A DNA stretch of 64,000 nt from Caldilineaceae bacterium (GTDB taxonomy: Bacteria > Chloroflexota > Anaerolineae > Caldilineales > Caldilineaceae). The first letter of the stretch is position 1, and every line of letters begins with the position of its first letter. Position numbers and translations under genes: made by a program. Of the stretch, positions 1-64,000 are shown piece by piece. A model generated the notes under the pieces. That model saw only the letters and a program-made list of their open reading frames with translations, ran no database searches and was not told where the DNA came from. Location of the stretch: contig JAJDTL010000004.1 of assembly GCA_022827195.1 (NCBI GenBank), positions 124,001 to 188,000 on the forward strand, read 5' to 3'.

Positions 1-1
1 C

Positions 2-733
2 CCCTTTCACCAGAAGGGGGTGGTTGTCTCATTGCGCGAGTTCTCCAACAACGCGCTGCTGCATCACCACGGAATCCTGGCGGCCGAACGCGCCGACGGG
101 AAGGCAGACCCGGACGCCGACGGCTACGCAAATGAGCTGAGCGTGGGTGATATCACCGCCCTGACCCTCTTCCAGGCCACGCTGCCCGCGCCGGTCCGGG
201 TGGCGCCCAATACCCGGGCCGAAAGGGAGGCCGCTGCGCGCGGGTGCCTCATCTTCGACCAGATCCGCTTTTCCGACTGCCACATTCCGGCGATGCCGCT
301 CGCCAGCCTGGAAATCGTCGAGCCGGGCCCGTTCAACCCGGCGAACAATCTGCGGCCTGAAGATGTCGGCGCGACCTACAAGGTCGACCTGTCACCCTAC
401 ATAGCGGACTTAAGACGGGATGGCGAAGACAACTTCCTGCTCCCGGTCTACACCGACCTGAAGCGGCACGACATGGGGGAGTTTCTGAAAAACGAGGCAC
501 TCGAACAGGCAGGCGTCCCCACGCGGTGCTGGCTGACGAGGAAGCTGTGGGGCATCGCATCGGAGCACCCGTACCTGCACCACGGACGCGCGACCCTGAT
601 TTCGGAAGCGATCCTGGCGCACGGCGGCGAAGCGCAGGAGCAGAGAGACGCATTCGCGGAGCTGCAGCAGAGGGAACAGGCCGAGCTCCTCGAATTTCTT
701 CTGACCCTCCGCATAGCTGCCGGCGAGAAGTAA
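2..733 (+). CDS. Di-heme oxidoreductase (DHOR/DUF1111) C-terminal part, 5' end outside the window
   Basis: The frame is open from the first bases, so the gene starts upstream; 243 C-terminal residues are visible of a family usually about 450-500 residues long. The opening stretch with SLREFSNNALLHHHG, the later DLKRHDMGE segment and the HPYLHHGR tail match di-heme 'thiol oxidoreductase' (DUF1111) proteins, which are periplasmic c-type cytochrome-like enzymes related to cytochrome c peroxidases. The expected second CxxCH heme motif reads FSDCH (269-283), so its first cysteine is replaced by phenylalanine. Downstream is intergenic sequence, so it seems to be the last gene of its unit. The family call is solid; whether heme is attached at this motif is unknown. 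Confidence 0.85.
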   Translation, partial: PFHQKGVVVSLREFSNNALLHHHGILAAERADGKADPDADGYANELSVGDITALTLFQATLPAPVRVAPNTRAEREAAARGCLIFDQIRFSDCHIPAMPLASLEIVEPGPFNPANNLRPEDVGATYKVDLSPYIADLRRDGEDNFLLPVYTDLKRHDMGEFLKNEALEQAGVPTRCWLTRKLWGIASEHPYLHHGRATLISEAILAHGGEAQEQRDAFAELQQREQAELLEFLLTLRIAAGEK

Positions 734-1044
734 GCGGCCTCTGGTCCCCCCCATTAGACTTAAGGCGCCACATCGCCCGGTTCACCCCGGGCATGAATTT
801 CAAGCCAGTCAACGTGCGGTCTGCTCCCGCTCCAGCGCTGCGATGATAACCACCCTTTGCGTACTCGTCCCTGGGCGCGCCGGGTAGGGGCATACGCTGA
901 AGCTATGCAGTCTCCAGCCTGATTCTTTGTTCAGCTGCGCCTCGAGCGAAGTTCCATTGCTGACCTCAATAACCCTGTACCTCCCTTCTGTGTTCTTGCC
1001 CGCCGTTGCTCAGCCGCCAGCTGGCGTACTACCCAACCGCGTCC

Positions 1045-1176
1045 TCACACCCAGCTCCGGTACTCCGCCTTCACCTCCACGAACTCCGCCAGATTGCGCC
1101 CCTTGCTGATCTCCCGCGCCATGCTCAGCTTGCTCCCCCCAAGCCCGGCAACATACGCCAGTTCAAAGAGCCGCAT
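1045..1176 (-). CDS. Possible 43-residue ORF or gene remnant
   Basis: An ATG at 1176 opens 43 codons, ending in EVKAEYRSWV, with a helical and charged composition and GC-rich third positions typical of coding sequence. A short out-of-phase ORF with a purine-rich ribosome site (GAGGAG) lies just upstream, so the two may be pieces of one frameshifted small gene. I do not recognise the family. It could equally be a chance ORF. Confidence 0.25.
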   Translation of the reverse strand: MRLFELAYVAGLGGSKLSMAREISKGRNLAEFVEVKAEYRSWV

Positions 1177-1319
1177 CCCTCAGTTCAGCCATTTTCATCT
1201 TCTCCTCTGCACGCCCAGCCGACCTCCAGTGGCTCTGAACTCCCCCCGGAACAGAGAAGCGTCGGGTTCGGGCCTCTTGGCCTGGACCCGGCGCCTGGGG
1301 CCCTCTTGCTTGCTTGCCG

Positions 1320-1378
1320 ACCCGGTGCCACTGCTTGTCGGGCTAACATAACGAGTGGTACAAACATCGGGGGCAATT
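1320..1378 (-). repeat. Dispersed palindromic repeat, copy A
   Basis: On the minus strand this reads like copies at 8087-8140, 11805-11860 and 13472-13530. They share the core GTACCACNCGTNATGTT followed by a GTCCGACAAGC-like block, flanked by C-rich and G-rich arms that can pair. Confidence 0.6.
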
Positions 1379-1393
1379 CAATTTCCTAAACAA

Positions 1394-1422
1394 AAAGGTC
1401 ACTACGAAACGTAGCGACCTTT
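1394..1422 (-). terminator. Rho-independent terminator of the Cache-domain gene
   Basis: The 13-nt arms 1394-1406 and 1410-1422 enclose a 3-nt loop. The single A/C mismatch on the plus strand becomes a G-U pair in the minus-strand RNA, so the stem is complete in that direction only. It is followed on the minus strand by a T-rich run. It lies 75 bp past the stop codon of the 1498-2766 gene. Confidence 0.8.
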
Positions 1423-1497
1423 GTTACTTGACACTCGGACAGATCACGTTAACCTGCATTCCCTGTCAGCCGCCGCCCCTCACGACAAGGGGAGTAG

Positions 1498-2766
1498 CTA
1501 ATTCCCATTCAGGTAGAAACCTGAATTGACGATGATGTTGAAAGGGACTGTGCCTCCGTCCGGCAATGGGATCTGAGCCGTAAAGATACGTGCGTAGCCT
1601 ACCTTGGGGATGTCGGCGCTGTCGGAGTCGTCGGCGGGATTGTCGAAATGATACGTCCAGAAACCGCCTTCCGGGCCGCTTTCTGCCGCTGCGATCAGTT
1701 GGTCCACGATCAGCTCTCCGGTCACAACGTCGCGCGAGATTCCTCCTCGTCGCAGTTCAAATCGATTCGGAAATGCGCCGTGAAACATGATCTGCCTGCT
1801 GGTTATGTCCATCGCGGCAATATAGATGGACCCGTCTCTCCAGGGCCCGTTCGGGTCCCGGAGGGCGACCCGGGCTTTCGAGAGCGCGGCCAGGTCGCCG
1901 GACTCCAGGAGCTCAACCAGGTACGCCCCCGCGGCGGTGACGAACTCCTTCAAGGTTTCCCGGTCAACCACGTGGCTGGCCGTAATGGGCGGGTCGCCGT
2001 AATCGAGCGACTCCTCGCTGATCGGAACCAGGTGAGACGCGTCGAGGTCGAATCCGACGAGCAATATACGCGGGCTCTGCATAGTGGCCGAGAAGTATGC
2101 CGAGGCATGGCCGGAAGCATCCTTGATTTGAGGCGTGTTGAACAGGCCGCCATCCCCATCTGCGGCGGCAATGAAGACGGGTAGGGCGAGGGCAGGGTTG
2201 GTCAGCGCGGCTGGGTCGATTCCCAAAGCGTGAAGGATTGCTCCATAGATCGCGGGGTTGAGTTGCCTGCCGGACAATGACATATCCTTCGCGTGAAGGA
2301 AAACCCTGCCGTCGAGCGTCAGTTCCACAAGGTAGGTAGAACCGGATCGCCACGGACTGCCCTCCTGCCTGAAGAGACATCCGACGTATGCTGAATGCTC
2401 TAAGGTCGTAGCCTCCTGGGACCCGCCCACAAATTGGCCTCTTAAGGCCAGTGCGAAGTCGGTCAGACGGGCGCCGCCGTCTTCAACCTGCTGCGCGGTT
2501 ATGGGCGGGGCGGCGCGCGGGACGACGCCCTCTGGTAGCGGACAGTCGAGCGGGTCTGACATTGCAGTGGCTTCAGGTGTCGGTGTGGGAGCCGTCCGTG
2601 TTTCCAAGGCGGCTAGACGCTCATCATGGGCGTCTACGCGGTCTGTCAGTGCATCCAGGGCTTTGGCTATGTTTTCCAATGTAATGTCACTGTGGGCGAC
2701 GAGAACAGCGGTCGGCAAAAGGAACAGCACAAAAGCGAGAATGACAATACGGAAAAAGCGGTTCAT
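1498..2766 (-). CDS. Secreted or anchored protein with tandem Cache-like sensor modules
   Basis: A 422-residue protein. Residues 1-25 form a signal peptide or signal anchor, about 28-56 a predicted coiled coil (heptad-like TDRVDAHDERLAALE), then a Thr/Pro linker. Two repeated modules follow (about 90-235 and 255-420), each with a segment like WRSGSTYLVELTLDGRVFLH or WRDGSIYIAAMDITSRQIMFH and, in the second, a GGFWTYHF segment. That pattern is typical of single Cache extracellular ligand-sensing domains. No kinase, methyl-accepting or cyclase domain follows, so it is a stand-alone sensor or binding protein. The ribosome site AGGGAG sits 7 nt before ATG 2766. A hairpin lies in the leader (2797-2833) and a terminator downstream. 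Ligand unknown. Confidence 0.7.
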   Translation of the reverse strand: MNRFFRIVILAFVLFLLPTAVLVAHSDITLENIAKALDALTDRVDAHDERLAALETRTAPTPTPEATAMSDPLDCPLPEGVVPRAAPPITAQQVEDGGARLTDFALALRGQFVGGSQEATTLEHSAYVGCLFRQEGSPWRSGSTYLVELTLDGRVFLHAKDMSLSGRQLNPAIYGAILHALGIDPAALTNPALALPVFIAAADGDGGLFNTPQIKDASGHASAYFSATMQSPRILLVGFDLDASHLVPISEESLDYGDPPITASHVVDRETLKEFVTAAGAYLVELLESGDLAALSKARVALRDPNGPWRDGSIYIAAMDITSRQIMFHGAFPNRFELRRGGISRDVVTGELIVDQLIAAAESGPEGGFWTYHFDNPADDSDSADIPKVGYARIFTAQIPLPDGGTVPFNIIVNSGFYLNGN

Positions 2767-2796
2767 GGCGTGCTCCCTTGGTGGAAACTGATGAAC

Positions 2797-2833
2797 GGTA
2801 ACGGAAACACCACCTCAAGGTGCTTCCGTTACC
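2797..2833 (-). promoter_or_regulatory. Leader hairpin of the Cache-domain gene
   Basis: Arms GGTAACGGAA (2797-2806) and TTCCGTTACC (2824-2833) are perfect 10-bp complements, and CACC/GGTG pairs inside them. The element lies 31 bp upstream of the ATG. It could be an operator palindrome or a 5'UTR structure. Confidence 0.5.
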
Positions 2834-2993
2834 AGTTCCTTGTAGGTCAGATGTTTCCCGATCGTGTTTTTGTTATGTTCTCCTAGAGGTTTTCGTAGAA
2901 GGGGAAGTAGAAATCGAATTGCAACCCTCTGGCGTCATCCTCTTGCTCTTCTAGCCCTTTCACGCCGCGCAGAACTCCCACAACCTCGCTATA

Positions 2994-3050
2994 TGAGCTT
3001 GGCCCCTAAGACTGAACCGCGAGCTCAGGCGTCTAATGGAGCAATTTACC
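2994..3050 (+). mobile_element. Solo IS3-type terminal sequence, degenerate
   Basis: These 57 bp match 7110-7166 at about three quarters of positions. Both start TGAGCTTGGCCCC and resemble the IS3-type end beside the orfA fragment at 12099-12122. No transposase is attached. Confidence 0.45.
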
Positions 3051-3502
3051 AAATACGTGGAGAGACAGATTGTGGCCAAGACAGCTGGGTCCTCAGTCCC
3101 TTTAGTCGTATCCCGAAGGCCCTTGCAATCGGCTGCCGCCGGTGCTGCGCAAGCTCTGCAGACTTGCCCGCCCGCTCCGTAATTCCGCGGCCGAAAACGG
3201 TCTAACTCCCAATTATACTGTGCTCAAATGTCATTCTCATGTTGTTTTCTGCTTTTTTGGTGTCAATAAAGTGTCAATGTGCCTTTATGCGCTCGACCGG
3301 TGTTGCTTCTTCTGGTCCGAATGCAAAGGCGATCCGGCCAAAACGCCCGGCGCGCGCGCCGGGCCGGCCCCTCTGCCGCATCCACCAACGGAGAAGCCGC
3401 GCCTGCATCCCATTGGGGTATAATGCCCTGGTCCGGAGTTGACCGCGGCACGTCCGCTTGGCGCGCGCCGGGGCCGCGGTCTGTACCTGGACGAGGACGT
3501 GA

Positions 3503-3757
3503 AGTAGCGACCGCCGCGGCAACCGCTCTGCCCTCGAATGGGTCATCGACTACTGTAACATCAAGGCCGGCAAGCGCGGCGGCATCGTTAACGACCCCAG
3601 CCGTCCCGACGACCCGCAGTACATCCTCTGCCTGCTCGCCAACGTCATCAGCGTTAGCTTGGAAACGGTGGACATTGTAGCGCGCCTGCCAGCGCTGGGA
3701 ATTGAAATAGTGACGCCTGCTGCCCAGCGAGACGCACAGGAGGTTCGAGCAGGATGA
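3503..3757 (+). pseudogene. Type ISP restriction-modification enzyme, C-terminal remnant
   Basis: After an upstream stop (TGA at 3500) 84 codons are open. The translation includes SALEWVIDYCNIKAGKRGGI followed by VNDPSRPDDPQYI and a SLETVDIV segment. From memory this matches the conserved C-terminus of single-polypeptide (type ISP, helicase plus N6-methyltransferase) restriction enzymes, which end with SALEWVID..R...KRSGIVNDP...DDP.YI. The complete enzyme exceeds 1000 residues and none of the rest is present, so this is debris of a lost restriction system. It sits just before an IS630 remnant. The family call is reasonably specific, though based on one motif block. Confidence 0.6.
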
Positions 3758-3860
3758 CCTGGCTCGACATTTTCCTTGAATTGTTCAACAGTTTTTATAG
3801 TAGCTGTGACAGCAGAGTTGGAAATAAAGGAGGTTTGGCCCATTACCAAAAAGCATAGAT

Positions 3861-4292
3861 CCAGGGCGTCATGTCAAGGTGATAGCGCGCCGCACCATGG
3901 TTGACTTTGCCCACTGCTTGCGTGACTTGGTCGACATCCGTTTCCCGCAGGCAGAGAGGCTCGTCTTGGTGATGGACAATTTGAACACGTATAAATTTGC
4001 TGCCCTCTATGAAGCGTTCCCGCCGGCTGAAGCCCGCCGCATCGCCGCCAAAGTGGAAAGCCATTACACCCCAAAACATGGCAGTTGGCTCAATATGGCT
4101 GAAATCAAACTCAGTGTCCTGCATCGACAGTGCTTAAACGCTCGCGTCCCTGACAAAGAGACCTTGATGCAGCAAGTCACAGCTTGGCAAAATCGTCGCA
4201 ATGCTTCTGCATCGACTGTCAACTGGCGTTTCACCACGATTGATGCTCGCATAAAACTCCGACGCCTTTATCCGTCAATAGAAGATTGTTGA
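3861..4292 (+). pseudogene. IS630-family transposase, C-terminal DDE fragment
   Basis: The translation from about 3861 (PGRHVKVIARRT) to the stop at 4292 matches the catalytic C-terminal half of IS630 transposases: MDNLNTYKFAALYEAFPP supplies the second catalytic Asp, HYTPKHGSWLNMAEI the catalytic Glu, and the end is TIDARIKLRRLYPSIEDC. The N-terminal HTH region and first catalytic Asp are missing, and stops close the frame just upstream (last at 3825). It cannot encode an active transposase. It differs in sequence from the IS630 remnant at 5374-6029, so two elements inserted here. Confidence 0.85.
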
Positions 4293-4305
4293 ACTTCTAG
4301 GTACC

Positions 4306-4551
4306 ATGAAGCGCAACCACTTTATCGTCGTATTTTTGGCAATACTCGTCCCTGGGGCATTGCTGGCGCAAGATGAACTTTCTTTGGAATGCCTGGCGGA
4401 AAGGGTCAAGGAGATGAGTTCAGATTTTGGCCTTTTCGGGCGTGGGCTTGCTCGCGTCAACAGTCGGGTCGATGCCATCGAAGAGCAACTTGCTTCCTAT
4501 CTTTCAGAATCAGGCTGTCTCGCCCAGCTTGTCCCGGTTCAATGCAACTGA
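4306..4551 (+). CDS. Short secreted coiled-coil protein, possibly a truncated paralogue of the Cache gene's N-terminus
   Basis: 81 residues from ATG 4306. A signal peptide (MKRNHFIVVFLAILVPGALLA) is followed by a helical, coiled-coil-prone stretch (RVKEMSSDFGLFGRGLARVN) and a cysteine-containing tail. The layout, signal peptide then coiled coil, matches the first 56 residues of the 422-residue protein at 1498-2766, but no sensor domain follows. It starts 14 bp after the IS630 remnant stop and converges on the Yip1 gene. It may be a gene truncated by rearrangement rather than a functional small protein. Confidence 0.4.
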   Translation: MKRNHFIVVFLAILVPGALLAQDELSLECLAERVKEMSSDFGLFGRGLARVNSRVDAIEEQLASYLSESGCLAQLVPVQCN

Positions 4552-4628
4552 CCTGGGAGAAACAACATTGGGAAGTTTCGGCAGCTTGAGGCCGTGCCAG
4601 TTGGGGTGATTGTGGGCAGCAATGATGG

Positions 4629-5288
4629 TCATGTAAAGTATCTCAGGATGAAGAGGATGGCACCGAGGGCAACTACGTTCAGGCAAGCAGCCAAGAGCAA
4701 CCCAAAGAGGACTGAGGCGACAACCACAATGATGGCCCTCCCTTTGGTCAGGCTATATTCCACTTTGGTGGCAAAGTAGGCGAGGACAATCTGATAGACT
4801 CCCAGAACAGCGCCAACAAAGCCTCCAATCACCGGTATGAATCCAAGAATGGAGGTGAAGATCATCAGCGGTGCGGAAAAGGTGGAGTAGAGATAGGTGT
4901 ACCGGCCGTACTGCCCACCACGCCCGCCCAATAAGGAGGCGAGCACATGGTAGATACCGGTCCCGATCAGGAAGAGGACTGGCCCAAAAACAATGTAGCT
5001 GAGGCTAAAGGTAGGACCCACGGCCGCGCCGATCTCCTCGGGCGTTGTGAATTCATCCTGAAGTTCAGACGGTAGCAATTCCAGGACCTGATCGAACACG
5101 CCCATCGCCGACGAGAGTATGTTGGACTGTAGCACACCAAGCAGCACAGAGACTAACGAGGCCGCAAAAACCCACAGGAGCGCGGTCGACAGCGCAGCCG
5201 AGGACTTTTCTCGCTCGGCGGCAAAAAAAGCTTCGCCGGGTTTTGTCAATGCTTTCATCCAAGTCTGGAAAATCGACTGGATGTCCAT
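4629..5288 (-). CDS. Yip1-family integral membrane protein
   Basis: 219 residues from ATG 5288, chosen because AGGAG lies 7 nt upstream; the frame stays open further 5' but that extension is not protein-like. A short amphipathic start (MDIQSIFQTWMKALTKPGEA) is typical of bacterial Yip1-domain proteins. About five hydrophobic segments follow (near residues 33-55, 90-110, 125-150, 155-175 and 190-215) with a glycine-rich loop GGRGGQYGRY in the middle. Bacterial Yip1 proteins are multi-pass inner-membrane proteins of unknown role. It is bracketed by IS630 remnants, so it may be a passenger of past rearrangement. Confidence 0.75.
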   Translation of the reverse strand: MDIQSIFQTWMKALTKPGEAFFAAEREKSSAALSTALLWVFAASLVSVLLGVLQSNILSSAMGVFDQVLELLPSELQDEFTTPEEIGAAVGPTFSLSYIVFGPVLFLIGTGIYHVLASLLGGRGGQYGRYTYLYSTFSAPLMIFTSILGFIPVIGGFVGAVLGVYQIVLAYFATKVEYSLTKGRAIIVVVASVLFGLLLAACLNVVALGAILFILRYFT

Positions 5289-5373
5289 AGGAATCTCCTG
5301 AGAGTCAAAGAGACCGATCGCCGCTGTGAGGACACTGGGACTGGGGGGGCAAAGTGCGGGTACTAAAGTGAGT

Positions 5374-6029
5374 TCAATTTGATACCAAGAGTTTTTCGTA
5401 CTCTGGGTCGAGTTTGAATTTGGGCCAGAGGCGATAGACAAGAGTGGTTGGGTCAGTATTGATGCGGTCGACGAAGGCTTTGCAGGCGTCGAATAGGTGT
5501 CGCATGGAAGGATGGCAGTGGTTGCGTGTCACCTCTTCTCGCATCCACTTCCAGAGACCCTCGATCGGATTCAGGTCGGGACTGTAAGGTGGCAAAGCGA
5601 TGAGCGTGAAGCCGAGTTTGACTGCGGCCTTCTGTACGTATTTGGCCCGATGCCAACTGGCGCCGTCTCAAATGATCACGGCTTCACCGGTCTCATCGCC
5701 CAGCCATGCAGCCAGGCGCTGCAAGAACTGAATCGTATGTTCTTTGTTGCAGGAGCCTTCATTCCAAATCATGCAGCGGCCTGCGGCGAAGTCGTAGGCG
5801 CCATACCAGTTAATGCGGTACCCAACCGATTATAGTCATGCACCCATTTGAGGACCGTTTCCTTCGTGCGTCCAACCTCGCGTGCCCAGCTACAGGCCGT
5901 CGTCTGTCCACTCGCAATTATGAACAATGCCAGAAAACGCTCGCGACTGCGCCCATGTTCAGCCTCCACCGACAAGTTGCGCAAATCGGACAGCGACTGG
6001 CCCCATTTCGCCAAATCAGGTCGAACCAT
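5374..6029 (-). pseudogene. Degenerate IS630-family transposase (frameshift, internal deletion, nonsense codon)
   Basis: The start at 6029 encodes 86 residues with an IS630 N-terminal HTH (TTACSWAREVGRTKETVLKW). Near 5830 the matching frame changes: RINWYGAYDFAAGRCMIWNE continues in another phase. The catalytic core is then stopped by TGA in VII*DGASWHRAK, where family members have a residue, often Trp. The C-terminus restarts as ALPPYSPDLNPIEGLWKW to the stop at 5374. The linker carrying the first catalytic Asp is missing. This is a dead insertion sequence, inverted relative to the fragment at 3861-4292. Confidence 0.85.
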
Positions 6030-6171
6030 CGTTCCCCTCCATCACTTGATATGGAAGTCGGTCCGATCCTTCTATCACATCTTGCCAACCAAAAGCGAGG
6101 CTCTTGGTTTCATTAGGGAATTACTTTAGGCTGCGCCTGCATCTCAAACAGGGCAGGGTGGTCGATCGTAG

Positions 6172-6555
6172 TTACGTTTGTGCTATCTGAATCAGGTTGC
6201 CGCAGGTATCGTCAAAGACGGCTATGGTGACGGTGGCCAGTTCGGTCGGCTCCATTGTAAAAACTACGCCCAGTGACTTCAGTTTTTCATGCTCTGCACG
6301 GATGTCTGCAACGCCAAAGGATGCGGCCGGGATGCCTTCGTCAAATATTCCTTGCTGAAATGCCTGCGATAACGGGTTATCGTTTGGTTCAAGTAAAAGC
6401 TCGGTCCCATCTGGATCATCGGGCGAGACGACGGTAAGCCACTTGAACTTTCCCACGGGGACGTCATGCTTTTTCACAAAGCCGAGAGTTTCCGTGTAGA
6501 ACTTCAAAGCTTCATTCTGGTCGTTCACGAATACGCTTGTGTGTGTAATGTGCAT
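6172..6555 (-). CDS. VOC-fold (glyoxalase/bleomycin-resistance type) protein
   Basis: 127 residues from ATG 6555, preceded by GGAGG five nt upstream; an alternative ATG 18 nt earlier would overlap less well. It has the beta-alpha-beta-beta-beta pattern of a single VOC module pair: HITHTSVFVNDQNEALKFY at the start, KWLTVVSPDD and LLLEPNDN in the first half, FGVADIRAEHEKLKSLGV and a C-terminal FDDTCGNLIQIAQT. Some members bind metal and act as dioxygenases, lyases or resistance proteins; the substrate cannot be read here. It lies 26 bp after the ArsR-type regulator and is almost certainly cotranscribed with it. This ArsR-VOC pairing is common. Confidence 0.85.
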   Translation of the reverse strand: MHITHTSVFVNDQNEALKFYTETLGFVKKHDVPVGKFKWLTVVSPDDPDGTELLLEPNDNPLSQAFQQGIFDEGIPAASFGVADIRAEHEKLKSLGVVFTMEPTELATVTIAVFDDTCGNLIQIAQT

Positions 6556-6581
6556 ATCCTGCCTCCCTTGCATTCATAATG

Positions 6582-6854
6582 TTATTTGAGCCATCGGTTC
6601 ATGACAGACTTGATGGGTTCATCGTTGAAGATAAGCAACCGATACTTTCCACGCTTCTCTGAGCTTACGAGCCCCGCCTTTTCTAAGACATTGATGTGTT
6701 TGGCTATGGCCTGTCGGGAGATGGCGACTTCGTGTCGCATGATCAATCGCGCCATGAGCTCATAGAGCGTTTGCTCCTTGCGCTCGGAGAGCTCGTCCAG
6801 TATCAACCTCCTTGTTGGGTCTGCGAGTGCCTTGAAGACTAAATCTATGTGCAT
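6582..6854 (-). CDS. ArsR-family winged-helix transcriptional regulator
   Basis: 90 residues. Features are FKALADPTRRLILDEL (helix 1 with the family ADPTRR signature), the recognition region EVAISRQAIAKHINVLEKAG and the wing GLVSSEKRGKYRLL. Cysteine metal-binding motifs of ArsR/SmtB metal sensors are absent, so it belongs to the non-metal branch often paired with VOC or SRPBCC genes. The start codon ATG 6854 lies about 8 nt downstream of a strong -10 box, so the mRNA is nearly leaderless and has no room for a ribosome site. The operator-like palindrome between -35 and -10 suggests autorepression of the ArsR-VOC operon. Confidence 0.9.
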   Translation of the reverse strand: MHIDLVFKALADPTRRLILDELSERKEQTLYELMARLIMRHEVAISRQAIAKHINVLEKAGLVSSEKRGKYRLLIFNDEPIKSVMNRWLK

Positions 6855-6862
6855 TCAGACAC

Positions 6863-6892
6863 ATTATACACAACCATAGGGTTGCATGTCAA
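6863..6892 (-). promoter_or_regulatory. Promoter and operator of the arsR-VOC operon
   Basis: On the minus strand TTGACA (6887-6892) and TATAAT (6863-6868) are separated by 18 bp, both matching sigma-70 consensus. A perfect inverted repeat CAACC-ATAG-GGTTG (6871-6884) fills the spacer, the usual operator position for ArsR-family repressors. The predicted start site is within about two bases of the start codon. Confidence 0.8.
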
Positions 6893-7155
6893 TAGGCGAT
6901 TCCCCAAGTGGCCAGGAATCACATCCCCAGCATGTGGCAGGACTGGGTGAAGTCATGGGAGCTAGTTGAGTTGAAAGAAACGTACCTCAATCCTGGTGGG
7001 CGGAGGCTCGTGAGTTGATATCCGAGGCTGACAGGCACCTTCCTAATATCAGAACCTGCCAGCGGAAAGTTCCCCAATCGGTTCGCCTTAGCCCGCCGGA
7101 CTGGCGAAGTGAGCTTGGCCCCAAAAATTGGACCACAAGCTAAGGTGTACAATAG
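6893..7155. other. Intergenic region upstream of the HigBA remnant
   Basis: No gene recognised. The right edge contains the solo IS3-type end (7110-7166). The remainder is unassigned. Confidence 0.5.
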
Positions 7156-7166
7156 AGCAGTTCACC
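7110..7166 (+). mobile_element. Solo IS3-type terminal sequence
   Basis: It begins TGAGCTTGGCCCC followed by AAAAATTGGACCA, like IS3-family ends and the minus-strand end at 12099-12122. It is related over its whole length to 2994-3050. Its right boundary coincides with the point where the HigB toxin similarity begins, suggesting it truncated that gene. Confidence 0.5.
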
Positions 7167-7395
7167 CATCCATCAGAGGCCGGTTCTCAACCTCTCCCAC
7201 GTCAGAGGCGTTGGCCGCGGGGTGTTGGAGTGCCGCATAAACGTCGGTCCAGGCTACAGAGTCTACTTCGGCAGAGATGGCGACACGTTGATCATCCTGC
7301 TCGGTGGAGGCACAAAAGCTCGCCAGCAGAGGGACATTGAAGGCGCTCATGAATTCTGGCAGGAGTACAGACGCCGCAAGCAGCAGGAGGTGTGA
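7156..7395 (+). pseudogene. higB: HigB/RelE-type toxin, 5'-truncated
   Basis: The frame contains [40 protein letters not shown] and ends [10 protein letters not shown]. This is the C-terminal half of the HigB-type (RelE/ParE superfamily) 'addiction module killer' proteins, with the hallmark GPGYRVYF and the GG.K..Q..DI block. Family members are about 100 residues; the N-terminal third is missing and no ATG with a ribosome site precedes the conserved part. The missing part is replaced by an IS3-type end. The stop is 3 nt before the antitoxin start. Probably an inactive toxin with a retained antitoxin. Confidence 0.75.
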
Positions 7396-7398
7396 AAG

Positions 7399-7716
7399 TT
7401 GCCGCTCACCCGTGACTTCAAAGAGACCGTACAGGTCCGCGCCGAACGCGACCCGGCATTCCGCGAAGGGTTGCTGAAGGAAGGCGTCGAGTGCCTGCTT
7501 GCAGGAGACGTGGATACCGGCAAGATCGTACTGCGCGATTACATCAACGCCATAATCGGGTTCGAGGAGCTGGGCTCCCTCACGAACAAGCCGCCCAAGA
7601 GTCTGATGCGTATGTTCGGACCGTCCGGCAATCCCTACGCCCGCAACCTGTTCGAGGTCATCAGTTGCATTCAGCGGCATGAAGGCGTGCAGCTGGAAGT
7701 GAAGGCTGTTCGTTAG
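7399..7716 (+). CDS. higA: HigA-type antitoxin (addiction-module antidote)
   Basis: 105 residues with a TTG start at 7399. I chose this start because AGGAGG lies 8 nt upstream, inside the end of the toxin remnant. The N-terminus LTRDFKETVQVRAERDPAFR and the HTH region LTNKPPKSLMRMFGPSGNPY match the 'probable addiction module antidote' family that pairs with HigB/RelE toxins. The toxin-first, antitoxin-second order is typical of higBA. The antitoxin would bind the toxin and repress the operon. With the toxin truncated it may be an orphan that neutralises other HigB-type toxins. Confidence 0.8.
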   Translation: MPLTRDFKETVQVRAERDPAFREGLLKEGVECLLAGDVDTGKIVLRDYINAIIGFEELGSLTNKPPKSLMRMFGPSGNPYARNLFEVISCIQRHEGVQLEVKAVR

Positions 7717-8181
7717 TCGGCAGGGTTCGGCTGAACTGTGGGTCCGGCAGGAGTGAGCGAGTTTGAGGGGCACGGACGGGGGCTCGCTGACAACAGGCCG
7801 CGAATGCCCGGGCATGCCGACGACTCTCCCGCCGGCAGCCTGCACTGCTCTGGATACAGACGCGCGCGCGAAAGGCTGCAGGGTCTTTCCCGCATCCGGC
7901 GCTCTTCTCTTTTTTCAGTCCCGCTTGCCCAAACCCGACCGCACAGGAAGCCCGTAGAGCCTCTGTAACAGGCTGGGTGTACCTCTTATCTGTCTCTTGC
8001 ATGGCACAGCGTTCACCCTGCGTTGTTGACAGCGGGGAGACACGGAACTGTAGCGGCAGCAGACCGGGAAACCGGTGCCCTGCGTACCTGGTCCCGCTTC
8101 TTGGCGGACCAACACAACGCGTGGTACAAACATCGGGTCAGCTCACTCTGCCCATCCTCTGTGTCCCCCTGGAGGCACGCG
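7717..8181. other. Intergenic region, 465 bp
   Basis: No gene supported. It contains dispersed repeat copy B (8087-8140) and the ribosome site of the ABC exporter operon (GGAGG just before 8182). No good promoter could be singled out. Confidence 0.5.
8087..8140 (-). repeat. Dispersed palindromic repeat, copy B
   Basis: Minus-strand reading has GATGTTTGTACCACGCGTTG and then GTCCGCCAAG, matching the core shared with copies A, C and D. The terminal arms are a degenerate CCTGGTCCCG against CGGGTCA. Confidence 0.6.
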
Positions 8182-10017
8182 ATGCGGCCGTCCGCTCGAA
8201 TCTATCTGCGCCTGCTGATCAGGTACCTGCGCCCGCAGTTGGGACAGGCGCTCCTGCTTCTGTTTGTCCTTTGCGCCAACATCCTCCTTCAGCTCATCAA
8301 CCCCCTGATCATGCGTCGTTTGCTGGATTCGGCGCTGGCCGGTGGACCGGTTGAACTTCTCACGCGCCTGGCGCTGATGTTCATTGCCATTGCCGTCGTC
8401 CAGCAGACGGCGGCGGTGGGCAGTACCGTCCTGGCGGAAAATGTAGGCTGGCGAGCGACCAACGCCCTGCGACGGGACCTGGCGCGCCACTGCCTGCGCC
8501 TGGACCTCTCGTTCCACCAGCAGCATACGCCCGGCGAAATGATAGAGCGCATTGACGGCGATATCAATGCGATGGCCCGCTTTTTCTCCCAGTTTGTCGT
8601 ACAGATCCTCGGTAATATTTTTCTGCTGATTGGCGTGATCGTGGTGCTGTGCCGTGAAGATCTGCGGGTCGGCGCGGCGATAGGCCTGTTTGTCGTGATC
8701 ACGCTGATTGCGCTGTTGCGCCTGCGGAACCTGGCCGTGCCCTTTTGGCAGCGCTCGCGCGAGGCCAGCGCCCGATTCTTCGGCTTTGTCGAAGAGCGGT
8801 TGGCCGGCACGGAGGACATCCGCGCCAGCAATGCGCGCGCCTTTACACTCTACCGATTTCATCAGCTTATGCGAACATTCTGGCAAACGACGGTGCGAGC
8901 CGAACTGCTGGGATTTTCGATGATCAACGTCGCCTGGCTCCTCTTCTCGGTGGGAAATGCAGTGGCCTTTGTCGTCGGCGCCTCTCTCTTCCTGAGCGGC
9001 GCCCTCACAATAGGAACGGTCTACCTCATCTTCCATTACACTAACCTGATCGCACAGCCAATTCAGCGAATCGCCCAGGAATTTGAGCAGTTTCAACGGG
9101 CCGGGGCCGGCGTCGCCCGCGTGCAAGAGCTGTTCGAGACTGAAAGTCGTCTGGCAGAGGCGCCGGCAGCCGCAGTGGGAGCGGCCTCTGCGGCAGTGGG
9201 AGCGGCCTCTGCGGCCGGGGGCGACCGCGCCGGGCCTGCAGGCGCTCTGGCTGTGGAGTTCAAGCAGGTGCGTTTTTCTTATCCGACCGATGCGCCGCCG
9301 GAAGAGAGCAGTTCTGAACATGAAAGGTTCGCGCTGGACGGTTTCCAGTTGCGGTTGGAGCCACACGAGGTGTTGGGGCTGTTGGGGCGCACGGGCAGCG
9401 GCAAAACGAGCTTGGCGCGCCTGTTGCTGCGACTGTATGACGTGGACAGAGGCAGTGTGCTGGTGGCGGGGCGGGATGTGCGCCTGTGGCCTCTGCGCAG
9501 ACTGCGCTCGCAGGTGGGCGTGGTCACCCAGGACGTTCAGCTGTTTGCAGCCTCGATTCGGGACAATCTGACCTTCTTTGACAGGTCGGTGCCCGACGTG
9601 CGCATCAAGGAGGCCATCGACGAACTGGGGCTTGCCCCGTGGTATGCCTCCCTGGGCGAGAGCTTGGACGCGCCGCTGCAGGTCGGCAGCGGCGGGCTGT
9701 CTGCCGGCGAAGCGCAGCTCGTGGCCTTCACCCGCATCTTTCTGCGGGATCCGGGGGTGATCGTGCTGGACGAAGCCTCCTCGCGCCTGGACCCGGCAAC
9801 CGACGCCTATCTCGAGAGCGCAGTCGATCGACTGCTCACAGATCGGACCGGCATTCTCATCGCGCACCGGCTCTCCACGGTTCAACGGGCCGACAGAATT
9901 CTGATCCTGGAAAGCGGACGGATCCGGGAGCAGGGCGACCGCAACGCGCTGGCCTCGGATCCTTCTTCCCGCTACCATCACCTGTTGAAGTTGGGTGAGC
10001 AGGAGCTGGAAACATGA
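8182..10017 (+). CDS. ABC exporter half-transporter 1 (heterodimer subunit with degenerate signature)
   Basis: 611 residues from ATG 8182, chosen for GGAGG 6-7 nt upstream; the open frame further 5' runs through repeat B and is not protein-like. An N-terminal six-helix type-1 exporter domain (about 20-310) is joined by an Ala/Gly linker carrying a 21-bp tandem duplication to the nucleotide-binding domain. The Walker A is GRTGSGKT (402-409), the signature LSAGE (506-510) instead of LSGGQ, Walker B VIVLDE with the catalytic Glu at 531, and the H-loop His is about 562. The stop overlaps the next ATG by 4 nt (ATGA). It is a lipid, drug or peptide exporter of the BmrCD/TM287-288 type; the substrate cannot be told. 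Confidence 0.9.
   Translation: MRPSARIYLRLLIRYLRPQLGQALLLLFVLCANILLQLINPLIMRRLLDSALAGGPVELLTRLALMFIAIAVVQQTAAVGSTVLAENVGWRATNALRRDLARHCLRLDLSFHQQHTPGEMIERIDGDINAMARFFSQFVVQILGNIFLLIGVIVVLCREDLRVGAAIGLFVVITLIALLRLRNLAVPFWQRSREASARFFGFVEERLAGTEDIRASNARAFTLYRFHQLMRTFWQTTVRAELLGFSMINVAWLLFSVGNAVAFVVGASLFLSGALTIGTVYLIFHYTNLIAQPIQRIAQEFEQFQRAGAGVARVQELFETESRLAEAPAAAVGAASAAVGAASAAGGDRAGPAGALAVEFKQVRFSYPTDAPPEESSSEHERFALDGFQLRLEPHEVLGLLGRTGSGKTSLARLLLRLYDVDRGSVLVAGRDVRLWPLRRLRSQVGVVTQDVQLFAASIRDNLTFFDRSVPDVRIKEAIDELGLAPWYASLGESLDAPLQVGSGGLSAGEAQLVAFTRIFLRDPGVIVLDEASSRLDPATDAYLESAVDRLLTDRTGILIAHRLSTVQRADRILILESGRIREQGDRNALASDPSSRYHHLLKLGEQELET
9172..9213 (+). repeat. Perfect 21-bp tandem duplication in the ABC linker
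   Basis: Two identical 21-bp units (9172-9192, 9193-9213) keep the frame and encode AVGAASA twice between membrane and ATPase domains. It is a recent slippage product and tolerated as linker length variation. Confidence 0.9.
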
Positions 10018-11804
10018 CACAGAACGCAGAACGTCCACCTCTCTCCGTGGCCGGTACCTGGGTGGGCCTGGTCCGCTGTTTTCCCGGCCTGTATTCACTC
10101 ACGGCAGCGCTACGGATTATCGTCTTTGTCGGCATCTTTCAGGTGGTTGGGTTGGTGATTCGATTCTTTTTCGATTCGCTGACGGGCTCTGCTCCGCTCG
10201 CATGGGGGCCGAACGCCTGGGCTGCGCTGTTGCTGGCCGTGGCCGTCCTGCGCAATTGCCTGATATTTACCGATATGTACGTCTTCTTTCGCTGGACATT
10301 CAGCACCGCGGCCACCATGCGCAAGAACCTGTTGGAGCACATTTTGAGTATGCCGGGCGCGCGTTCGCTGCCCAGCTCGACCGGCGAGGCGATTAGCCGC
10401 TTTCGCGAGGATGCAGAAGAGGTCGGCAACTATACGGTCTGGGCGCTCTTCTTGCTGGCGACGGGCACATTTGGGGTCGTGGCGCTGTTCACCATGGCGC
10501 GCATCAACCTGCGGGTCACCGCCTTCGCCTTCCTGCCAATGCTTCTTGTCGTGGCCGTGGCCAATGTGACAAGGCTCAGAGTCCAGCAATACCGTGAGGC
10601 CAGCCGAACTTCCGCCGGCAATGTTACCGGGTTCATCGGTGAGATGTTCGAGAACGTGCAGGGCGTGCAGGTCGCTGCAGCGGAGGAGAGTGTGCTGGCG
10701 CACTTTGAAGAGTTGAACGAAAGTCGCCGCAAGAACGCCCTGCGCGATCGGCTGTTCAACGAGATTCTCGATTCGACCTATAACCACTTCGCCAGTATCG
10801 GTTTGGGGCTGATTCTGCTGCTGGCCGGCGCCGGGCTGCAGGAAGGGTCGTTTACGATTGGCGATTTTTCCCTGTTCGCCTACTATCTGGAATTCGCCAT
10901 CGTTATGATCTCCACAGTTGGGGTTTTTGTCGCTCGGTGGAAGCAGGCAGGCGTCTCGATCGGGCGCATGGACCGGCTGCTGCGTGGGGCGCCGGCCGCC
11001 GCCTTGGTGAGGAAAACGCCCATCTATCTGAGCGGTGCGTTTCCTTCCGCCCATAACGCTTCTCCTGCCGAAGCGGATCCGCTGCAGGAGTTCTCCGCCT
11101 CCGGCCTGACCTATCGCTCTCCCGGTTCGGAGAAGGGTATCGTCGATGTCGATCTGCGTCTCGGGCGGGGCAGCTTCACGGTGGTAACGGGCCGGATTGG
11201 CGCGGGCAAGTCGACGCTGCTGCGGGTCCTGCTGGGGCTGCTGCCGGCCGAATCCGGCGAAATTCACTGGAATGGGCGACTTGTCGACGAGCCGGCAACT
11301 TTCTTTGTGCCGCCGGTGAGCGCATACATCTCGCAGACGCCGAGTCTGTTCAGCGAATCGCTGCGGGAGAACATCCTGCTCGGCCTTGACGCGAACGACG
11401 CAATGTTGGCCCAGGCGGTTCGGGCAGCGGCGCTGGAGCCGGACCTGGCGCAGCTTGAGAACGGATTGGAGACGGTCGTCGGCCCGCGGGGCGTGAAGCT
11501 GTCCGGCGGCCAGAGACAGCGGGCCGCGGCGGCGCGTATGTTCATCCGTCAGGCCGAGCTGCTGGTGTGCGACGATCTGTCCAGCGCGCTGGACTTGGAG
11601 ACAGAGCAGCTGCTGTGGGAGCGGCTATTTGCGCGGCGGGACGCGACCTATCTGGTGGTCTCCCATCGACGTCCTCTCCTGCAACGGGCGGATCAGATCA
11701 TTGTCCTTAAGTCAGGCCGTGTGGAGGACGTAGGCCGGTTGGATCCGCTGCTGGAACGCTGTGCGGAGATGAAGAGCCTGTGGGAGGGTCAAATCTCCAA
11801 GTGA
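10014..11804 (+). CDS. ABC exporter half-transporter 2 (heterodimer subunit with degenerate Walker B)
   Basis: 596 residues, translationally coupled to the previous gene. It has the same fold: a six-helix membrane domain (about 20-330), then the ATPase with Walker A GRIGAGKS (393-400), canonical LSGGQ (496-500) and Walker B LLVCDD, where the catalytic Glu is Asp (residue 521). The H-loop is SHRRP. Partner 1 has an intact Glu but a degenerate signature. In the head-to-tail dimer the Walker motifs of subunit 2 face the signature of subunit 1, so both defects fall in the same ATP site and the other site is fully canonical. That is the asymmetric design known from heterodimeric exporters. Confidence 0.92.
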   Translation: MTQNAERPPLSVAGTWVGLVRCFPGLYSLTAALRIIVFVGIFQVVGLVIRFFFDSLTGSAPLAWGPNAWAALLLAVAVLRNCLIFTDMYVFFRWTFSTAATMRKNLLEHILSMPGARSLPSSTGEAISRFREDAEEVGNYTVWALFLLATGTFGVVALFTMARINLRVTAFAFLPMLLVVAVANVTRLRVQQYREASRTSAGNVTGFIGEMFENVQGVQVAAAEESVLAHFEELNESRRKNALRDRLFNEILDSTYNHFASIGLGLILLLAGAGLQEGSFTIGDFSLFAYYLEFAIVMISTVGVFVARWKQAGVSIGRMDRLLRGAPAAALVRKTPIYLSGAFPSAHNASPAEADPLQEFSASGLTYRSPGSEKGIVDVDLRLGRGSFTVVTGRIGAGKSTLLRVLLGLLPAESGEIHWNGRLVDEPATFFVPPVSAYISQTPSLFSESLRENILLGLDANDAMLAQAVRAAALEPDLAQLENGLETVVGPRGVKLSGGQRQRAAAARMFIRQAELLVCDDLSSALDLETEQLLWERLFARRDATYLVVSHRRPLLQRADQIIVLKSGRVEDVGRLDPLLERCAEMKSLWEGQISK

Positions 11805-11860
11805 CCTGTCCCCGGTGTTCTTACCACCCGTAATGTTAGTCCGATAAGCACGGGGACAGG
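11805..11860 (+). repeat. Dispersed palindromic repeat, copy C
   Basis: The perfect 10-bp arms CCTGTCCCCG (start) and CGGGGACAGG (end) enclose the conserved core with TTACCACCCGTAATGTTAG and TCCGATAAGC. It begins directly after the exporter stop codon. This is the best preserved copy and defines the element's ends; the hairpin could also act as a transcript 3' end. Confidence 0.7.
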
Positions 11861-12071
11861 GTCGGCAGGTAAGAGGGTATCAGGCGCCTGGCTAGGTTGT
11901 TCCTAAGACCCCCGTACTTGCTGCGCCAGCGGTAGAAGGTCTGCTCGGTCACGCCGATCCGGCTGGCGGCCTCAGCGACTGTGTTGCCCGCGGCCATCGC
12001 CACCTCAGCATCTCTGAGCTTGTTTATTGCGTGCTCCGGCGTATCTCTCTGCCTGGCGATATTTCCCCCTT
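11836..12071 (-). pseudogene. IS3-family OrfA (HTH) fragment
   Basis: The minus-strand frame reads DTPEHAINKLRDAEVAMAAG, NTVAEAASRIGV and TEQTFYRWRSKYGGL, the HTH_8 helix-turn-helix of IS3-type OrfA transposase subunits. A stop lies six codons before the conserved part with no usable start, and the frame ends at 11836 inside repeat C. There is no OrfB (DDE) gene. An IS3-type terminal sequence sits upstream (12099-12122). Confidence 0.8.
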
Positions 12072-12098
12072 TTCACGACCCAATTCCAGCATGTTACC

Positions 12099-12122
12099 TG
12101 GACCAGTTTTGGGGGCAGGTCA
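12099..12122 (-). mobile_element. IS3-type terminal inverted repeat next to the OrfA fragment
   Basis: Minus-strand reading is TGACCTGCCCCC followed by AAAACTGGTCCA, typical of IS3-group ends, placed 5' of the OrfA fragment. It is the reference for the solo ends at 2994 and 7110. Confidence 0.6.
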
Positions 12123-12136
12123 TCAAACCCAGGGGG

Positions 12137-12164
12137 TTGTGCCAAAAGCATTCTGGACTATAAT
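12137..12164 (+). promoter_or_regulatory. Possible promoter of the PhyH gene at 12267
   Basis: TTGTGC (12137-12142) and a perfect TATAAT (12159-12164) are spaced by 16 bp. This would give a leader of roughly 95 nt. Confidence 0.45.
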
Positions 12165-12266
12165 ACCTTTCTGTGATTGAGAGATTTCTGCAGAATTCGG
12201 CAGAGCAAGAGCCTGCCGGGCCGACTCTTACCGGATTTCTGATAAAGGTCAGCTGAGGAAAATGTT

Positions 12267-13115
12267 ATGACGCAGGAAGACTATCGGCTTACCGAAGAGC
12301 AGATCCAGCTCTTTGAGGTTTTCGGGTTCCTGGTCCGGAGGAATCTGTTCAGTCCCGAGGAGATGAATAGGATAAACGAAGAGTTCGGTCGTCGCCTTGC
12401 ATCGATTCTGGAGGAAACCGATCCTGAAGAGAATCGTCTTTTCAACAACTGGGGTAACCGGACCCCGGAAACCCCCTTCATTGCGAGCTTGCTTGAGGAC
12501 CCGCGCATTTATCTGCCCGCGGAACAGCTGTTAGATGAAGAATCCTTTCCCGTCCATTCTAACGCCAACAGCTATGAGAACAGTACCAATTGGCATCCGG
12601 ATTGGAGCGATCCTCATCTATTGGCAATTAAGAACGTCATGTATCTGCAGCCGACAACCGCTGACCGCGGCGCATTGCGCGTCATTCCCGGGGCGCACAA
12701 AAATTCATTACATGATGAGCTGCGTAGGATTGGATTGGGCAGTACGTTTGGCCCTAAGAAGGCCCGGATCTCGGAAGAGTCCGGTCTGAGCGGTGAAGAT
12801 ATTCCCTGCTATGTATTCAGTTCGAATCCGGGTGATGTCATTATCTTCAACCAGATGACCTGGCATGCCGCCTTTGGCGGCTATAGAGACCGCCGCTCCT
12901 GCACCTTTAACTTTTATGGCACGCCAAGGACACCGGAAGCGGCAGCGTCGATGCGCAAAGTGGTGGAACACATTCCCGACATCAAGAAGTATTTGGGAAC
13001 GGTGGGGTTGCAATATCATCCCTGGTGGCTGGAAAATCCTGAAAAAAGCCCCAGGCGTGCGCGCTGGATTCGTTGTTTGGAGGAATGGGGTTTCGTGGAT
13101 GCTTACAATAGCTAG
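12267..13115 (+). CDS. Phytanoyl-CoA dioxygenase (PhyH)-family oxygenase
   Basis: 282 residues from ATG 12267 with GAGGA upstream. Fe(II)/2-oxoglutarate dioxygenase of the PhyH family. The iron-binding HxD is WHPDW (His110, Asp112) and the distal His is in TWHAAF (His200), followed by a conserved Arg pair (RDRRSC) that would bind 2-oxoglutarate. The segments GALRVIPGAHKNS and GDVIIFNQM are the usual core strands. Such enzymes hydroxylate diverse small molecules and the substrate cannot be inferred. It has its own promoter candidate and is flanked by mobile-element debris on both sides, so it stands alone. Confidence 0.9.
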   Translation: MTQEDYRLTEEQIQLFEVFGFLVRRNLFSPEEMNRINEEFGRRLASILEETDPEENRLFNNWGNRTPETPFIASLLEDPRIYLPAEQLLDEESFPVHSNANSYENSTNWHPDWSDPHLLAIKNVMYLQPTTADRGALRVIPGAHKNSLHDELRRIGLGSTFGPKKARISEESGLSGEDIPCYVFSSNPGDVIIFNQMTWHAAFGGYRDRRSCTFNFYGTPRTPEAAASMRKVVEHIPDIKKYLGTVGLQYHPWWLENPEKSPRRARWIRCLEEWGFVDAYNS

Positions 13116-13271
13116 AAGCCCAGAAGCGCCAGGTGTACACCACCGCGCAGGACGCCGGCATTCAGCTCAGTTTGCATAGCCGGTGAGATATAAAAGTTCA
13201 GTTCGGGGATCTCCGCAGCGCGACCTCAAGCCACTTCCTCCTGAGAACTGCCTTCGAACCTTCACAAGGGT

Positions 13272-13473
13272 CTAGCGTTCCAGGTACTGGAGCACCCCAT
13301 CCCAATCACAAAACGTGCCGCCGACCATCTTCTGGGGCTCCGGGCGCGGTATGTGCATGTCCGAACCACCGGTCTTGACCAGCCCGAGGCGATCTGAAAT
13401 CCGTACATAGTCGTCCTCTTGGGCTTTGGTGTGCGCGGGATGGAACACCTCGACACCGTCGAGTCCTTCTGAA
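13272..13473 (-). pseudogene. PHP-domain phosphoesterase, C-terminal remnant
   Basis: The minus-strand translation EGLDGVEVFHPAHTKAQEDD, then VKTGGSDMHIP and a short tail ending at 13272, matches the end of PHP metal-dependent phosphoesterases (GLDGIEV.HP.H and GSD.H blocks, the latter metal ligands). The similarity stops exactly where repeat copy D begins (13472), so the 5' two thirds are gone. Intact family members are about 250-290 residues. Confidence 0.7.
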
Positions 13474-13530
13474 CTGCCCCCAATGTTTGTACCCCCCTCT
13501 ATGTTCGTCCGACAAGCGCGGCGACAGGTT
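13472..13530 (+). repeat. Dispersed palindromic repeat, copy D
   Basis: Reads AACTGCCCCCAATGTTTGTA, then CTATGTTCGTCCGACAAGCG and a GACAGG end. It matches copies A-C and abuts the truncated PHP gene. Confidence 0.65.
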
Positions 13531-13623
13531 GGGATCGCGCACGCACGGTGGTGTAGGCACGGCTGGCTTCGACACGGCAGGTGGGGACGCGCGGGCACGG
13601 TGGCATTACCGCCTGGAGAGGCC

Positions 13624-13652
13624 GTGAATCGTGAATCGTGAGTCGTGATTCG
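13624..13652 (+). repeat. GTGAATC/GTGAGTC simple repeat
   Basis: An irregular tandem of 9-mers such as GTGAATCGT and GTGAGTCGT. The same repeat occurs at 19631-19667. Confidence 0.7.
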
Positions 13653-13696
13653 AACTGCGGGAGTCGCGCAGGCACGGTGGCGTCGAAGGCGTGAAC

Positions 13697-14149
13697 ATGG
13701 GGGTGGAGAATCGTGCGCTTGTCAAAGCCTGGCTCTCGTTCTACCATGGGCAAGAGGGGGCGATTCGTTACGGGCAAATGGGGCCGGGGGAGAACGACGG
13801 TCTCTTTTCGACGATCAGAGTAGAGCGCGGGTGCAAGGCATATATCAGCTACGGCCAGTGTCCTGTGCTGCGGGTACCGCTGACGCCGGCGGCGGCCGAG
13901 ATTCACTTTTTCAACTGCACGAACGACGACGTTCTGCGTACGATCCTGATCGGCGTCGAGGGTGCAATAGCGGCCTGCGTCTACAGCTACGACCTGGAGC
14001 CGATGGGCGAGGCGACACTGCGCAAGGCGACGCTGGGCGCGTTCGACGGCTCTCTTTTTTTGGCCTCGAAGTCCCGCAGGGAGGCGTGGTTGCGCTCTGC
14101 GGGCGTCGGGAGCTCCGCCTATGAAAATCAAGGAAGTGAAGGCATTTGA
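13697..14149 (+). CDS. Hypothetical protein upstream of the rhamnonate dehydratase-like gene
   Basis: 150 residues from ATG 13697 (an in-frame GTG lies 6 nt earlier). Third positions are GC-rich like neighbouring genes and the sequence is protein-like (KAWLSFYHGQEGAIRYGQMG, YDLEPMGEATLRKATLGAFD), but I recognise no domain. Its last 29 nt overlap the start of the next gene in another frame, consistent with coupling or with a C-terminus altered by rearrangement. It may be a shortened gene, because repeats D and the simple repeat directly precede it. Confidence 0.45.
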   Translation: MGVENRALVKAWLSFYHGQEGAIRYGQMGPGENDGLFSTIRVERGCKAYISYGQCPVLRVPLTPAAAEIHFFNCTNDDVLRTILIGVEGAIAACVYSYDLEPMGEATLRKATLGAFDGSLFLASKSRREAWLRSAGVGSSAYENQGSEGI

Positions 14150-15302
14150 AGTCGATGTGGGGCAGCTGCGGGCCAGGCACGGCGGCGCGCGGCGCGACCG
14201 CGGGCAAGGACCCTCTTATGCGTGGGAGGGCCTGGAGCCGGCAAGCCCGATGGCGCGCTACCAGGAGTACAAGGGGAGCAGGTCGGCCTGGTCTGCGACG
14301 TGGAAGAGTACGGTTTGCGTCGTAACGGCGGAGGACGGGACATTCGGCCTGGGGATCTCCGGGCTTGCCGGACCGGTCGTCAGGATCATCAACGATCATT
14401 TCGCTCCGCACCTCGAGGGCGAAGAGTGCATGGCGACCGAAAAAGCATTTGACATGATGGCGCGAACGGCCACGCCGTTCGGAAGTCACGGGCTGGCCAG
14501 CTTTGCCATCAGTGCGGTCGACCTGGCGCTGTGGGACCTGAAAGGCAAGATCGAAGAGCGTCCGGTGTATGAGTTGCTGGGCGGGCCGCAAAAGGAGCGC
14601 ATCCCCTGTTACGCGACCGGCTTCGACTACGAATGGTACCTCGAACTGGGATTCGGCGCGGTCAAGCTGCCCTTGCCCTACGGTCCGGTTGACGGGGCGG
14701 AAGGTCTGGCCAAGGCGGAGGAGATGGTCGCGAGCGTGCGCGATCGGACCGGCCCCGGCGTCGATTTGATGCTGGACTGCTGGATGGCTCTCGACGTCGA
14801 CTACACGGTTCGCCTGGCCGAGGCGCTGCGCCCCTATCGCATCAGGTGGATCGAGGACTTTCTCATGCCCGAAGAGATGGACGGGTTCGCCGAAGTGCGG
14901 CGGCGCCTCCCGTGGCAGACGCTGGCCACCGGTGAGCACTGGTACATGCCGCAGACCTTCTGGCATGCCGCCAAGCGGCGGTTGGTCGACATTCTGCAGC
15001 CCGATCCGTTGTGGGCGGGGGGAATCTCCGCCTGCGTGCGCATCTGTTACCTCGCGGAGGCGGCCGGCCTGGAGGTCATCCTGCACGGCGGCATGAACAA
15101 TCCCTACGGCCAGCATCTCTCCTTTGCGATGCCGGCGATAACCTGGGGGGAGCGCTCGGGCGGCGTCTCACCGCCGGGCGTTCCCCTGAGCGAGACCGTC
15201 TCGCTGCCGGGGACCGCGGTAATCGAAGACGGCTTCCTCGTGCCCAGCGACGCGCCGGGTTTCGGCTTGGAATTGGACGCGGCCTGGCTTGAAAGCATCT
15301 GA
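14121..15302 (+). CDS. rhmD: Enolase-superfamily dehydratase, L-rhamnonate dehydratase-like
   Basis: 393 residues. The full length aligns from memory with E. coli RhmD: the N-terminal capping region with PMARYQEYKGSR, SAVDLALWDLKGK and ELLGGPQKERIPCYATG, then a barrel. Metal ligands are Asp219 (LMLDCWM), Glu245 (WIEDF) and Glu272 (ATGEH), and the catalytic His322 is in LHGG, all at spacings close to the E. coli enzyme. The reaction would be dehydration of L-rhamnonate or a similar sugar acid to the 2-keto-3-deoxy acid. The following monooxygenase and SDR point to a catabolic operon, the SDR being a plausible sugar or keto-deoxy-acid dehydrogenase. Exact substrate uncertain. Confidence 0.8.
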   Translation: MKIKEVKAFEVDVGQLRARHGGARRDRGQGPSYAWEGLEPASPMARYQEYKGSRSAWSATWKSTVCVVTAEDGTFGLGISGLAGPVVRIINDHFAPHLEGEECMATEKAFDMMARTATPFGSHGLASFAISAVDLALWDLKGKIEERPVYELLGGPQKERIPCYATGFDYEWYLELGFGAVKLPLPYGPVDGAEGLAKAEEMVASVRDRTGPGVDLMLDCWMALDVDYTVRLAEALRPYRIRWIEDFLMPEEMDGFAEVRRRLPWQTLATGEHWYMPQTFWHAAKRRLVDILQPDPLWAGGISACVRICYLAEAAGLEVILHGGMNNPYGQHLSFAMPAITWGERSGGVSPPGVPLSETVSLPGTAVIEDGFLVPSDAPGFGLELDAAWLESI

Positions 15303-15358
15303 CTTTTGACAACGCAGGCTGCTGGCGTCCGGTCGAACCGGGGGGAGCCAGCAGCCCA

Positions 15359-16630
15359 ATGCCGGGAGCGACTGTGCCCGTCGGAGCGGTGAACTCAGGC
15401 AAAGGACCGGACGGAAGGCTGCGTGTTTGTGTCGTTGGCGGCTCGATTGCCGGGTGCGCCGCTGCCATTGAGCTGCAACGCGCCGGCTGCGAAGTCACGA
15501 TCTTCGAGCGTTCGGCCGGCTCGCTGAAGGACCGCGGCGCGGGCATCGGCATCCCATTCGCCCTGCTCGAACTGCTGCAGGCGCGCGACCTCTTCGATGC
15601 GGAGATGGCGTTCGTGCCGATAAAGCTGAGGGACTTTTTCGTGCGCGTTCGCAGCGAAGACCGCCTGCTGTGGCAACAGGGCTTCGTGATCGCAGCGACC
15701 AGCTGGGACGAGCTCTACCGCAACCTGCGCAAGCGTGTGGACGACGACATCTACCGTCAAGGCAGCGAAGTCGCGGCGATTGAGACGGAGTCCGGGGGCG
15801 CGTTGGTCGAACTGGCCGGCGGGCAGAGGCGTGTCTTCGACCTGGTGGTCTGCGCGGACGGCTACACGTCGACCGGTCGGCGGAGGCTTTTTGCCGGCGA
15901 GGACCTGCGCTACGCCGGCTACGTTATGTGGCGCGGTCTCATCGAAGAGGCACTGCTAAGCAGCGTCGAGCCCTACGAAGGGATCAACATCTTCGCGATG
16001 TCGCGTTTGGGCCACCTCATCGCCTATCTTGTTCCGGGCAAACAGGGGGAGACAGGCCCGGGCGAGCGGCGGTTGAACTGGGGCTGGTACTTGAATACCC
16101 CGCAGGCCGAGCTGGGGGCAGCTCTGACCGACCGCAACGGCAGAAAGCACGCCACCTCGCTGCCGGCCGGCAGCATTTCAGAGGCGCGGGTCGGTCGACT
16201 GCGCGAACTGGCCCGCGATTTCATGCCCGGATTCGTCTCCGAGGCTGTCGAACTGACCGAGCAGCCCTTCATCCAGGCGATCTTCGATCTGCATACGCCG
16301 AGCTATCGCAAGGGGAACATTCTCTTACTGGGGGACGCATCTTCCGTGGCGCGGCCGCACGCGGCGGCCGGGGCGACCAAGGCGCTGTACGGCGCGGTCG
16401 CGCTGGCGCAGGCGCTGAAGAGGCAGCCATCCTTGGAGAGCGCGCTGACGCTGTGGAACGAGGAGCAGTCGCGCGAAGGGGAGCGGCTCGTGTCGCTTTC
16501 AAAGCGGCTGGGCGAGGCCCTGCAGGACCCGATGCAGGATTGGGCCGACATGGGGGAAGAGGAGATGAGCCTGTGGTGGAAAGGCGTTATCGGAGACGAA
16601 GAGTGGTACGTTATGACTGACGATGGCTGA
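15359..16630 (+). CDS. FAD-dependent monooxygenase (salicylate hydroxylase-like, PHBH fold)
   Basis: 423 residues. An N-terminal Rossmann motif GGSIAG (27-32) ends in FERS at the ribose-binding acidic residue. The middle region carries LVVCADGYTST (the DG motif of flavoprotein hydroxylases), and the C-terminal LLLGDASSVARPHAAAGATK is the second FAD-binding GD motif. These single-component enzymes hydroxylate aromatic or related compounds with NAD(P)H and oxygen. It starts 56 bp after the rhamnonate dehydratase-like gene, with GGGGGAG upstream, and precedes an SDR on the same strand. Substrate unknown. Confidence 0.85.
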   Translation: MPGATVPVGAVNSGKGPDGRLRVCVVGGSIAGCAAAIELQRAGCEVTIFERSAGSLKDRGAGIGIPFALLELLQARDLFDAEMAFVPIKLRDFFVRVRSEDRLLWQQGFVIAATSWDELYRNLRKRVDDDIYRQGSEVAAIETESGGALVELAGGQRRVFDLVVCADGYTSTGRRRLFAGEDLRYAGYVMWRGLIEEALLSSVEPYEGINIFAMSRLGHLIAYLVPGKQGETGPGERRLNWGWYLNTPQAELGAALTDRNGRKHATSLPAGSISEARVGRLRELARDFMPGFVSEAVELTEQPFIQAIFDLHTPSYRKGNILLLGDASSVARPHAAAGATKALYGAVALAQALKRQPSLESALTLWNEEQSREGERLVSLSKRLGEALQDPMQDWADMGEEEMSLWWKGVIGDEEWYVMTDDG

Positions 16631-16714
16631 CGAGAGGGTGGAGCCGCGCGCTCGAAGGCGGCATCGGCAGTCCAATTCCGGACGAGGCCAACAGGCGCCA
16701 ACAGGAGAAAAGCC

Positions 16715-17479
16715 ATGGCAGAGCTGCTCGCAGGGAAAGTCGCGCTCGTAACCGGCAGCGCTTCGGGCATTGGCCGCGCAACCGCGCTGGCCTGTGCGCG
16801 GGAGGGCGCGAGAACAGTCGTTTCCGACGTAGACGTCGAGGGCGGCGGCGAGACCGTCGTCATGATAGAGAGTTTGGGGGGTGAGGCGATCTTTGTCAGA
16901 GCCGACGTAACGGATGAGGAGGAGGTCGCGGCCTTGATTCAGGCCACGGTCGAGGCCTACGGCCGGCTCGACTGCGCGTTCAACAACGCCGGGCTGGAAC
17001 GCGAGTACACGCACCCGGCGGACCGGTTCAGCGAGGAGGCTTTCCAGGCAACGATCGATACCAACGTCCGCGGCGTCTGGCTGTGCCTGAAGTACGAGAT
17101 CGAGCAGATGAGTGAACAAGGATCGGGCGCGATCGTGAACTCCTCCTCGATTGCCGGGCTGGTCGGGATACCGCGCCAGCCGGTCTATGTCGGCAGCAAG
17201 CATGCGGTCTCGGGCATGACCAAGTCGACCGCGGTCGAGTTTGCCGAAAGGGGCATTCGCATCAACGCGGTCGCGCCCGGCCTGGTCGACACGCCCTTGA
17301 TGGAGCGGATCTACGCCAGCAACCCGGACCTGCGGGCGGAGGCGGACAGCTGGCAGCCGATCGGCCGTCCCGGCAAGCCGGAGGAGATCGCGGAGGCGGT
17401 CGTCTGGCTCCTGTCGGACAGGGCGTCGTACGTGCTCGGGCACGTAATGGCCGTCGACGGCGGTTTCGTCGCCCGGTAG
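16715..17479 (+). CDS. Short-chain dehydrogenase/reductase
   Basis: 254 residues, the classical SDR length. It has the cofactor motif GSASGIG (14-20), Asp38 after the second strand suggesting NAD(H) preference, FNNAG (89-93), and the catalytic Ser144/145, Tyr158 and Lys162 (YVGSK). The C-terminus VMAVDGGF is typical of the glucose dehydrogenase-like branch. It lies 84 bp after the FAD monooxygenase and ends the sugar-acid cluster. It probably oxidises a sugar, sugar acid or hydroxy product of the pathway. Confidence 0.9.
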   Translation: MAELLAGKVALVTGSASGIGRATALACAREGARTVVSDVDVEGGGETVVMIESLGGEAIFVRADVTDEEEVAALIQATVEAYGRLDCAFNNAGLEREYTHPADRFSEEAFQATIDTNVRGVWLCLKYEIEQMSEQGSGAIVNSSSIAGLVGIPRQPVYVGSKHAVSGMTKSTAVEFAERGIRINAVAPGLVDTPLMERIYASNPDLRAEADSWQPIGRPGKPEEIAEAVVWLLSDRASYVLGHVMAVDGGFVAR

Positions 17480-17536
17480 ATCAATCTTTAACGCCCAAAC
17501 CTCTGTAAACCGGCCCAAAGGAGGCGCTACGGAGAC

Positions 17537-17651
17537 AGGCGTTTGGGCGCATCCCAAATTATTGTCTGTCAAGCGAGGCCAAGCAATTCTCCAGGCTGAA
17601 GTCACCACTGGTCTATCAAGCCTCTACAAAAATCTGGGATGCACCCAGGCG
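17537..17651. repeat. 115-bp element bounded by imperfect inverted repeats
   Basis: The arm starting AGGCGTTTGGGCGCATCCCA (17537-17559) is complementary at 16 of 20 positions to 17632-17651 (ATCTGGGATGCACCCAGGCG). The size and the terminal repeats suggest a MITE-like remnant or a long RNA stem. It ends 11 bp before the -35 box of the small unit. Confidence 0.4.
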
Positions 17652-17662
17652 TTTCGTTGTCT

Positions 17663-17705
17663 TTGACAAGCAGGCCCATCTGTGGGATACTGTCGGCATA
17701 TCCCA
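17663..17705 (+). promoter_or_regulatory. Promoter with overlapping palindrome for the small unit
   Basis: TTGACA (17663-17668), a 17-bp spacer and GATACT (17686-17691). A perfect 8-bp inverted repeat GTGGGATA ... TATCCCAC (17682-17689 and 17699-17706, 9 nt between) covers the -10 box and start site, where a repressor would act. Confidence 0.65.
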
Positions 17706-17725
17706 CAACAAAGGAGGTGATGCAA

Positions 17726-17785
17726 ATGGATAATTGTAGTAGTAGTACTGGTCCGGTAGCATCACCTCGGGATATTTCTCTCTAG
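17726..17785 (+). CDS. 19-residue small ORF with an ideal ribosome site, candidate leader peptide or ncRNA-embedded ORF
   Basis: ATG 17726 to TAG 17785 encodes MDNCSSSTGPVASPRDISL. It is preceded by AAAGGAGGTGAT, an almost perfect anti-SD complement, 4 nt from the ATG. Ten bases of that site (17714-17723) are perfectly complementary to 17759-17768 inside the ORF, so the message can hide its own ribosome site. The alternative long stem 17748-17761/17790-17803 uses part of the same segment, so the two folds exclude each other. A terminator follows. It could be a translated leader controlling termination, a tiny peptide gene, or a structured RNA. I do not recognise the peptide. Confidence 0.5.
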   Translation: MDNCSSSTGPVASPRDISL

Positions 17786-17809
17786 GGAGTGCTATCGGAC
17801 CAGAAGCCG

Positions 17810-17836
17810 CAAGACCCCGCCATCGGCGGGGTCTTG
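17810..17836 (+). terminator. Strong hairpin terminator of the small unit
   Basis: A perfect 12-bp GC-rich stem (17810-17821 with 17825-17836) with a 3-nt loop, followed by a modest T-containing tail (TACTTTC). The weak U-tract leaves some doubt on efficiency. Confidence 0.7.
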
Positions 17837-18105
17837 TACTTTCAGGGCCGGTTGGTAAGCGGAAACAGGGTTGGTTGATAGCTGTCTGAATTCTGATTCG
17901 TCTGATTATTGTGATTGAGATGATTGACGGCACCGGCTCACGCGGGGTGTTGGCTCCAATTGTCAGGCGAACCAGGGTCAAGGCTAGATGCGGGCAACCT
18001 GTAGATGCCGACTCTGGCTGACCTGTCGTTAGAAATGCCAACTGTTTCCGGGAGACCTGCGGCCGGAACCGAGCGCTCTGCGAGGCAGATTCCCGGCGAA
18101 AACCA

Positions 18106-18158
18106 TTGACAAAGGGAACCGGCTCGGCTATACTCTAAATTGTGAGAATATTCACAAT
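18106..18158 (+). promoter_or_regulatory. Promoter and operator of the cytochrome P450 gene
   Basis: TTGACA (18106-18111), 17-bp spacer, TATACT (18129-18134). A perfect inverted repeat ATTGTGA-GAATAT-TCACAAT (18139-18158) sits on the predicted start site, a classic repressor position for TetR-, GntR- or LacI-type proteins. No such regulator is encoded nearby. Confidence 0.75.
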
Positions 18159-18178
18159 GCGTCGGCGTGGTGCCGGCG

Positions 18179-18245
18179 CCAGGCTTGGCTTACTGGCCTG
18201 GAAACCGTGATGCTTGAACCATAGTTCGCGGCTATTTGGGCCGCG
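18179..18245 (+). promoter_or_regulatory. Hairpins in the P450 mRNA leader
   Basis: CCAGGC/GCCTGG (18179-18184 with 18196-18201) and CGCGGC/GCCGCG (18227-18232 with 18240-18245) form two stems in a roughly 120-nt leader. The second ends 2 nt before the AAGGAG ribosome site. Confidence 0.4.
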
Positions 18246-18260
18246 TTAAGGAGATCTCCC

Positions 18261-19652
18261 ATGACCGGCGTAGTCGTCTCGATGGAGCGGCGACCGTTAC
18301 CTCCCGCTCCCAAGGCGAACCCCATATTCGGTACAGCCTGGCGTTTTCGCCGCGACCCCCTCCGCTGCCTGCAGGAATTCGTTGATGAGGTCGGACACGC
18401 CTACCGCTACCGGTTCTTCCTCAACTTCTGGGGCTATGTCTTCGTTCACCCCGAACACAACCAGCAGATCCTGCTGGACAACTACAAGAACTACACAAAG
18501 AGTCCCCACCCCACGTTTGATCTGTTGCTGCCCTTGCTCGGGCGCGGTCTACTATCGAATGACGGTGAGTCGTGGCTGCGGCAGCGCCGCCTGGTGCAGC
18601 CGGCATTTCACCGCCAGCAGATCCGGTCGTTTGCCAGTACGATGACCGCGGCCGCGGAACGGCGGTTCAACCGCTGGGAGCGGGCGGCGCGCGAGGGGAA
18701 GCCGGTCTCGTTCGACCGGGAGATGATGGAGCTGACCTTCGAGATCGCCGGCCGTACGCTGTTCAGCGTCGATCTGAAGGAGGAAACGCAAGAGATCGGC
18801 GATATCCTCAGCCAATTGAACCAGCTCTTCATCAACATGGCGATGGAGCCGTTTTCGCTGTACACATTGAAGATGCCTTTCCTGCCGCGCACGCGCCGGA
18901 TATTCCGGGACATTGGTACGCTCGATCAGCTCATCTATGCGATGATTGCGCAGCGCCGTGAGGCCGAAGGTCCCGGGAGCGACCTGATGGGGATGCTTCT
19001 GGCGGCGCGCGACGAGGAGACGGGCCTCGGCATGGACGAGAAGCAGATCCGGGACGAGGTGCTGACGCTGCTGATCGCTGGGCACGAGACGACGGCGCTG
19101 CTCATGACCTGGCTTTTCTACTGTCTTGCCTGCAATCCAGACGTGGAGGCGCAGCTGCATGATGAGGTCGACCGCACGCTCAACGGGCGGGTGCCCACGT
19201 TTGAAGACATTCCGAACCTGGTCTACACGCGCCAGGTTGTCGACGAAACGATGCGGGTCTATCCTCCGGCCTACGCGCTTTCGCGCGCGTGCAACGATGC
19301 CGACGTGGTTGGCGGCTATGCCGTTCAGCCGAATTCGGTCATTACTCTCAGCCCCTACATCACGCACAGGTTGCCCGAATTCTGGGATGACCCGGACAGG
19401 TTCGACCCGGAGCGGTTTGCGCCGGCCAAGAACGCGGCGCGTCACAGATTCGCCTACATTCCCTTCGGGGCCGGGCCGCGGCAGTGCATCGGCAACGGTT
19501 TCGCGCTGATTGAGGGCGTGCTGCTGGCGGCCGCGATCGCGCAGCGTTTCCGCCTGCGGATCCCGGAGGGTTACACGGCCGAGCTTGCGCCGCAGATTAC
19601 GCTGCATCCCAAGGGGGGTATGCCGTTGCAGTTCGTGAGTCGTGAATCGTGA
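18261..19652 (+). CDS. Cytochrome P450 monooxygenase
   Basis: 463 residues from ATG 18261 with AAGGAG upstream (an internal ATG seven codons on is an alternative). All P450 hallmarks are present: a proline-rich start (RRPLPPAPKANPIFG), the I-helix oxygen-binding AGHETT near residue 275, the K-helix ETMRVYP (ExxR) and the heme loop FGAGPRQCIG with the cysteine ligand at 409. No membrane anchor or fused reductase, so it is a soluble bacterial class needing separate redox partners, none of which is encoded here. The fatty-acid/CYP4-like helix pattern (PFGAGPRQCIG, HETTA) suggests hydroxylation of a hydrophobic substrate; that is inference. Controlled by its own promoter/operator. Confidence 0.95.
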   Translation: MTGVVVSMERRPLPPAPKANPIFGTAWRFRRDPLRCLQEFVDEVGHAYRYRFFLNFWGYVFVHPEHNQQILLDNYKNYTKSPHPTFDLLLPLLGRGLLSNDGESWLRQRRLVQPAFHRQQIRSFASTMTAAAERRFNRWERAAREGKPVSFDREMMELTFEIAGRTLFSVDLKEETQEIGDILSQLNQLFINMAMEPFSLYTLKMPFLPRTRRIFRDIGTLDQLIYAMIAQRREAEGPGSDLMGMLLAARDEETGLGMDEKQIRDEVLTLLIAGHETTALLMTWLFYCLACNPDVEAQLHDEVDRTLNGRVPTFEDIPNLVYTRQVVDETMRVYPPAYALSRACNDADVVGGYAVQPNSVITLSPYITHRLPEFWDDPDRFDPERFAPAKNAARHRFAYIPFGAGPRQCIGNGFALIEGVLLAAAIAQRFRLRIPEGYTAELAPQITLHPKGGMPLQFVSRES

Positions 19653-19667
19653 GTCGTGAGTCGTGAG
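19631..19667 (+). repeat. GTGAGTC/GTGAATC simple repeat
   Basis: About four irregular 9-bp units overlapping the P450 stop region. Same family as 13624-13652. A partial resemblance to the dispersed palindrome (GTACGTTCGACAAGC) follows near 19741. Confidence 0.7.
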
Positions 19668-19858
19668 GCGGGGACTGTGGGGGGCGGGAGTGACTTCGTT
19701 GACTCTTGAGGTTTAGGGGTCTGTACCCCCTTTTTGGCGTGTACGTTCGACAAGCCGATTCGTTGTGCCGTCCGGGCGCGGGTGTTATACTTGGGCGCGC
19801 GAATTTGCGCGGGCGCGGTGGACCGGGAGCAACTTCAGATGCAAGGAGCCGGTTGACG

Positions 19859-20509
19859 ATGGCGAAAAGATCGCTGATGGTGTGGGGCGGGTGGGAAGGC
19901 CACGAACCGAAGCAGTGCGTGGATATCTTTGCGCCGCTGGTGCGTGAGGCCGGTTTCGAGGTCGATATCGAGACTTCACTCGACGTGTATACCGACGGCG
20001 AGCGCATGGCCGCGTACGACGTGATTACGCAGGTGCATACGATGAGCTCGATCACGAGGGAGCAGGAGAAGGGCCTGCTGGACACGGTTGCCGCGGGCGC
20101 GGGCTTTGCCGGCTGGCATGGCGGCATGGCCGACGCTTTCCGTGACAACCCCGAATACCAGTTCATGGTGGGCGGGCAGTGGGTGGCCCATCCGGGCAAC
20201 ATCATCGACTATACGGTGAATATTATCGACCGCGCCGATCCGATTACGGCCGGCCTTGACGACTTTCGCATGCACAGTGAGCAGTACCTGATGCACGTCG
20301 ACCCCAGCAACGAGGTGCTGGCGACAACCACCTTCTCGGGCGAGCATGCAGCTTGGATCGACGGAACCGTCATGCCGGTTGTGTGGAAGCGCCGCTGGGG
20401 CAGGGGCAGGATCTTCTACTGCTCGCTCGGCCACGTGGCGAAGGACTTCGACGTGCCGGAGGCGAAGGAGATCGTGCGGCGGGGCATCATCTGGGCAGCC
20501 AGGGAGTGA
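19859..20509 (+). CDS. ThuA-like domain protein
   Basis: 216 residues from ATG 19859, with AAGGAG 10 nt upstream; longer in-frame starts run through repeats. It shows the ThuA (trehalose-utilisation, glutamine-amidotransferase-like fold) pattern: [20 protein letters not shown] at the start, [14 protein letters not shown] around the first conserved His, [12 protein letters not shown] and [12 protein letters not shown] near the end. ThuA proteins often accompany Gfo/Idh oxidoreductases in sugar catabolism, and a Gfo/Idh gene follows 62 bp downstream. The biochemical function of the family is largely unknown. Confidence 0.85.
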
Positions 20510-20571
20510 CGACCGCCCCCGCGCGACTACGGATCTTATACGATACGATGCAAGAGTGAGGGGAACAGGAG

Positions 20572-21678
20572 ATGAAACTGCCCGCCCGCATCGGACTGAT
20601 CGGCTGCGGAAACATCAGCGGCCGCTACATCGAAAACATCGCCAAGATCCCGGAACTCGAGCTCGCGGCCTGCGCCGACCTGGTACCGGCTGCGGCCGAA
20701 CGGCAGGGCGAGAAGTACGGAGTCACCGTTCTTGCGCAGGACGAGCTGCTCGCCTCGCCCGACGTAGACATCGTCCTCAGTCTTGCATCGCCTATCGCGC
20801 ACTTTGAGGTGTGCAAGGCCGCGCTCGACGCCGGCAAATCGGTCTACACCGAAAAGCCCCTGGCCGCGACATTCGCCCAGGGCAAGGAGCTGGTGGAGCT
20901 GGCGGAGGCGAAGAATCTTCGTCTCGGCGCTGCGCCCGACACCTTTCTCGGCGCCGGATACCAGTCGGCCCGCGCCTATCTGGATGAAGGCATAATCGGC
21001 GAGCCGGTCGCGGTCAACGCCTTTCTCGTTTGGCGCGGTCACGAGTACTGGCACGCCAACCCGACGTTCTACTACAAGCCGGGCGCCGGCCCGATGCTTG
21101 ACATGGGTGTCTACTACCTGACCGCATTGGTGCATCTGCTTGGGCCGGTGCGCCGGGTGACCGGTTCGGCGCGCGTTACCTGGAATGAGCGTACAGTTCA
21201 CAGCGAGCCGCTCAAGGGGCAGATCATCGAGGTTGAGGTGCCCACCTATCTCGCCGGCATTCTGGACTTTGAGTGCGGCGCGATCGGAACGCTGATTACG
21301 ACGTTCGACGCGCAGGCGTCGGGGCTGCCCGATATCGAGCTCTACGGCGCGACCGGTACGTTGAACCTGCCGGACCCGAACACCTTTGGCGGCCCGGTCC
21401 AGCTGCGGAGGACGCCCAGCGACGACTGGCAGGACCTTCCGCTGCGCTTCGGGCACTCGGGCCGCAGCCGCGGCATCGGGACCGCGGACATGGCGGTCAG
21501 CATGACGGAGGAGGCGGCGCACCGGGCGAGTGCGGAGATGGCGTTGCACGTGCTCGAGATCATGGAAGCGGTCCAGGTTGCATCGGATACGGGCCGCCAC
21601 GTCGAGCTGACCACGCGTTGCGGGCGTCCGCAGCTGCTGCCGGAGGGTGAGTATGCGGGCGTCAGGCCGCCGGCTTAG
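20572..21678 (+). CDS. Gfo/Idh/MocA-family oxidoreductase (copy 1)
   Basis: 368 residues. N-terminal NAD(P)-binding Rossmann fold with GLIGCGNISGRYIENIAKIP and the catalytic-lysine motif EKPLA near residue 97. The C-terminal alpha/beta domain carries DMGVYYLTALVHLLGPVR (conserved Asp/His-region variant). Family members oxidise or reduce hydroxyls of sugars, inositols and their derivatives. Follows the ThuA-like gene, a common pairing. Substrate unknown. Confidence 0.9.
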   Translation: MKLPARIGLIGCGNISGRYIENIAKIPELELAACADLVPAAAERQGEKYGVTVLAQDELLASPDVDIVLSLASPIAHFEVCKAALDAGKSVYTEKPLAATFAQGKELVELAEAKNLRLGAAPDTFLGAGYQSARAYLDEGIIGEPVAVNAFLVWRGHEYWHANPTFYYKPGAGPMLDMGVYYLTALVHLLGPVRRVTGSARVTWNERTVHSEPLKGQIIEVEVPTYLAGILDFECGAIGTLITTFDAQASGLPDIELYGATGTLNLPDPNTFGGPVQLRRTPSDDWQDLPLRFGHSGRSRGIGTADMAVSMTEEAAHRASAEMALHVLEIMEAVQVASDTGRHVELTTRCGRPQLLPEGEYAGVRPPA

Positions 21679-21737
21679 CGCTCTTGTGGTCCTGCACCGT
21701 GTTGCCGCAACACATATAGCTTTGAAATGGGACAACC

Positions 21738-22982
21738 ATGACGATTCAAGTCATCGAAGGCGTGCCTGTCTGGGGCGTTCCCCAGGACAACGCCATCGAC
21801 CAGATACTGAACTGCGCGCCGGAGGCGGATGCCGCCGCCCTGATGGCCGACCACCATCTCGGCTATTCGGTGCCGATCGGCGGCGTCGTCGCGTATGAGG
21901 ACAAGCTGAACCCGGCCGGCGTCGGCTACGACATCGCCTGCGGCAACAAGGCGGTGCGCCTCGACCTGCACGCGGCCGAAGTGAAGACAAATATCAGGCC
22001 TATCATGGATGACATCTGGAGCACGATCTCGTTCGGCGTCGGGCGCAAGAACAAGGAGCAGGTCGACCACCCCCTTTTCGACGACGACCCGGCCTGGCAT
22101 ATCCCGGTTGCTCGTAAGCTGAAGAAGCTTGCTGCCGAGCAGCTGGGCACTGTCGGCAGCGGCAACCACTATGTGGACATCTTTGCGGATGAGCAGGAGC
22201 GTGTCTGGATCGGGGTCCACTTCGGTTCACGCGGGCTGGGGCACCGTTTGGCAACCCATTTTATCAAGGCCAGCGAACAGGAACGCAGCCGCCGGCAGCC
22301 GGACGAGGCGAAGAAGGGCGGAGGAACAGGCCGGAAACGGGGCGGGGGAAACAGGGCGCCGGCTCTGGTGGACGTGGAATCGGCGTTGGGCCAGGATTAT
22401 CTTGCCTGCATGAAGCTGGCCGGGCGCTATGCCTATGCCGGTCGCGACTGGGTGTGCGGGAGGGTGGCGTCCATGCTGGGCGCGGCCATCGTGGAGGAGA
22501 TCCACAATCATCACAATTTCGCGTGGAAGGAAGAGCACGATGGGCGCACGCTGTGGGTGACGCGCAAGGGCGCGACCCCGGCCTTTCCCGGGCAGAAGGG
22601 CTTCGTCGGCGGCTCGATGGGCGACAAGTCGGTTATTCTTGAAGGCGTCGAGAGCGACGAGGGCCAGCTGGCGCTGCGTTCGACCGTCCACGGCGCAGGG
22701 CGGGTCATGTCGCGCACGCAGGCTGCGGGCAAGTTTCGCTGGAGGAAGGGGCGCAAGGTGCAGACAAAGCGGGGCGAGATTGGGCGCGGGCGGATGCTCG
22801 ATGCCATTCGCGGCCTAGGCGTTGAGCTGCGCGGCGCGGGGACTGACGAGGCGCCCCAGGTCTATAAGCGGCTGCCCGAGGTCCTGGAGCACCATCGCGG
22901 CTCAATCAAGATCCTGCACACCCTGATCCCGCTCGGCGTAGCCATGGCCGGCGAGGACGAGTTCGACCCCTACCGCGACTGA
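21738..22982 (+). CDS. rtcB: RtcB-family RNA ligase
   Basis: 414 residues. Motifs of the Mn-dependent GTP-using 3'-P/5'-OH RNA ligases are visible: GVGYDIACGN with the metal-binding Cys68, GSGNHYVDI, HNHHNFAWKEEH, PGQKGFVGGSMGD and HGAGRVMSR with His318 expected to carry GMP. A Lys/Arg/Gly-rich insertion (about residues 190-215) separates two conserved blocks and looks like a disordered loop. RtcB heals tRNA or damaged RNA; this divergent form is stand-alone, without archease or RtcA nearby. It converges with the DUF6295 gene, 15 bp away. Confidence 0.85.
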   Translation: MTIQVIEGVPVWGVPQDNAIDQILNCAPEADAAALMADHHLGYSVPIGGVVAYEDKLNPAGVGYDIACGNKAVRLDLHAAEVKTNIRPIMDDIWSTISFGVGRKNKEQVDHPLFDDDPAWHIPVARKLKKLAAEQLGTVGSGNHYVDIFADEQERVWIGVHFGSRGLGHRLATHFIKASEQERSRRQPDEAKKGGGTGRKRGGGNRAPALVDVESALGQDYLACMKLAGRYAYAGRDWVCGRVASMLGAAIVEEIHNHHNFAWKEEHDGRTLWVTRKGATPAFPGQKGFVGGSMGDKSVILEGVESDEGQLALRSTVHGAGRVMSRTQAAGKFRWRKGRKVQTKRGEIGRGRMLDAIRGLGVELRGAGTDEAPQVYKRLPEVLEHHRGSIKILHTLIPLGVAMAGEDEFDPYRD

Positions 22983-22997
22983 GACGCGGCCGTCCCT

Positions 22998-23276
22998 CTA
23001 AGCGTCGCCGCTCTCTACGAGCCCCCTCGACTCGGCTTCGTCCAGGACCGCCTGTATCGTCTCCACCAGTTGCCGCGCGCCGTCGACGCTCAGCTCCACG
23101 GCCACGCGCGCGCCCGGCCCGTACGCTTCGTTGACGAAGTCGATGTTGAGCGCGTGCTCCTCGGGCGCATGAAACGGATGGTCCCAGCTTACATTGGCCT
23201 GGCTCATGTCGAACCAGCCGTCGGCCCCCTTGCCGAATCCGGCAACGGGGGCCTTGTGCATGATCATCGTGCACAT
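22998..23276 (-). CDS. Small conserved protein (DUF6295-like)
   Basis: 92 residues from ATG 23276 with GGGGAGG upstream. The sequence MCTMIMHKAPVAGFGKGADG with SWDHPFHAPEEHALNIDFVN is, from memory, a small conserved family (DUF6295) found in actinobacteria and Chloroflexota. No transmembrane segment. It is the last gene of the long minus-strand unit, 54 bp after the dienelactone hydrolase. The His-rich DHPFHAPEEHA stretch could bind metal; that is speculation. Function unknown. Confidence 0.7.
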   Translation of the reverse strand: MCTMIMHKAPVAGFGKGADGWFDMSQANVSWDHPFHAPEEHALNIDFVNEAYGPGARVAVELSVDGARQLVETIQAVLDEAESRGLVESGDA

Positions 23277-23330
23277 GGGTTCAGCCTCCCCGCGAATAAC
23301 CTCTTGCGTTGGTTCCGGTCCTTCGTCCGT

Positions 23331-24089
23331 TCACCCTGACAGCGTCCGCTCCAGAAAGGACCAGATCTTCTCCCAGCCGTCCACGGCCTGTTCCTGGCGG
23401 TACATGGGCCGGTGGTAGTAGAAGAAGCCGTGCCCGGCGCCTTCGTACATGTGGAACTCGTGCTCCTTGCCGTTCTGCTTGAGCGCCTCCTCGTGCTGCG
23501 CAACCTCGGCCACCGTCGGGCTGTGGTCCTCCTCGCCGAAAAGGCCCAGGACCGGGCAGTTGAGACCGGCGGTGTAGTCGATCGGTGCGACCGGGCGCTG
23601 CGGCGATAGCTGGTCGTCCTCCATCACAACCCCGCCGCCCCAGCAGTCGACGACCGCGTCGAAGCCGGCGACGCGACTGGCTGCGAGCACGGCGTGCCGC
23701 CCGCCGGAGCAGGTGCCGAAAACGCCGACCTTGCCGCTCACGTTGGGCAGCGCGCGCAGGTAGCGCATGGCCGCTTCGATGTCGGCGACGGCAGTGTCGT
23801 CGGGCACGCCGCCGTCCGCGCGCGCGGCCGCGGCCACGTCTTCGGGCGAGCCGTGCCCGAAGCGCTGGTAGAGGTTGTGCGATATGGCGGCATAGCCGTG
23901 ATGGGCAAAGCGCCGCGTCGCCTCCCGGTACCACTCGTCCCAGCCGGGCATATGGTGGATCAGCACCATGCCGGGGAAGGGCCCGGCGCCGAGCGGACGG
24001 GCAAAGTAGGCGTGGACAGGGTCGTCGTGTGCTCCCTGCATGATCACAGTCTCTGCCAGCATGCCTTCATATTGGTCGGTTGTATACAT
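23331..24089 (-). CDS. Dienelactone hydrolase-family alpha/beta hydrolase
   Basis: 252 residues from ATG 24089, preceded by GAGG; an upstream in-frame start would extend into non-conserved sequence. The nucleophile elbow GTCSGG places Cys127 as nucleophile, as in dienelactone hydrolase rather than serine esterases. Asp in FGEEDHSP and His in GAGHGFFY complete the triad. HHMPGWDEWYREATRRFAHH near the start is a family signature. It probably hydrolyses a lactone or ester formed in the pathway of this operon. 87 bp downstream of the sulfatase start-to-stop unit on the same strand. Confidence 0.88.
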   Translation of the reverse strand: MYTTDQYEGMLAETVIMQGAHDDPVHAYFARPLGAGPFPGMVLIHHMPGWDEWYREATRRFAHHGYAAISHNLYQRFGHGSPEDVAAAARADGGVPDDTAVADIEAAMRYLRALPNVSGKVGVFGTCSGGRHAVLAASRVAGFDAVVDCWGGGVVMEDDQLSPQRPVAPIDYTAGLNCPVLGLFGEEDHSPTVAEVAQHEEALKQNGKEHEFHMYEGAGHGFFYYHRPMYRQEQAVDGWEKIWSFLERTLSG

Positions 24090-24176
24090 AGTGTCTGCCT
24101 CTCTTGGGTGAAATCCAGTTATGGGTCGATGCGTAGAGCCCGCGCGCACTTTTGCCCGGCGCAGACAGCGAGCTGC

Positions 24177-25535
24177 TCACGGCCGCCAGGCCTCCGTCAT
24201 ATTATGCTGAGGGAGCGCCGCCCCCAGCAAACCGCTTTTGCCGGCCGCGGTGTACCGCCCAAAGTACTGTTCGGTCAAGCCTGACAGCCGCTCCGCCTGC
24301 ACACGGTACCCGTCATCGTCGATCACGTTCCGGTTCTCACGCGGGTCTGCCGCCAGGTCGAAAAGTTCGTGCGGCCCGTTGGGAAAGCGGCGCACAAGTT
24401 TGTGGGTGCGCGTGCGCGCCATGCGGACGGGACCGTATTCGCCGAATTGGACGGTGCGCCAGCTCGAACCTGCTGCGGCATCCTGCAGGAGCGGCAAGTG
24501 ACTTTCTCCGGCGAATTCGGCGTTTGGAGGCGGTCTAACGCCGGCCGCGGCGACCAGCGTTTGAAAGAGGTCCAGATGATCGACCATCTCTTCGCGGCGG
24601 GCGCCGGCAGGCAGGACGCCGGGCCAGCTCAGGATCAAGGGCACGCGAATCGACTCTTCGAGCACGTTGAGCGGGAGCGTGCCGTTGCCCTTGCCCCAGA
24701 CGCCGTGGTGGCCGCAGTTCAGCCCGTGGTCCGAAGTGTAGACCACCAGCGTGTTCTGGCGCTGGCCGGCATCTTCCAGCAGTTCCAGCAGACGCCCTAC
24801 GTTCTCGTCGACATGGGCAACCGCCGCATAGTATTGGGCAAGATGTTCGCGCTCATGCCGCCGGTCGACACCCAACGACTCCCAGGCAAGTTCGCCGAAC
24901 CGGTATGTCTCGCCCCAAGGGATGTCGACGAAGTCGGCATCCCTGTACTGTTCGACGAAGCGCAGGGGATGACCGTCCCGGGGGCTGTGCGGGGCAAAGA
25001 GCCCGACGAGCAGAAAAAAAGGTCTTTCATCGGGATGCTGCAGGAACTGCGCGGCCCGTTCGGCAATGATGTCATCCACATAGCCGCGAAGGGTTGCCAT
25101 CCGGCCCTGCTGGCAAAACTCGCGCGTCCCGCAGTGGTGGACCGGATAGGCGCTGCCGATGCTGAACCAGCTGTCAAAGCCAGCCGCGGGCCTGTCTTCA
25201 TTGCCCAGGTGCCACTTGCCGCACATGCCGGTTCGATAGCCCGCCTTCTGCAGGAGCTGGGGCAGCGTTTGCAAGCCTGCGAGCCAGTCGCGGCGGTCAA
25301 AGCGCATGGCGATGTAATCGTGAATGCCGTGCTGCGAGGGGGTCAGGCCGGTGAGGAGCGACGCGCGCGCGGGGGAGCAGACGGGCGTGGGCGTGAACGC
25401 GTTCTCCATCACGACGCCTGTGGCTGCCAGGCGGTCGAGATTGGGCGTGCGCAACTCACGGTTTCTGTACGGGCCGCTGGCCCACTGGCCGTGATCGTCG
25501 GTGACGAAGAGGAGAATGTTCGGCTGTTTTGCCAT
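24177..25535 (-). CDS. Type I (formylglycine) sulfatase
   Basis: 452 residues from ATG 25535; ATG 25553 would add six residues and neither has a good ribosome site. PNILLFVTDDHG with metal-binding Asp13/14 opens the alkaline-phosphatase-like fold. The C-x-P-x-R motif CSPAR (Cys53-Arg57) is the site converted to formylglycine. TGMCGKWHLG, APHSP and YTSDHGLNCGHHG give further active-site Lys/His/Asp residues. No signal peptide is seen, so it acts in the cytoplasm or is exported by other means. It would remove a sulfate ester from the imported substrate. An anaerobic-type or FGE-type maturase is not in the window. Confidence 0.9.
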   Translation of the reverse strand: MAKQPNILLFVTDDHGQWASGPYRNRELRTPNLDRLAATGVVMENAFTPTPVCSPARASLLTGLTPSQHGIHDYIAMRFDRRDWLAGLQTLPQLLQKAGYRTGMCGKWHLGNEDRPAAGFDSWFSIGSAYPVHHCGTREFCQQGRMATLRGYVDDIIAERAAQFLQHPDERPFFLLVGLFAPHSPRDGHPLRFVEQYRDADFVDIPWGETYRFGELAWESLGVDRRHEREHLAQYYAAVAHVDENVGRLLELLEDAGQRQNTLVVYTSDHGLNCGHHGVWGKGNGTLPLNVLEESIRVPLILSWPGVLPAGARREEMVDHLDLFQTLVAAAGVRPPPNAEFAGESHLPLLQDAAAGSSWRTVQFGEYGPVRMARTRTHKLVRRFPNGPHELFDLAADPRENRNVIDDDGYRVQAERLSGLTEQYFGRYTAAGKSGLLGAALPQHNMTEAWRP

Positions 25536-25624
25536 CTGCTGGGTTTTTGGCATCCGTGGAGGGAAGCGGCAGCCGAGGCTGCTAAGGATTCTGCTTCGTC
25601 GCCTCGAACGCCCTGGATAACCGA

Positions 25625-26515
25625 CTAGGCGCCTTCCACCGGGAACTGGTCCAACCCGTATAGGTAGATGTCCTCCTCTTCGGACGGCGCTACGCCGCTC
25701 CTGATCAGCGCCTCCATCGCATTCGCCATCACCGGCCCCAGGTAGTGGGGGCAGGTCAAATAGAACTCTGCCATGCTGTCCGGCGAGTCCCCGACCCACT
25801 CTTCGCGGCCCTCGGCGTGATTGGACACGATGCCGACCGAGGCCAGCCGCACGCCCGCCCGGCGGAAGACCGGCAGCTCATGCGCCAGGGTATGCCCGAC
25901 AACGTGTGCGCCCATTGAAGCGTACACCTGGATCTCCTTGACCGTCTCGAAGCGGCCCCAGGCCGTGCAGACATAGATGCCTGAGTCGTAGACGCCGGCG
26001 AACTTTGGCTCCTTCTTTGCCGCCTCGTACAGGTGCGCACGCATGATGGGGCAGAACGGGTCCTTCAGGCGCGAGGACCTCTTTCTGCCGCCGGAAAAGG
26101 GCTGGTCGTCCTGCGGCCGAAAGAACATCATGTAATCGGTGTTGATGGTGATGCTCCACGGCGGCAGCGGCGCGCCCGGCTCGTCGGGACTCTGGATGCC
26201 GCCGACCGAGGCTTCCACCATCGCCCATCTGACGCCTGCCTGCTCCAGCACCCAGGCCACCTGTTTGGCCGCCACCCAGGGCGTGCGCGGGCGCGTGCCC
26301 TGACCGTCCCACATGCCGTGCATCGCTGAGCGCAAGACCGGCTGTCCGGCGATTTGCAGCAGTTTGAACGGCGCAGAGCGGCCGTAAGGCGTCTCGAAGC
26401 CGTCGAGCAGCTCGGTCAACTCCACGTTCGGCATGTCCAGGTCCTCGGGAAAACGGGCGCCCCAGGTTCCGGACCCGCCGATCAGTGCATAACTGGCTTC
26501 AGGTATCGTTGCCAT
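25625..26515 (-). CDS. Nucleoside phosphorylase-fold protein, MTAP-like (copy 1)
   Basis: 296 residues from ATG 26515 with AAGGAAGG upstream. The start ALIGGSGTWGARFP corresponds to the phosphate-binding IGGSG loop of 5'-methylthioadenosine/purine nucleoside phosphorylases. VEASVGGIQSP, AWGRFETVKEIQVYASMGAH and the C-terminal VGIVSNHAEG match the conserved core, including the N-A-E-G segment near the base site. It is divergent from housekeeping MtnP. It lies directly beside a second, more distant paralogue and an ABC transporter, so the operon probably imports and phosphorolyses a nucleoside-like compound. Substrate unknown. Confidence 0.75.
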   Translation of the reverse strand: MATIPEASYALIGGSGTWGARFPEDLDMPNVELTELLDGFETPYGRSAPFKLLQIAGQPVLRSAMHGMWDGQGTRPRTPWVAAKQVAWVLEQAGVRWAMVEASVGGIQSPDEPGAPLPPWSITINTDYMMFFRPQDDQPFSGGRKRSSRLKDPFCPIMRAHLYEAAKKEPKFAGVYDSGIYVCTAWGRFETVKEIQVYASMGAHVVGHTLAHELPVFRRAGVRLASVGIVSNHAEGREEWVGDSPDSMAEFYLTCPHYLGPVMANAMEALIRSGVAPSEEEDIYLYGLDQFPVEGA

Positions 26516-26593
26516 CTATCCTTCCTTTTCGTTCTTGGAATACAAACGAGTTCGATGGGGTCCGGAGCGCCCGCTTCGTCGGCACTCGCAAGG

Positions 26594-27592
26594 TCACACC
26601 GGCTGCGTGAGCGACTGGCTGAACGAGGGCGGAGCCACGCCCAGGCTGGTCGTACACTGGCAGCCGCTGCCGTCGGGAACGGGCATCGTCGCCAGCAGGT
26701 CCAGCTCCATTGCCAGCGCGATTTCCGGGAAGACCTGCGTGTAGAGATGGTTGATCGTGCTGTGAATGTCGTGCTCCGGCTCCAGCCCGTGGGCGTAGTT
26801 GCTGACCATGTGATAGTAGAGCACGTGGATGCCCAGGTAGCGCGATAGGAGCGGGTTGAGACAGTCGCCGTGCAGGGTTACGATCGGTGGGCGTTCCGGC
26901 TGAATCTCCGACGCAGTCTTGGAGATTGCCATCCAGTGCAGGATGTCAAAGTCGGACTCGAACGTAATCGAGTCCGGTACGATCATCGCCACCCGGGTAT
27001 CGGCCGGCGTGCGCACGCTCCTGATGCGGCCGCTCTCCACGTAGGGCGTCAGCTTCGACGCCATCAGCCCCTGCAGCTCGGGACAGAAGGGGTCGCCCAG
27101 GAGGAACCGGCACTTCGACCACATGCTTTCATACTGCGTGCCGGGAAGGCCGCGGTGGTTGAAGCGCGTATAGAAGCTCCAAGGGAGGACGACGTCGCCG
27201 GGGATGATGGCTGCGTCGCCTTGGCGCCAATCGGCGATCCCGGAGGTGCCGCCGACCATCATCACCTTGACGCCGGCCTGCCAGATCACCCAGAAGCATT
27301 TTTCGAAGTTGAGGTGGTAGAGCGAGTCCTCTCCCACGACCTCCCCGTAGGAGGGGATCCAGACCACGTCGCGGCCGTTGGGCGCGACCAGGTGGACGAC
27401 CAGTGGAGAGAGCCCGTAGGGTGTATTCAGCCGGGCGCGACTGGCAACCGTCCAACCCTGTTCTGCGGCGCGGTCGAGAATGCCGTCGATGCCGTAGCCC
27501 CAGAGCGGGCTGCCGGTGAAGGAGGCGAAGTCGGCGCTGGGGCCTTCATACGCGACGGTTGGATCGATCTGCGGGTACATGTCGTAATCCAA
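26594..27592 (-). CDS. Nucleoside phosphorylase-fold protein (divergent copy 2)
   Basis: 332 residues with a TTG start at 27592, or 328 from the ATG 12 nt on; neither has a strong ribosome site. GYGIDGILDRAAEQGW, MVGGTSGIADWRQGDAAIIP and GDVVLPWSF recall the ribose/phosphate-binding core of the PNP/MTAP superfamily, but the N-terminal GG.GS loop is replaced by GSPLWGYG. It ends in a Cys/Ser-rich tail. Adjacent to copy 1 (78 bp) and to the permease (30 bp). It may form a heteromer with copy 1 or act on a different intermediate. Confidence 0.6.
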   Translation of the reverse strand: MDYDMYPQIDPTVAYEGPSADFASFTGSPLWGYGIDGILDRAAEQGWTVASRARLNTPYGLSPLVVHLVAPNGRDVVWIPSYGEVVGEDSLYHLNFEKCFWVIWQAGVKVMMVGGTSGIADWRQGDAAIIPGDVVLPWSFYTRFNHRGLPGTQYESMWSKCRFLLGDPFCPELQGLMASKLTPYVESGRIRSVRTPADTRVAMIVPDSITFESDFDILHWMAISKTASEIQPERPPIVTLHGDCLNPLLSRYLGIHVLYYHMVSNYAHGLEPEHDIHSTINHLYTQVFPEIALAMELDLLATMPVPDGSGCQCTTSLGVAPPSFSQSLTQPV

Positions 27593-27622
27593 TCAGCCTG
27601 GAACAGGCGGGTCGCGACCGGG

Positions 27623-28372
27623 TCAACTGAGGTCTTCGACCTGCCAGCGGAAAAGATATCTTTCGACCCCCTTCACCAGCATATAGGCGCCTACGGCCAG
27701 CACGCTGGCGATCAAAGTCACCGCCCACAGGCGGTCGGCCCTGTACTGCGTCATCGACTGCACGATCAGGTAGCCCAGCCCCTTACGGGCGAAGATCCAT
27801 TCGGCCACAATCGCGGCGATGATGCTGCCGGTAAATGCAATCTCGTGCGCGGCGATGTAGTAGGGCAACGCGCTTGGCCAGCGCACCTTGGCGAAGATCT
27901 CCCACTGGCTCGAGTCCAAAGTCTGCATGCGGTCCAGCAGGACAGAATCGGCCGATTTCAGCCCCTTGGTTACGTTGGCCAATATCGGAAAGAAGGTCAC
28001 CAGCACGACGATGATAATCTTCGGCAAAGGCGTGTCGCCCAGAATAATGATCAGGATCGTGGCGATGGTAACAAAGGGGACGTTCTTTATGATCACCGTC
28101 CACGGGATGGCTAGTGCTTCCAGCCAGGGGAGATAGAGGAAGGAGATCGACAGTGCAATCGCGATCACATTGGCGACAGCGTAGCCGGTCATGGCCTCGA
28201 CGATCGTGGCCCACGTGTGCTCGAGCAGCAACTCGCGCTCGGACCACAGTACGTCCCCAACCATATCAGGCGGCGGCAGCAGAAAGGAGGGATAGCCCGA
28301 CACTTCGATCGCGATTACCCAGAGAATCGGCACCGACACCAGCATGATGAGATAAGCAAGACGTTCGTTCAT
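27623..28372 (-). CDS. ABC transporter permease (SsuC/TauC/ThiX type)
   Basis: 249 residues with about six hydrophobic helices. The cytoplasmic EAA loop is FAKVRWPSALPYYIAAHEIA, matching BPD-type permeases that work with NMT1/THI5-like binding proteins. The ATG overlaps the ATPase stop by 4 nt (ATGA). It would form the membrane channel with the preceding ATPase. Confidence 0.92.
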   Translation of the reverse strand: MNERLAYLIMLVSVPILWVIAIEVSGYPSFLLPPPDMVGDVLWSERELLLEHTWATIVEAMTGYAVANVIAIALSISFLYLPWLEALAIPWTVIIKNVPFVTIATILIIILGDTPLPKIIIVVLVTFFPILANVTKGLKSADSVLLDRMQTLDSSQWEIFAKVRWPSALPYYIAAHEIAFTGSIIAAIVAEWIFARKGLGYLIVQSMTQYRADRLWAVTLIASVLAVGAYMLVKGVERYLFRWQVEDLS

Positions 28373-29121
28373 TGGCTCATCTCCACCGCCCGGTAGAGAG
28401 AGGAGCGGACCTTGGCCACCTCTCGCAGAAATCCCTCGTCGGTGCGGATCTCCCTCGATCGCGGACGCGACATGTCAACTGTGATAATCTCAGAAATCCG
28501 GCCGGGGCGCGCCGACAGCACGACGATGCGGTCGGAAAGGATCGTCGCTTCCTCCACACTATGCGTGACGAAAATGACCGTCTTCGACGAGCGATTCAGC
28601 ACCCCGCCCAGCCACTCCCCCATCGATTCACGCGTCAGCTCATCCAGCGCGCCGAAAGGTTCGTCCAGCAGCAATATGGGCGGGTTGTGGACCAGCGCCG
28701 CCGCGATGTTGACCCGTTGCTGCATCCCGCCCGACAGCTGGTGCGGATAGTGATCGTGGAACCCGCCCAGCCCGAAGTCTGTCAGCAAATCCCCCGGCGA
28801 AAGGGCGCCTTCACGGCCTGTGATCTCCAGCGTCATCATTACGTTCTTGAGGGCCGTGCGCGACGCCAGCAGCGCCGGCCGCTGAAATGCGACGCCAATC
28901 TGATGTTGGCGGCACGCGTTTCTCGGCGTGTCGCCGTTCACCTTCACCTCGCCCCCCGAGGGCGTCTCCAGCCCCGCGGCAATCCGCAATAAGGTCGTCT
29001 TGCCGCAGCCCGAAGGGCCGATTAACGTCACGAACTCGCCGTCCTTTACGGTCAGGCTGACACTTTGCAGCACTTCGACCTGCCCGAAACGCTTGTCGAC
29101 GCTGGAGAATTCGATAGTCAA
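28369..29121 (-). CDS. ABC transporter ATP-binding protein (SsuB/TauB/ThiZ type)
   Basis: 250 residues with a TTG start at 29121 (only AGGA further upstream as ribosome site). Walker A GPSGCGKTT, signature LSGGMQQR, Walker B ILLLDEPFGALD and the H-loop VTHSVEEA are all intact. The family imports aliphatic sulfonates, taurine or pyrimidine precursors. Located between the binding protein and the permease. Confidence 0.93.
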   Translation of the reverse strand: MTIEFSSVDKRFGQVEVLQSVSLTVKDGEFVTLIGPSGCGKTTLLRIAAGLETPSGGEVKVNGDTPRNACRQHQIGVAFQRPALLASRTALKNVMMTLEITGREGALSPGDLLTDFGLGGFHDHYPHQLSGGMQQRVNIAAALVHNPPILLLDEPFGALDELTRESMGEWLGGVLNRSSKTVIFVTHSVEEATILSDRIVVLSARPGRISEIITVDMSRPRSREIRTDEGFLREVAKVRSSLYRAVEMSQ

Positions 29122-29187
29122 CGGGGTGCAATTCCTGTGGTCGCGACCGTTTCAATCGGGATATGTTGCCAGAGTAAACACAGCAGC

Positions 29188-30357
29188 CTACTCTGCGGGT
29201 GCGCAGGCAGGCACGTCGATCAAGCCATATTGGATCATCGCCGCCACCTGGTTGTTCCATCTCTGGACCGACATGTGCCCAAGCGGCAGGTCGCCGGTTT
29301 CCTCTATCAGCGGCCGCTGAAGCTCGAACCGGCGCAGCGTCTGTTCCCTCGTCAGCTCCGCGTCGACGCCGTAAGCCAGCGCGATCTCCGCCGAATCTTC
29401 AGGGTTTTTCAGCAGGTACTCGACTCCCAGTCCAAGCGCGGCCAGGTATCTCCGCACCAGGTCGGGGCTTCCTTCCAGGGTCTCGCGGCGCACAACCGAG
29501 ACATCGGCATAGGTGTCCCATCCGTGATCGCCGAAATGGAACGCAACCCAGTTCATGTAGCCCTGCGCCTCCAAGGCCCTGGGCTCGTTGACAATCCAGG
29601 CTGCGGTGAAGTCGACCTCTTCTGCGACCAGCGGGTCCACGACCGCAGCGGCGGCCGACAGCGTAATCTCCTCGGTTTCGAGACCGTACCGGTTGGCGAG
29701 AAACTCCAGCAGAAACTGCTCGCCTATATAAATGGCTATCCTCTTGCCTGCGAAACTGTGCGGTTGCAACTGCTTGTCGGAGCGCTGGTCCCGCGGCGTG
29801 TCGTGGTCGATCCCCAGCCAGACATAGGGACTGTGCTGCAGAAAAGTGCCCACGGCGACGAGGTCGTTCTGCCCAGAGGCTGCGATCGTTCTGGGCGTTC
29901 CGCTTCCCGCCGCGTCTACAGCAAAATCGACCTCCCCCTCAGCCAGCCTGCGTACCTGGTCGACGTCAGGCCCTCCCTTCACCATCTCAACTTCCAGGCA
30001 GACATCGGAAAAGTAGCCCCGCTCGATGGCGTTGTACCATGGCGCGGCCCCGTCGTTGAGGATCCACGACATGCCCACCTTTACATGATCGACACTGTCG
30101 CAGGTCATCGGTTCCCAGGCCGCGCCCGGTTCCGGCAGGAATTCGTTGGTAGCGTAGCCTTCCGCCGGGAGGTTCTCCTCAACACAGGCCAGAATTCGGT
30201 CAAATTCGGACGCTGCGCCTCTGTCGCCTGGGCCGGCGATTCCCGGCTCTTCGGCAACCGGCAGCGCCGCCGGCAGCGCGCACGCGCCCAATAGCAGGGC
30301 CAGGCATACCGGCAGCAGAAGCCAGTGCCCGCACCTTTTCAGGAACCTGTACGCCAT
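29188..30357 (-). CDS. NMT1/THI5-like ABC substrate-binding lipoprotein (copy 1)
   Basis: 389 residues from ATG 30357, chosen for the GGGGGG ribosome site 6 nt upstream. A lipoprotein signal peptide ends in the lipobox LLGACA, so it is membrane-tethered. The body has the type II periplasmic binding fold seen in thiamine-precursor and sulfonate receptors: KVGMSWILNDGAAPWYNAIE near the start, then GYFSDVCLEVEMVKGG. It is clearly homologous to the next upstream gene over its full length, so the two arose by tandem duplication. Only one ATPase/permease pair is present, so both receptors probably feed it. Confidence 0.88.
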   Translation of the reverse strand: MAYRFLKRCGHWLLLPVCLALLLGACALPAALPVAEEPGIAGPGDRGAASEFDRILACVEENLPAEGYATNEFLPEPGAAWEPMTCDSVDHVKVGMSWILNDGAAPWYNAIERGYFSDVCLEVEMVKGGPDVDQVRRLAEGEVDFAVDAAGSGTPRTIAASGQNDLVAVGTFLQHSPYVWLGIDHDTPRDQRSDKQLQPHSFAGKRIAIYIGEQFLLEFLANRYGLETEEITLSAAAAVVDPLVAEEVDFTAAWIVNEPRALEAQGYMNWVAFHFGDHGWDTYADVSVVRRETLEGSPDLVRRYLAALGLGVEYLLKNPEDSAEIALAYGVDAELTREQTLRRFELQRPLIEETGDLPLGHMSVQRWNNQVAAMIQYGLIDVPACAPAE

Positions 30358-30435
30358 CGCAAACCCCCCGTCGCAGATCCCGCCACAGCGTCTCTGCGCC
30401 ATGCTCTACACAGTGCCCTGCGTTACCCATACTTG

Positions 30436-30468
30436 AGCGAGGGCGGAGGTCAAACCTCCGCCCTCGCT
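30436..30468 (-). promoter_or_regulatory. Perfect 14-bp stem-loop between the two binding-protein genes
   Basis: Arms 30436-30449 and 30455-30468 are exact complements with a 5-nt loop. There is no T-run, so partial attenuation or 3' stabilisation of the upstream binding-protein message is more likely than full termination. Confidence 0.6.
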
Positions 30469-30547
30469 ATGCCTTGCTTACCGGAGCGACCGCGGCGCAT
30501 CTTCGCATAGAACGACTGGGACTCGCCGCGGCTCATGCGCGATCGGC

Positions 30548-31723
30548 CTATTCGCAGGCTTCAAGCTGTAGCTGGTCGTACTGGATCATCGAGGCGACCT
30601 GCGTGTTCCAGCGCTCGGCCGACATATGCGAGACGGGCAGGTCATCGGTGCCGCGGACCAGGGGCTCCTGCAGTTCGAAGCGTCGTAAGGCCTGTTCCGT
30701 CGTAAGTTGCGCGTCGACACCGTACACGACCGCAATTTCGGCCGACTCGTCGGGATTCTCGAGCAGATAGCTCAGCCCCTGCGACTGGGCCGCCAGGAAC
30801 CGCCGCACAAGGTCAGGGTTCTCCTCAAGGGTCTCCCGCCGCACGACGGTGACGTCGCCGTAGCCGTCCCAGCCCCAATCGCTGAACTGGAAGGCCACCC
30901 AGTTCATGTACCCCTTCTCTTCCATCAGGCGCGGCTGGTTCATGATCCACGCGCCGATGTAGTCCATCGCGCCCAACAGGACCGGGTCCGGCGTGAATCC
31001 GGCGTCCACCAGTTCTACGGCATCGTGGTCGATGCCGTGCTTGTTGGCGAAGAAGAGGAAAAGGTAGTCGTTGCCGGGCTGCAGGCCCACCTTTGCGCCA
31101 ATGAAATCTTCAGGCGTCAGCACCTTGTCCGAACGCTGGTCCTGCGGCGTATCCGGGTCAAGCCCCAGCCAGACGTAGGGGCTGTGCTTGAGGAAGGTGC
31201 CCACCGCGACCACATCAGCCGGCGTCGGGCTGGAGACAAGCGACGGGACGGTGCTGCCGCCGGCGACGACCGCAATGTCGACCGCGCCGCCCGCAAGCGT
31301 CTGCAGGTGGTCGAGGCCAGGCCCACCCGCGACCAGCTCGACTTCGAGGCAGACGTCGGCGAAGTAGCCCAGCTCGATGGCATTGTACCAGGGCGCCTCT
31401 TCGTCGTTCAGCACCCAGGGCATGCCCACCTTGATGCTGTCGACGCTTTCACAGTCCATCGGCTCCCAGGTCGCGTCGACCGCGGGCAGATAGTCGTTGG
31501 TAAAATAGGATTCGGCCGGGAAGTTTTCCTCGACGCAGGCCAGGATTTTATCGAACTCCTCCTGGCTGCCCGGCTCCGGCATGGCTGCCATCTCTTCCTC
31601 AGCCGCCGGCGTCGCCGCAGCCTCCATCGGCTCCTGCGCGGGCGCGGCAGGCTGCGCGACACAGGCGCTCAATACCAGTGCCATCGAGGCAACCAGCAGG
31701 AAAAACATTCGAGTACGGTTCAT
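30548..31723 (-). CDS. NMT1/THI5-like ABC substrate-binding lipoprotein (copy 2)
   Basis: 391 residues with AAGGAG 9 nt upstream of ATG 31723. Lipobox VLSACV, then an Ala/Pro/Glu-rich tether (residues 24-55). KVGMPWVLNDEEAPWYNAIE, GYFADVCLEVELVAGGPG and the closing AERWNTQVASMIQYDQL match copy 1, including three conserved cysteines that could form disulfides. It is separated from copy 1 by a strong stem-loop and from the PhyH gene by 105 bp. The duplication suggests two related ligands or different affinities. Confidence 0.88.
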   Translation of the reverse strand: MNRTRMFFLLVASMALVLSACVAQPAAPAQEPMEAAATPAAEEEMAAMPEPGSQEEFDKILACVEENFPAESYFTNDYLPAVDATWEPMDCESVDSIKVGMPWVLNDEEAPWYNAIELGYFADVCLEVELVAGGPGLDHLQTLAGGAVDIAVVAGGSTVPSLVSSPTPADVVAVGTFLKHSPYVWLGLDPDTPQDQRSDKVLTPEDFIGAKVGLQPGNDYLFLFFANKHGIDHDAVELVDAGFTPDPVLLGAMDYIGAWIMNQPRLMEEKGYMNWVAFQFSDWGWDGYGDVTVVRRETLEENPDLVRRFLAAQSQGLSYLLENPDESAEIAVVYGVDAQLTTEQALRRFELQEPLVRGTDDLPVSHMSAERWNTQVASMIQYDQLQLEACE

Positions 31724-31828
31724 TGTCGACGACTCCTTTTGATGGGTTTACTGCGGGAAAAAGGCCATCGTTGGCGACATCATTGTCAATTGTAAGTGGA
31801 CGAAGAGGGTCTGCGGCCTGGCTCGCCG

Positions 31829-32566
31829 TTACACGGCAACCGGATAGTCTTCACGCCTGAAGTAGGCCTTGTCCAGCGTCCCATTGCTCGAAGTTACTTC
31901 GCTGGTCACCCAGTGCGTTGCATAGCCGCGGCGCCACTGGTCGGACTCGTTTCGATGGGACGTATGCAGCGCCTGGCTGTGGTGGAAGACAACGCCGCCC
32001 TTCCTTACCAGCGCCAGCGACTCCTTCGCCAGGTCGATCAATTCAGGCGGCGGCACCAGGTTGTAGGGCTCTCCCGGCACCGCTTCGTGCGGCAGGATCG
32101 GCCCCTTGTGCGACCCGTCGATATAACGCAGGCAGCCGTTTTCCTCCCGTACGTCGTCCAGCGCGATCCATGCCGTGATCACGTGATCGCCGGGGTCGCA
32201 CTGGAAGTAGAAGTTGTCCTGGTGGTAGGGCTTGGCTGAGCCGAAGTGGGGCGGCTTCATGAAAACCTGGTCGCCCGACAGCAGAGGCGGCGCGCCCAGC
32301 ATCTGCTCCACCGCTTGCGTCAGCCGCCGGTCCATCACGAAGGCCTGAAATTCGGTCCGTTTGAGGAACGGCGTGTCGATCTTGCGCGGCGCGGTCTCGC
32401 CCCCGGCAGATGCGTCGACGACGTAGCTGTCCTCGGATTCCTGCATCTCACGCGTGCTCACTTCGAGCGCGATCTGGGCGATCCGGTCGGCCTCTTCCCG
32501 GCTGAAGACGCCCTCCATGACCGCCCACCCCTTCTGCCAGTAGTGATTGTATGTTTCCGACTGCAT
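31829..32566 (-). CDS. Phytanoyl-CoA dioxygenase (PhyH)-family oxygenase
   Basis: 245 residues. The iron-binding HxD is in YHQDNFYFQ, the core strands are ITAWIALDDVREENGCLRY and IDGSHKG, and the distal His is in FHHSQALHTSHRN with an Arg shortly after for 2-oxoglutarate. It is the promoter-proximal gene of the minus-strand catabolic unit. The ribosome site AGGAGG lies inside a small palindrome (32567-32580). It probably hydroxylates the imported substrate or a product; unknown which. Confidence 0.9.
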   Translation of the reverse strand: MQSETYNHYWQKGWAVMEGVFSREEADRIAQIALEVSTREMQESEDSYVVDASAGGETAPRKIDTPFLKRTEFQAFVMDRRLTQAVEQMLGAPPLLSGDQVFMKPPHFGSAKPYHQDNFYFQCDPGDHVITAWIALDDVREENGCLRYIDGSHKGPILPHEAVPGEPYNLVPPPELIDLAKESLALVRKGGVVFHHSQALHTSHRNESDQWRRGYATHWVTSEVTSSNGTLDKAYFRREDYPVAV

Positions 32567-32580
32567 TGAGGACCTCCTCA
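32567..32580 (-). promoter_or_regulatory. Palindrome enclosing the ribosome site of the 32566 PhyH gene
   Basis: Minus-strand TGAGG-AGGT-CCTCA pairs five bases around the SD and ends directly at the ATG. It may lower or tune initiation. Confidence 0.35.
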
Positions 32581-33458
32581 GCGTTCTTCGGTTCGGCTTT
32601 CAGCCTCGGTTCAGGATGTCGAACTGCATTATGCCATAAGTCCTGACATTCCCATCGATCAGCGACGAAGTGGCGTTCGTGCCACCTTGCCTGCGCAGTT
32701 CCAGCTCGCCGCGAACGCGCAGCCGTGCCGATGTCGTCGTGCTCGCGCATCCCCAACTTGCCGCCGGCGCGCCGCGGGCATGATGCGCGGCCGTTGCCAT
32801 TGCAGCTGCCTATAACTCAAAGCTCAAAACCAAAAACTGCCGTCACCGTTCGAGTTACGAGATACGACAGCCCCATTTTCAGCCGGCCACGCCAGGCCGG
32901 GGCTACTGCGAAAGTCGGCCCGGTCATCCACCCTGTTTCCTGGAGTTTCCGATCTTTGACAAGGCTTCACTGTTACAGTATTATGCCCGCTGTTTGGCAT
33001 GATAGCGGCCGGCTGCAAATGATCGCAAGCGCCTTGCCTATGGCGCTGCCGCGAGACTACAGCTACTTCAGTGAACTCTTCCCTGCGACCTTCTTGCCAT
33101 TTTCTCACTGTTCCTCAGTCCCGATTGTGCCGTCCGGCCCTGCGTTCAAAGCCGCGACCCGGCACCGAATACAGCAAACCTACGCCAATTGCATCGCAAG
33201 GTCGGCACGTTCTGCGCTACCTGATTCGCACAGTGGGCTGCACGGGCCCGCACGCCGTTCTCTTGCAGAACCGCTGGCGCATTCATCTGTTCATGCCAGT
33301 GAAATCAATCTGAAGGGGGGTGATGATAGGGGAATAGGCGAATAATCAACCCACGTTGCGGCGGCTTAACACCAAGCCTGCCAATTCACGCGACATCAGG
33401 TTCAGTTACTGTGCGCCCCGCCTCGGAGCGCACCCATTCAGCAAGGAGTGAACAAGCA
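32581..33458. other. Divergent intergenic region, 878 bp
   Basis: Separates the minus-strand PhyH operon from the plus-strand binding-protein gene. A minus-strand frame ending NVRTYGIMQFDILNRG just upstream of the PhyH gene looks like a faint gene remnant, unassigned. A good plus-strand promoter lies at 32956-32984. Nothing else is recognisable. Confidence 0.5.
32956..32984 (+). promoter_or_regulatory. Promoter candidate for the family-5 binding-protein operon
   Basis: TTGACA (32956-32961), 17-bp spacer, TATTAT (32979-32984). If used, the leader before ATG 33459 would be about 465 nt. Confidence 0.5.
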
Positions 33459-35204
33459 ATGTCGAGAAATCGATGGCAATTGATTTTGGGCCTGGTTGTG
33501 GTCCTCAGCGTCATGCTCACCGCATGTGTCGCTCCCTCCGCCCCTGCCGGCGACGGTATGGCCGCGGAAGACTCGGGCGACATGATGGACGAGGTGATGT
33601 TGCCCGATGACGCCGCAGAAGACCAGATCCTCAACGTCGTGCACGAGGGCGGCTGCGGCTCCGGCCCCTTCCCCGGCATCGACTATGGCAGCCCGTGTAA
33701 CTTCGGCCACATGTTCATGCCCCCATTCCTGGTGGACATCGACGGCAACGTAACGCCCGGTCTCTTCACCACCGACTGGGAGGTCAACGACGATTTCACC
33801 GAGTACATCTTCCACATCCAGGAAGAGGCCGTCTGGTCCGATGGCAAGTCCATCACCGCCCAGGACGCGCTCGACTGGTGGAACTACATCTTCCACTCCG
33901 ACCGCAACTCCTGGCCGCGTAACTTCGTCATGGGTGCCGTCAGAGGCATCGATGAGTTTGCCGACGGTCAGACCGAGACAATCGAGGGCCTGACGGCTCT
34001 TGACGACAAGACTCTCAAGGTCGAGCTGTGGCGCTCCGAAAGCTCCCTGCCGCAGCTTTGGGGCTTCCGCGAAGCCGCGCCCGCCCGCTTTGACCAGTAC
34101 GCCGACCTTCTGGATCGGGCTGACGAATTCGCCGACGCTCGAGAGTGGCGCGGTGCAATGGCCGAGCGCTTCTTCCAGGGTGAGAATGCCGCCGATCTGA
34201 TCGTCAGCGGCCCGTTCAAGCCGGTACATCTGTCGCCCGAGCCGGACGCCATATACCGCTTCGAGCGCAACCCCCACTGGTGGGGCGAACCCACGCTGCT
34301 CGACGGCATTGAGGCTACCACCATCCGCGATTTCCAGACCATGCTTCTCATGTTCGAGAACGAGGAGATCGATCTCGCCCTGAACCTGGCCGGTCCGCCC
34401 GCAGTGCTCCTGCGCAGCAACCAGCCCGACGTCTTCCGTGAAGTTCCCGTCTCGGCCTTCTGGGCGATGTACTTCCTTACCGAGCAGGAGCCGGTCGACG
34501 ATGTAAATCTGCGCCGCGCCCTGATGTCGGCCATCGAGTGGGAAAAGGTGGCTGAGATTGCGTGGGAAGGCGAGCAGGCCCCCAGCAATGCCGGCAGCCC
34601 CATGGCCCCGGCCTATCAGTGCTTCGACGCCAACTTCCAGCCTTATCCATTCAATCCGGAAAGAGGCAAGGAGTTCCTGGCTGAGTCCAAGTACGGGCCG
34701 ACCGGGGAGACCGTGCCCAAGATTCGCATTCTGACCGGCGGCAGCGATCCGCCCCGCATCCGCGCGGCCCAGATCATCCAGGAGATGTGGCGTGTCAATC
34801 TGGGCATCGAGGATGTCGAGATCAAGAACGCCGAGTCCGAGTTCGTTGACGGCGAGGGCCTGGTAGCGATTCAGGTATCCAGCGGCGGCTCCTTCCTGCC
34901 TCGACCTCCCTACCTGCTGGAAGCGATTGCCCACACACGCGGCGGCGCCTACCAGTCGTGGACCAAGCACACCGAAGAGGGCTGGGACGAGGAGATCGAT
35001 GCGCTTCTCTCAATGGACCCGGGCAGCGCCGACTACTGCGAGCGCTCGCTTGCCATGCTGGAGAAGTTCACCGACGCTGCTCTTATTATCCCGACCGGCT
35101 ACATCCGCGGTTGGTATCAGGTTCAGCCCTGGGTCGGCGGTTACGGCCAGAGCCGCATCAGCTTCTGGCATACCATGACCGAGACCTACCGCAAGGAGCG
35201 CTAA
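33459..35204 (+). CDS. Family-5 (Dpp/Opp-type) ABC substrate-binding lipoprotein
   Basis: 581 residues from ATG 33459, with AAGGAG 11 nt upstream; the earlier in-frame start is not protein-like. Lipobox MLTACV follows a hydrophobic signal, then an acidic tether. The SBP_bac_5 fold is evident: VWSDGKSITAQDALDWWNYI (entry loop), YRFERNPHWWGEPTLLDGIE and VNLRRALMSAIEWEKVAEIA. Such receptors bind peptides, nickel or oligosaccharides. The neighbouring Gfo/Idh and glycosidase-like genes favour a sugar-derived ligand (inference). Two permeases follow after a strong stem-loop. Confidence 0.93.
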   Translation: MSRNRWQLILGLVVVLSVMLTACVAPSAPAGDGMAAEDSGDMMDEVMLPDDAAEDQILNVVHEGGCGSGPFPGIDYGSPCNFGHMFMPPFLVDIDGNVTPGLFTTDWEVNDDFTEYIFHIQEEAVWSDGKSITAQDALDWWNYIFHSDRNSWPRNFVMGAVRGIDEFADGQTETIEGLTALDDKTLKVELWRSESSLPQLWGFREAAPARFDQYADLLDRADEFADAREWRGAMAERFFQGENAADLIVSGPFKPVHLSPEPDAIYRFERNPHWWGEPTLLDGIEATTIRDFQTMLLMFENEEIDLALNLAGPPAVLLRSNQPDVFREVPVSAFWAMYFLTEQEPVDDVNLRRALMSAIEWEKVAEIAWEGEQAPSNAGSPMAPAYQCFDANFQPYPFNPERGKEFLAESKYGPTGETVPKIRILTGGSDPPRIRAAQIIQEMWRVNLGIEDVEIKNAESEFVDGEGLVAIQVSSGGSFLPRPPYLLEAIAHTRGGAYQSWTKHTEEGWDEEIDALLSMDPGSADYCERSLAMLEKFTDAALIIPTGYIRGWYQVQPWVGGYGQSRISFWHTMTETYRKER

Positions 35205-35511
35205 GGTCAACTTCAGTGCGGTTTCTGGCGCCTGCTCGGCCAACGGTCGAATGAGGTCCTTCGGGCCGCCCGCTGGTCGCACTCTTGCGGCTGCTTTGCG
35301 TAAGAGTCAGAATTCCAGAGGGGGGGTCTCGGCGCTGGGCTTCCCTTCCCCTGCAGAAGCAAAAAGAGCAGGCGGTGCGCCCTCCGAACGTATCCGTGGG
35401 CGCACCGCCTTCCATCCTCTTCCAAATGTCCCCGCTGTTCGGCTTGGGGGAGCTCCTCCCGGCAGCGGGCCAGCGAAGACCCGAGATGACGGAAGCAAAT
35501 AGGACAGAACC
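35205..35511. other. 307-bp spacer between binding protein and permease
   Basis: No gene. It carries the stem-loop at 35370-35410. The rest is unremarkable GC-rich sequence. Confidence 0.6.
35370..35410 (+). promoter_or_regulatory. Perfect 13-bp stem-loop after the binding-protein gene
   Basis: Arms 35370-35382 and 35398-35410 are exact complements with a 15-nt loop; a pyrimidine-rich tail follows without a clear U-run. It probably stabilises or attenuates, giving more binding protein than permease, as in many ABC operons. Confidence 0.55.
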
Positions 35512-36459
35512 GTGACGCGCTACATTTCGATGCGGCTGCTGGTCATCATTCCGACCTTGTTCGCGACGCTGATGATCGTCTTCCTGCTCGGCTACCTGGG
35601 GCCCATTGATCCCGTCACGATTCTTCGCTCTCAATGGGCAGCGCAGGGCATCTATCTCAACCAGGAGGAGCTGGCCGATCTTCGCCACCAGTACGGTCTG
35701 GACCGGCCCTTTTGGGACCAATTCGGCACCTACATGGGCAATTTGATGCAGGGCAAATTCGGCTATTCCTTCGCCGATGCAGCCCCGATCTGGCCGCGTA
35801 TTGAACGCGCGCTCCCTGTCTCCGGTCAGCTTGCCTTGGGCGTCCTCTTCATCATGTTCTTTATCGGCATCCCCTTGGGCATGATCGCGGCCCGCTTCCA
35901 CAATACCTGGCTGGACTATTCGATTGTCAGCACCACACTCTTCTTCTGGTCGATTCCAACCTATGTGCTTGTGCCTGTCGTGCTCATCATTGCCGTCCTC
36001 TGGCTTGACGTGATGAACGTGCCCCGCGGCTGGAAAGGGATGGGGCATCCCTCCTACTACATCGCCTGTGCGATCATATCTACTCGTTCGCTCGTAAACG
36101 TGATTCGCCAGACGCGCGGCGGCATTCTTGAAGTGATGCAGAATGACTACGTCAGGACCGCAAGAGCAAAGGGCCTGACCGAAGTCAAGGTGATGGTCCG
36201 CCACGTGGCCCGCAATGCACTGATTCCCGTCGTAACATCTCTCGGCCTACTCGTCGACGACTTCATGTGGGGCGCGGTCTTTCTCGAGCTGGCATTCAAC
36301 TTGCCGGGACTCGGCCGCCTCTTTCAGCAGGGCCTCGCCGGCCGCGACTTCAACATGATCAACGGTGTCGTGCTATTCACCGCCGGACTGACCATGGCGA
36401 TCAATCTCATCGTCGACCTGATCTACCCCTTGCTCGACCCACGCGTCGCCTACGATTAG
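35512..36459 (+). CDS. ABC transporter permease, DppB type
   Basis: 315 residues with a GTG start at 35512. It shows MTRYISMRLLVIIPTLFATL (first helix), the LRHQYGLDRPFWDQF loop and DYVRTARAKGLTEVKVMVRH (EAA motif) typical of DppB/OppB. Six membrane segments. Works with the DppC-type gene 91 bp downstream; no ATPase gene accompanies them. Confidence 0.93.
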   Translation: MTRYISMRLLVIIPTLFATLMIVFLLGYLGPIDPVTILRSQWAAQGIYLNQEELADLRHQYGLDRPFWDQFGTYMGNLMQGKFGYSFADAAPIWPRIERALPVSGQLALGVLFIMFFIGIPLGMIAARFHNTWLDYSIVSTTLFFWSIPTYVLVPVVLIIAVLWLDVMNVPRGWKGMGHPSYYIACAIISTRSLVNVIRQTRGGILEVMQNDYVRTARAKGLTEVKVMVRHVARNALIPVVTSLGLLVDDFMWGAVFLELAFNLPGLGRLFQQGLAGRDFNMINGVVLFTAGLTMAINLIVDLIYPLLDPRVAYD

Positions 36460-36550
36460 GTTGACCGCAGGCCTGTAAGGACCGCCAGTACGTTCACTTC
36501 TGACTGCGCCAAAGGATATTCCGGTTGCGCAGAGTTTACGGGACGCCAGA

Positions 36551-37534
36551 ATGGCTCAAGAGGACGCGAGCAGCACAGCCAGCCTGCAGTTTGAACTGGA
36601 AGCGCAGAATCTGAAGACACGCGGGCTCTGGACCGACGCCTTCAAGCGCATGATCCGGAACCGCCTTTCGATGGTCGGTCTCTTCATCTTTCTGCTGCTC
36701 TTCATCACCGCCATTTTTGGCCCCAATCTTGCCCCTTACCCCTATATGCTCCAGAACCTGGACCGGGTTGCCGAGGGGCCCAGCGTTGACTACCTGCTGG
36801 GCACCGACGATCTCGGTCGCGACATGCTCAGCCGTATCCTGTGGGGCGCGCGCACCGCCGGAATCGTCGCCATCATCTCCACATCCTTCAGCCTGATTCT
36901 GGGCATCGTTCTGGGGGGGCTGGCCGCCTACATGGGGAGTTGGACCGACTGGATCATCAGTCGTGCCGTCGATGTAACAATGTCGATTCCACAGCTCCTC
37001 TTCGCCTCGCTGATGGCTGCAACCTTCCGCAAACCGGTCGCAGACTGGGTCGACGCGATGTACGCCAGGACCGGGCTGGGGTTTTTCTCCACACCCACCT
37101 ATGTCGACTTGATCGTTGTTTTTGGCGCACTTGCACTGATCCAGTGGCCGGCTTATGCTCGGCTGATCAGGGGGCAGATCCTTTCGCTGCGCGAAAAGGA
37201 GTTTGTCGAGGCCGCACGCGCCGTCGGCGTCGGCCAGTTCAAGATCCTGCTCAAACATCTGATTCCCAACGCGCTCGGTCCGCTGATCGTATTGGTCACC
37301 TTCGGTTTCGGCGGCGCCATCGTGGCCGAGTCCGGACTCAGTTTTCTGGGCGTCGGTGTGCAGCCGCCGCAGGCCAGCTGGGGCGCCATGATCCAGGACA
37401 ACCAGTTGAGCTGGCGCTACCGGCCCTGGTTGGTAGCGGTGCCCGGCCTCACCATTGCCATCGTCTCTGTGGGCATCAACTTTCTTGGCGACGGCCTTAA
37501 CGATGCCCTGAATCCGCGCCAGGCCGATACCTAG
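36551..37534 (+). CDS. ABC transporter permease, DppC type
   Basis: 327 residues. The N-terminal oligopeptide-permease C domain is SLWTDAFKRMIRNRLSM-like (read from KTRGLWTDAFKRMIRN), followed by LLGTDDLGRDMLSRILWGAR, the hallmark of the second permease, and the EAA loop EFVEAARAVGVGQFKILLKH. Six helices. The DppD/DppF-type ATPases are absent from the window, so the transporter must borrow ATPases encoded elsewhere. Confidence 0.93.
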   Translation: MAQEDASSTASLQFELEAQNLKTRGLWTDAFKRMIRNRLSMVGLFIFLLLFITAIFGPNLAPYPYMLQNLDRVAEGPSVDYLLGTDDLGRDMLSRILWGARTAGIVAIISTSFSLILGIVLGGLAAYMGSWTDWIISRAVDVTMSIPQLLFASLMAATFRKPVADWVDAMYARTGLGFFSTPTYVDLIVVFGALALIQWPAYARLIRGQILSLREKEFVEAARAVGVGQFKILLKHLIPNALGPLIVLVTFGFGGAIVAESGLSFLGVGVQPPQASWGAMIQDNQLSWRYRPWLVAVPGLTIAIVSVGINFLGDGLNDALNPRQADT

Positions 37535-37611
37535 TCCCACCGAAAGCTTTGTCAATCCGTCCGTTTTTAGTCCAGTCCCGACAACCACCTTTGAGACGCA
37601 GGAAGCCACCC

Positions 37612-38082
37612 ATGTACGATTGGACTGTGCTCAACCAGACCGTTAGCGCCGCGCTGGCCGCGTCCCGCGTCGGTACGCCCGTCTTCGTACGTTGGACAGC
37701 ATCCGTCGCACACACCGAAGATGAGCTCAAGCCGCTTCTCTTCGAGATGAGCGACTACAGCGCTCTCTGGCTCGCCTCCAACCCGCGAAAGCTGTACGCC
37801 GCCGGCGCCGATTCCCGCGGGCACCTCTCGCTAGCCCTCGACTATCTCAACGGCAGCTCCGCCCTGCTTGCCATCGCGCTGGCGCATGGCCGTCCCGAAC
37901 TCGACCTCGCAATCTACGGCTCGGACGGCGCCATCTACCACAGCGGCGCTCGGGCTCTTCCCCGGCTGAGTTCCACCGCCGGCCTCTCAGTCCCGACCGT
38001 CGCGCCCATGCTGCTGGCTGCCCTGGAAGAATCGCTTGCCGCCAACCAACCCGTCTCCCTGTCCGAGAATGGAGGCCGATGA
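37612..38082 (+). CDS. Hypothetical protein coupled to a Gfo/Idh oxidoreductase
   Basis: 156 residues from ATG 37612; the frame is open 63 nt further but that part looks untranslated. The N-terminus MYDWTVLNQTVSAALAASRV is followed by ASVAHTEDELKPLLFEMSDY and an alanine/leucine-rich C-terminus (MLLAALEESLAANQPVSL). I do not recognise it. It overlaps the next ATG by 4 nt, so it is translated together with the Gfo/Idh enzyme and may be its small partner subunit or a substrate-specificity factor. No signal peptide or membrane segment. Confidence 0.6.
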   Translation: MYDWTVLNQTVSAALAASRVGTPVFVRWTASVAHTEDELKPLLFEMSDYSALWLASNPRKLYAAGADSRGHLSLALDYLNGSSALLAIALAHGRPELDLAIYGSDGAIYHSGARALPRLSSTAGLSVPTVAPMLLAALEESLAANQPVSLSENGGR

Positions 38083-39242
38083 TGACCGCTCAGCAATTTG
38101 GCGTCCTTTTAGTCTCGGGCAGGCTGACCCACCAGGAAGGTTACGCACTGGAACTCCGCGACGATCCCCGTTGCACTATCGTTGGCCTCACTGACGAAAT
38201 AGGTGTCGACCCCGAACGCGCGCAGCTCAACCGCCATTTCGCCAACGACATGGAAATCCCCTACTGGCCCGACCTGGAAGAGGCCCTGGCCAGGGAAGAT
38301 GTCCAGATCGTCTCGATCTGCGCCGAACCGGAACGCCGCGGCCGCATCGCAGCCCGCTGCGCCGACGCCGGCAAGCACATCTACGTCGACAAGCCGATGA
38401 CCCCCTATCTCGCGGCCGCAGACGCCGTCGTCGCCGCGGTCGAACGCGCCGGGGTCCGCAGCCAGATGTTCAGCTCGAACCATCAGGACTGGGTGCAGGA
38501 GGCAATCCAGTTTGTCGAGTCGGGAGAGTTGGGCGAGCTCGTTGCCATTCACGTCGACAATCTTTTTGCCAAGGGACCGGGCGGAAGCGCGACGCTGGGC
38601 AGGCCGCGCCGGGCCGTCTACCCGCCCATAATCTCAAATTTCGTTGACACCAAGGCCGAACTGTACGCGATGGGGGTTTATGCGATTGGGCTGGTCGGCC
38701 TGATTTCCGGTCGCGCGGTCGAGACGGTCTACGGCAGCACGGGCAACTATTTCTTCGCTGCCCACCAGGGCCGCAACGTCGAGGACTTTGGCTTTCTCTC
38801 CATGACGTTGGAGGGCGGCGCGACGGCGACGATTACCGGGGGACGGATGGGCTGGACGAGTCACCCCGCCGGCGGCACCAACCAGATCTACCTGGTTGGG
38901 ACGCGCGGCTCGCTGCTCGTCGACGCCAACCGGCCGCGGCTGGAAGTGTACAATTCCAGTCCACCCTGGACGCCGCCGCCGGTAAACCCGCGCGATCCGA
39001 TGGGCTTTTGGCGGACCGCGCAGGAGGAGGTCAACGCCCAGCCCAAGCGCACGCACGCCCCATTTTCCAATATGCTGGACAGCCGGTCAGACGCAAGCCA
39101 CTTCATCGACTGCATCGTCGAGGGGCGAGAGAGCGGGATGAACGCGCGCGCGGCCGCCAAGCTGACCGAGATTCTGCTGGCGGGCTATTTGTCGGCCGCC
39201 GAGGGACGCGTCGTGCAGCTGCCGCTGCCGCGCGCCGGCTGA
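38079..39242 (+). CDS. Gfo/Idh/MocA-family oxidoreductase (copy 2)
   Basis: 387 residues from ATG 38079 in an ATGATG overlap with the previous stop. Unusually, the N-terminus FGVLLVSGRLTHQEGYALEL lacks the usual G-x-G-x-x-G loop and has VSGR in its place. ICAEPERRGRIAARCADAGK, the catalytic motif DKPMTPY and the C-terminal domain (YAIGLVGLISGRAVETVYG) are intact. The altered phosphate loop may mean weak or altered cofactor binding. Likely part of a sugar-derivative pathway with the Ldh2-type enzyme that follows. Confidence 0.82.
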   Translation: MMTAQQFGVLLVSGRLTHQEGYALELRDDPRCTIVGLTDEIGVDPERAQLNRHFANDMEIPYWPDLEEALAREDVQIVSICAEPERRGRIAARCADAGKHIYVDKPMTPYLAAADAVVAAVERAGVRSQMFSSNHQDWVQEAIQFVESGELGELVAIHVDNLFAKGPGGSATLGRPRRAVYPPIISNFVDTKAELYAMGVYAIGLVGLISGRAVETVYGSTGNYFFAAHQGRNVEDFGFLSMTLEGGATATITGGRMGWTSHPAGGTNQIYLVGTRGSLLVDANRPRLEVYNSSPPWTPPPVNPRDPMGFWRTAQEEVNAQPKRTHAPFSNMLDSRSDASHFIDCIVEGRESGMNARAAAKLTEILLAGYLSAAEGRVVQLPLPRAG

Positions 39243-39331
39243 CAGGGCCGCACGAGCAAACTTACATCGACTTCAAGGAAACCGTGAGAATCCAGGATGA
39301 GAGAGAGAAGCGCCAATAAGAGGGGCCGCCG

Positions 39332-40381
39332 ATGACACAGTCGAATCGCCATTCAGCCAGCTATCTCCGCAGGATCAGCCGCAACCTCTTCGCGGCTGCC
39401 GGAACGCCCGAAGACATCGCCGCGACAGTCGCCGACATTCTCGTGAACGCCAACCTCGCCGGCCACGATTCCCACGGCGTGCAGTTCGTCCCCATGTATC
39501 TCGATCGAATCGAAGCCGGCGAGCTCAAGCCGGCGGCCCGGCCGGAAATCGTGCGCGAGACATCGACAACGGTCCACGTGGACGGGCACTACGGATTCGG
39601 CCACAATATGAGCCGCCAGGCCATGGATTGGGCGATCGAGCGGGCCAGACGCACCGCCGTTTGCTGCGTAACTTTTGAGAATTCGACGCACATCGGCCGC
39701 CTGGGAGAATATGCAGAGCAGGCCGCCAGGGCCGGCTGCGTCACAGTCATCACCTTGGGTTGGGCTTCAGACGGCCCTTCGCAGGTCGTTCCCTTCGGCG
39801 GCGCGCGCGGCTGCCTCGGGACCAATCCTATGGCTGTCGGTATTCCGACCGGAGACGACGCCCCCTTCGTCATAGACTTTGCCACCAGCGTGATCGCCGG
39901 CGGCAAGATCCTCGTCGCCCGCGATAAGGGCGTTGACCTACCCCCCGGCGCCGTCGTCGACAAGGACGGGCGGCCTTCTACCGATCCGGGCGTCTACTTT
40001 GACGGCGGCTCGCTATTGCCCTTCGGCGGCCACAAGGGCTATGCGCTCTCGCTATACTTCAGCCTCATGGGCGGGCTGGCCGGCGGCTTTGCCGGCGAGC
40101 ATTCCGCCATGTCGGGCCTCTTCATGCAGGTCTACGACGTGGCCGGGTTTTCGCCCCTCGATGAGTATCAGCGCCAGGTTCGCATCGTGTTGGATGCCAT
40201 CAAAGCGACGCCGCCGGCGCCGGGATTTGACGAAGTCCTCGTCCCGGGCGACTTCGAGCATCGCTCGCGGCAGCAGCGCCTGGCCGAAGGAATCGAAGTG
40301 CCGGCGGAGACCTATGGCAAGATCGAAGTTTGGGCAAAGAAACTGGACATTTCGCTCGACAGGGAAGCAGGAGAGGAGTAG
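39332..40381 (+). CDS. Malate/L-lactate dehydrogenase (Ldh2)-type oxidoreductase
   Basis: 349 residues. The Ldh_2 family has its own NAD(P) fold unlike Rossmann LDHs. Diagnostic parts are ANLAGHDSHGVQFVPMYLDR (with the catalytic His in DSHG), ENSTHIGRLGEYAEQAARAG, GTNPMAVGIP, FVIDFATSVIAGGK and LPFGGHKGYALSLYF. Members reduce 2-oxo acids such as 2,3-diketogulonate, ureidoglycolate precursors or sulfolactate-type acids. In this context a 2-keto sugar acid is plausible (inference). It ends 4 nt before the next Gfo/Idh gene. Confidence 0.92.
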   Translation: MTQSNRHSASYLRRISRNLFAAAGTPEDIAATVADILVNANLAGHDSHGVQFVPMYLDRIEAGELKPAARPEIVRETSTTVHVDGHYGFGHNMSRQAMDWAIERARRTAVCCVTFENSTHIGRLGEYAEQAARAGCVTVITLGWASDGPSQVVPFGGARGCLGTNPMAVGIPTGDDAPFVIDFATSVIAGGKILVARDKGVDLPPGAVVDKDGRPSTDPGVYFDGGSLLPFGGHKGYALSLYFSLMGGLAGGFAGEHSAMSGLFMQVYDVAGFSPLDEYQRQVRIVLDAIKATPPAPGFDEVLVPGDFEHRSRQQRLAEGIEVPAETYGKIEVWAKKLDISLDREAGEE

Positions 40382-40385
40382 AGAT

Positions 40386-41438
40386 ATGCAGAACCGTTAT
40401 CGCGCCGCGGTCGTCGGTCTGTCCGGCATCTCCGCAAACCGGCCCGCACCGCAAGCAGACAGCATACTGAAGTCGCCCAGTCCGTCCTCTCATCTTGGCG
40501 CGTACCATCTCGTGCCCCAGACCGACGTAGTTGCAGTCTGCGACCTGAAGACTGAGCTGTTCGAAAGGGTGGCGCAGACATGGGGCCAGGAGTTCGGTGA
40601 GCTGGAGACATACACCGACTACCGCGCCATGATCGAGCGGGAGAATCTGGACATATTGAGCGTTTGCACTTCGGACCACCGGCATACCGACATCGTCATC
40701 GCCGCGGCCAATGCCGGCGTAAAGGGAATCATCTGCGAAAAGCCGCTTGCCACCAGCGTCGACGAAGCAACGCGCATGATCCAAGCCTGCGAGGCCAGCG
40801 GCTCGCTTCTTGTCGTCGATCACACCAATCGCTGGCGTCCACACTACGACGTGGCCAGGCAGGCGATCCGCGACGGATCGATTGGCAAAGTGCACCGAAT
40901 CGTCGCCCACCTCGGCACCCCGCGCGCCATGATGTTCCGCAACGGTACACACCTGATAGACGGCGTCTGCTTCTTTGCCGATTCGGACCCGGAGTGGGTC
41001 TTCGGGCACCTTGAACCGGGATACGACCACTACGACAGGTACCTGGGGGACGGCGGGCGCGACCCGGCGACCGATCCGGCAGCCTCCGCCTACGTCCACT
41101 TTCGCAACGGCGTGCGCGCCTTCATCAATCTGGCAAAAGAGCAGTTCCGGGACAGCTTCCGCTACCAGGTGTTCGGCGAGACCGGCCTGATCGAGGTCCA
41201 CCCCAGCCGTGTTATCCGCCGCGACCGCAACACGACCGAGTTCTTTCCCTTTCCCGACCACCAGTTCATCGGCATCCCGGCTTGCGTCGTCGAACTGATC
41301 AACGCAATCGAAAACGGCGGCGACCTGCTCAGCCCGGCAAGAGAAGCCAAGAAGACGGTCGAGATTCTTGTCGGCATTCTGCAGTCCCACGCCCGCGGCA
41401 ACGTCCGCGTCGACCTGCCGCTGCCGCCGGGGCACTGA
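40386..41438 (+). CDS. Gfo/Idh/MocA-family oxidoreductase (copy 3)
   Basis: 350 residues from ATG 40386, just after the Ldh2 stop. The N-terminus RAAVVGLSGISANRPAPQAD carries a short insertion with SPSPSSHLGAYHLVPQTDVV before the second strand. The catalytic-lysine motif CEKPLATSVDEATRMIQACE is present. The C-terminal domain has a conserved HLIDGVCFFAD. Probably acts with the neighbouring enzymes on a sugar or polyol substrate. Confidence 0.9.
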   Translation: MQNRYRAAVVGLSGISANRPAPQADSILKSPSPSSHLGAYHLVPQTDVVAVCDLKTELFERVAQTWGQEFGELETYTDYRAMIERENLDILSVCTSDHRHTDIVIAAANAGVKGIICEKPLATSVDEATRMIQACEASGSLLVVDHTNRWRPHYDVARQAIRDGSIGKVHRIVAHLGTPRAMMFRNGTHLIDGVCFFADSDPEWVFGHLEPGYDHYDRYLGDGGRDPATDPAASAYVHFRNGVRAFINLAKEQFRDSFRYQVFGETGLIEVHPSRVIRRDRNTTEFFPFPDHQFIGIPACVVELINAIENGGDLLSPAREAKKTVEILVGILQSHARGNVRVDLPLPPGH

Positions 41439-41443
41439 GGCCG

Positions 41444-43144
41444 ATGCGTGCGGTTTCCGATCTGAGTAAGTTCCCCGTTGCCGGTCAGGCTAGCTACGGG
41501 CCCGAATTGACCTGCCCCAACCCGCGCGGCTGGTACCATTCGGTCGCCAATGTTGTGAACACGCCGGCCGGGCTGGTCGCCGTCTACCGGCTCTCTGATT
41601 CGCACACCGCGGTCGCAACCCACATCATGGTCGCCTACTCCACCGACCGCGGCCGCAGCTGGTTCGGGCACCGCTCCATATCCAGTCGAAACGTCTGGGA
41701 ACACAATGCCGTTTGGATCGCCCCGCAGTTGAGCTGCCTCAACGACGGGCGGCTCCTTGTCATCTGCGATTTGGGCCGCCGCCTTCCCGGTGAGGACTGG
41801 CCGCGTCTCGCGCACTGGCAGCGCCCGGGACGGGGGATGGCGAACTACCTCTTTTGGAGCGATGACGACGGCCAGAGCTGGAGCCGGCCGGTCAAATGCG
41901 ACGACGTTGGCGGCGAGCCGGGCTATATTGTGGAGCTGCACGACGGAACGCTCGTCTACACGCGTACAGAGTCGGTCGAGTCAGATTCTTTCGAAAACCC
42001 GCCGCCCCCCGAGCACAGGATCTACTGCAGGAACGTAGCCGTTTTTTCCGAAGACCGCGGGCAAACGTGGGACCGGACCGCGGTCGTCTCCGACGATCCC
42101 TATCACGGCGACGCCGAAGTCGGCCTCGTGGAGCCGGAACCGGGCCATCTGCTGGCCGTGACGCGGATCGGCTACGGGAACGGCGACTACGGACAGCCCA
42201 GCCGCTTCATTCATAGCTATGACGCCGGCAGAACATGGGAAGAACCGCAGCTGGCGCCGTTCTACGGGCAGCGGACGGCGGTCCACCGACTGCGATCGGG
42301 CAGGCTGTTGGTCACCTATCGCAATCGCTGGGGGACTCTCGCCAGTTATGCATTTGTTTGGGAGCCGTCGGAGGTGCTGGGATTCGAACCGGCCTCTTTC
42401 ATTTGGGACGAGTCCCGCTGCAAGCTGGCGCGCGGTGAGCTTGTCCTTGCGACCGATCGCGGCGACGAGAACAAGGTCTTCTTCTCTCTGTATCCGGCAT
42501 TGACCGGCGAGGCGCGCGTTGAGATGGAGGCTGAGGTCCGTCTGGCCGGTGCAACGAGCGACGGATGCGATCTATTTGCGGGCTGCCATCTGCGTCTGTC
42601 GGCGCAGGGAATACGCTTGGTCGGTGGGGAAGAGGAGGAGGAGGTTCATACTGCTGCCGGCCCGGCGCCGGCGGAAGGCGGCAGGACTGGCCGCCGGTCG
42701 AAGCTTAGCCGGCTGGATACGTCGGCGTGGCACCGCTACAGAATCGTCAGGGCTGATGGCGAGATTGCGCTATTCGTGGACGGACGTCCCCTGCTGCGGG
42801 AACGGGCAGAACCCTACGAAAACCGGCTTGTTCGCTTCGGCAGCGATGTGCCCTCTGAGTCACACTGGAGAAGCGTAAGGGCCACAGTAGAGAACAGACA
42901 CGGGCACAGTATCGACTGGTCCTGGCGGGCGGACGAGGGGGCTTATCCGGACCAGTTCCGGCGGGATAGAATGGTACTACTGGATGCCGCAGCAGACTCC
43001 GGTTACAGCAACTGGGACCAGATGGAGGACGGCACGATTGTCGTCGCCGACTATACCAATCAGGCGTTTTACGACGCGGCCTCGCGGCTGGGCCCGCAGC
43101 CACACATCAGGGCATATAGAATCAGCGAAGAGGAGTTGATATGA
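41444..43144 (+). CDS. BNR/Asp-box sialidase-like protein with C-terminal jelly-roll domain
   Basis: 566 residues from ATG 41444. At least four Asp-box repeats (S-x-D-x-G-x-x-W) are visible: STDRGRSW, SDDDGQSW, SEDRGQTW and SYDAGRTW, defining a six-bladed sialidase-type propeller (about 1-340). The C-terminal part (about 350-560), with WHRYRIVRADGEIALFVDGR, resembles a concanavalin-like (LamG-type) binding domain. No signal peptide, so probably cytoplasmic and acting on imported glycosides. Its stop overlaps the next Gfo/Idh start (ATGA). A true sialidase or a related exo-glycosidase. Confidence 0.8.
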   Translation: MRAVSDLSKFPVAGQASYGPELTCPNPRGWYHSVANVVNTPAGLVAVYRLSDSHTAVATHIMVAYSTDRGRSWFGHRSISSRNVWEHNAVWIAPQLSCLNDGRLLVICDLGRRLPGEDWPRLAHWQRPGRGMANYLFWSDDDGQSWSRPVKCDDVGGEPGYIVELHDGTLVYTRTESVESDSFENPPPPEHRIYCRNVAVFSEDRGQTWDRTAVVSDDPYHGDAEVGLVEPEPGHLLAVTRIGYGNGDYGQPSRFIHSYDAGRTWEEPQLAPFYGQRTAVHRLRSGRLLVTYRNRWGTLASYAFVWEPSEVLGFEPASFIWDESRCKLARGELVLATDRGDENKVFFSLYPALTGEARVEMEAEVRLAGATSDGCDLFAGCHLRLSAQGIRLVGGEEEEEVHTAAGPAPAEGGRTGRRSKLSRLDTSAWHRYRIVRADGEIALFVDGRPLLRERAEPYENRLVRFGSDVPSESHWRSVRATVENRHGHSIDWSWRADEGAYPDQFRRDRMVLLDAAADSGYSNWDQMEDGTIVVADYTNQAFYDAASRLGPQPHIRAYRISEEELI

Positions 43145-44226
43145 CAACGTACCGGGCCGGCGTAATCGGTCATACAGGCAGGGGCAACTACGGGCACAGT
43201 CTGGATACGGTCTACCTCGGCATGGAGGAAATCGATCTGGTCGCCGTGGCCGACGCCGACGCCGACGGTCTGACTGAAGCCGGCGAGCGCCTCGGAGTGG
43301 GAACGGCCGGCTGCTATTCCGACTACCGCCGGATGCTGGAGCAGGAGGAGTTGGACATCGTCAGCGTCGCCCCGCGCTGGCTCGACCAGAAACGTGACAT
43401 GGTGATCGCGGCGGCCGCGTCCGGCGTGCGCGGCATCTTCTGCGAAAAGCCGTTCGCGAGGACCGCGGCCGAGGCCGACGCCATGATAGCGGCCTGCGAA
43501 CGCGCCGGCGTCAAGATCACCGTCTCCCACCAGGGTCGCGTCAACCGCTTTTCCCACAAGATGAAGGAGATGATCGCCGACGGCGCGATCGGCGAGGTCG
43601 AAGAGGCCCACAGCGCCGGCAAGCAGGACCACCGCGGCGGCGGCCAGGACCTGATGGTCCTCGGCACGCACTCGCTCGACATGCTCTGCTTTCTCTTCGG
43701 CCATCCCCGCTGGGTGCAGGCATATATCCGGCAGGATGGACACGACGCGGGGCCTGACGACGCGCGGCAGGGGGACGAGGAGATCGGTCCCATCGTTGGC
43801 GACCACCTGCAGGCTACCTACGGCTTCGACGAAGGCATCGTCGCCACATTCTCCTCGCGGCGGCAGACCGTCCGGCCCGGGCCGCGTCCCGGCGGCCTGG
43901 TCGTCCACGGGACCGAGGGAATCCTCCTCAACCGCGACGGCTACCTGTTCCACTGCCCCCATCCCAACTGGTCGCCGGCTTTCAGCGACCCGGCCTGGAA
44001 GCTGGTGCTCAAGCCGAACGATCTCGGTTTCAACACGTTGAACGCCTATATGGTGCGCGACCTGATCGCGGCTTTCGAGGAGGGCCGCGAGCCGATTTCA
44101 AGCGGACGCGACGCGCGTTGGGCGCTGGAGATGATCCTCGGCGTCTACACCGCCCATCGCCACGGCCGCACGCCGCTGCCCCTCGCCGATCGCGAGCATC
44201 CGCTGCGCGACTGGGTTTCCCGATAA
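43141..44226 (+). CDS. Gfo/Idh/MocA-family oxidoreductase (copy 4)
   Basis: 361 residues, translationally coupled to the sialidase-like gene. The cofactor loop reads GVIGHTGRGNYGHSLDTVYL, an extended glycine-rich variant. CEKPFARTAAEADAMIAACE carries the catalytic lysine, and GTHSLDMLCFLFGHPRWVQ the C-terminal His/Asp region. Some family members cleave glycosidic bonds by an oxidation/elimination/reduction cycle, and the coupling to a glycosidase-like gene suggests this or processing of the released sugar (inference). Confidence 0.9.
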   Translation: MTTYRAGVIGHTGRGNYGHSLDTVYLGMEEIDLVAVADADADGLTEAGERLGVGTAGCYSDYRRMLEQEELDIVSVAPRWLDQKRDMVIAAAASGVRGIFCEKPFARTAAEADAMIAACERAGVKITVSHQGRVNRFSHKMKEMIADGAIGEVEEAHSAGKQDHRGGGQDLMVLGTHSLDMLCFLFGHPRWVQAYIRQDGHDAGPDDARQGDEEIGPIVGDHLQATYGFDEGIVATFSSRRQTVRPGPRPGGLVVHGTEGILLNRDGYLFHCPHPNWSPAFSDPAWKLVLKPNDLGFNTLNAYMVRDLIAAFEEGREPISSGRDARWALEMILGVYTAHRHGRTPLPLADREHPLRDWVSR

Positions 44227-44265
44227 ACTGTTCCCGGAGCGAACTTCCACATTCGGAAAGGCAAA

Positions 44266-45138
44266 ATGAAACGCATCAATCAGATCATCGAACTCCTGGA
44301 GGCGGGCCAGCCGGTCTACTGGGACGGCGGACGCACACTGACCTACGAAGGCGGCGTCAAGTCCGCCCAGACCCACGCCGACTGGCTCGTCATCGGTATC
44401 GAGCACCAACCCTATGATATCGCCGGGCTCAACGCCTTTATGCATGGCCTGGTGGCCGGCGGACCCACACGCAGCGGCCATCGCACGCCCCCTGTCCTGG
44501 TCACGCTCCCCTTCGACGGCGTTGACGAGTATGTCGTCCGCAACAACGCCTGGATGATCAAGCAGGTCATGGCGACCGGCATTCACGGCATCCTGCTCTG
44601 CCACGCCGAATCGCCCGGCGCGGTCAAGGAGTTCGTCGAGTGGGTGCGTTTTCCCTTCCACACGCCCGGCGTCGGCGCCGGACTGAACATGGGACGCCGC
44701 GGCTCCGGCGGCCAGGACAACGCCGCCCAAATCTGGGGCCTCTCCACCCAGGACTATCTGCGCAAGGCCGACGTCTGGCCGCTCAATCCGGACGGCGAAA
44801 TCGTTCTCGGTATCAAGATCGAAAACAGCCGCGCCCTGGAGAACGCCGAGGCCAGTACCGCGGTGCCGGGCATCGCCTTTGCAGAGTGGGGCCCATCCGA
44901 CATGCGCATGACCTTCGGTTACGACACCGTGCGCACGCGCGAGAACACTGAGGAAGGCGACCTTCGGGCCGCGCGCGATCGCGTATTCGCCGCCTGCAAA
45001 GCCGCCAACATCGGATTCCTGGACGCGGTATATCCAGACGACGTCGCTGCCAAGATTGACGAGGGCATCACCTTCCCCGCCGGCGACGAGGAGAGCGCCA
45101 GGGCTGGGCGGCTACACACCGGGCGCACCTTCGACTGA
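44266..45138 (+). CDS. HpcH/HpaI-family aldolase
   Basis: 290 residues with AAAGG before ATG 44266. TIM-barrel class II (metal) pyruvate aldolase. The motifs THADWLVIGIEHQPYDI (catalytic His region), GIHGILLCHAESPGAVKEFV, GIKIENSRALENAEA (with the metal-binding Glu) and IAFAEWGPSDMRMTFGY (Gly-Pro-x-Asp) are all visible. It would cleave a 2-keto-3-deoxy-type acid to pyruvate and an aldehyde, the natural end step for the dehydrogenase/dehydratase genes nearby. A loop with GRRGSGGQDNAAQIWG is longer than usual. Confidence 0.88.
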   Translation: MKRINQIIELLEAGQPVYWDGGRTLTYEGGVKSAQTHADWLVIGIEHQPYDIAGLNAFMHGLVAGGPTRSGHRTPPVLVTLPFDGVDEYVVRNNAWMIKQVMATGIHGILLCHAESPGAVKEFVEWVRFPFHTPGVGAGLNMGRRGSGGQDNAAQIWGLSTQDYLRKADVWPLNPDGEIVLGIKIENSRALENAEASTAVPGIAFAEWGPSDMRMTFGYDTVRTRENTEEGDLRAARDRVFAACKAANIGFLDAVYPDDVAAKIDEGITFPAGDEESARAGRLHTGRTFD

Positions 45139-45149
45139 GGAGCAACGGG

Positions 45150-45521
45150 GTGACGGGCGACGAACTCCTCACGATTGCAGTCTTGGGCCCACTGGTCCTC
45201 GTGTCGCCTCCAATTTACTGCCTCTTCCTGTTCAGGCCAGAGAGATTCCTTGCATGGCAAATCAGGTTCTGGCAGCGGCTTTTCAGATTCGAACGAAAGC
45301 CGGGCGAGGAGTGGCCCGACGTGAAGATAGACCCCTGGCCCTCCGCCTTCTTTCGCTTTTTCCTGGGTGCGCCTGCCGAGGACGTCTTTCTCCATGCCGC
45401 CGATGAGCCCGAGAGGTTTCCCCGCGTCCTCCTGCAGATCAGGCTTCTGGGTCTGCTCCTGTTCCTCATGTGGACCGTCTGGGCAGGCAGACTGATTGGC
45501 TTGTTGCTCTCAGGCAGATAA
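45150..45521 (+). CDS. Hypothetical membrane protein
   Basis: 123 residues with a GTG start at 45150, 11 bp after the aldolase stop; GAGGAG lies upstream. Two hydrophobic segments (about 5-27 and 95-120) flank a cytoplasmic or external stretch rich in Phe/Arg/Trp (QIRFWQRLFRFERKPGEEWP). No known domain recognised. It may be cotranscribed with the aldolase by position only. Confidence 0.6.
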   Translation: MTGDELLTIAVLGPLVLVSPPIYCLFLFRPERFLAWQIRFWQRLFRFERKPGEEWPDVKIDPWPSAFFRFFLGAPAEDVFLHAADEPERFPRVLLQIRLLGLLLFLMWTVWAGRLIGLLLSGR

Positions 45522-46022
45522 GTACATTGAAACTCAGCAACTCTAAACCTGATGCGGGGGCACTCTGTGGACCGCCTGCCGAACAGGACGTTTGTACATT
45601 GTCGTGGGCGTTCGGGTCCAACCCCTCAACCTGCCTGCGGAAAGAGATCTGGATCCGAATGCAGACAGGGAACTGCAAGGGAACTTGCGGCCGATGAACC
45701 CGACAGATGTCCGCGGGCAACCAACCAGGTCAGAGTAGGCGGCCTGCATCGGTTCCTGTTCTGGCGCGTCCGGACCCCCTTTGCAGTCTGTGTGTTTTTC
45801 CTTGTCATCTCGTCCGGTCAGGGAGAGTTCTCATGGCCTCTGAGCAAGCCTTGTACAAAGGGCTCCCGTTTGCGGGGAACGCACCGGGTCCAGGGCCTGG
45901 CCGATCTCCGGCAGCAACTTTGATGCCACGCACCAGAACTCAGGACCGAACACCTCTCTTTGCCCGCCGATCGACATGGACTATACTGACCGCACCGTCC
46001 CGATCGAACGTTAGCGACCCCA
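45522..46022. other. Intergenic region, 501 bp
   Basis: No gene supported; short frames here lack codon bias. A possible promoter for the Kelch gene lies at 45960-45987. Confidence 0.55.
45960..45987 (+). promoter_or_regulatory. Possible promoter of the Kelch gene
   Basis: TTGCCC (45960-45965), 16-bp spacer and TATACT (45982-45987), about 35 bp before the start codon. Confidence 0.4.
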
Positions 46023-47120
46023 ATGTCACTCCAAATCAGCTGGCGGAAAGCTCCAGTTTACCCCGCACTTATCAAAGGACCCGCGGTCGGCGTAGTCAAC
46101 GGCCATCTCCTGGTTGCCGGCGGTATGTCATACCCCTGGCGCGAAGTCGAATATGGATTCGGCGCGCCGATCCTGGAGCAGGACGAACCACCCTCGCGGG
46201 ACGGGGCTCCCACAATCGGTGAGTGGTACCCTCTCCCGCCCATTCCCATTGGCCCCGGATGGACATCCGGCGCTGCAGTGGCCGGAGGACTCGCCGTCGT
46301 CGGCGGAAGACGCCGCGCGGTCGGCAACCGCGCCACCGCCGACGTCTGGTTTCTCGACGTTCACGGCGGAGCCTCCACCTGGGAACGCCTGCCCGACCGG
46401 CCATCCACCGCCATGGTCGCCACGACATTTGCCCACGATGACCTGCTCTATACCGCTTTCGGCACCGACTGGCAGCCGCACGAACATGCCACCGGTGACC
46501 CCAACATTTACTGCCTGGACGTGCGCGGTCGCGGCAAGTGGGAAACTGCAGCCCGATTCCCCGGAGACGCCCGCTGGATGTGCGGCATGGGCATCTGCCA
46601 GGGGAAACTCTACGTCATCGGCGGCCACGACATTCCCGTCGGCGGCGCAGGCGACCTCAAGCCCCACAACGCCTTGCATACCTTCGGCGACGGGAAGGCG
46701 CACGGGGGCAGAGTCAACCACGTCACCTTTCGCGGGGCCTGGGCGTGCGACCTCTCATCCGGCAGCTGGCGCGAGCTGCCGCGTCCGCCGCGGGCATTCG
46801 TCGCCGACGCCTTCACGGTCAGCGACCGCTGGATCGTCCTCACCGGCGGCCAGAACTGGATCGTCTCGAAAGAAGGAGTCTCCACACAGATCATGGGACA
46901 CGTGCCCGAACTCGACTTCGTCTGCCATTCCCACGAGGCCTGGGCCTATGATACCCAGGAAGACGAGTGGACAGCTCTCGATCCCCTGCCCTACGGCATC
47001 GCCTCGCACCGCGTCGCCGTCTGGCAGGACCGCGTCTTCCTCGTTGGCAATGAGACCCGCGACAGGGTACGCGGAAACACCTTCGGAACCGTCTTCCAAG
47101 GCCAAATCAGCATCGCTTGA
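46023..47120 (+). CDS. Kelch-repeat beta-propeller protein
   Basis: 365 residues. Kelch repeats are marked by GG dipeptides after hydrophobic strands followed by Tyr/Trp: GHLLVAGGMSYPW, GLAVVGGRRRAVG, GKLYVIGGHDIP and RWIVLTGGQNW, giving a six-bladed propeller resembling the mutarotase NanM. No signal peptide. With the sialidase-like gene upstream, a sugar epimerase/mutarotase role or a galactose-oxidase-like fold is possible. No copper-binding Tyr-Cys site could be identified. A PhyH oxygenase gene follows 46 bp later. Confidence 0.75.
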   Translation: MSLQISWRKAPVYPALIKGPAVGVVNGHLLVAGGMSYPWREVEYGFGAPILEQDEPPSRDGAPTIGEWYPLPPIPIGPGWTSGAAVAGGLAVVGGRRRAVGNRATADVWFLDVHGGASTWERLPDRPSTAMVATTFAHDDLLYTAFGTDWQPHEHATGDPNIYCLDVRGRGKWETAARFPGDARWMCGMGICQGKLYVIGGHDIPVGGAGDLKPHNALHTFGDGKAHGGRVNHVTFRGAWACDLSSGSWRELPRPPRAFVADAFTVSDRWIVLTGGQNWIVSKEGVSTQIMGHVPELDFVCHSHEAWAYDTQEDEWTALDPLPYGIASHRVAVWQDRVFLVGNETRDRVRGNTFGTVFQGQISIA

Positions 47121-47166
47121 CCACAAGGGTGCTACCCTTCAACTATCTTGAGGAGGCGAACCGATC

Positions 47167-48069
47167 ATGAGAGCTCCGGCAGTAGCAGATGGAACCAAGG
47201 TCTCAATGTCCGGACATGAGCTCGTTTTCGGACAGAACATCTTCACACCGCGCGATGCCAATGGCATATTGCACGACGCGGCAGAACTGCACGCCAGGAT
47301 TGAAGAAGACGGTTACCTACTCATCCGCGGGTTTTACGACCGTGAAGCCGTGCTTTCCGCCAGGATTGACATTCTGAAGCAGCTGTCGGAGCAAGGGCGT
47401 CTCGCAAAGGATGTCCCTATGGAGAAAGGCGCAGTTGGGCAGGAAGGCGGCAACGCCGTCCTTCCACACGACGATGTCCTCAAGATGCCCAACTACCTGC
47501 GCCTCGTCAATTCGCGCCGCATCATGGCCTTCTTTGAACGGTTCCTGGGCGGGCCGGTCCTGACGCTGGACCACAAATGGCCGCGCGCGGTCAGCACGGG
47601 AGTGAGCACAGGCGCCCACTATGACGTTGTGTTCATGGGCGCGGGCACAAAGCAGTTGTACACGGCCTGGACGCCGCTGGACGACATTTCGCTGACTATG
47701 GGCCCTCTCGCTTTTTGCCCCGGCTCCAACCGGCTCGACATTCTGCGCTCCACTTATGGGACGGCCGACGCGCACAACGACCTCCTCGACGGCCACCTCA
47801 GCCGCGACCCTCATGACCTGATCGAAAGCCTCGGCGTGCAGTGGGCGTCCACGCCTTTCCGCGCCGGCGACGTGATGATATTTGGCATGTTCTTTCTGCA
47901 CGGTTCGCTGGACAACGTCTCCGACCGCTACCGCATCAGCACGGACACTCGCTACCAGTTGGCCTCCGAGCCGGTCGACGAGCGTCACATGGGGCCGCAC
48001 CCGGGCAATATCCCCAAAGCCGAGAACCGCAAGACGATGGCAGAAATGCGGGAAATGTGGGGCATCTGA
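47167..48069 (+). CDS. Phytanoyl-CoA dioxygenase (PhyH)-family oxygenase
   Basis: 300 residues, GAGGAGG before ATG 47167. ARIEEDGYLLIRGFYDREAV is the usual PhyH N-terminus. The HxD iron motif is THYD-like in GAHYDVVFMGAG (His-Tyr-Asp), and the distal His sits in FLHGSLDNVSDRYRIS with the 2-oxoglutarate Arg. Neighbours are the Kelch protein and the glycosidase-like propeller protein, on the same strand with short gaps. Substrate unknown. Confidence 0.9.
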   Translation: MRAPAVADGTKVSMSGHELVFGQNIFTPRDANGILHDAAELHARIEEDGYLLIRGFYDREAVLSARIDILKQLSEQGRLAKDVPMEKGAVGQEGGNAVLPHDDVLKMPNYLRLVNSRRIMAFFERFLGGPVLTLDHKWPRAVSTGVSTGAHYDVVFMGAGTKQLYTAWTPLDDISLTMGPLAFCPGSNRLDILRSTYGTADAHNDLLDGHLSRDPHDLIESLGVQWASTPFRAGDVMIFGMFFLHGSLDNVSDRYRISTDTRYQLASEPVDERHMGPHPGNIPKAENRKTMAEMREMWGI

Positions 48070-48120
48070 CGCATTGGCCATCCACCAGACCATTTCCCGC
48101 AACCGGAGGTCCCGCGCAAA

Positions 48121-49770
48121 GTGAACACGCCTGAACGCCAGAGTCCAACCGAGCCACTCGACATCCAGCAGAAGACCGATGCAATCAGGTCCGGCGCCCG
48201 GCCGGTCGAAAGGGACTACCCCTACATTCCGCCCGACTACCGTGTGCCCTTCCTCCACATCGGCACCGAGCGCCAGCTCTTCCTCGACAACTTCATCCTC
48301 GACCACCTTGAAGGCGTACGCCGCGACGTTTGCGTTCCCGCCAAAACAGCCGAACCTCTGCTCGCCTGGTCCGACCTGCCGTGGGAGCAGGTGCAGTTCA
48401 ATCCCGGCACCGCCGGCGTCGTCCACGACCCCGACGACGGCCTCTTCAAAATGTGGTACTGGCAGGGTTTGACTGGACACGCTTTCAACGAGGGTCAAGT
48501 ACTCTGTTACGCTGAATCCAGGGACGCGCTCCGCTGGGAAAAGCCGCTGCGCGACGACTGCCTTCCCTTTGAGGGGCACAAGGCAACCAACATCGTCCAT
48601 CCGGACGTGTCCCAGTCCGGCTTGGCGCTCAACCATGACCGCAGCGACCCCGACCGCAAGTACCTGCTCGTAAACTGGCCGCCGAAAGCGGCGCGCGTTC
48701 GCCCTCCCGGCAGCCCCCGCCTCTCGCGCGTCGACGCCTCGCCCGACGGAATCCGCTGGCAGACGATCAGCGAGGAGAGTGCATTTCCACATCACCACGA
48801 ACAGAAGATATTCTGGGACGGGAGCATCCGGCGCTGGGTCGGCTTCAGCCAGTACTCGCATCACCAGAACTTTCTTTACCGAAAGCGTCAGATTGGCCGC
48901 CAGGAGAGCGCCGACTTCATCAACTGGTCGCCCAAGGAGGTCGCGCTTTCCGCCGACTGGGACGCCAACCTGCCGCCCGACCTCGAGATGCACGACATGT
49001 CGGCACGCAAGGTCGGGGGCCTCTATATCGGCATAACAAGCGAGTTCATGGCCGAGCCTTTCTGGCAGGAGCGAGACGGCCACAACTGGCGCGACCAGGC
49101 TTTCAGCCGCCTGGGTCTCTATACCAGCCGCGACGGCAGGCGCTGGCAGCGCGTGGGCGGCCCCGGTCCCTGGGTCGACACCGGCGATCCGGGAGACCAG
49201 GACTACGGGTTCGCGTGCTTCACACCCGCGGGGACGCTCGTACACGACGGTCGCATGGTGATCCCCTACAGCGCCAATCCGCAGAAGCAGAGCTGGCTGC
49301 ACCCCGGGCCGCCGACACCGCTCTATCCTCGCGAGGAGTTCGCGCGCCGGCAACAGGAATGGAGGGCGCGCGCGGCGATTCAGGGCGAGTCTGGAGTCCG
49401 GCGGGCGGTCAACGGCCTGATCCTGCGCGAAGACGGCTGGGCCCGTCTCGTCCCAGCCTACGAGTCCGGCCGGGTCCTAACCAAACAGTTCGTGTTCGAA
49501 GGGGACTCGCTGCGCGTCAATGCCGACTGCCGCTACGGATACGTCCGCGTCGAGCTCCTCGATCCCTGCTTCCAGCCGTACGATGGCTTCTCGGCGCAGC
49601 AGTGCGACCCGCTCATCGGGGCGGCGGACCAGATCTGGCACACGGTCCGCTGGCAGGGCGGAGGCGACCTGCGGACGCTGTGGGACAGACCGGTGAGGAT
49701 TCGGTTTCAAGTGCATGAGGCCAGCCTTTATTCTTTTCAGTTTCTCAATTCGGAAAATGATGTAGAATAG
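48121..49770 (+). CDS. Glycosidase-like five-bladed propeller protein (copy 1)
   Basis: 549 residues with a GTG start at 48121 (GGAGG about 12 nt upstream). IGTERQLFLDNFILDHLEGV and DPDDGLFKMWYWQG recall the large group of GH43/GH32-like propeller proteins common in planctomycetes and Chloroflexota. Conserved acidic residues occur in DNF, DPDDG and DASPDGIRW, and a C-terminal beta-rich module (REDGWARLVPAYESGRVLTK) follows. No signal peptide seen. It is a full-length paralogue of the protein at 53620-55314 and ends 46 bp before the candidate selenoprotein. Confidence 0.7.
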   Translation: MNTPERQSPTEPLDIQQKTDAIRSGARPVERDYPYIPPDYRVPFLHIGTERQLFLDNFILDHLEGVRRDVCVPAKTAEPLLAWSDLPWEQVQFNPGTAGVVHDPDDGLFKMWYWQGLTGHAFNEGQVLCYAESRDALRWEKPLRDDCLPFEGHKATNIVHPDVSQSGLALNHDRSDPDRKYLLVNWPPKAARVRPPGSPRLSRVDASPDGIRWQTISEESAFPHHHEQKIFWDGSIRRWVGFSQYSHHQNFLYRKRQIGRQESADFINWSPKEVALSADWDANLPPDLEMHDMSARKVGGLYIGITSEFMAEPFWQERDGHNWRDQAFSRLGLYTSRDGRRWQRVGGPGPWVDTGDPGDQDYGFACFTPAGTLVHDGRMVIPYSANPQKQSWLHPGPPTPLYPREEFARRQQEWRARAAIQGESGVRRAVNGLILREDGWARLVPAYESGRVLTKQFVFEGDSLRVNADCRYGYVRVELLDPCFQPYDGFSAQQCDPLIGAADQIWHTVRWQGGGDLRTLWDRPVRIRFQVHEASLYSFQFLNSENDVE

Positions 49771-49816
49771 GCGGAGACAGGACCTAATCGAGAATCCAAT
49801 TTGTAAGGAGCAATGT

Positions 49817-51460
49817 ATGGCCACAGATCTGCGCGTTCACAACCCGATGGGCTATCCGCCCCAGATTGACCAGAAGCATCTGGCGCCGCGTGTCAGCGAC
49901 CTGGCCGGGAAGACTGTCTACCTCGTCGACTGCCGCTTCGACGACGGCGACATCCTGGTTGAACAGATGGCGAACTGGTTTCGCGAGAACCGGCCCGACA
50001 TACAGATCGAAGTGCGGCGCAAGTCGGGCGTCTACACCGAGCGGGACGAAGCGCTCTATACGGAGATCCAGCGGAAGGGGGCAGGGGCCGTCATGGCCGT
50101 CGGCCATTGAAGTACCTGTGCGCCGGCGGTCGCCGACCAATGCATTATTCTGGAAACCGAGTACAACGTTGCCACGGCCTCCATCCAGACGGGGATCTTC
50201 GAGCCCCTGGTGAAGGCCTCCACCCTGCAGCAGGGGATCCCCTATCTGCGCCATGCCTTCGTGCCGCAGCCGGTCATGGGCCGCTCTCCCGAGCAGCTGC
50301 GCGCCTACGTCGACGGACCCGACGACATCACCGGCCGACCCTTCATGGGCGAGGTCATCGCCGCGCTCACGCGCGCGCCCTCGGCGGAGGAGACGCGCGC
50401 GCACGCCTTCGACCGCTCTACGCCCCGCTTTGTCGAGTCTGACAGTGAGGAGAATCTGCACCATCTCTTTGTGGACAATCGTTGGACCGACATGCTGCCG
50501 ATCATCCTGCCGACAGAGGAGCGGGTTGAGGCCATGTTGAAAGGGACCAGCCGCAGCCCGGACACGGTGGTGGGCCACATGCGGCCAACCTCGACGCGCG
50601 AAGCCTGGCAGTACACCGTTGAGAAAGTGGCGGTCAACGCGGTGATGGCCGGCGCCAGGCCCGAGTACCTGCCCGTGATCCTGGCCCTGGCCGCGACCTG
50701 CGCGTCGGCCCGTGCCAGCACAACAAGCTCGGCCGCGTCGATGGCGGTCGTCAACGGTCCCGTCCGCGAGGAGATTGGGATGAACTGGGGCATCGGCGCA
50801 ATGGGCCCGTACAATCACGCCAATGCCACGATCGGACGCGCCTATGGCCTGCTCTCGCAGAACCTGCAGGGCGGCTCGCTGCCCGAGGTGACCTATCTGG
50901 GTTCGCAGGGCAACAACTACGCCTACAACAGCGTCACCTTCGCCGAGAATGAAGAGCGCAGTCCGTGGGTGCCCTTCCACGTGCAGCACGGCTTCGAACC
51001 GGACCAGAGCGCGGTCAGCGTCTTCGGCGGCTGCCGGTCAACCGCGTTCAATCTCGGCCTGCGGGCGAAGCACTGGCAGGACCACGTGCGCAATATGCTG
51101 CGCGGCCTCAACCCGCACAACCCGCCGACGCTGGTGCTCGATCCCATCACGGCGCAGCAGTTCATCGACCGCGGCGGCTTCGACACCAAGGAGAAACTGA
51201 TCCAGTGGGTCCACGACAACGCCACCATGCCCTCGGGGATCTACTGGGACTACCAGCTGATCGAAAACTACGTCTACCCGCAGGCGCTCAACGGCGTCGA
51301 ACCGCATGCCAGCAAGCTCAGGGTGGACGCGGACGAGATGATTCCGGTCTACGAGCTTGACGACATCCACGTCGTCGTCGTCGGCGGTGAGACCAACGGC
51401 TACTGGCGCATCATGGGGTGCAACTACGGCGGAACTGTCTCTGTTGACGACTGGCGCTGA
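49817..51460 (+). CDS. Candidate selenoprotein with U-x-x-C motif (UGSC-like family)
   Basis: One continuous reading frame of 547 residues is interrupted only by TGA at codon 98 (50108-50110). ATG 49817 has AAGGAG 8 nt upstream. Before it: SGVYTERDEALYTEIQRKGA, GAVMAVGH. After it: STCAPAVADQCIILETEYNV, then 450 codons of conserved-looking sequence with no ribosome site for reinitiation. Reading UGA as selenocysteine gives U98-S-T-C101, like the redox motif of metagenomic UGSC selenoproteins. A stem-loop with apical GGUC lies 17 nt after the UGA, as in bacterial SECIS elements. The enzyme function is unknown; a thiol/selenol redox role is inferred. Alternative: a gene broken by a nonsense mutation. 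Confidence 0.75.
50111..50145 (+). promoter_or_regulatory. SECIS-like stem-loop after the in-frame UGA
   Basis: CGGC (50124-50127) pairs with GCCG (50132-50135) around loop GGUC (50128-50131), starting 17 nt after the UGA. A lower helix GUGC/GCAU (50118-50121 with 50142-50145) can close it. The apical GGU and the distance match the E. coli fdhF-type SelB-binding hairpin. Confidence 0.55.
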
Positions 51461-51547
51461 TCGTGCGAGCGCCAAGCTGCCGGGGCAACTGCAAATCGTA
51501 GCAACCTGACCGGGCCCTAAGCCGGGGTACCGAGCATGACTCAGGCT

Positions 51548-51601
51548 ACCAGGCAGGGGAACTGTAGAGGAACGCTCTGAATCCTCTACGCCCTGCCTGG
51601 T
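51548..51601 (+). promoter_or_regulatory. Large two-part hairpin downstream of the selenoprotein gene
   Basis: Outer arms ACCAGGCAGGG (51548-51558) and CCCTGCCTGGT (51591-51601), inner arms GTAGAGGA (51564-51571) and TCCTCTAC (51582-51589), all exact complements. No U-run follows. It sits between the selenoprotein stop and the PhyH ATG and may process or attenuate the transcript. Confidence 0.6.
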
Positions 51602-51674
51602 TCGCGTAGACTCAGGCCGCGCCGGCCGACACCTCCTTACGCGGGCCGGCGCTTCACGCCAGCGGAGAGAAGGT

Positions 51675-52451
51675 ATGGAAGAGATTGCGCAGCTGCGCCG
51701 CGACGGCTTCTGTCTGCTCAAGGGCGTAATCCCCGAGGGTGAGATAAGCGGCATTCGCAGCGACATTGATAACGCAATGGTGGCCGGGCTCAAGGCATAC
51801 AATGAGCTCGACTGGTCTGCCGTCACCCACATGCTCTCGCTGGCGCCCTATTTTGCCGACGCAAGACTGCTGAGCATCGTACGGACGATGTTCAACCACG
51901 CCACAGTCCGCATTTCGCAGACCGAGTTCAAGAGCGTTCCGCCCAGGAGCGATCCGCCGGCGTGGCGCGGCTTTCACACTGACTGGCCGCATGATCTGAC
52001 CGACCGTTCCTTCTGCGGGCGCGTCAATCAGCCGTTCCCCGACATGATCATGAGCATCACTTCCATCTGGATGCTCTATCAATTCACGCCTGAGAACGGC
52101 GCCACCTGGGTCGTGCCCGGCACCCATCGCGAGCTCACAAACCCGCGCGGGGAGAAGGACGGAATCGACGAGCACAGCGCGATTCCGAACGAGCGGCAGG
52201 TCTGCGGCGATGCCGGCGACGTGGTGCTGATCGACAGCCGCATCTGGCACTCGCGCGGAGCCAACACGACCGACGAGACCCGCACCTCAGTGGTCGCCCG
52301 CTACTCGCCCTGGTGGCTGAGTACGGAGTACGGCAAACGCAATGCTGCCTTTGTACCTACCGACATCTTTGACAGTTTTCCGCAGCCGCTCCAGGAGCTG
52401 TACGCCCACAGACGCGGCAAGCGACGTCCCGTGCAACATTTTCCTGCCTGA
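51675..52451 (+). CDS. Phytanoyl-CoA dioxygenase (PhyH)-family oxygenase
   Basis: 258 residues, GGAGAGAAGG upstream. EIAQLRRDGFCLLKGVIPEG is the PhyH start; the iron motif is FHTDWPHD (His-x-Asp), the core NGATWVVPGTHRELTNP, and the distal His WHSRGANTTDETRTSV with its Arg. Fourth member of the family in the window. It follows the selenoprotein gene after a hairpin, so cotranscription is possible but not certain. Confidence 0.9.
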   Translation: MEEIAQLRRDGFCLLKGVIPEGEISGIRSDIDNAMVAGLKAYNELDWSAVTHMLSLAPYFADARLLSIVRTMFNHATVRISQTEFKSVPPRSDPPAWRGFHTDWPHDLTDRSFCGRVNQPFPDMIMSITSIWMLYQFTPENGATWVVPGTHRELTNPRGEKDGIDEHSAIPNERQVCGDAGDVVLIDSRIWHSRGANTTDETRTSVVARYSPWWLSTEYGKRNAAFVPTDIFDSFPQPLQELYAHRRGKRRPVQHFPA

Positions 52452-52512
52452 CCGCGTACGCGTCCCGGGCCTGCTTGCCGCCGATCTCACAATGCAGCAG
52501 CGGCGTGCTCCG

Positions 52513-53220
52513 TTAGCTGTCAAGCCGGGGGAAGAAGCGTGGCTTCAGCATCTTAAAGATATCCGGACCGGTGATGAATCCGTGCGGCAGCAGGAGGTCC
52601 AGTTTTGGGTCGCGCTCGATGACGTGCAGTTCAGCTTCTCCCGTATGCGGGTCCGTTACGCTGCAACGGATCGAGTGGGCGCTCAGGTCGCACGAAGCCG
52701 GGGCGCGTTTGCAAGCAAAGTCGCTTGTGTCACCAACGGGCAGACAGTCGTAGTCGAAGCCCGTAAAGTCTGCGAACGGGACGATACGATTGAACGGATT
52801 GGACTCGCTGGCAACGACCTCCCCGTCGACGGAGTCTGGAAAGGAGAACACGGCGTACTCCTTCCACAGCGCCAGGTCCTCTTCGCCAAGAGGGACCGAC
52901 CTGCCGATGTTGAAGTCGTAGACAAAGTAACCGGCCTGCGGGCTGCGGCCGCGCCGGCAGGAATCCAGCTGGGCTTCAAGAGAGTCCGGTCCGGCGGCGC
53001 CGGCGCGGTCTGTCAATACGCACGCCTGCATGTACAGCAGCTGCTGGCCGAACGGTCCACCCACGTATCGACGAATTTCCTGGCCCTCACGGTACGCATT
53101 GGCGAGAAAGTAGCCTGCCGCCGCCACGAGCGACAGTAGCAGGACAGTTGCGGCAAGAAGGAATCTCCGGACGGCAGATGGCTGCGCGTTATGCGAGGTA
53201 CGATCTGTTTGTTTCTGCAA
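52513..53220 (-). CDS. Hypothetical membrane-anchored protein
   Basis: 235 residues. One transmembrane helix (about 18-44, RRFLLAATVLLLSLVAAAGY) anchors an otherwise soluble domain with several cysteines (ACVLTDR, SCRRGR, YDCLPVGD, FACKRAP, SCDLSAHSIRCS) that could form disulfides outside the membrane. I recognise no family. It is convergent with the PhyH gene and has no evident operon partner. The overlapping plus-strand frame lacks protein-like features. Confidence 0.55.
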   Translation of the reverse strand: MQKQTDRTSHNAQPSAVRRFLLAATVLLLSLVAAAGYFLANAYREGQEIRRYVGGPFGQQLLYMQACVLTDRAGAAGPDSLEAQLDSCRRGRSPQAGYFVYDFNIGRSVPLGEEDLALWKEYAVFSFPDSVDGEVVASESNPFNRIVPFADFTGFDYDCLPVGDTSDFACKRAPASCDLSAHSIRCSVTDPHTGEAELHVIERDPKLDLLLPHGFITGPDIFKMLKPRFFPRLDS

Positions 53221-53619
53221 AACCGGTCCTCCGGGAATCCGGGAAGCGCTTCAGGTTCTATTCACCAAGTGGGGCAGCGCTCCAACGCTTGACGTCCTAC
53301 CCATTGCCGAACGAACGGAAGCCGACTGCCGATGGTTCCCGTTTTCGCCCTGCCGCAATTCACCAGGAGCTGCGCGCGGCAAATGCCACAGAGAAGAAGC
53401 AGGCCTTCGAGCAAATGGAGGTCCGGCGAAAGAGCGAACGCATCTAGCACGGCAGTCCGGACTGGCGCAGTTTGTGCAATCGGCCGATCCGGCTGAAGAT
53501 AGAGTTGGCTGGCTGCCGGCTCTACAGATTTCGTTTCGGTTACGCCGCAGGCGGGTGAGCTGTACCTTGGGACAGTTTTCCCGTATGAACCGCCACAGTT
53601 TTTTGTCCGGGAGGACGCA
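53221..53619. other. Intergenic region, 399 bp
   Basis: No gene, repeat or clear promoter recognised. It should hold the divergent promoters of the hypothetical membrane protein and the glycosidase-like gene. Confidence 0.5.
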
Positions 53620-55314
53620 ATGGCCGAAGGCGATGTGCATCTTGCTCCAGAAGCGCGAAGCGAGACCGAACTCGTCGACACGAACCGGGCGATGGAGGAG
53701 ACCTGGGCGGGTGAGCGGCCCGTGGAGCCCCGCACCTACCCCTATTTCAATCCGCCCTACCGCCTCCCATTCAAGCATATCGGCAGGCAAAAGCAACTCT
53801 TCCTCGACAACTACATTCTGGATGAACTGATCGATGCGGAGCGGATCATCGTGAGGCCGGACAAGGCGGCGTCCCCTCTCATCGCGTACGAGGACCTGCC
53901 CTGGGAGCGCTACCACTTCACCTGTGTCCCGGCGGCGGCCCTGTACGACCCGGACGACGGTCTCTACAAGATGTGGTACAAAACGCTGGTGAGCGGCAAC
54001 ACGAACTCGGCGCAAGGGACCGAGGTCGTGCTTTGTTACGCCGAATCGGCCGACGCGCTGCAGTGGCACAAGCCGATGCGCGACGACTGTCAGCCGTTCG
54101 CGGACCAGCAGCGGACGAATATCGTCATGCGCGACTTCGACAACGGCACCATTGTTCTCAATCAGGACAGGAGCGACCCGTCGCGTAAGTTCCTGGCCGT
54201 CTACAACCCATCGATGGAGGCCGTCCGCCGCGGCAATCGCGTCATGTCGCGCGTCGCCGCCTCGCCGGACGGGATCTGCTGGCGGGTGATAAGCGACGAC
54301 ACGCCCTTCCGCCATCACCATCAGATGCGCGTCATCTGGGACGATGCCTGCGGCATGTGGGTCGGTTACTCGCAGGCCTCGCACGCGTTCGCCAGCCACC
54401 TGCACATCCGCACGATCGGCCGCCAGGAGAGCGTCGATTTCATCAACTGGTCGCCCAAACAGGTCATCCTTTCGGGCGACTGGGACCCCGGCGTCGGCCC
54501 CAACGTCGAGCTCCACACGATGTCCGTGCGCAAGGAAGGGGGGCTTTACATCGGCATCGTCGAGGAGGCGCACGGCGAGCACCAATGGCTGGTGAATCGC
54601 GACGGCAGCAACCAGCGCGATCAGTTCCATGTAAAAGCCGCCCTGTACGCCAGCCGCGACGGGCATCGCTTCTTTCGCGCCGACGGCTACCGGCCCTGGG
54701 CGGACAACGGGCCGCCCGGCAGCCAGGACTACGGCTACCTGGCCCACACCGTATCCGACTACCTGCTGCGTGACGGCAGAATGGTGATCGCGTACTCCGC
54801 CTTTCCGCACAAGCAGCGCGACACGAGGCCCGCCGGCGTCTCCAACCATGCGCCCGCGGCGTCATCCCGGGCTTCCCGCAATCACATCGAGGAGCTGAGC
54901 AGCCACGGGATGGGCAGTCCGATGATGGACAAGGTTCGGCGGGAGGCGCCTGCGCAACGCGGCATCGGAGGCCTCGTGCTGCGCGAGGACGGCTGGGCCG
55001 CACTTCGTCCCAAGTATGAGTTGGGTCAGGTCGTTACGAAGCAGTTTGTATTCGAAGGCGACGTGCTGCGGGTCAACGCCGACTGCGCCTATGGCTCGCT
55101 GCGCGTCGCGCTGCTCGATTCCGAACTCAATCCATATCCCGGCTTCAGCCTGGAACAGTCGGTCCCGCTGCACGCGCCGTCTTCGCAGATCTGGCATACG
55201 GCGGCCTGGGAAGGCGGGCCAGATTTGCGTCAACTGTGGAACAGGCCCGTGCGGGTCCAGTTCTCGTTGCTCGAGTCCACTCTATATGGCTTCCAGTTTC
55301 AGGCGCGGTCCTGA
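53620..55314 (+). CDS. Glycosidase-like five-bladed propeller protein (copy 2)
   Basis: 564 residues, GGGAGG before ATG 53620. Clearly homologous to copy 1 throughout: IGRQKQLFLDNYILDELIDA, DPDDGLYKMWYKTLVSG, REDGWAALRPKYELGQVVTK. Conserved Asp/Glu residues in the DNY and DPDDG segments would be catalytic or sugar-binding if it is a glycosidase. No signal peptide. Followed after 20 bp by a six-hairpin glycosidase-like protein. The shared domain content with copy 1 shows that the locus arose partly by duplication. Confidence 0.7.
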   Translation: MAEGDVHLAPEARSETELVDTNRAMEETWAGERPVEPRTYPYFNPPYRLPFKHIGRQKQLFLDNYILDELIDAERIIVRPDKAASPLIAYEDLPWERYHFTCVPAAALYDPDDGLYKMWYKTLVSGNTNSAQGTEVVLCYAESADALQWHKPMRDDCQPFADQQRTNIVMRDFDNGTIVLNQDRSDPSRKFLAVYNPSMEAVRRGNRVMSRVAASPDGICWRVISDDTPFRHHHQMRVIWDDACGMWVGYSQASHAFASHLHIRTIGRQESVDFINWSPKQVILSGDWDPGVGPNVELHTMSVRKEGGLYIGIVEEAHGEHQWLVNRDGSNQRDQFHVKAALYASRDGHRFFRADGYRPWADNGPPGSQDYGYLAHTVSDYLLRDGRMVIAYSAFPHKQRDTRPAGVSNHAPAASSRASRNHIEELSSHGMGSPMMDKVRREAPAQRGIGGLVLREDGWAALRPKYELGQVVTKQFVFEGDVLRVNADCAYGSLRVALLDSELNPYPGFSLEQSVPLHAPSSQIWHTAAWEGGPDLRQLWNRPVRVQFSLLESTLYGFQFQARS

Positions 55315-55334
55315 GTCAAATCAAGGAGAATCAG

Positions 55335-56894
55335 GTGACGATGCTTGCCGACGTCAACACGGCGGATATCAGAGAAGCGATCCGGCTGGGCTGCCGGACG
55401 ATGTGTTCCGTCTTCAACGCCGATGACGATGACGTTCCCTTTTTCGGTTCGCAGGTGTGGCCGGAAGCGAGGCTGAGTTTCAGCTCGACGCATAACGAGT
55501 CCCATGTTCCGGGGCGTCATCTGAACGCGCTCCTGAGCGCCGAAGACGCAGCCGGCGTCTATATCGACGAGGGCTGTATCGACCGGCACGCGCGCGCCGC
55601 CTTTTTGTCCTACTCCGGCGAACATTCGCTGCCGCTCAACCGCGACCGCATCGGCGGCAGGCTCAAGCACTTCTCTCCCCACGATGTACGCGAGGGCTTT
55701 CACGCCCTCTACGCGCTGGCCCGCTTCCGCGGCTCCGAGCAGGCCCTGGCAACGGCCGAAGCAAGCATCGAGGCGATCCAGCGGCTGTGGGACCGGGAAC
55801 AAGGGTGGGACAGGGCCGCCCTGGGCGACGAGATCGACTTCCATTCCACGACATTCGTTGCCGGCCTGGCCCGCGCGATCGGCCCGCTTGTAAAGCTGCA
55901 TCGCTACACGGGTTGCAAGGGCGCGCTCGACCTGGCACTGGAGCTGGCGCGTAAGGCCACCGACGAGTTCTTCCTGCCCGGCGGCGGATACGATCGGGAG
56001 TCGTTCGGCACGCATACACATTCGACAACCTGCGTACTCTCATCACTGGCCCAGCTGGCCGACCTGAACCGGGACGCGCCTTTGATGGAGAGGGTGAGGG
56101 CATTCTACGACAACGGACTGAACGAGATCCGCGACGAGATCGGCTGGGTCATCGAGAGCAGCGCCGACCGCGTCGACCCGGACCGTGGCGAGGTCAACAA
56201 CACGGGCGACATCGTCGAGACGGCGCTGATTCTGGGAAAGTGGGGGTACCCGGAATACTTTGAGGACGCCGAAAGGATTCTGCGCTGCCATCTGCTGCCT
56301 TCGCAGCTGCGCGACACCTCCTTCATTCGCGAGCCTGACAACCCGCAAGACGAGGATGGCAAAAGGGATGTCGCCGCGCGGCATCTGGGCGCGTTCGGCT
56401 TTCCCGCGCCTTATGGCCATAAGCCGCTGGACGCGACGAGGATCAGCTTCAACATGGACATTGTCGGTGGGGCCGTGGCGTCACTGTGCGAAGCGTTGCG
56501 GCAGACGGTGGTGTCGGACCGCGCCGGGCACTGGGTGCACCTGCTCTTCGATCGTGAAACTGACGCGGTTGCGGTTGAGTCCCCGTATACAAACGGGAGC
56601 CTGCGCGTGCGCGTCAAACGACCGGGCCCGCTCTACGTCCGTATCCCCACCTGGGTTACGCCCGATTCGGTCAGGGTAGACGGGGTCGGGAGCGGGCTCC
56701 AGTGGAGCAACGGCTACCTTGTTTTGAGCCGCCCGCAACTGAATCGATGGGTTGCGATCGAATTCAACCTGGCTGAGTCGAAAATCGTATTGAAGCACCG
56801 GACGCGCGAGATTGGCGTGCAGCTGCGCGGCGACTCCGTGGCGGCCATGTCCAACTTCGGGGCCGATCTCACATTCTTCCCACCGCTCAATTGA
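55335..56894 (+). CDS. Six-hairpin (alpha/alpha toroid) glycosidase-like protein
   Basis: 519 residues with a GTG start at 55335, 6 nt after AAGGAG; the next ATG is two codons on. Helical repeats in the first 400 residues (GFHALYALARFRGSEQALAT, VAGLARAIGPLVKLHRYTG, GALDLALELARKATDEFFLP) and a NNTGDIVETALILGKWG segment suggest an (alpha/alpha)6 barrel as in GH127-like or related families. A beta-sandwich C-terminus (about 420-510) follows. It probably cleaves a glycoside taken up by the cell. The exact family is uncertain. Confidence 0.6.
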   Translation: MTMLADVNTADIREAIRLGCRTMCSVFNADDDDVPFFGSQVWPEARLSFSSTHNESHVPGRHLNALLSAEDAAGVYIDEGCIDRHARAAFLSYSGEHSLPLNRDRIGGRLKHFSPHDVREGFHALYALARFRGSEQALATAEASIEAIQRLWDREQGWDRAALGDEIDFHSTTFVAGLARAIGPLVKLHRYTGCKGALDLALELARKATDEFFLPGGGYDRESFGTHTHSTTCVLSSLAQLADLNRDAPLMERVRAFYDNGLNEIRDEIGWVIESSADRVDPDRGEVNNTGDIVETALILGKWGYPEYFEDAERILRCHLLPSQLRDTSFIREPDNPQDEDGKRDVAARHLGAFGFPAPYGHKPLDATRISFNMDIVGGAVASLCEALRQTVVSDRAGHWVHLLFDRETDAVAVESPYTNGSLRVRVKRPGPLYVRIPTWVTPDSVRVDGVGSGLQWSNGYLVLSRPQLNRWVAIEFNLAESKIVLKHRTREIGVQLRGDSVAAMSNFGADLTFFPPLN

Positions 56895-56938
56895 GCCGCA
56901 AGGCCGCGCAAGGCCCATCCACGTCAAGGGAGTCCTTC

Positions 56939-57853
56939 ATGGCAAGCAGACCGATACAGATTCTTCTGGTCGCGGCGCATCCGGCCGACAGCTTCGATAT
57001 GGCCGGCGGCACACTCGCCCACCACGTCGACCAGGGCGACAGCGTAACCGCGGCCATTCTTACGACGGGCGTGCGCTCCCACCACTGGGAGCTTGGCGAG
57101 CAGAAGCGCCGGGCCGGCGCCGATCTGGACGTGGAGCAGTTCGTCGCACAGGCGGTCGAGGAGAAGCTGGAGGAGGTGCGGCGGGCGTGCCGGACACTCG
57201 GCTTCGACGACGTGCGCGATCTCGGCTTTGAGGACGACGACGTTCTTGTCACGCAGGACAAGATCGACGCCATCGCCGAGGTGATTCGCGCGGTCAAGCC
57301 CGACCTTATGATCACGCACCAGCCGTTCGAGAGCGGCGGCTTCAAGATGCACGGCTCGACCGGCCAGTGCGCGCTCTACGCCTGGCAGCAGGCGCAGGGC
57401 TCGGGCCGCGGCCGCCAGGAGCGTCATCCCATTCCCTGCATCTATTTCATGAACCCGATGGCCTACGTCGGCAACGACAGTCTGGAATACGCCGGGACCG
57501 CCCGCGCCGACGTGTACATCGACATCACCGACGTGATCGACAAGAAGGTGCGCGCCCTGGATGAGATCGCCAGCCAGTACTACGGCGGCGCGTATGCCCG
57601 CAAGCGCGCCGAATCGTCAGACGGGCATTACGGCAACAAGGCCCTCGTCGCCTACGCCGAGCAGTTTCAGCGCTTCACGCCCCTTGTCCGCTACACGCTC
57701 CCGATCACTGACGCCGAACTGGCGCGCATAACCGAGCCGCAGTCGGCCCACATGGGACGGCGCAGCGAAATGGTGGGCGGCTTGATGCCGCTGCCGCCGG
57801 ATGCCTCATTTACATCGCGCCATCGGATGACCAAAGAGATGTACGAGGACTGA
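56939..57853 (+). CDS. PIG-L/LmbE-family deacetylase-like protein
   Basis: 304 residues from ATG 56939 with AAGGGAG upstream. The N-terminal metal motif reads AHPAD (His14, Asp17) where the family has AHPDD, so the first Asp (the catalytic base in MshB) is Ala16. GGTLAHHVDQGD and a later THQPFESGG/MHGSTGQ His segment complete the zinc site. The family removes acetyl groups from N-acetylglucosamine-type amino sugars. Metal binding seems preserved, catalysis may be altered. Part of the glycosidase-like cluster, starting 44 bp after it. Confidence 0.82.
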   Translation: MASRPIQILLVAAHPADSFDMAGGTLAHHVDQGDSVTAAILTTGVRSHHWELGEQKRRAGADLDVEQFVAQAVEEKLEEVRRACRTLGFDDVRDLGFEDDDVLVTQDKIDAIAEVIRAVKPDLMITHQPFESGGFKMHGSTGQCALYAWQQAQGSGRGRQERHPIPCIYFMNPMAYVGNDSLEYAGTARADVYIDITDVIDKKVRALDEIASQYYGGAYARKRAESSDGHYGNKALVAYAEQFQRFTPLVRYTLPITDAELARITEPQSAHMGRRSEMVGGLMPLPPDASFTSRHRMTKEMYED

Positions 57854-57917
57854 GTCCGGAGAAGGCCGGCGGACCGAGTCTATTCGGACCGCCGGTAGTT
57901 TTCGAAGGGAAAGCCGG

Positions 57918-58403
57918 TTACTCCTCAAGCCGGCTGAAGGTCATGCGTTCGTCGCCTGCGCCGTTGCGCCAAAGGTCCTGGCACGTCGCGGCCAACTCCT
58001 CAAGCCCCTCTGTGATGGTGGCGAACAGGTTACCCGGCATGTGACCGTCCGGCCCCAGCAGGTAGTTGTCCCGCCCGTAGAAGATGGCAAGGTCGATCAG
58101 GCCCGTTCTGCGGCACTGCTCCAGCATTTCGGGCATGACCACAGTCCCCTTGGGCACCGGCAGATAAAGAATGTCGCCGGGAATCGGGAAAACCGTGGCA
58201 TTCTCTTTTCCCGGTTCCTGCTCGGCGAACGGCGGCGTCAAAATGTACACTTCGTTGTTGGCCCACTTGGCATGATAGGCCGCGCCCGACAGCGGCAGTG
58301 CGTTCCAGACCGCATCGGCCGTCAGAGGCGCGGCGTCGTCGGCCAGTTCAGCCACGGCGCGGGCACTGTGTTTTTCAAATGAGATCTCAATTTTGCGGGC
58401 CAT
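57918..58403 (-). CDS. DUF3830-family (cyclophilin-like fold) protein
   Basis: 161 residues. KIEISFEKHSARAVAELADD, the AYHAKWANNEVYIL block and the FPIPGDILYLPVPKG block are typical of DUF3830 proteins, which have a cyclophilin-like beta barrel and are often found beside decarboxylases, amidohydrolases and Asp/Glu racemases. The start overlaps the preceding isomerase gene by 17 nt on the minus strand, indicating coupling. Function unknown. Confidence 0.8.
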   Translation of the reverse strand: MARKIEISFEKHSARAVAELADDAAPLTADAVWNALPLSGAAYHAKWANNEVYILTPPFAEQEPGKENATVFPIPGDILYLPVPKGTVVMPEMLEQCRRTGLIDLAIFYGRDNYLLGPDGHMPGNLFATITEGLEELAATCQDLWRNGAGDERMTFSRLEE

Positions 58404-59196
58404 GCGGTTCGTTCCTCGAGTTGTTTGTGTCCGATCTTTTTTCGAATAGTGTACCGCGTCGCGGCAGGCAGGGCTCGACGCCGAGCATATTGAGAGCCTG
58501 CCAGCCGGTCGCCTGGTTGGAGGTAATCACCGGCTTGCCGATCTCCTCTTCCAGGTCGGTGATAAAGTCGGCCGTCTTCTGACCGGTGCAGCTGATCAGA
58601 ATTGCCTCCGCCTCGGGCACGTCAGCTATGCGCGCGGCCTCGCGAATGGTTGACGGCGGCACGATTCCGTGGTCCTGCAGGCGGTGCAGCGGGTTGCTGT
58701 TCACCACCTCGATGTCGCACTCCGCCAGGTAGCGGCCCAGCGCCCGGTTCACGTCCTCCATGTACGGCGAGGCGGTCGCCACCCGGCTGATGCCCAAATG
58801 GCGCAGCGCGCACACGATCGCGCTGCTCGCCGTCGTGCAGGGCAGCCCCGTCGCGTCCTCCACCCGCTGCTTCAGCGCCTCGTCGCCGGCCACGCCCGAA
58901 ACGAAGCTTGCCGTCGTGCAGTAGTAGGCGAACAGGCTGGGCTCGAGCCGCATCAGACGCGCCGCAGCCGTTTCGATATCCCCGTTTTCCGCCAGCCACC
59001 TGCCCAGCTCGACGCTGGCATCGTCCTCCGGCTCACCGTCCTCCTCCAGGAACATCGGCACGTGCGTGCGGACCGTAACCATCGGCACATCCTGCGGCAG
59101 GAATTTGCGAAACTCGTCCAACATGCGATTTATGTCGCTATCGATCCACATGTCGTCGGGGTAGATTGCCCCCAGCGTCAGATTGTGCTGCGTCAT
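58387..59196 (-). CDS. Maleate isomerase/arylmalonate decarboxylase-type Asp/Glu racemase family protein
   Basis: 269 residues from ATG 59196 with AGGCAGG upstream. Two catalytic cysteines are placed as in the superfamily: Cys93 in AYYCTTASFVSG and Cys203 in ILISCTGQKT. The VTVRTHVP segment and VEDATGLPCTTASSAIVCAL match maleate cis-trans isomerases/arylmalonate decarboxylases. The likely reaction is maleate to fumarate isomerisation or decarboxylation of a malonate. Neighbouring FAH-family and VOC genes would fit ring-cleavage products ending in maleyl or fumaryl compounds. Confidence 0.85.
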   Translation of the reverse strand: MTQHNLTLGAIYPDDMWIDSDINRMLDEFRKFLPQDVPMVTVRTHVPMFLEEDGEPEDDASVELGRWLAENGDIETAAARLMRLEPSLFAYYCTTASFVSGVAGDEALKQRVEDATGLPCTTASSAIVCALRHLGISRVATASPYMEDVNRALGRYLAECDIEVVNSNPLHRLQDHGIVPPSTIREAARIADVPEAEAILISCTGQKTADFITDLEEEIGKPVITSNQATGWQALNMLGVEPCLPRRGTLFEKRSDTNNSRNEPHGPQN

Positions 59197-59219
59197 ATCG
59201 ACCTGCCTTTTGCGGCTGC

Positions 59220-60428
59220 TCAGCCTTCGGACCCTGTGGACAGCGCGATCTTCGGCGGGCGCGCAAACTCCTCGAAGCGCGCCGCGATGCGGTCGGGGTC
59301 GTCGCCGTCGTGGACATAGACCCGAAACCGAAATCGCAGCGTCTCGTCTCTGTTGATCGTTTTGGCATGGCGCGCGAACGGCGCCGCGCACATCCAGCCG
59401 TCGTCGCGCACATGCCAGTAGTTGGGGAAGTGGAGGTTTTCCGGGTGGCCGAGAATGGCAATGCCGTTCGTTTCGCTCTCGCTGACCGGTCCGGAATAGT
59501 CGCACCACTCCGCCTGACGGCGATGCACCTCCGCCTCGTTCAACTCGCCGCGTGCGTTGAGGATGCGCCCGCCGCCGCGCATCACCTCCAGCGAGTGGGC
59601 CACGCGCGCGGCGAGGATTCCGAAGGTGGACTGCCCGAATGTCACCTGCTCGACCTGAGGCTCTAAAGTCAGATCAAAGTCGATCAGCTGCTCGCCGCCC
59701 GCGAGCGGATAGACCCGCACACAACGCCTCTCGCTCAGCAGCGCCCTCTCCTCATGGCTCATCCAGTCCAACGCCATCTCCAACCGCGCGAAGACCGGGC
59801 CATCCTCCTGTCTCAGGAATTGGCGTTGCGCGATGCGTCCGATGCCGACCAGCCGCGAGTCGGTACCGGCAAAGAAGTGCAGGTGCTCCGTCTCAAAGCT
59901 GACGTTGTTCACGATCTCATGCTCGACCCAGAGCGAACGGTGATGGTCGTGGCCGCCGCTGAAATCGCGCGGGTGCCCCAGGCGCGTCAACGAGCTGCCG
60001 CCCGGCCCGTTGACCGGATAAAAGAACGGCTTTCGGTAGCTTCCGCCGTGGTAGTACCCGAGCAGATCGCGGCCGCGGCAACGCACCCAGACGCGGTCGT
60101 TCACGTCCGGCAAGACCTGGACGGCCGGGAACGGCGGCGTCCCCCCCTCCTCTCGCGCCGTGATTTTGAGCTCTACCCGCCGCGGCGTCGCTACGGTGCC
60201 AGGCGCCAGCCAGGTCAGAACCGACCGACCCGCGCCGTCTGGCGGCAGCTCGACCTGCGCCGGAAGGTTGACCGCCTCGCCGCCGGCCGGCCTTTCCTCC
60301 ACCCAGAACCCGACCTGGCGTTGCTCGATCTGCGATGCTTCGATACCCAGGGCCGCCAGATCGACCGGCGCCTGCATCAGCGACTCTTCCGATCGCTCAA
60401 CGCCGCCTGCGACTTCTAAGCTAGGCAA
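59220..60428 (-). CDS. DUF6807-family protein
   Basis: 402 residues with a TTG start at 60428, chosen because GGGAGGG lies 8 nt upstream and it follows the FAH stop by 16 nt. The start further 5' would overlap. The signature HPRDFSGGHDHHRSLWVEHE and the Gly/Ser-rich stretch GPGGSSLTRLGHP are characteristic of DUF6807 (PmoA-like fold) proteins. These are cytoplasmic beta-rich proteins linked to sugar or sugar-acid catabolism. It sits in the FAH/isomerase operon. Function unknown. Confidence 0.75.
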   Translation of the reverse strand: MPSLEVAGGVERSEESLMQAPVDLAALGIEASQIEQRQVGFWVEERPAGGEAVNLPAQVELPPDGAGRSVLTWLAPGTVATPRRVELKITAREEGGTPPFPAVQVLPDVNDRVWVRCRGRDLLGYYHGGSYRKPFFYPVNGPGGSSLTRLGHPRDFSGGHDHHRSLWVEHEIVNNVSFETEHLHFFAGTDSRLVGIGRIAQRQFLRQEDGPVFARLEMALDWMSHEERALLSERRCVRVYPLAGGEQLIDFDLTLEPQVEQVTFGQSTFGILAARVAHSLEVMRGGGRILNARGELNEAEVHRRQAEWCDYSGPVSESETNGIAILGHPENLHFPNYWHVRDDGWMCAAPFARHAKTINRDETLRFRFRVYVHDGDDPDRIAARFEEFARPPKIALSTGSEG

Positions 60429-60444
60429 TGTTCGCCCTCCCGTT

Positions 60445-61332
60445 TCAGCTGTCGGCAACAACCGGGTTGCTCAGGACCCCAATCTCTTCAATCTCCAGCT
60501 CGACCGTGTCGCCCGGTTTCAGCCCCGGCGGATGCACCGGTGTGCCCGTCGCGATGATGTCACCAGGCTCCAGCGTCATGTACTGGCTGATATACTCGAT
60601 CAGGACGGGGACCTGAAAAAGCATCGTGTTCGTATTGGCGTGTTCAATCTCTTCGCCGTTGACGCGCATCGTCATCGCCAAGTTGTGCGGGTCTTTCACA
60701 GCGTCCCGCAAAACGACGTGCGGCCCGATCGGCGTGAATGTGTCGATAGCCTTGGTATAGGACCACGGACGCTGCACCTCGAAAGCGACATTCTGCAGGT
60801 CGCGCGCGGTCATGTCGTTGAGCAGGGTATAGCCGGCCACGTGTTCCATCGCGTCGGCCTGCGAGATGTGGCTGCCCTGCTTTCCTATGATGACGGTCAG
60901 CTCGATCTCCGGTTCGGCAACCTCCAGGCCGCGCCGGAAAACGATCGGCTCGTCCGGGCCGATGATCGAGGAGGTCGGCTTGAAGAAGAGCGGCGGCTCG
61001 TCCGGGTCCTCTTCGCCCGGGTGCGAAAAGTTGCCGCCCAGCGCCACCAGTTTGCCCGGCTGCGGGATCGGCGTTTGCAGCTTGGCATCGGTCACAGTCA
61101 TTGCAGCTTCCAGGTGATGCTCGGCAACAAACATCATCGCCGATTCAAACGTCTCTCGGTTGAAGAGACCGGCGCGCATCAGCGCCACCATGTCCGTAAC
61201 GTGCTCCGGGCACTCCTGGCCGTGCTGGATCAGCTGCTGCGCCTGAAAAGCGCGCGTGAAATCCAGAATCCCGAAATTGGTTGCAATGCCGACGTGCGTG
61301 TGGTCCTCGTGTTCAAACAGGACAATTCTCAT
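60445..61332 (-). CDS. Fumarylacetoacetate hydrolase (FAH)-family protein
   Basis: 295 residues from ATG 61332. C-terminal FAH fold: KLVALGGNFSHPGEEDP, PLFFKPTSSIIGPDEPIVF, VAEPEIELTVIIGKQGSHIS (metal-binding acidic residues) and YTLLNDMTARDLQNVAFEVQ. The N-terminal small domain is present, as in 2-keto-4-pentenoate hydratases and hydrolases that cleave C-C bonds of aromatic ring-cleavage products. It is followed by DUF6807 and isomerase genes, supporting a catabolic pathway from aromatic or related compounds. Confidence 0.9.
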   Translation of the reverse strand: MRIVLFEHEDHTHVGIATNFGILDFTRAFQAQQLIQHGQECPEHVTDMVALMRAGLFNRETFESAMMFVAEHHLEAAMTVTDAKLQTPIPQPGKLVALGGNFSHPGEEDPDEPPLFFKPTSSIIGPDEPIVFRRGLEVAEPEIELTVIIGKQGSHISQADAMEHVAGYTLLNDMTARDLQNVAFEVQRPWSYTKAIDTFTPIGPHVVLRDAVKDPHNLAMTMRVNGEEIEHANTNTMLFQVPVLIEYISQYMTLEPGDIIATGTPVHPPGLKPGDTVELEIEEIGVLSNPVVADS

Positions 61333-61475
61333 GATTGAATGCCTCCGCAATCTGTTGGTTGACCGATTGATGTCGGTCCGCCTGAAGCCCGGCCAAGCCG
61401 CCGCCGATCAAAGCGTCCCGCGAATCCCCTTCAAGTTCCACGCCCATACGGAGGCGGCGTCCCGTGCAGGACTGT

Positions 61476-61895
61476 CTAGAGCTTGACCCCGTCCCACTCA
61501 TCTTTGCGCTCGGTGATGTCGAGGATATTGCCGTCCGGGTCGGTCGTTTTGAGCGACCCCTCGGGAATATGGTCGTAGTCGAACGCTTTCTCCACCTTCA
61601 CATCCTCAACCAGGATCTCCGCCCCTTCGGCGCGCAGGAGATGATAGGTCTCCTCCAGGTCCTCGACGATGAAACCCAGGTGAATGTACTCGCCTTCATG
61701 CTCGAACGGCGGCCTCTCTTCGCCCACATACTGGATCAACGTCATGTTGACCGAGCCGTCCGAAAGGTAGCAGCCCGGCGGATAGTTCTCGTCGTAGACG
61801 TAACGCAGGAACTTCAGGCCCAGCACCTTGTCGTAGAAGGCGCGTGATCTCTCCAGGTCCTTTGTTCGCAATGCCACGTGGCGCAAAAGGCTCAT
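61476..61895 (-). CDS. VOC-fold dioxygenase/lyase-like protein
   Basis: 139 residues. LLRHVALRTKDLERSRAFYD is the classic first VOC module with its metal-binding His, and GEYIHLGFIVEDLEETYHLL holds the second-module strand with His, then KTTDPDGNILDITERKDE with Glu completing a His-His-Glu-type site. It is close to glyoxalase I or small ring-cleaving dioxygenases. It starts 29 bp after the Gfo/Idh stop and lies upstream of the FAH gene on the same strand, so ring fission of an aromatic substrate is plausible. Confidence 0.88.
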   Translation of the reverse strand: MSLLRHVALRTKDLERSRAFYDKVLGLKFLRYVYDENYPPGCYLSDGSVNMTLIQYVGEERPPFEHEGEYIHLGFIVEDLEETYHLLRAEGAEILVEDVKVEKAFDYDHIPEGSLKTTDPDGNILDITERKDEWDGVKL

Positions 61896-61923
61896 CAGTC
61901 TACTCCTCTTCTATGTTCCTCTT

Positions 61924-62979
61924 CTATGTCCACTGCTTGATGCCGCGGCCCCAAATCCTCGGCAGTTCTCCGCTTTCGAGCATCATGTCCAGCGGCGATT
62001 CCCGTACGTCGCAGGGGAAGCGGATGCGCACCCCGCCCTGCCGCCGTGACTCGTAGGCGGCCATCGTCATCGACAGCGCAAGGCGGCCGGCCTTACCGTC
62101 CGAAACGGACTGGCGGTCTTCGCTCAGGCAGGCCACCACCTCGGCGATACCGTTCGTGTAGGGGCTGTTTTCGCGCGTGGGGATGGGTTCGCCATCGCGA
62201 AACTCGGTATCGCCCGGACGTTTGTGCGTCCAGATACGCACCTTGGGCAGCCAGCCGTTGCGCGCCCTGGCCTCGATGCGGCCATCGGTTCCTTCCCAGA
62301 CGAATGCTTCGTCGCGGTAGTTGGTGTAGCCGCCGTAGGTCAGCATTCCTCGAACGCCGTTTGCGAATCCCACCAGCGCGAACAGGTCCTCTCTCTCGTT
62401 GTTGCGTTCGACATTGCGCTCCAGGTCGGCGAAAAGCCACTCCGGCTCGCCGCCGAACATGCACAGCGTGTCGAAACTGTGCGTAGCGTTGTGCGTTAGC
62501 TCCCCCAGGTCGCCGATAGTCGCCACTTCAACCGTGAGCAGCTCTCCGATCGCTCCCTGGTCTATCAGCTCCTGGACATGAACATAGTTGGCTTCGAATC
62601 GCATCGTGTGGTCCACGATCAGTTTTGTACCGGCCCGTTGGCAGGCATTCACCATCTGGTCGGCCTGCTCGAGGTTCATCGCCATCGGCTTTTCGCAGTA
62701 GACTGCGGGCACGCCGGCGTCTGCGCCGGCCAGCGTCGGCTCGACGTGCTGATTGTTGCGCGTGCATATGCTGAGGATGTCCAGCTTCTCGCCCGCGAGC
62801 ATCTCGCGGTAGTCCGTGTAGCGCCCCTCCACTCCCCACTTTTCGCCGAATGCCTGCAGGGCCTCAGGCACGATGTCTGCCGCGGCAACGAGTGTTACGC
62901 CGGGCGTCGCCCGGTAACCTTCGGCGTGAACCTGGGCGATGTGTCCGCAGCCGACGATACCAGCTCTGTAGTCTGCCAT
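61924..62979 (-). CDS. Gfo/Idh/MocA-family oxidoreductase (copy 5)
   Basis: 351 residues. The cofactor loop AGIVGCGHIAQVHAEGYRAT is canonical, CEKPMAMNLEQADQMVNACQ carries the catalytic lysine, and the C-terminal domain has NATHSFDTLCMFGGEPEWLF. Likely first gene of the minus-strand VOC/FAH unit. Like the other four copies it probably acts on a sugar-like alcohol; the substrate is unknown. Confidence 0.9.
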   Translation of the reverse strand: MADYRAGIVGCGHIAQVHAEGYRATPGVTLVAAADIVPEALQAFGEKWGVEGRYTDYREMLAGEKLDILSICTRNNQHVEPTLAGADAGVPAVYCEKPMAMNLEQADQMVNACQRAGTKLIVDHTMRFEANYVHVQELIDQGAIGELLTVEVATIGDLGELTHNATHSFDTLCMFGGEPEWLFADLERNVERNNEREDLFALVGFANGVRGMLTYGGYTNYRDEAFVWEGTDGRIEARARNGWLPKVRIWTHKRPGDTEFRDGEPIPTRENSPYTNGIAEVVACLSEDRQSVSDGKAGRLALSMTMAAYESRRQGGVRIRFPCDVRESPLDMMLESGELPRIWGRGIKQWT

Positions 62980-63075
62980 TGAATTCCTCGAATTCGTGTC
63001 GTAAGGTAGCTCGGAAAGACGTCTTCGAACCGGCCCTGGAATCTCACCAACGTTGAACGGTAGAAACGAGCCGCA

Positions 63076-63999
63076 TTACGCCGTCGGTGTAAGGTCGACC
63101 GCTATCTGTCTATGATACAGGGTGATCACCTCCTGCTGGCGAAAGCCAAGCCTCTCGTAAAGCGGCAGCGCCTTCGAGTTCAGCGTGTCCATGTCCAGCT
63201 CGACGCGGCTGAATCCGTTCTCGCGTAAACGGCGCAGCGCTTCCACCATCAGAAGATAGCCCAGGCTGCGTCTCCTGAACGCCGGCTGCACGCCGAGGAT
63301 GTGAAGATGGGCCAGGCCCTTTTCCTTCGGATTGAGGCTGGGGGCACAGTGGCAGATGCCGGCAAAGGCGCCGCCTGCGTCGGCCACGACACTGATCTCC
63401 TTCTCAAATCGAGAAGAAGCGGTGTGCCGGCCCCAACTTTCCTCGGTATAGTAGAATCCACCCCAGTGATCGGAAAACGCGCTGTTGAACGCATCAATCC
63501 AAGGCGGCGCGTCGCCTCCCCTGTACGTTCGAAGCGCAATGCCATCCGACTCGCGCGGTTCCTTCTCCGCCACCGACGGCGCACTGTCCAGGTCGCGCGC
63601 CAGAATAGCGAACGACCTCACCCCTGCAAATCCAGCCCTGTTCAGCGCGCCGCGCGTCTCCTCGTCTTCGATCAGTCCGCGCGCCTCAACCCCGCAATAA
63701 GTCTGCTGGCCTTCCTGCGCGTCTGGCAAGCCTCTATGCGAGGTCGAGCGCAGCAGGTTTGCCGCCAGTTTCCCGATCCGGCCGAGTCCCGCCTCCAGGA
63801 TCGCTTCAGCCGGAACCTTCTCACGTCTGGCCGGCTCCACCACCCAGTCCAGCATCCACCGCTTTGCCGAACCAACCGGGCTAAGCGTTATACAGGCATT
63901 CACCAGGTCTTGATCGGGCAGGACAAGGATGTGCCGTTCGAGCTGGGCAATCCAGCTGCCAAGACGGCTGCGCACCTCCGCCGTCGTGATGCCGCGTTC
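63076..63999 (-). CDS. GNAT-family acetyltransferase, 5' end outside the window
   Basis: The frame stays open to the window edge on the 5' side (the visible start at 63975 is a GTG preceded by more coding sequence ending ITTAEV). 307 residues are visible. The C-terminal GNAT fold shows LAHLHILGVQPAFRRRSLGY (acetyl-CoA loop, RRRSLGY in place of R/Q-x-x-G-x-G/A), LDMDTLNSKALPLYERLGFR (Asn and the conserved Tyr). The N-terminal half is a second, degenerate GNAT-like unit, as in two-domain mycothiol-synthase-type proteins. Substrate unknown. Confidence 0.8.
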   Translation of the reverse strand, partial: ERGITTAEVRSRLGSWIAQLERHILVLPDQDLVNACITLSPVGSAKRWMLDWVVEPARREKVPAEAILEAGLGRIGKLAANLLRSTSHRGLPDAQEGQQTYCGVEARGLIEDEETRGALNRAGFAGVRSFAILARDLDSAPSVAEKEPRESDGIALRTYRGGDAPPWIDAFNSAFSDHWGGFYYTEESWGRHTASSRFEKEISVVADAGGAFAGICHCAPSLNPKEKGLAHLHILGVQPAFRRRSLGYLLMVEALRRLRENGFSRVELDMDTLNSKALPLYERLGFRQQEVITLYHRQIAVDLTPTA

Positions 64000-64000
64000 A

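Follow-up and report, generated by a model that had tools for sequence, protein, structure and literature searches.

A Caldilineaceae gene with an in-frame UGA is predicted to encode a selenoprotein of the UGSC family with a GrdB/PrdB-like Sec domain

The window analysed here is a stretch of 64,000 nucleotides from a Caldilineaceae bacterium (assembly GCA_022827195.1, contig JAJDTL010000004.1, positions 124,001 to 188,000 of the forward strand), the genome of which measures 5.2 Mb and is 97% complete. The gene under study, whose nearest named relatives are found in Caldilineaceae (Chloroflexota), starts at ATG 49817 and runs over 97 sense codons to a TGA at 50108-50110, and from there over 449 sense codons to the stop TGA at 51458-51460. 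These coordinates confirm the initial annotation, in which two coding stretches of 97 and 449 codons were placed in one frame with a single TGA between them. The features of the gene, all on the + strand, are as follows:

49805..49810, +, AAGGAG ribosome-binding site, seen in the sequence 6 nt 5' of the ATG
49817..51460, +, complete gene including the stop, 547 predicted residues, codon 98 being UGA; supported by full-length homologues
49835..50311, +, UGSC domain, GrdB/PrdB-like Sec domain, residues 7-165; PF24696 match (E 9.9e-16), GRDB profile match, model of alternating beta-alpha units
50108..50110, +, predicted Sec codon UGA, residue 98; Cys in 48/48 spanning proteins among the best 120 listed, TGA in 17/17 spanning loci
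50117..50119, +, Cys101 of the U-S-T-C motif, predicted to act as the resolving thiol; Cys in 32/32 motif-selected UGSC sequences, Sec+3 Cys in 29/32 GRDB sequences
50124..50135, +, likely bSECIS apical hairpin CGGC-GGUC-GCCG, loop 17 nt past the UGA; synonymous-site conservation, same place in relatives, agreement with the published limits for distance, loop and stem
50402..51457, +, C-terminal domain, residues 196-547, without Pfam family; relatives without UGSC domain, alignment of 79 sequences

In Caldilineaceae the gene lies in a conserved block of neighbours. The order is a Gfo/Idh-like oxidoreductase (assigned by eye), an HpcH-like aldolase, a kelch protein, a PhyH dioxygenase, a protein of 549 aa, the selenoprotein gene and a second PhyH, with a PIG-L deacetylase further on; the second PhyH comes after the gene in 14 of the 15 named Caldilineaceae loci. 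The gene is flanked in this block by two paralogous proteins of 549 aa and 564 aa (window 48121-49770 and 53620-55314), both without Pfam hit. The predicted functions of these neighbours hint at the catabolism or modification of small molecules. At the loci L039-L041 and L045-L048, where the flanks are partly short, the block neighbours were not found beside the gene.

When searching for relatives of the joined protein, 7979 proteins fell under the E-value limit, and the best 120 of these were examined for residue 98. The residue is spanned by 48 of the 120 and is Cys in every one of them, within the motif CSTC (46/48) or CSSC (2/48). The other 72 begin past the site, between residues 104 and 144, which is what one would expect of gene callers that start after an internal stop; the splitting of the gene by standard gene callers had indeed been anticipated in the initial annotation. 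Among the matches listed, these downstream-only database proteins have a length of 404-444 aa, and the full-length Cys relatives one of 544-562 aa. Both halves of the frame are coding, since an alignment with 19 full-length Cys proteins covers the joined protein from one end to the other. Given the Cys that 48 full-length relatives have at the position of the UGA, we predict that the gene encodes one selenoprotein, although gene finders would split it at the internal UGA.

We also examined the site at the DNA level. Among 18 loci from named genomes, the 17 Chloroflexota loci that span the site all carry TGA; in the 18th the match is confined to the C-terminal domain. In addition, 199 genomes of the class were searched and 11 contained a match, with TGA in each of the 14 matches spanning residue 98 (the window's own included; two of the 14, in G007 and G009, are probably the same records as L031 and L036). 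As other assemblies also have TGA at each of their 17 spanning loci, a read error at this codon, which had been named as a possible refutation, is refuted.

All four selA, selB, selC and selD genes, which had been suggested as a test of the selenoprotein reading, are present in the same genome. The tRNA-Sec gene (selC) scores 67.6 bits and is reported by ARAGORN as SeC(tca). SelA matches with 548 bits over two stretches, SelB with 288 bits, and SelD with 332 bits, the last with an internal UGA in the motif ACAGUASK. SelB was above the cut-off in 29 of the 31 genomes searched, the window's own among them. The reading as a candidate selenoprotein is thus supported by the Cys homologues, the kept TGA and the complete sel set. 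With its UGA, selD (L021:1501-2487 (-), which is contig C12:21917-22903) is a second selenoprotein of this genome. A thioredoxin-family match with one TGA inside (G000:C45:19264-19539 (-)) is a candidate for a further one, and such TGA-holding matches of the thioredoxin family also occur in many of the 21 genomes searched.

The initial annotation had placed a stem with an apical GGUC at 17 nt after the UGA. A hairpin with a GGUC loop does exist, but it is the loop that begins at 17 nt, and the stem begins after 13 nt. With a distance of 17 nt, a GGUC loop and a stem of 4 bp, the hairpin lies within the published bSECIS limits (loop 16-37 nt past the UGA and with G within its first two positions, stem no shorter than 4 bp). 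Folding of the 81-nt region did not differ significantly from that of shuffled sequences (z = +0.43). Moreover, 51% of synonymous recodings of the hairpin stretch form an equally good hairpin and 18% one with a GG loop, so that in this comparison the hairpin is no better than chance. It is the comparative data on synonymous sites, rather than the folding, that make the region significant. Across the window and 15 Caldilineaceae loci (16 sequences in all), synonymous change in codons 102-109 amounts to 3% versus 34% over the whole gene, the lowest value of 541 eight-codon windows. When the same codons were compared with two distant loci, synonymous change was 1% versus 46%, again the lowest, here of 433 windows. 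L039 and L040, for instance, share without change a 19-nt stretch that includes the hairpin, at a protein identity of 63-64%. In distant paralogues the hairpin is kept while the letters of the stem differ, as in UCGUGGA-GUC-UCCACGA of L053.

We then counted such hairpins at 31 UGSC-type TGA sites, which were chosen by motif, include one that is not a site of the family (L048:3219) and are not independent of each other. In the form defined at the outset (loop 13-30 nt past the UGA), a hairpin is found at 29 of the 31 sites versus 36% of 5425 control codons, the two sites without it being L063 and L048:3219. By the published limits the numbers are 31 of 31 versus 59% of control codons, and when at least three G-C pairs are demanded in addition, 30 of 31 versus 33%. 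The hairpin just 3' of the UGA is likely a SECIS that helps the insertion of Sec.

Two other readings of the UGA were considered. If it were an ordinary stop, translation would yield two polypeptides, with the second beginning at GTG 50210 or at some other start past the UGA; the gene might also be in decay. The in-frame GTG 50210 opens a frame of 416 aa, which among the matches listed resembles the closest database relatives in length, and the downstream proteins of 404-444 aa could be taken in the same sense. However, the TGA is kept at all 17 spanning loci, the residues flanking it are kept, the silent sites past it are frozen and the Cys homologues read through the position, which makes this reading very improbable. 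Still less credible is that UGA 98 is read as another amino acid, for example Trp or Gly, by a suppressor or an altered code. Nothing was found in favour of this: the aligned residue is Cys in all 48 spanning proteins among the best 120 listed, the full sel set is present and the final stop of the gene is also a TGA.

Regarding family membership, residues 7-165 match PF24696 (UGSC) with 58.8 bits against a gathering cut-off of 25, so the label of a UGSC-type protein, given earlier from the motif, is right by Pfam. The NCBIfam equivalog NF041046 scores 43.5 bits, under its cut-off of 125, and the literal U-G-S-C motif is absent from the protein, which has U-S-T-C in its place. The protein thus shares the Sec-domain family and the U/C-x-x-C motif with the UGSC proteins, but owing to the low NF041046 score it represents a divergent branch and is a member of PF24696 only. 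Among the matches listed, some relatives with 60-75% identity already bear the NCBI name 'UGSC family (seleno)protein'. The proposal that U-S-T-C marks a new subgroup can be refined: the protein does not stand alone, but represents the Sec version of a branch with CSTC and CSSC members, several of which NCBI already names UGSC family.

The passages available from the 2008 GOS survey (PMC2398784) give 255 UGSC sequences and report a fusion of UGSC with a domain called Unknown_1. Like the protein described here, this fusion combines, as far as those passages go, a UGSC domain with a second conserved domain of no assigned function, and our C-terminal domain is possibly Unknown_1 itself. In the excerpted part of a later survey, UGSC accounts for 8.2% of the selenoprotein genes.

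To compare the Sec domain with other families, UGSC and GRDB profiles of 32 sequences each were aligned with hhalign. GRDB stands for the family of GrdB and PrdB, selenoprotein B of glycine, betaine and D-proline reductase (PF07355). It had been chosen as a candidate by its motif before the comparison was made, and the E-values given are those of single comparisons. The two profiles match with E 8.8e-9 and a score of 62, with Sec aligned on Sec. Against six GrdB-like sequences alone the result was similar (E 4.1e-9, score 62), and with these removed from GRDB (26 left) the match was still E 5.2e-7 with a score of 51. The GRDB sequences were taken from DNA beyond the end of the PF07355 match, because PF07355 and the database protein P0243 stop at about the Sec codon. 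This GrdB protein (P0243, encoded at L064:1-1137 (-)), the one that was compared with its DNA, breaks off where the DNA has the Sec codon, and the PF07355 matches also stop there. Of the 120 GrdB relatives listed (P0243-P0362), 112 have a length of 346-351 aa and probably end at the Sec codon as well.

As a control, 200 column shuffles of the GRDB profiles (2 x 100) scored at most 23.4 and reversed columns at most 19.8. Twelve other families, including SelB and the N-terminal part of GRDB, reached at most 21.9 against UGSC; with thioredoxin (18.6) and GrdE (25.9) added, the maximum for 14 control families is 25.9. The weaker matches were those to GrdE (E 0.008) and to the N-terminal part of GRDB (E 0.015). 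GRDB itself reached 26.9 against the same 12 families, with the unrelated kelch. PF07355 as such does not match the protein, which is a remote relative and not a member of that family, and its profile was not found in the window's genome; PF07355-family loci were detected in 4 of 60 genomes of the class and 36 of 201 of the phylum.

Alternatively, the protein may be a UGSC selenoprotein in which a Rossmann-like fold with a Sec loop came to resemble GrdB/PrdB by convergence around that loop. The alignment spans 76-96 columns only, with 20% identity, and the PDB matches of the predicted structure are common Rossmann-like folds. However, when the four motif columns were masked, the UGSC-GRDB scores were still 46 and 42 (E 3e-6 and 1e-5), above all UGSC controls and shuffles (at most 25.9). 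We therefore regard convergence as quite unlikely.

The second AlphaFold2 model (79 sequences; all models were built with Cys at 98) has a mean pLDDT of 85 and a pTM of 0.86. Its strands 33-38, 63-68, 90-96, 120-125 and 146-149 alternate with helices, and residue 98 is placed between strand 90-96 and helix 101-114. A Foldseek search with the models gave no PDB match at E <= 0.001. A thioredoxin-fold thiol oxidoreductase, as suggested for UGSC in the passages of the 2008 paper (PMC2398784), with the C-terminal domain as its redox partner, seems unlikely. It is true that UxxC looks like CxxC and that the Sec-x-x-Cys spacing is shared with thioredoxin-like selenoproteins, but a profile of 22 thioredoxins (PF00085) scores only 18.6 over 8 columns, which is the motif alone, and the predicted fold, in which beta-alpha units follow one another and residue 98 comes directly behind strand 90-96, would differ from that of thioredoxin. 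The view of the site as a U/CxxC redox motif is too simple, as the profile comparison points to GrdB/PrdB, and not to thioredoxin, as kin. Passages of the open literature that name UGSC contained no reference to a kinship with GrdB, and no link between UGSC and the Rossmann fold was found in the open literature. The kinship of the Sec domain with GrdB/PrdB is thus the new point here, while the UGSC name of some near relatives and a fusion of UGSC with another domain had been reported before.

Residues 196-547 have no Pfam match. Nine residues of this C-terminal domain (W223, D225, N274, N323, N336, R341, N349, E377 and W384) are invariant in 79 of 79 aligned sequences. Compared with the GrdE/PrdA profile, the domain scored 16, meaning no similarity. 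GrdB/PrdB and the protein studied here share a homologous Sec domain by profile, and mostly the Cys at Sec+3, but the former work with a pyruvoyl partner (GrdE/PrdA, PF09338), whereas no such partner was found in the C-terminal domain fused to the latter, which by profile is unrelated to GrdE/PrdA.

The C-terminal domain occurs fused to UGSC, as here, and also without it. In at least three genomes (G029, G065 and that of L041), a thioredoxin-like domain is fused to the C-terminal domain and the gene adjoins a separate short UGSC Sec gene; the loci with this arrangement are L041, L050/L056 and L052/L055. The three fused thioredoxin-like parts match thioredoxin by profile comparison (E 1.2e-8), and one of them, in L052, has CPTS in place of CxxC. 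In G207, too, a short UGSC gene adjoins a match to the C-terminal domain. The two domains being fused in one lineage and encoded by neighbouring genes in another argues that they would work together. Fused paralogues in G109 and G092 have N-termini that by eye resemble lipoprotein or export signals. One genome (L061, L062, L059 and L063; contigs C69 and C272) contains a cluster of several paralogues of UGSC and of the C-terminal domain, some of which begin like a lipoprotein.

Taken together, we propose, with a probability of about 0.68, that the gene encodes a single selenoprotein of 547 residues through UGA 98 and a likely SECIS, with a Sec domain matching that of GrdB/PrdB and with Sec98 likely serving as a nucleophile towards a substrate that the C-terminal domain would hold. 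The profile match to the GrdB/PrdB Sec domain suggests an enzyme that attacks a bound small molecule rather than a plain thioredoxin. In the mechanism proposed for PrdB, as given in passages of PMC3091704, the pyruvoyl partner holds the substrate, whose alpha carbon is attacked by Sec, a PrdB cysteine then cleaves the selenoether to leave Se-S, and an electron carrier reduces this bond; in glycine reductase, according to the same passages, thioredoxin is the reductant. Excerpts of PMC13188914 provide a further source for this analogy. From the PrdB/GrdB mechanism, the Cys at Sec+3, the C-terminal domain with its invariant residues and the thioredoxin-fused genes beside separate UGSC genes, we infer a Sec reductase recharged by thioredoxin. 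The Sec98 selenolate would attack a small organic substrate, which the C-terminal domain could hold; Cys101 would release the product, leaving a Se-S bond, and a thioredoxin-like protein would reduce this bond and so recharge the enzyme.

An extension to the whole UGSC family is put forward tentatively, with less than even confidence. On this view the family might be a branch not yet recognised within the glycine/proline reductase superfamily, in which a selenium nucleophile would cleave a carbon-heteroatom bond of its substrate, a new catalytic domain would present that substrate in place of the pyruvoyl subunit and thioredoxin would recharge the enzyme.

In ocean and freshwater surveys, UGSC proteins belong to the selenoproteins met with most often, and their function is unassigned; database entries of the Sec forms tend to start past the Sec codon, as do 72 of the 120 listed. 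With the kinship to GrdB/PrdB and the adjoining thioredoxin-fused partner, an 'unknown redox protein' becomes a testable enzyme hypothesis. Selenium-dependent reductive cleavage is known from amino-acid-fermenting clostridia, and our analysis suggests that a counterpart of it may be more widespread, in Chloroflexota and further environmental bacteria.

Two further observations were made among the Chloroflexota loci. Short proteins of the GRDB family with UPxC, UGLC or UGIC, and in some cases CPLC, occur in a number of Chloroflexota genomes (L065, L066, L067 and L074-L097). L067 also contains a candidate selenoprotein, a frame (...LLCAUPDEATSARAAQTL...) that is rhodanese-like by eye and whose active-site loop holds an in-frame TGA.
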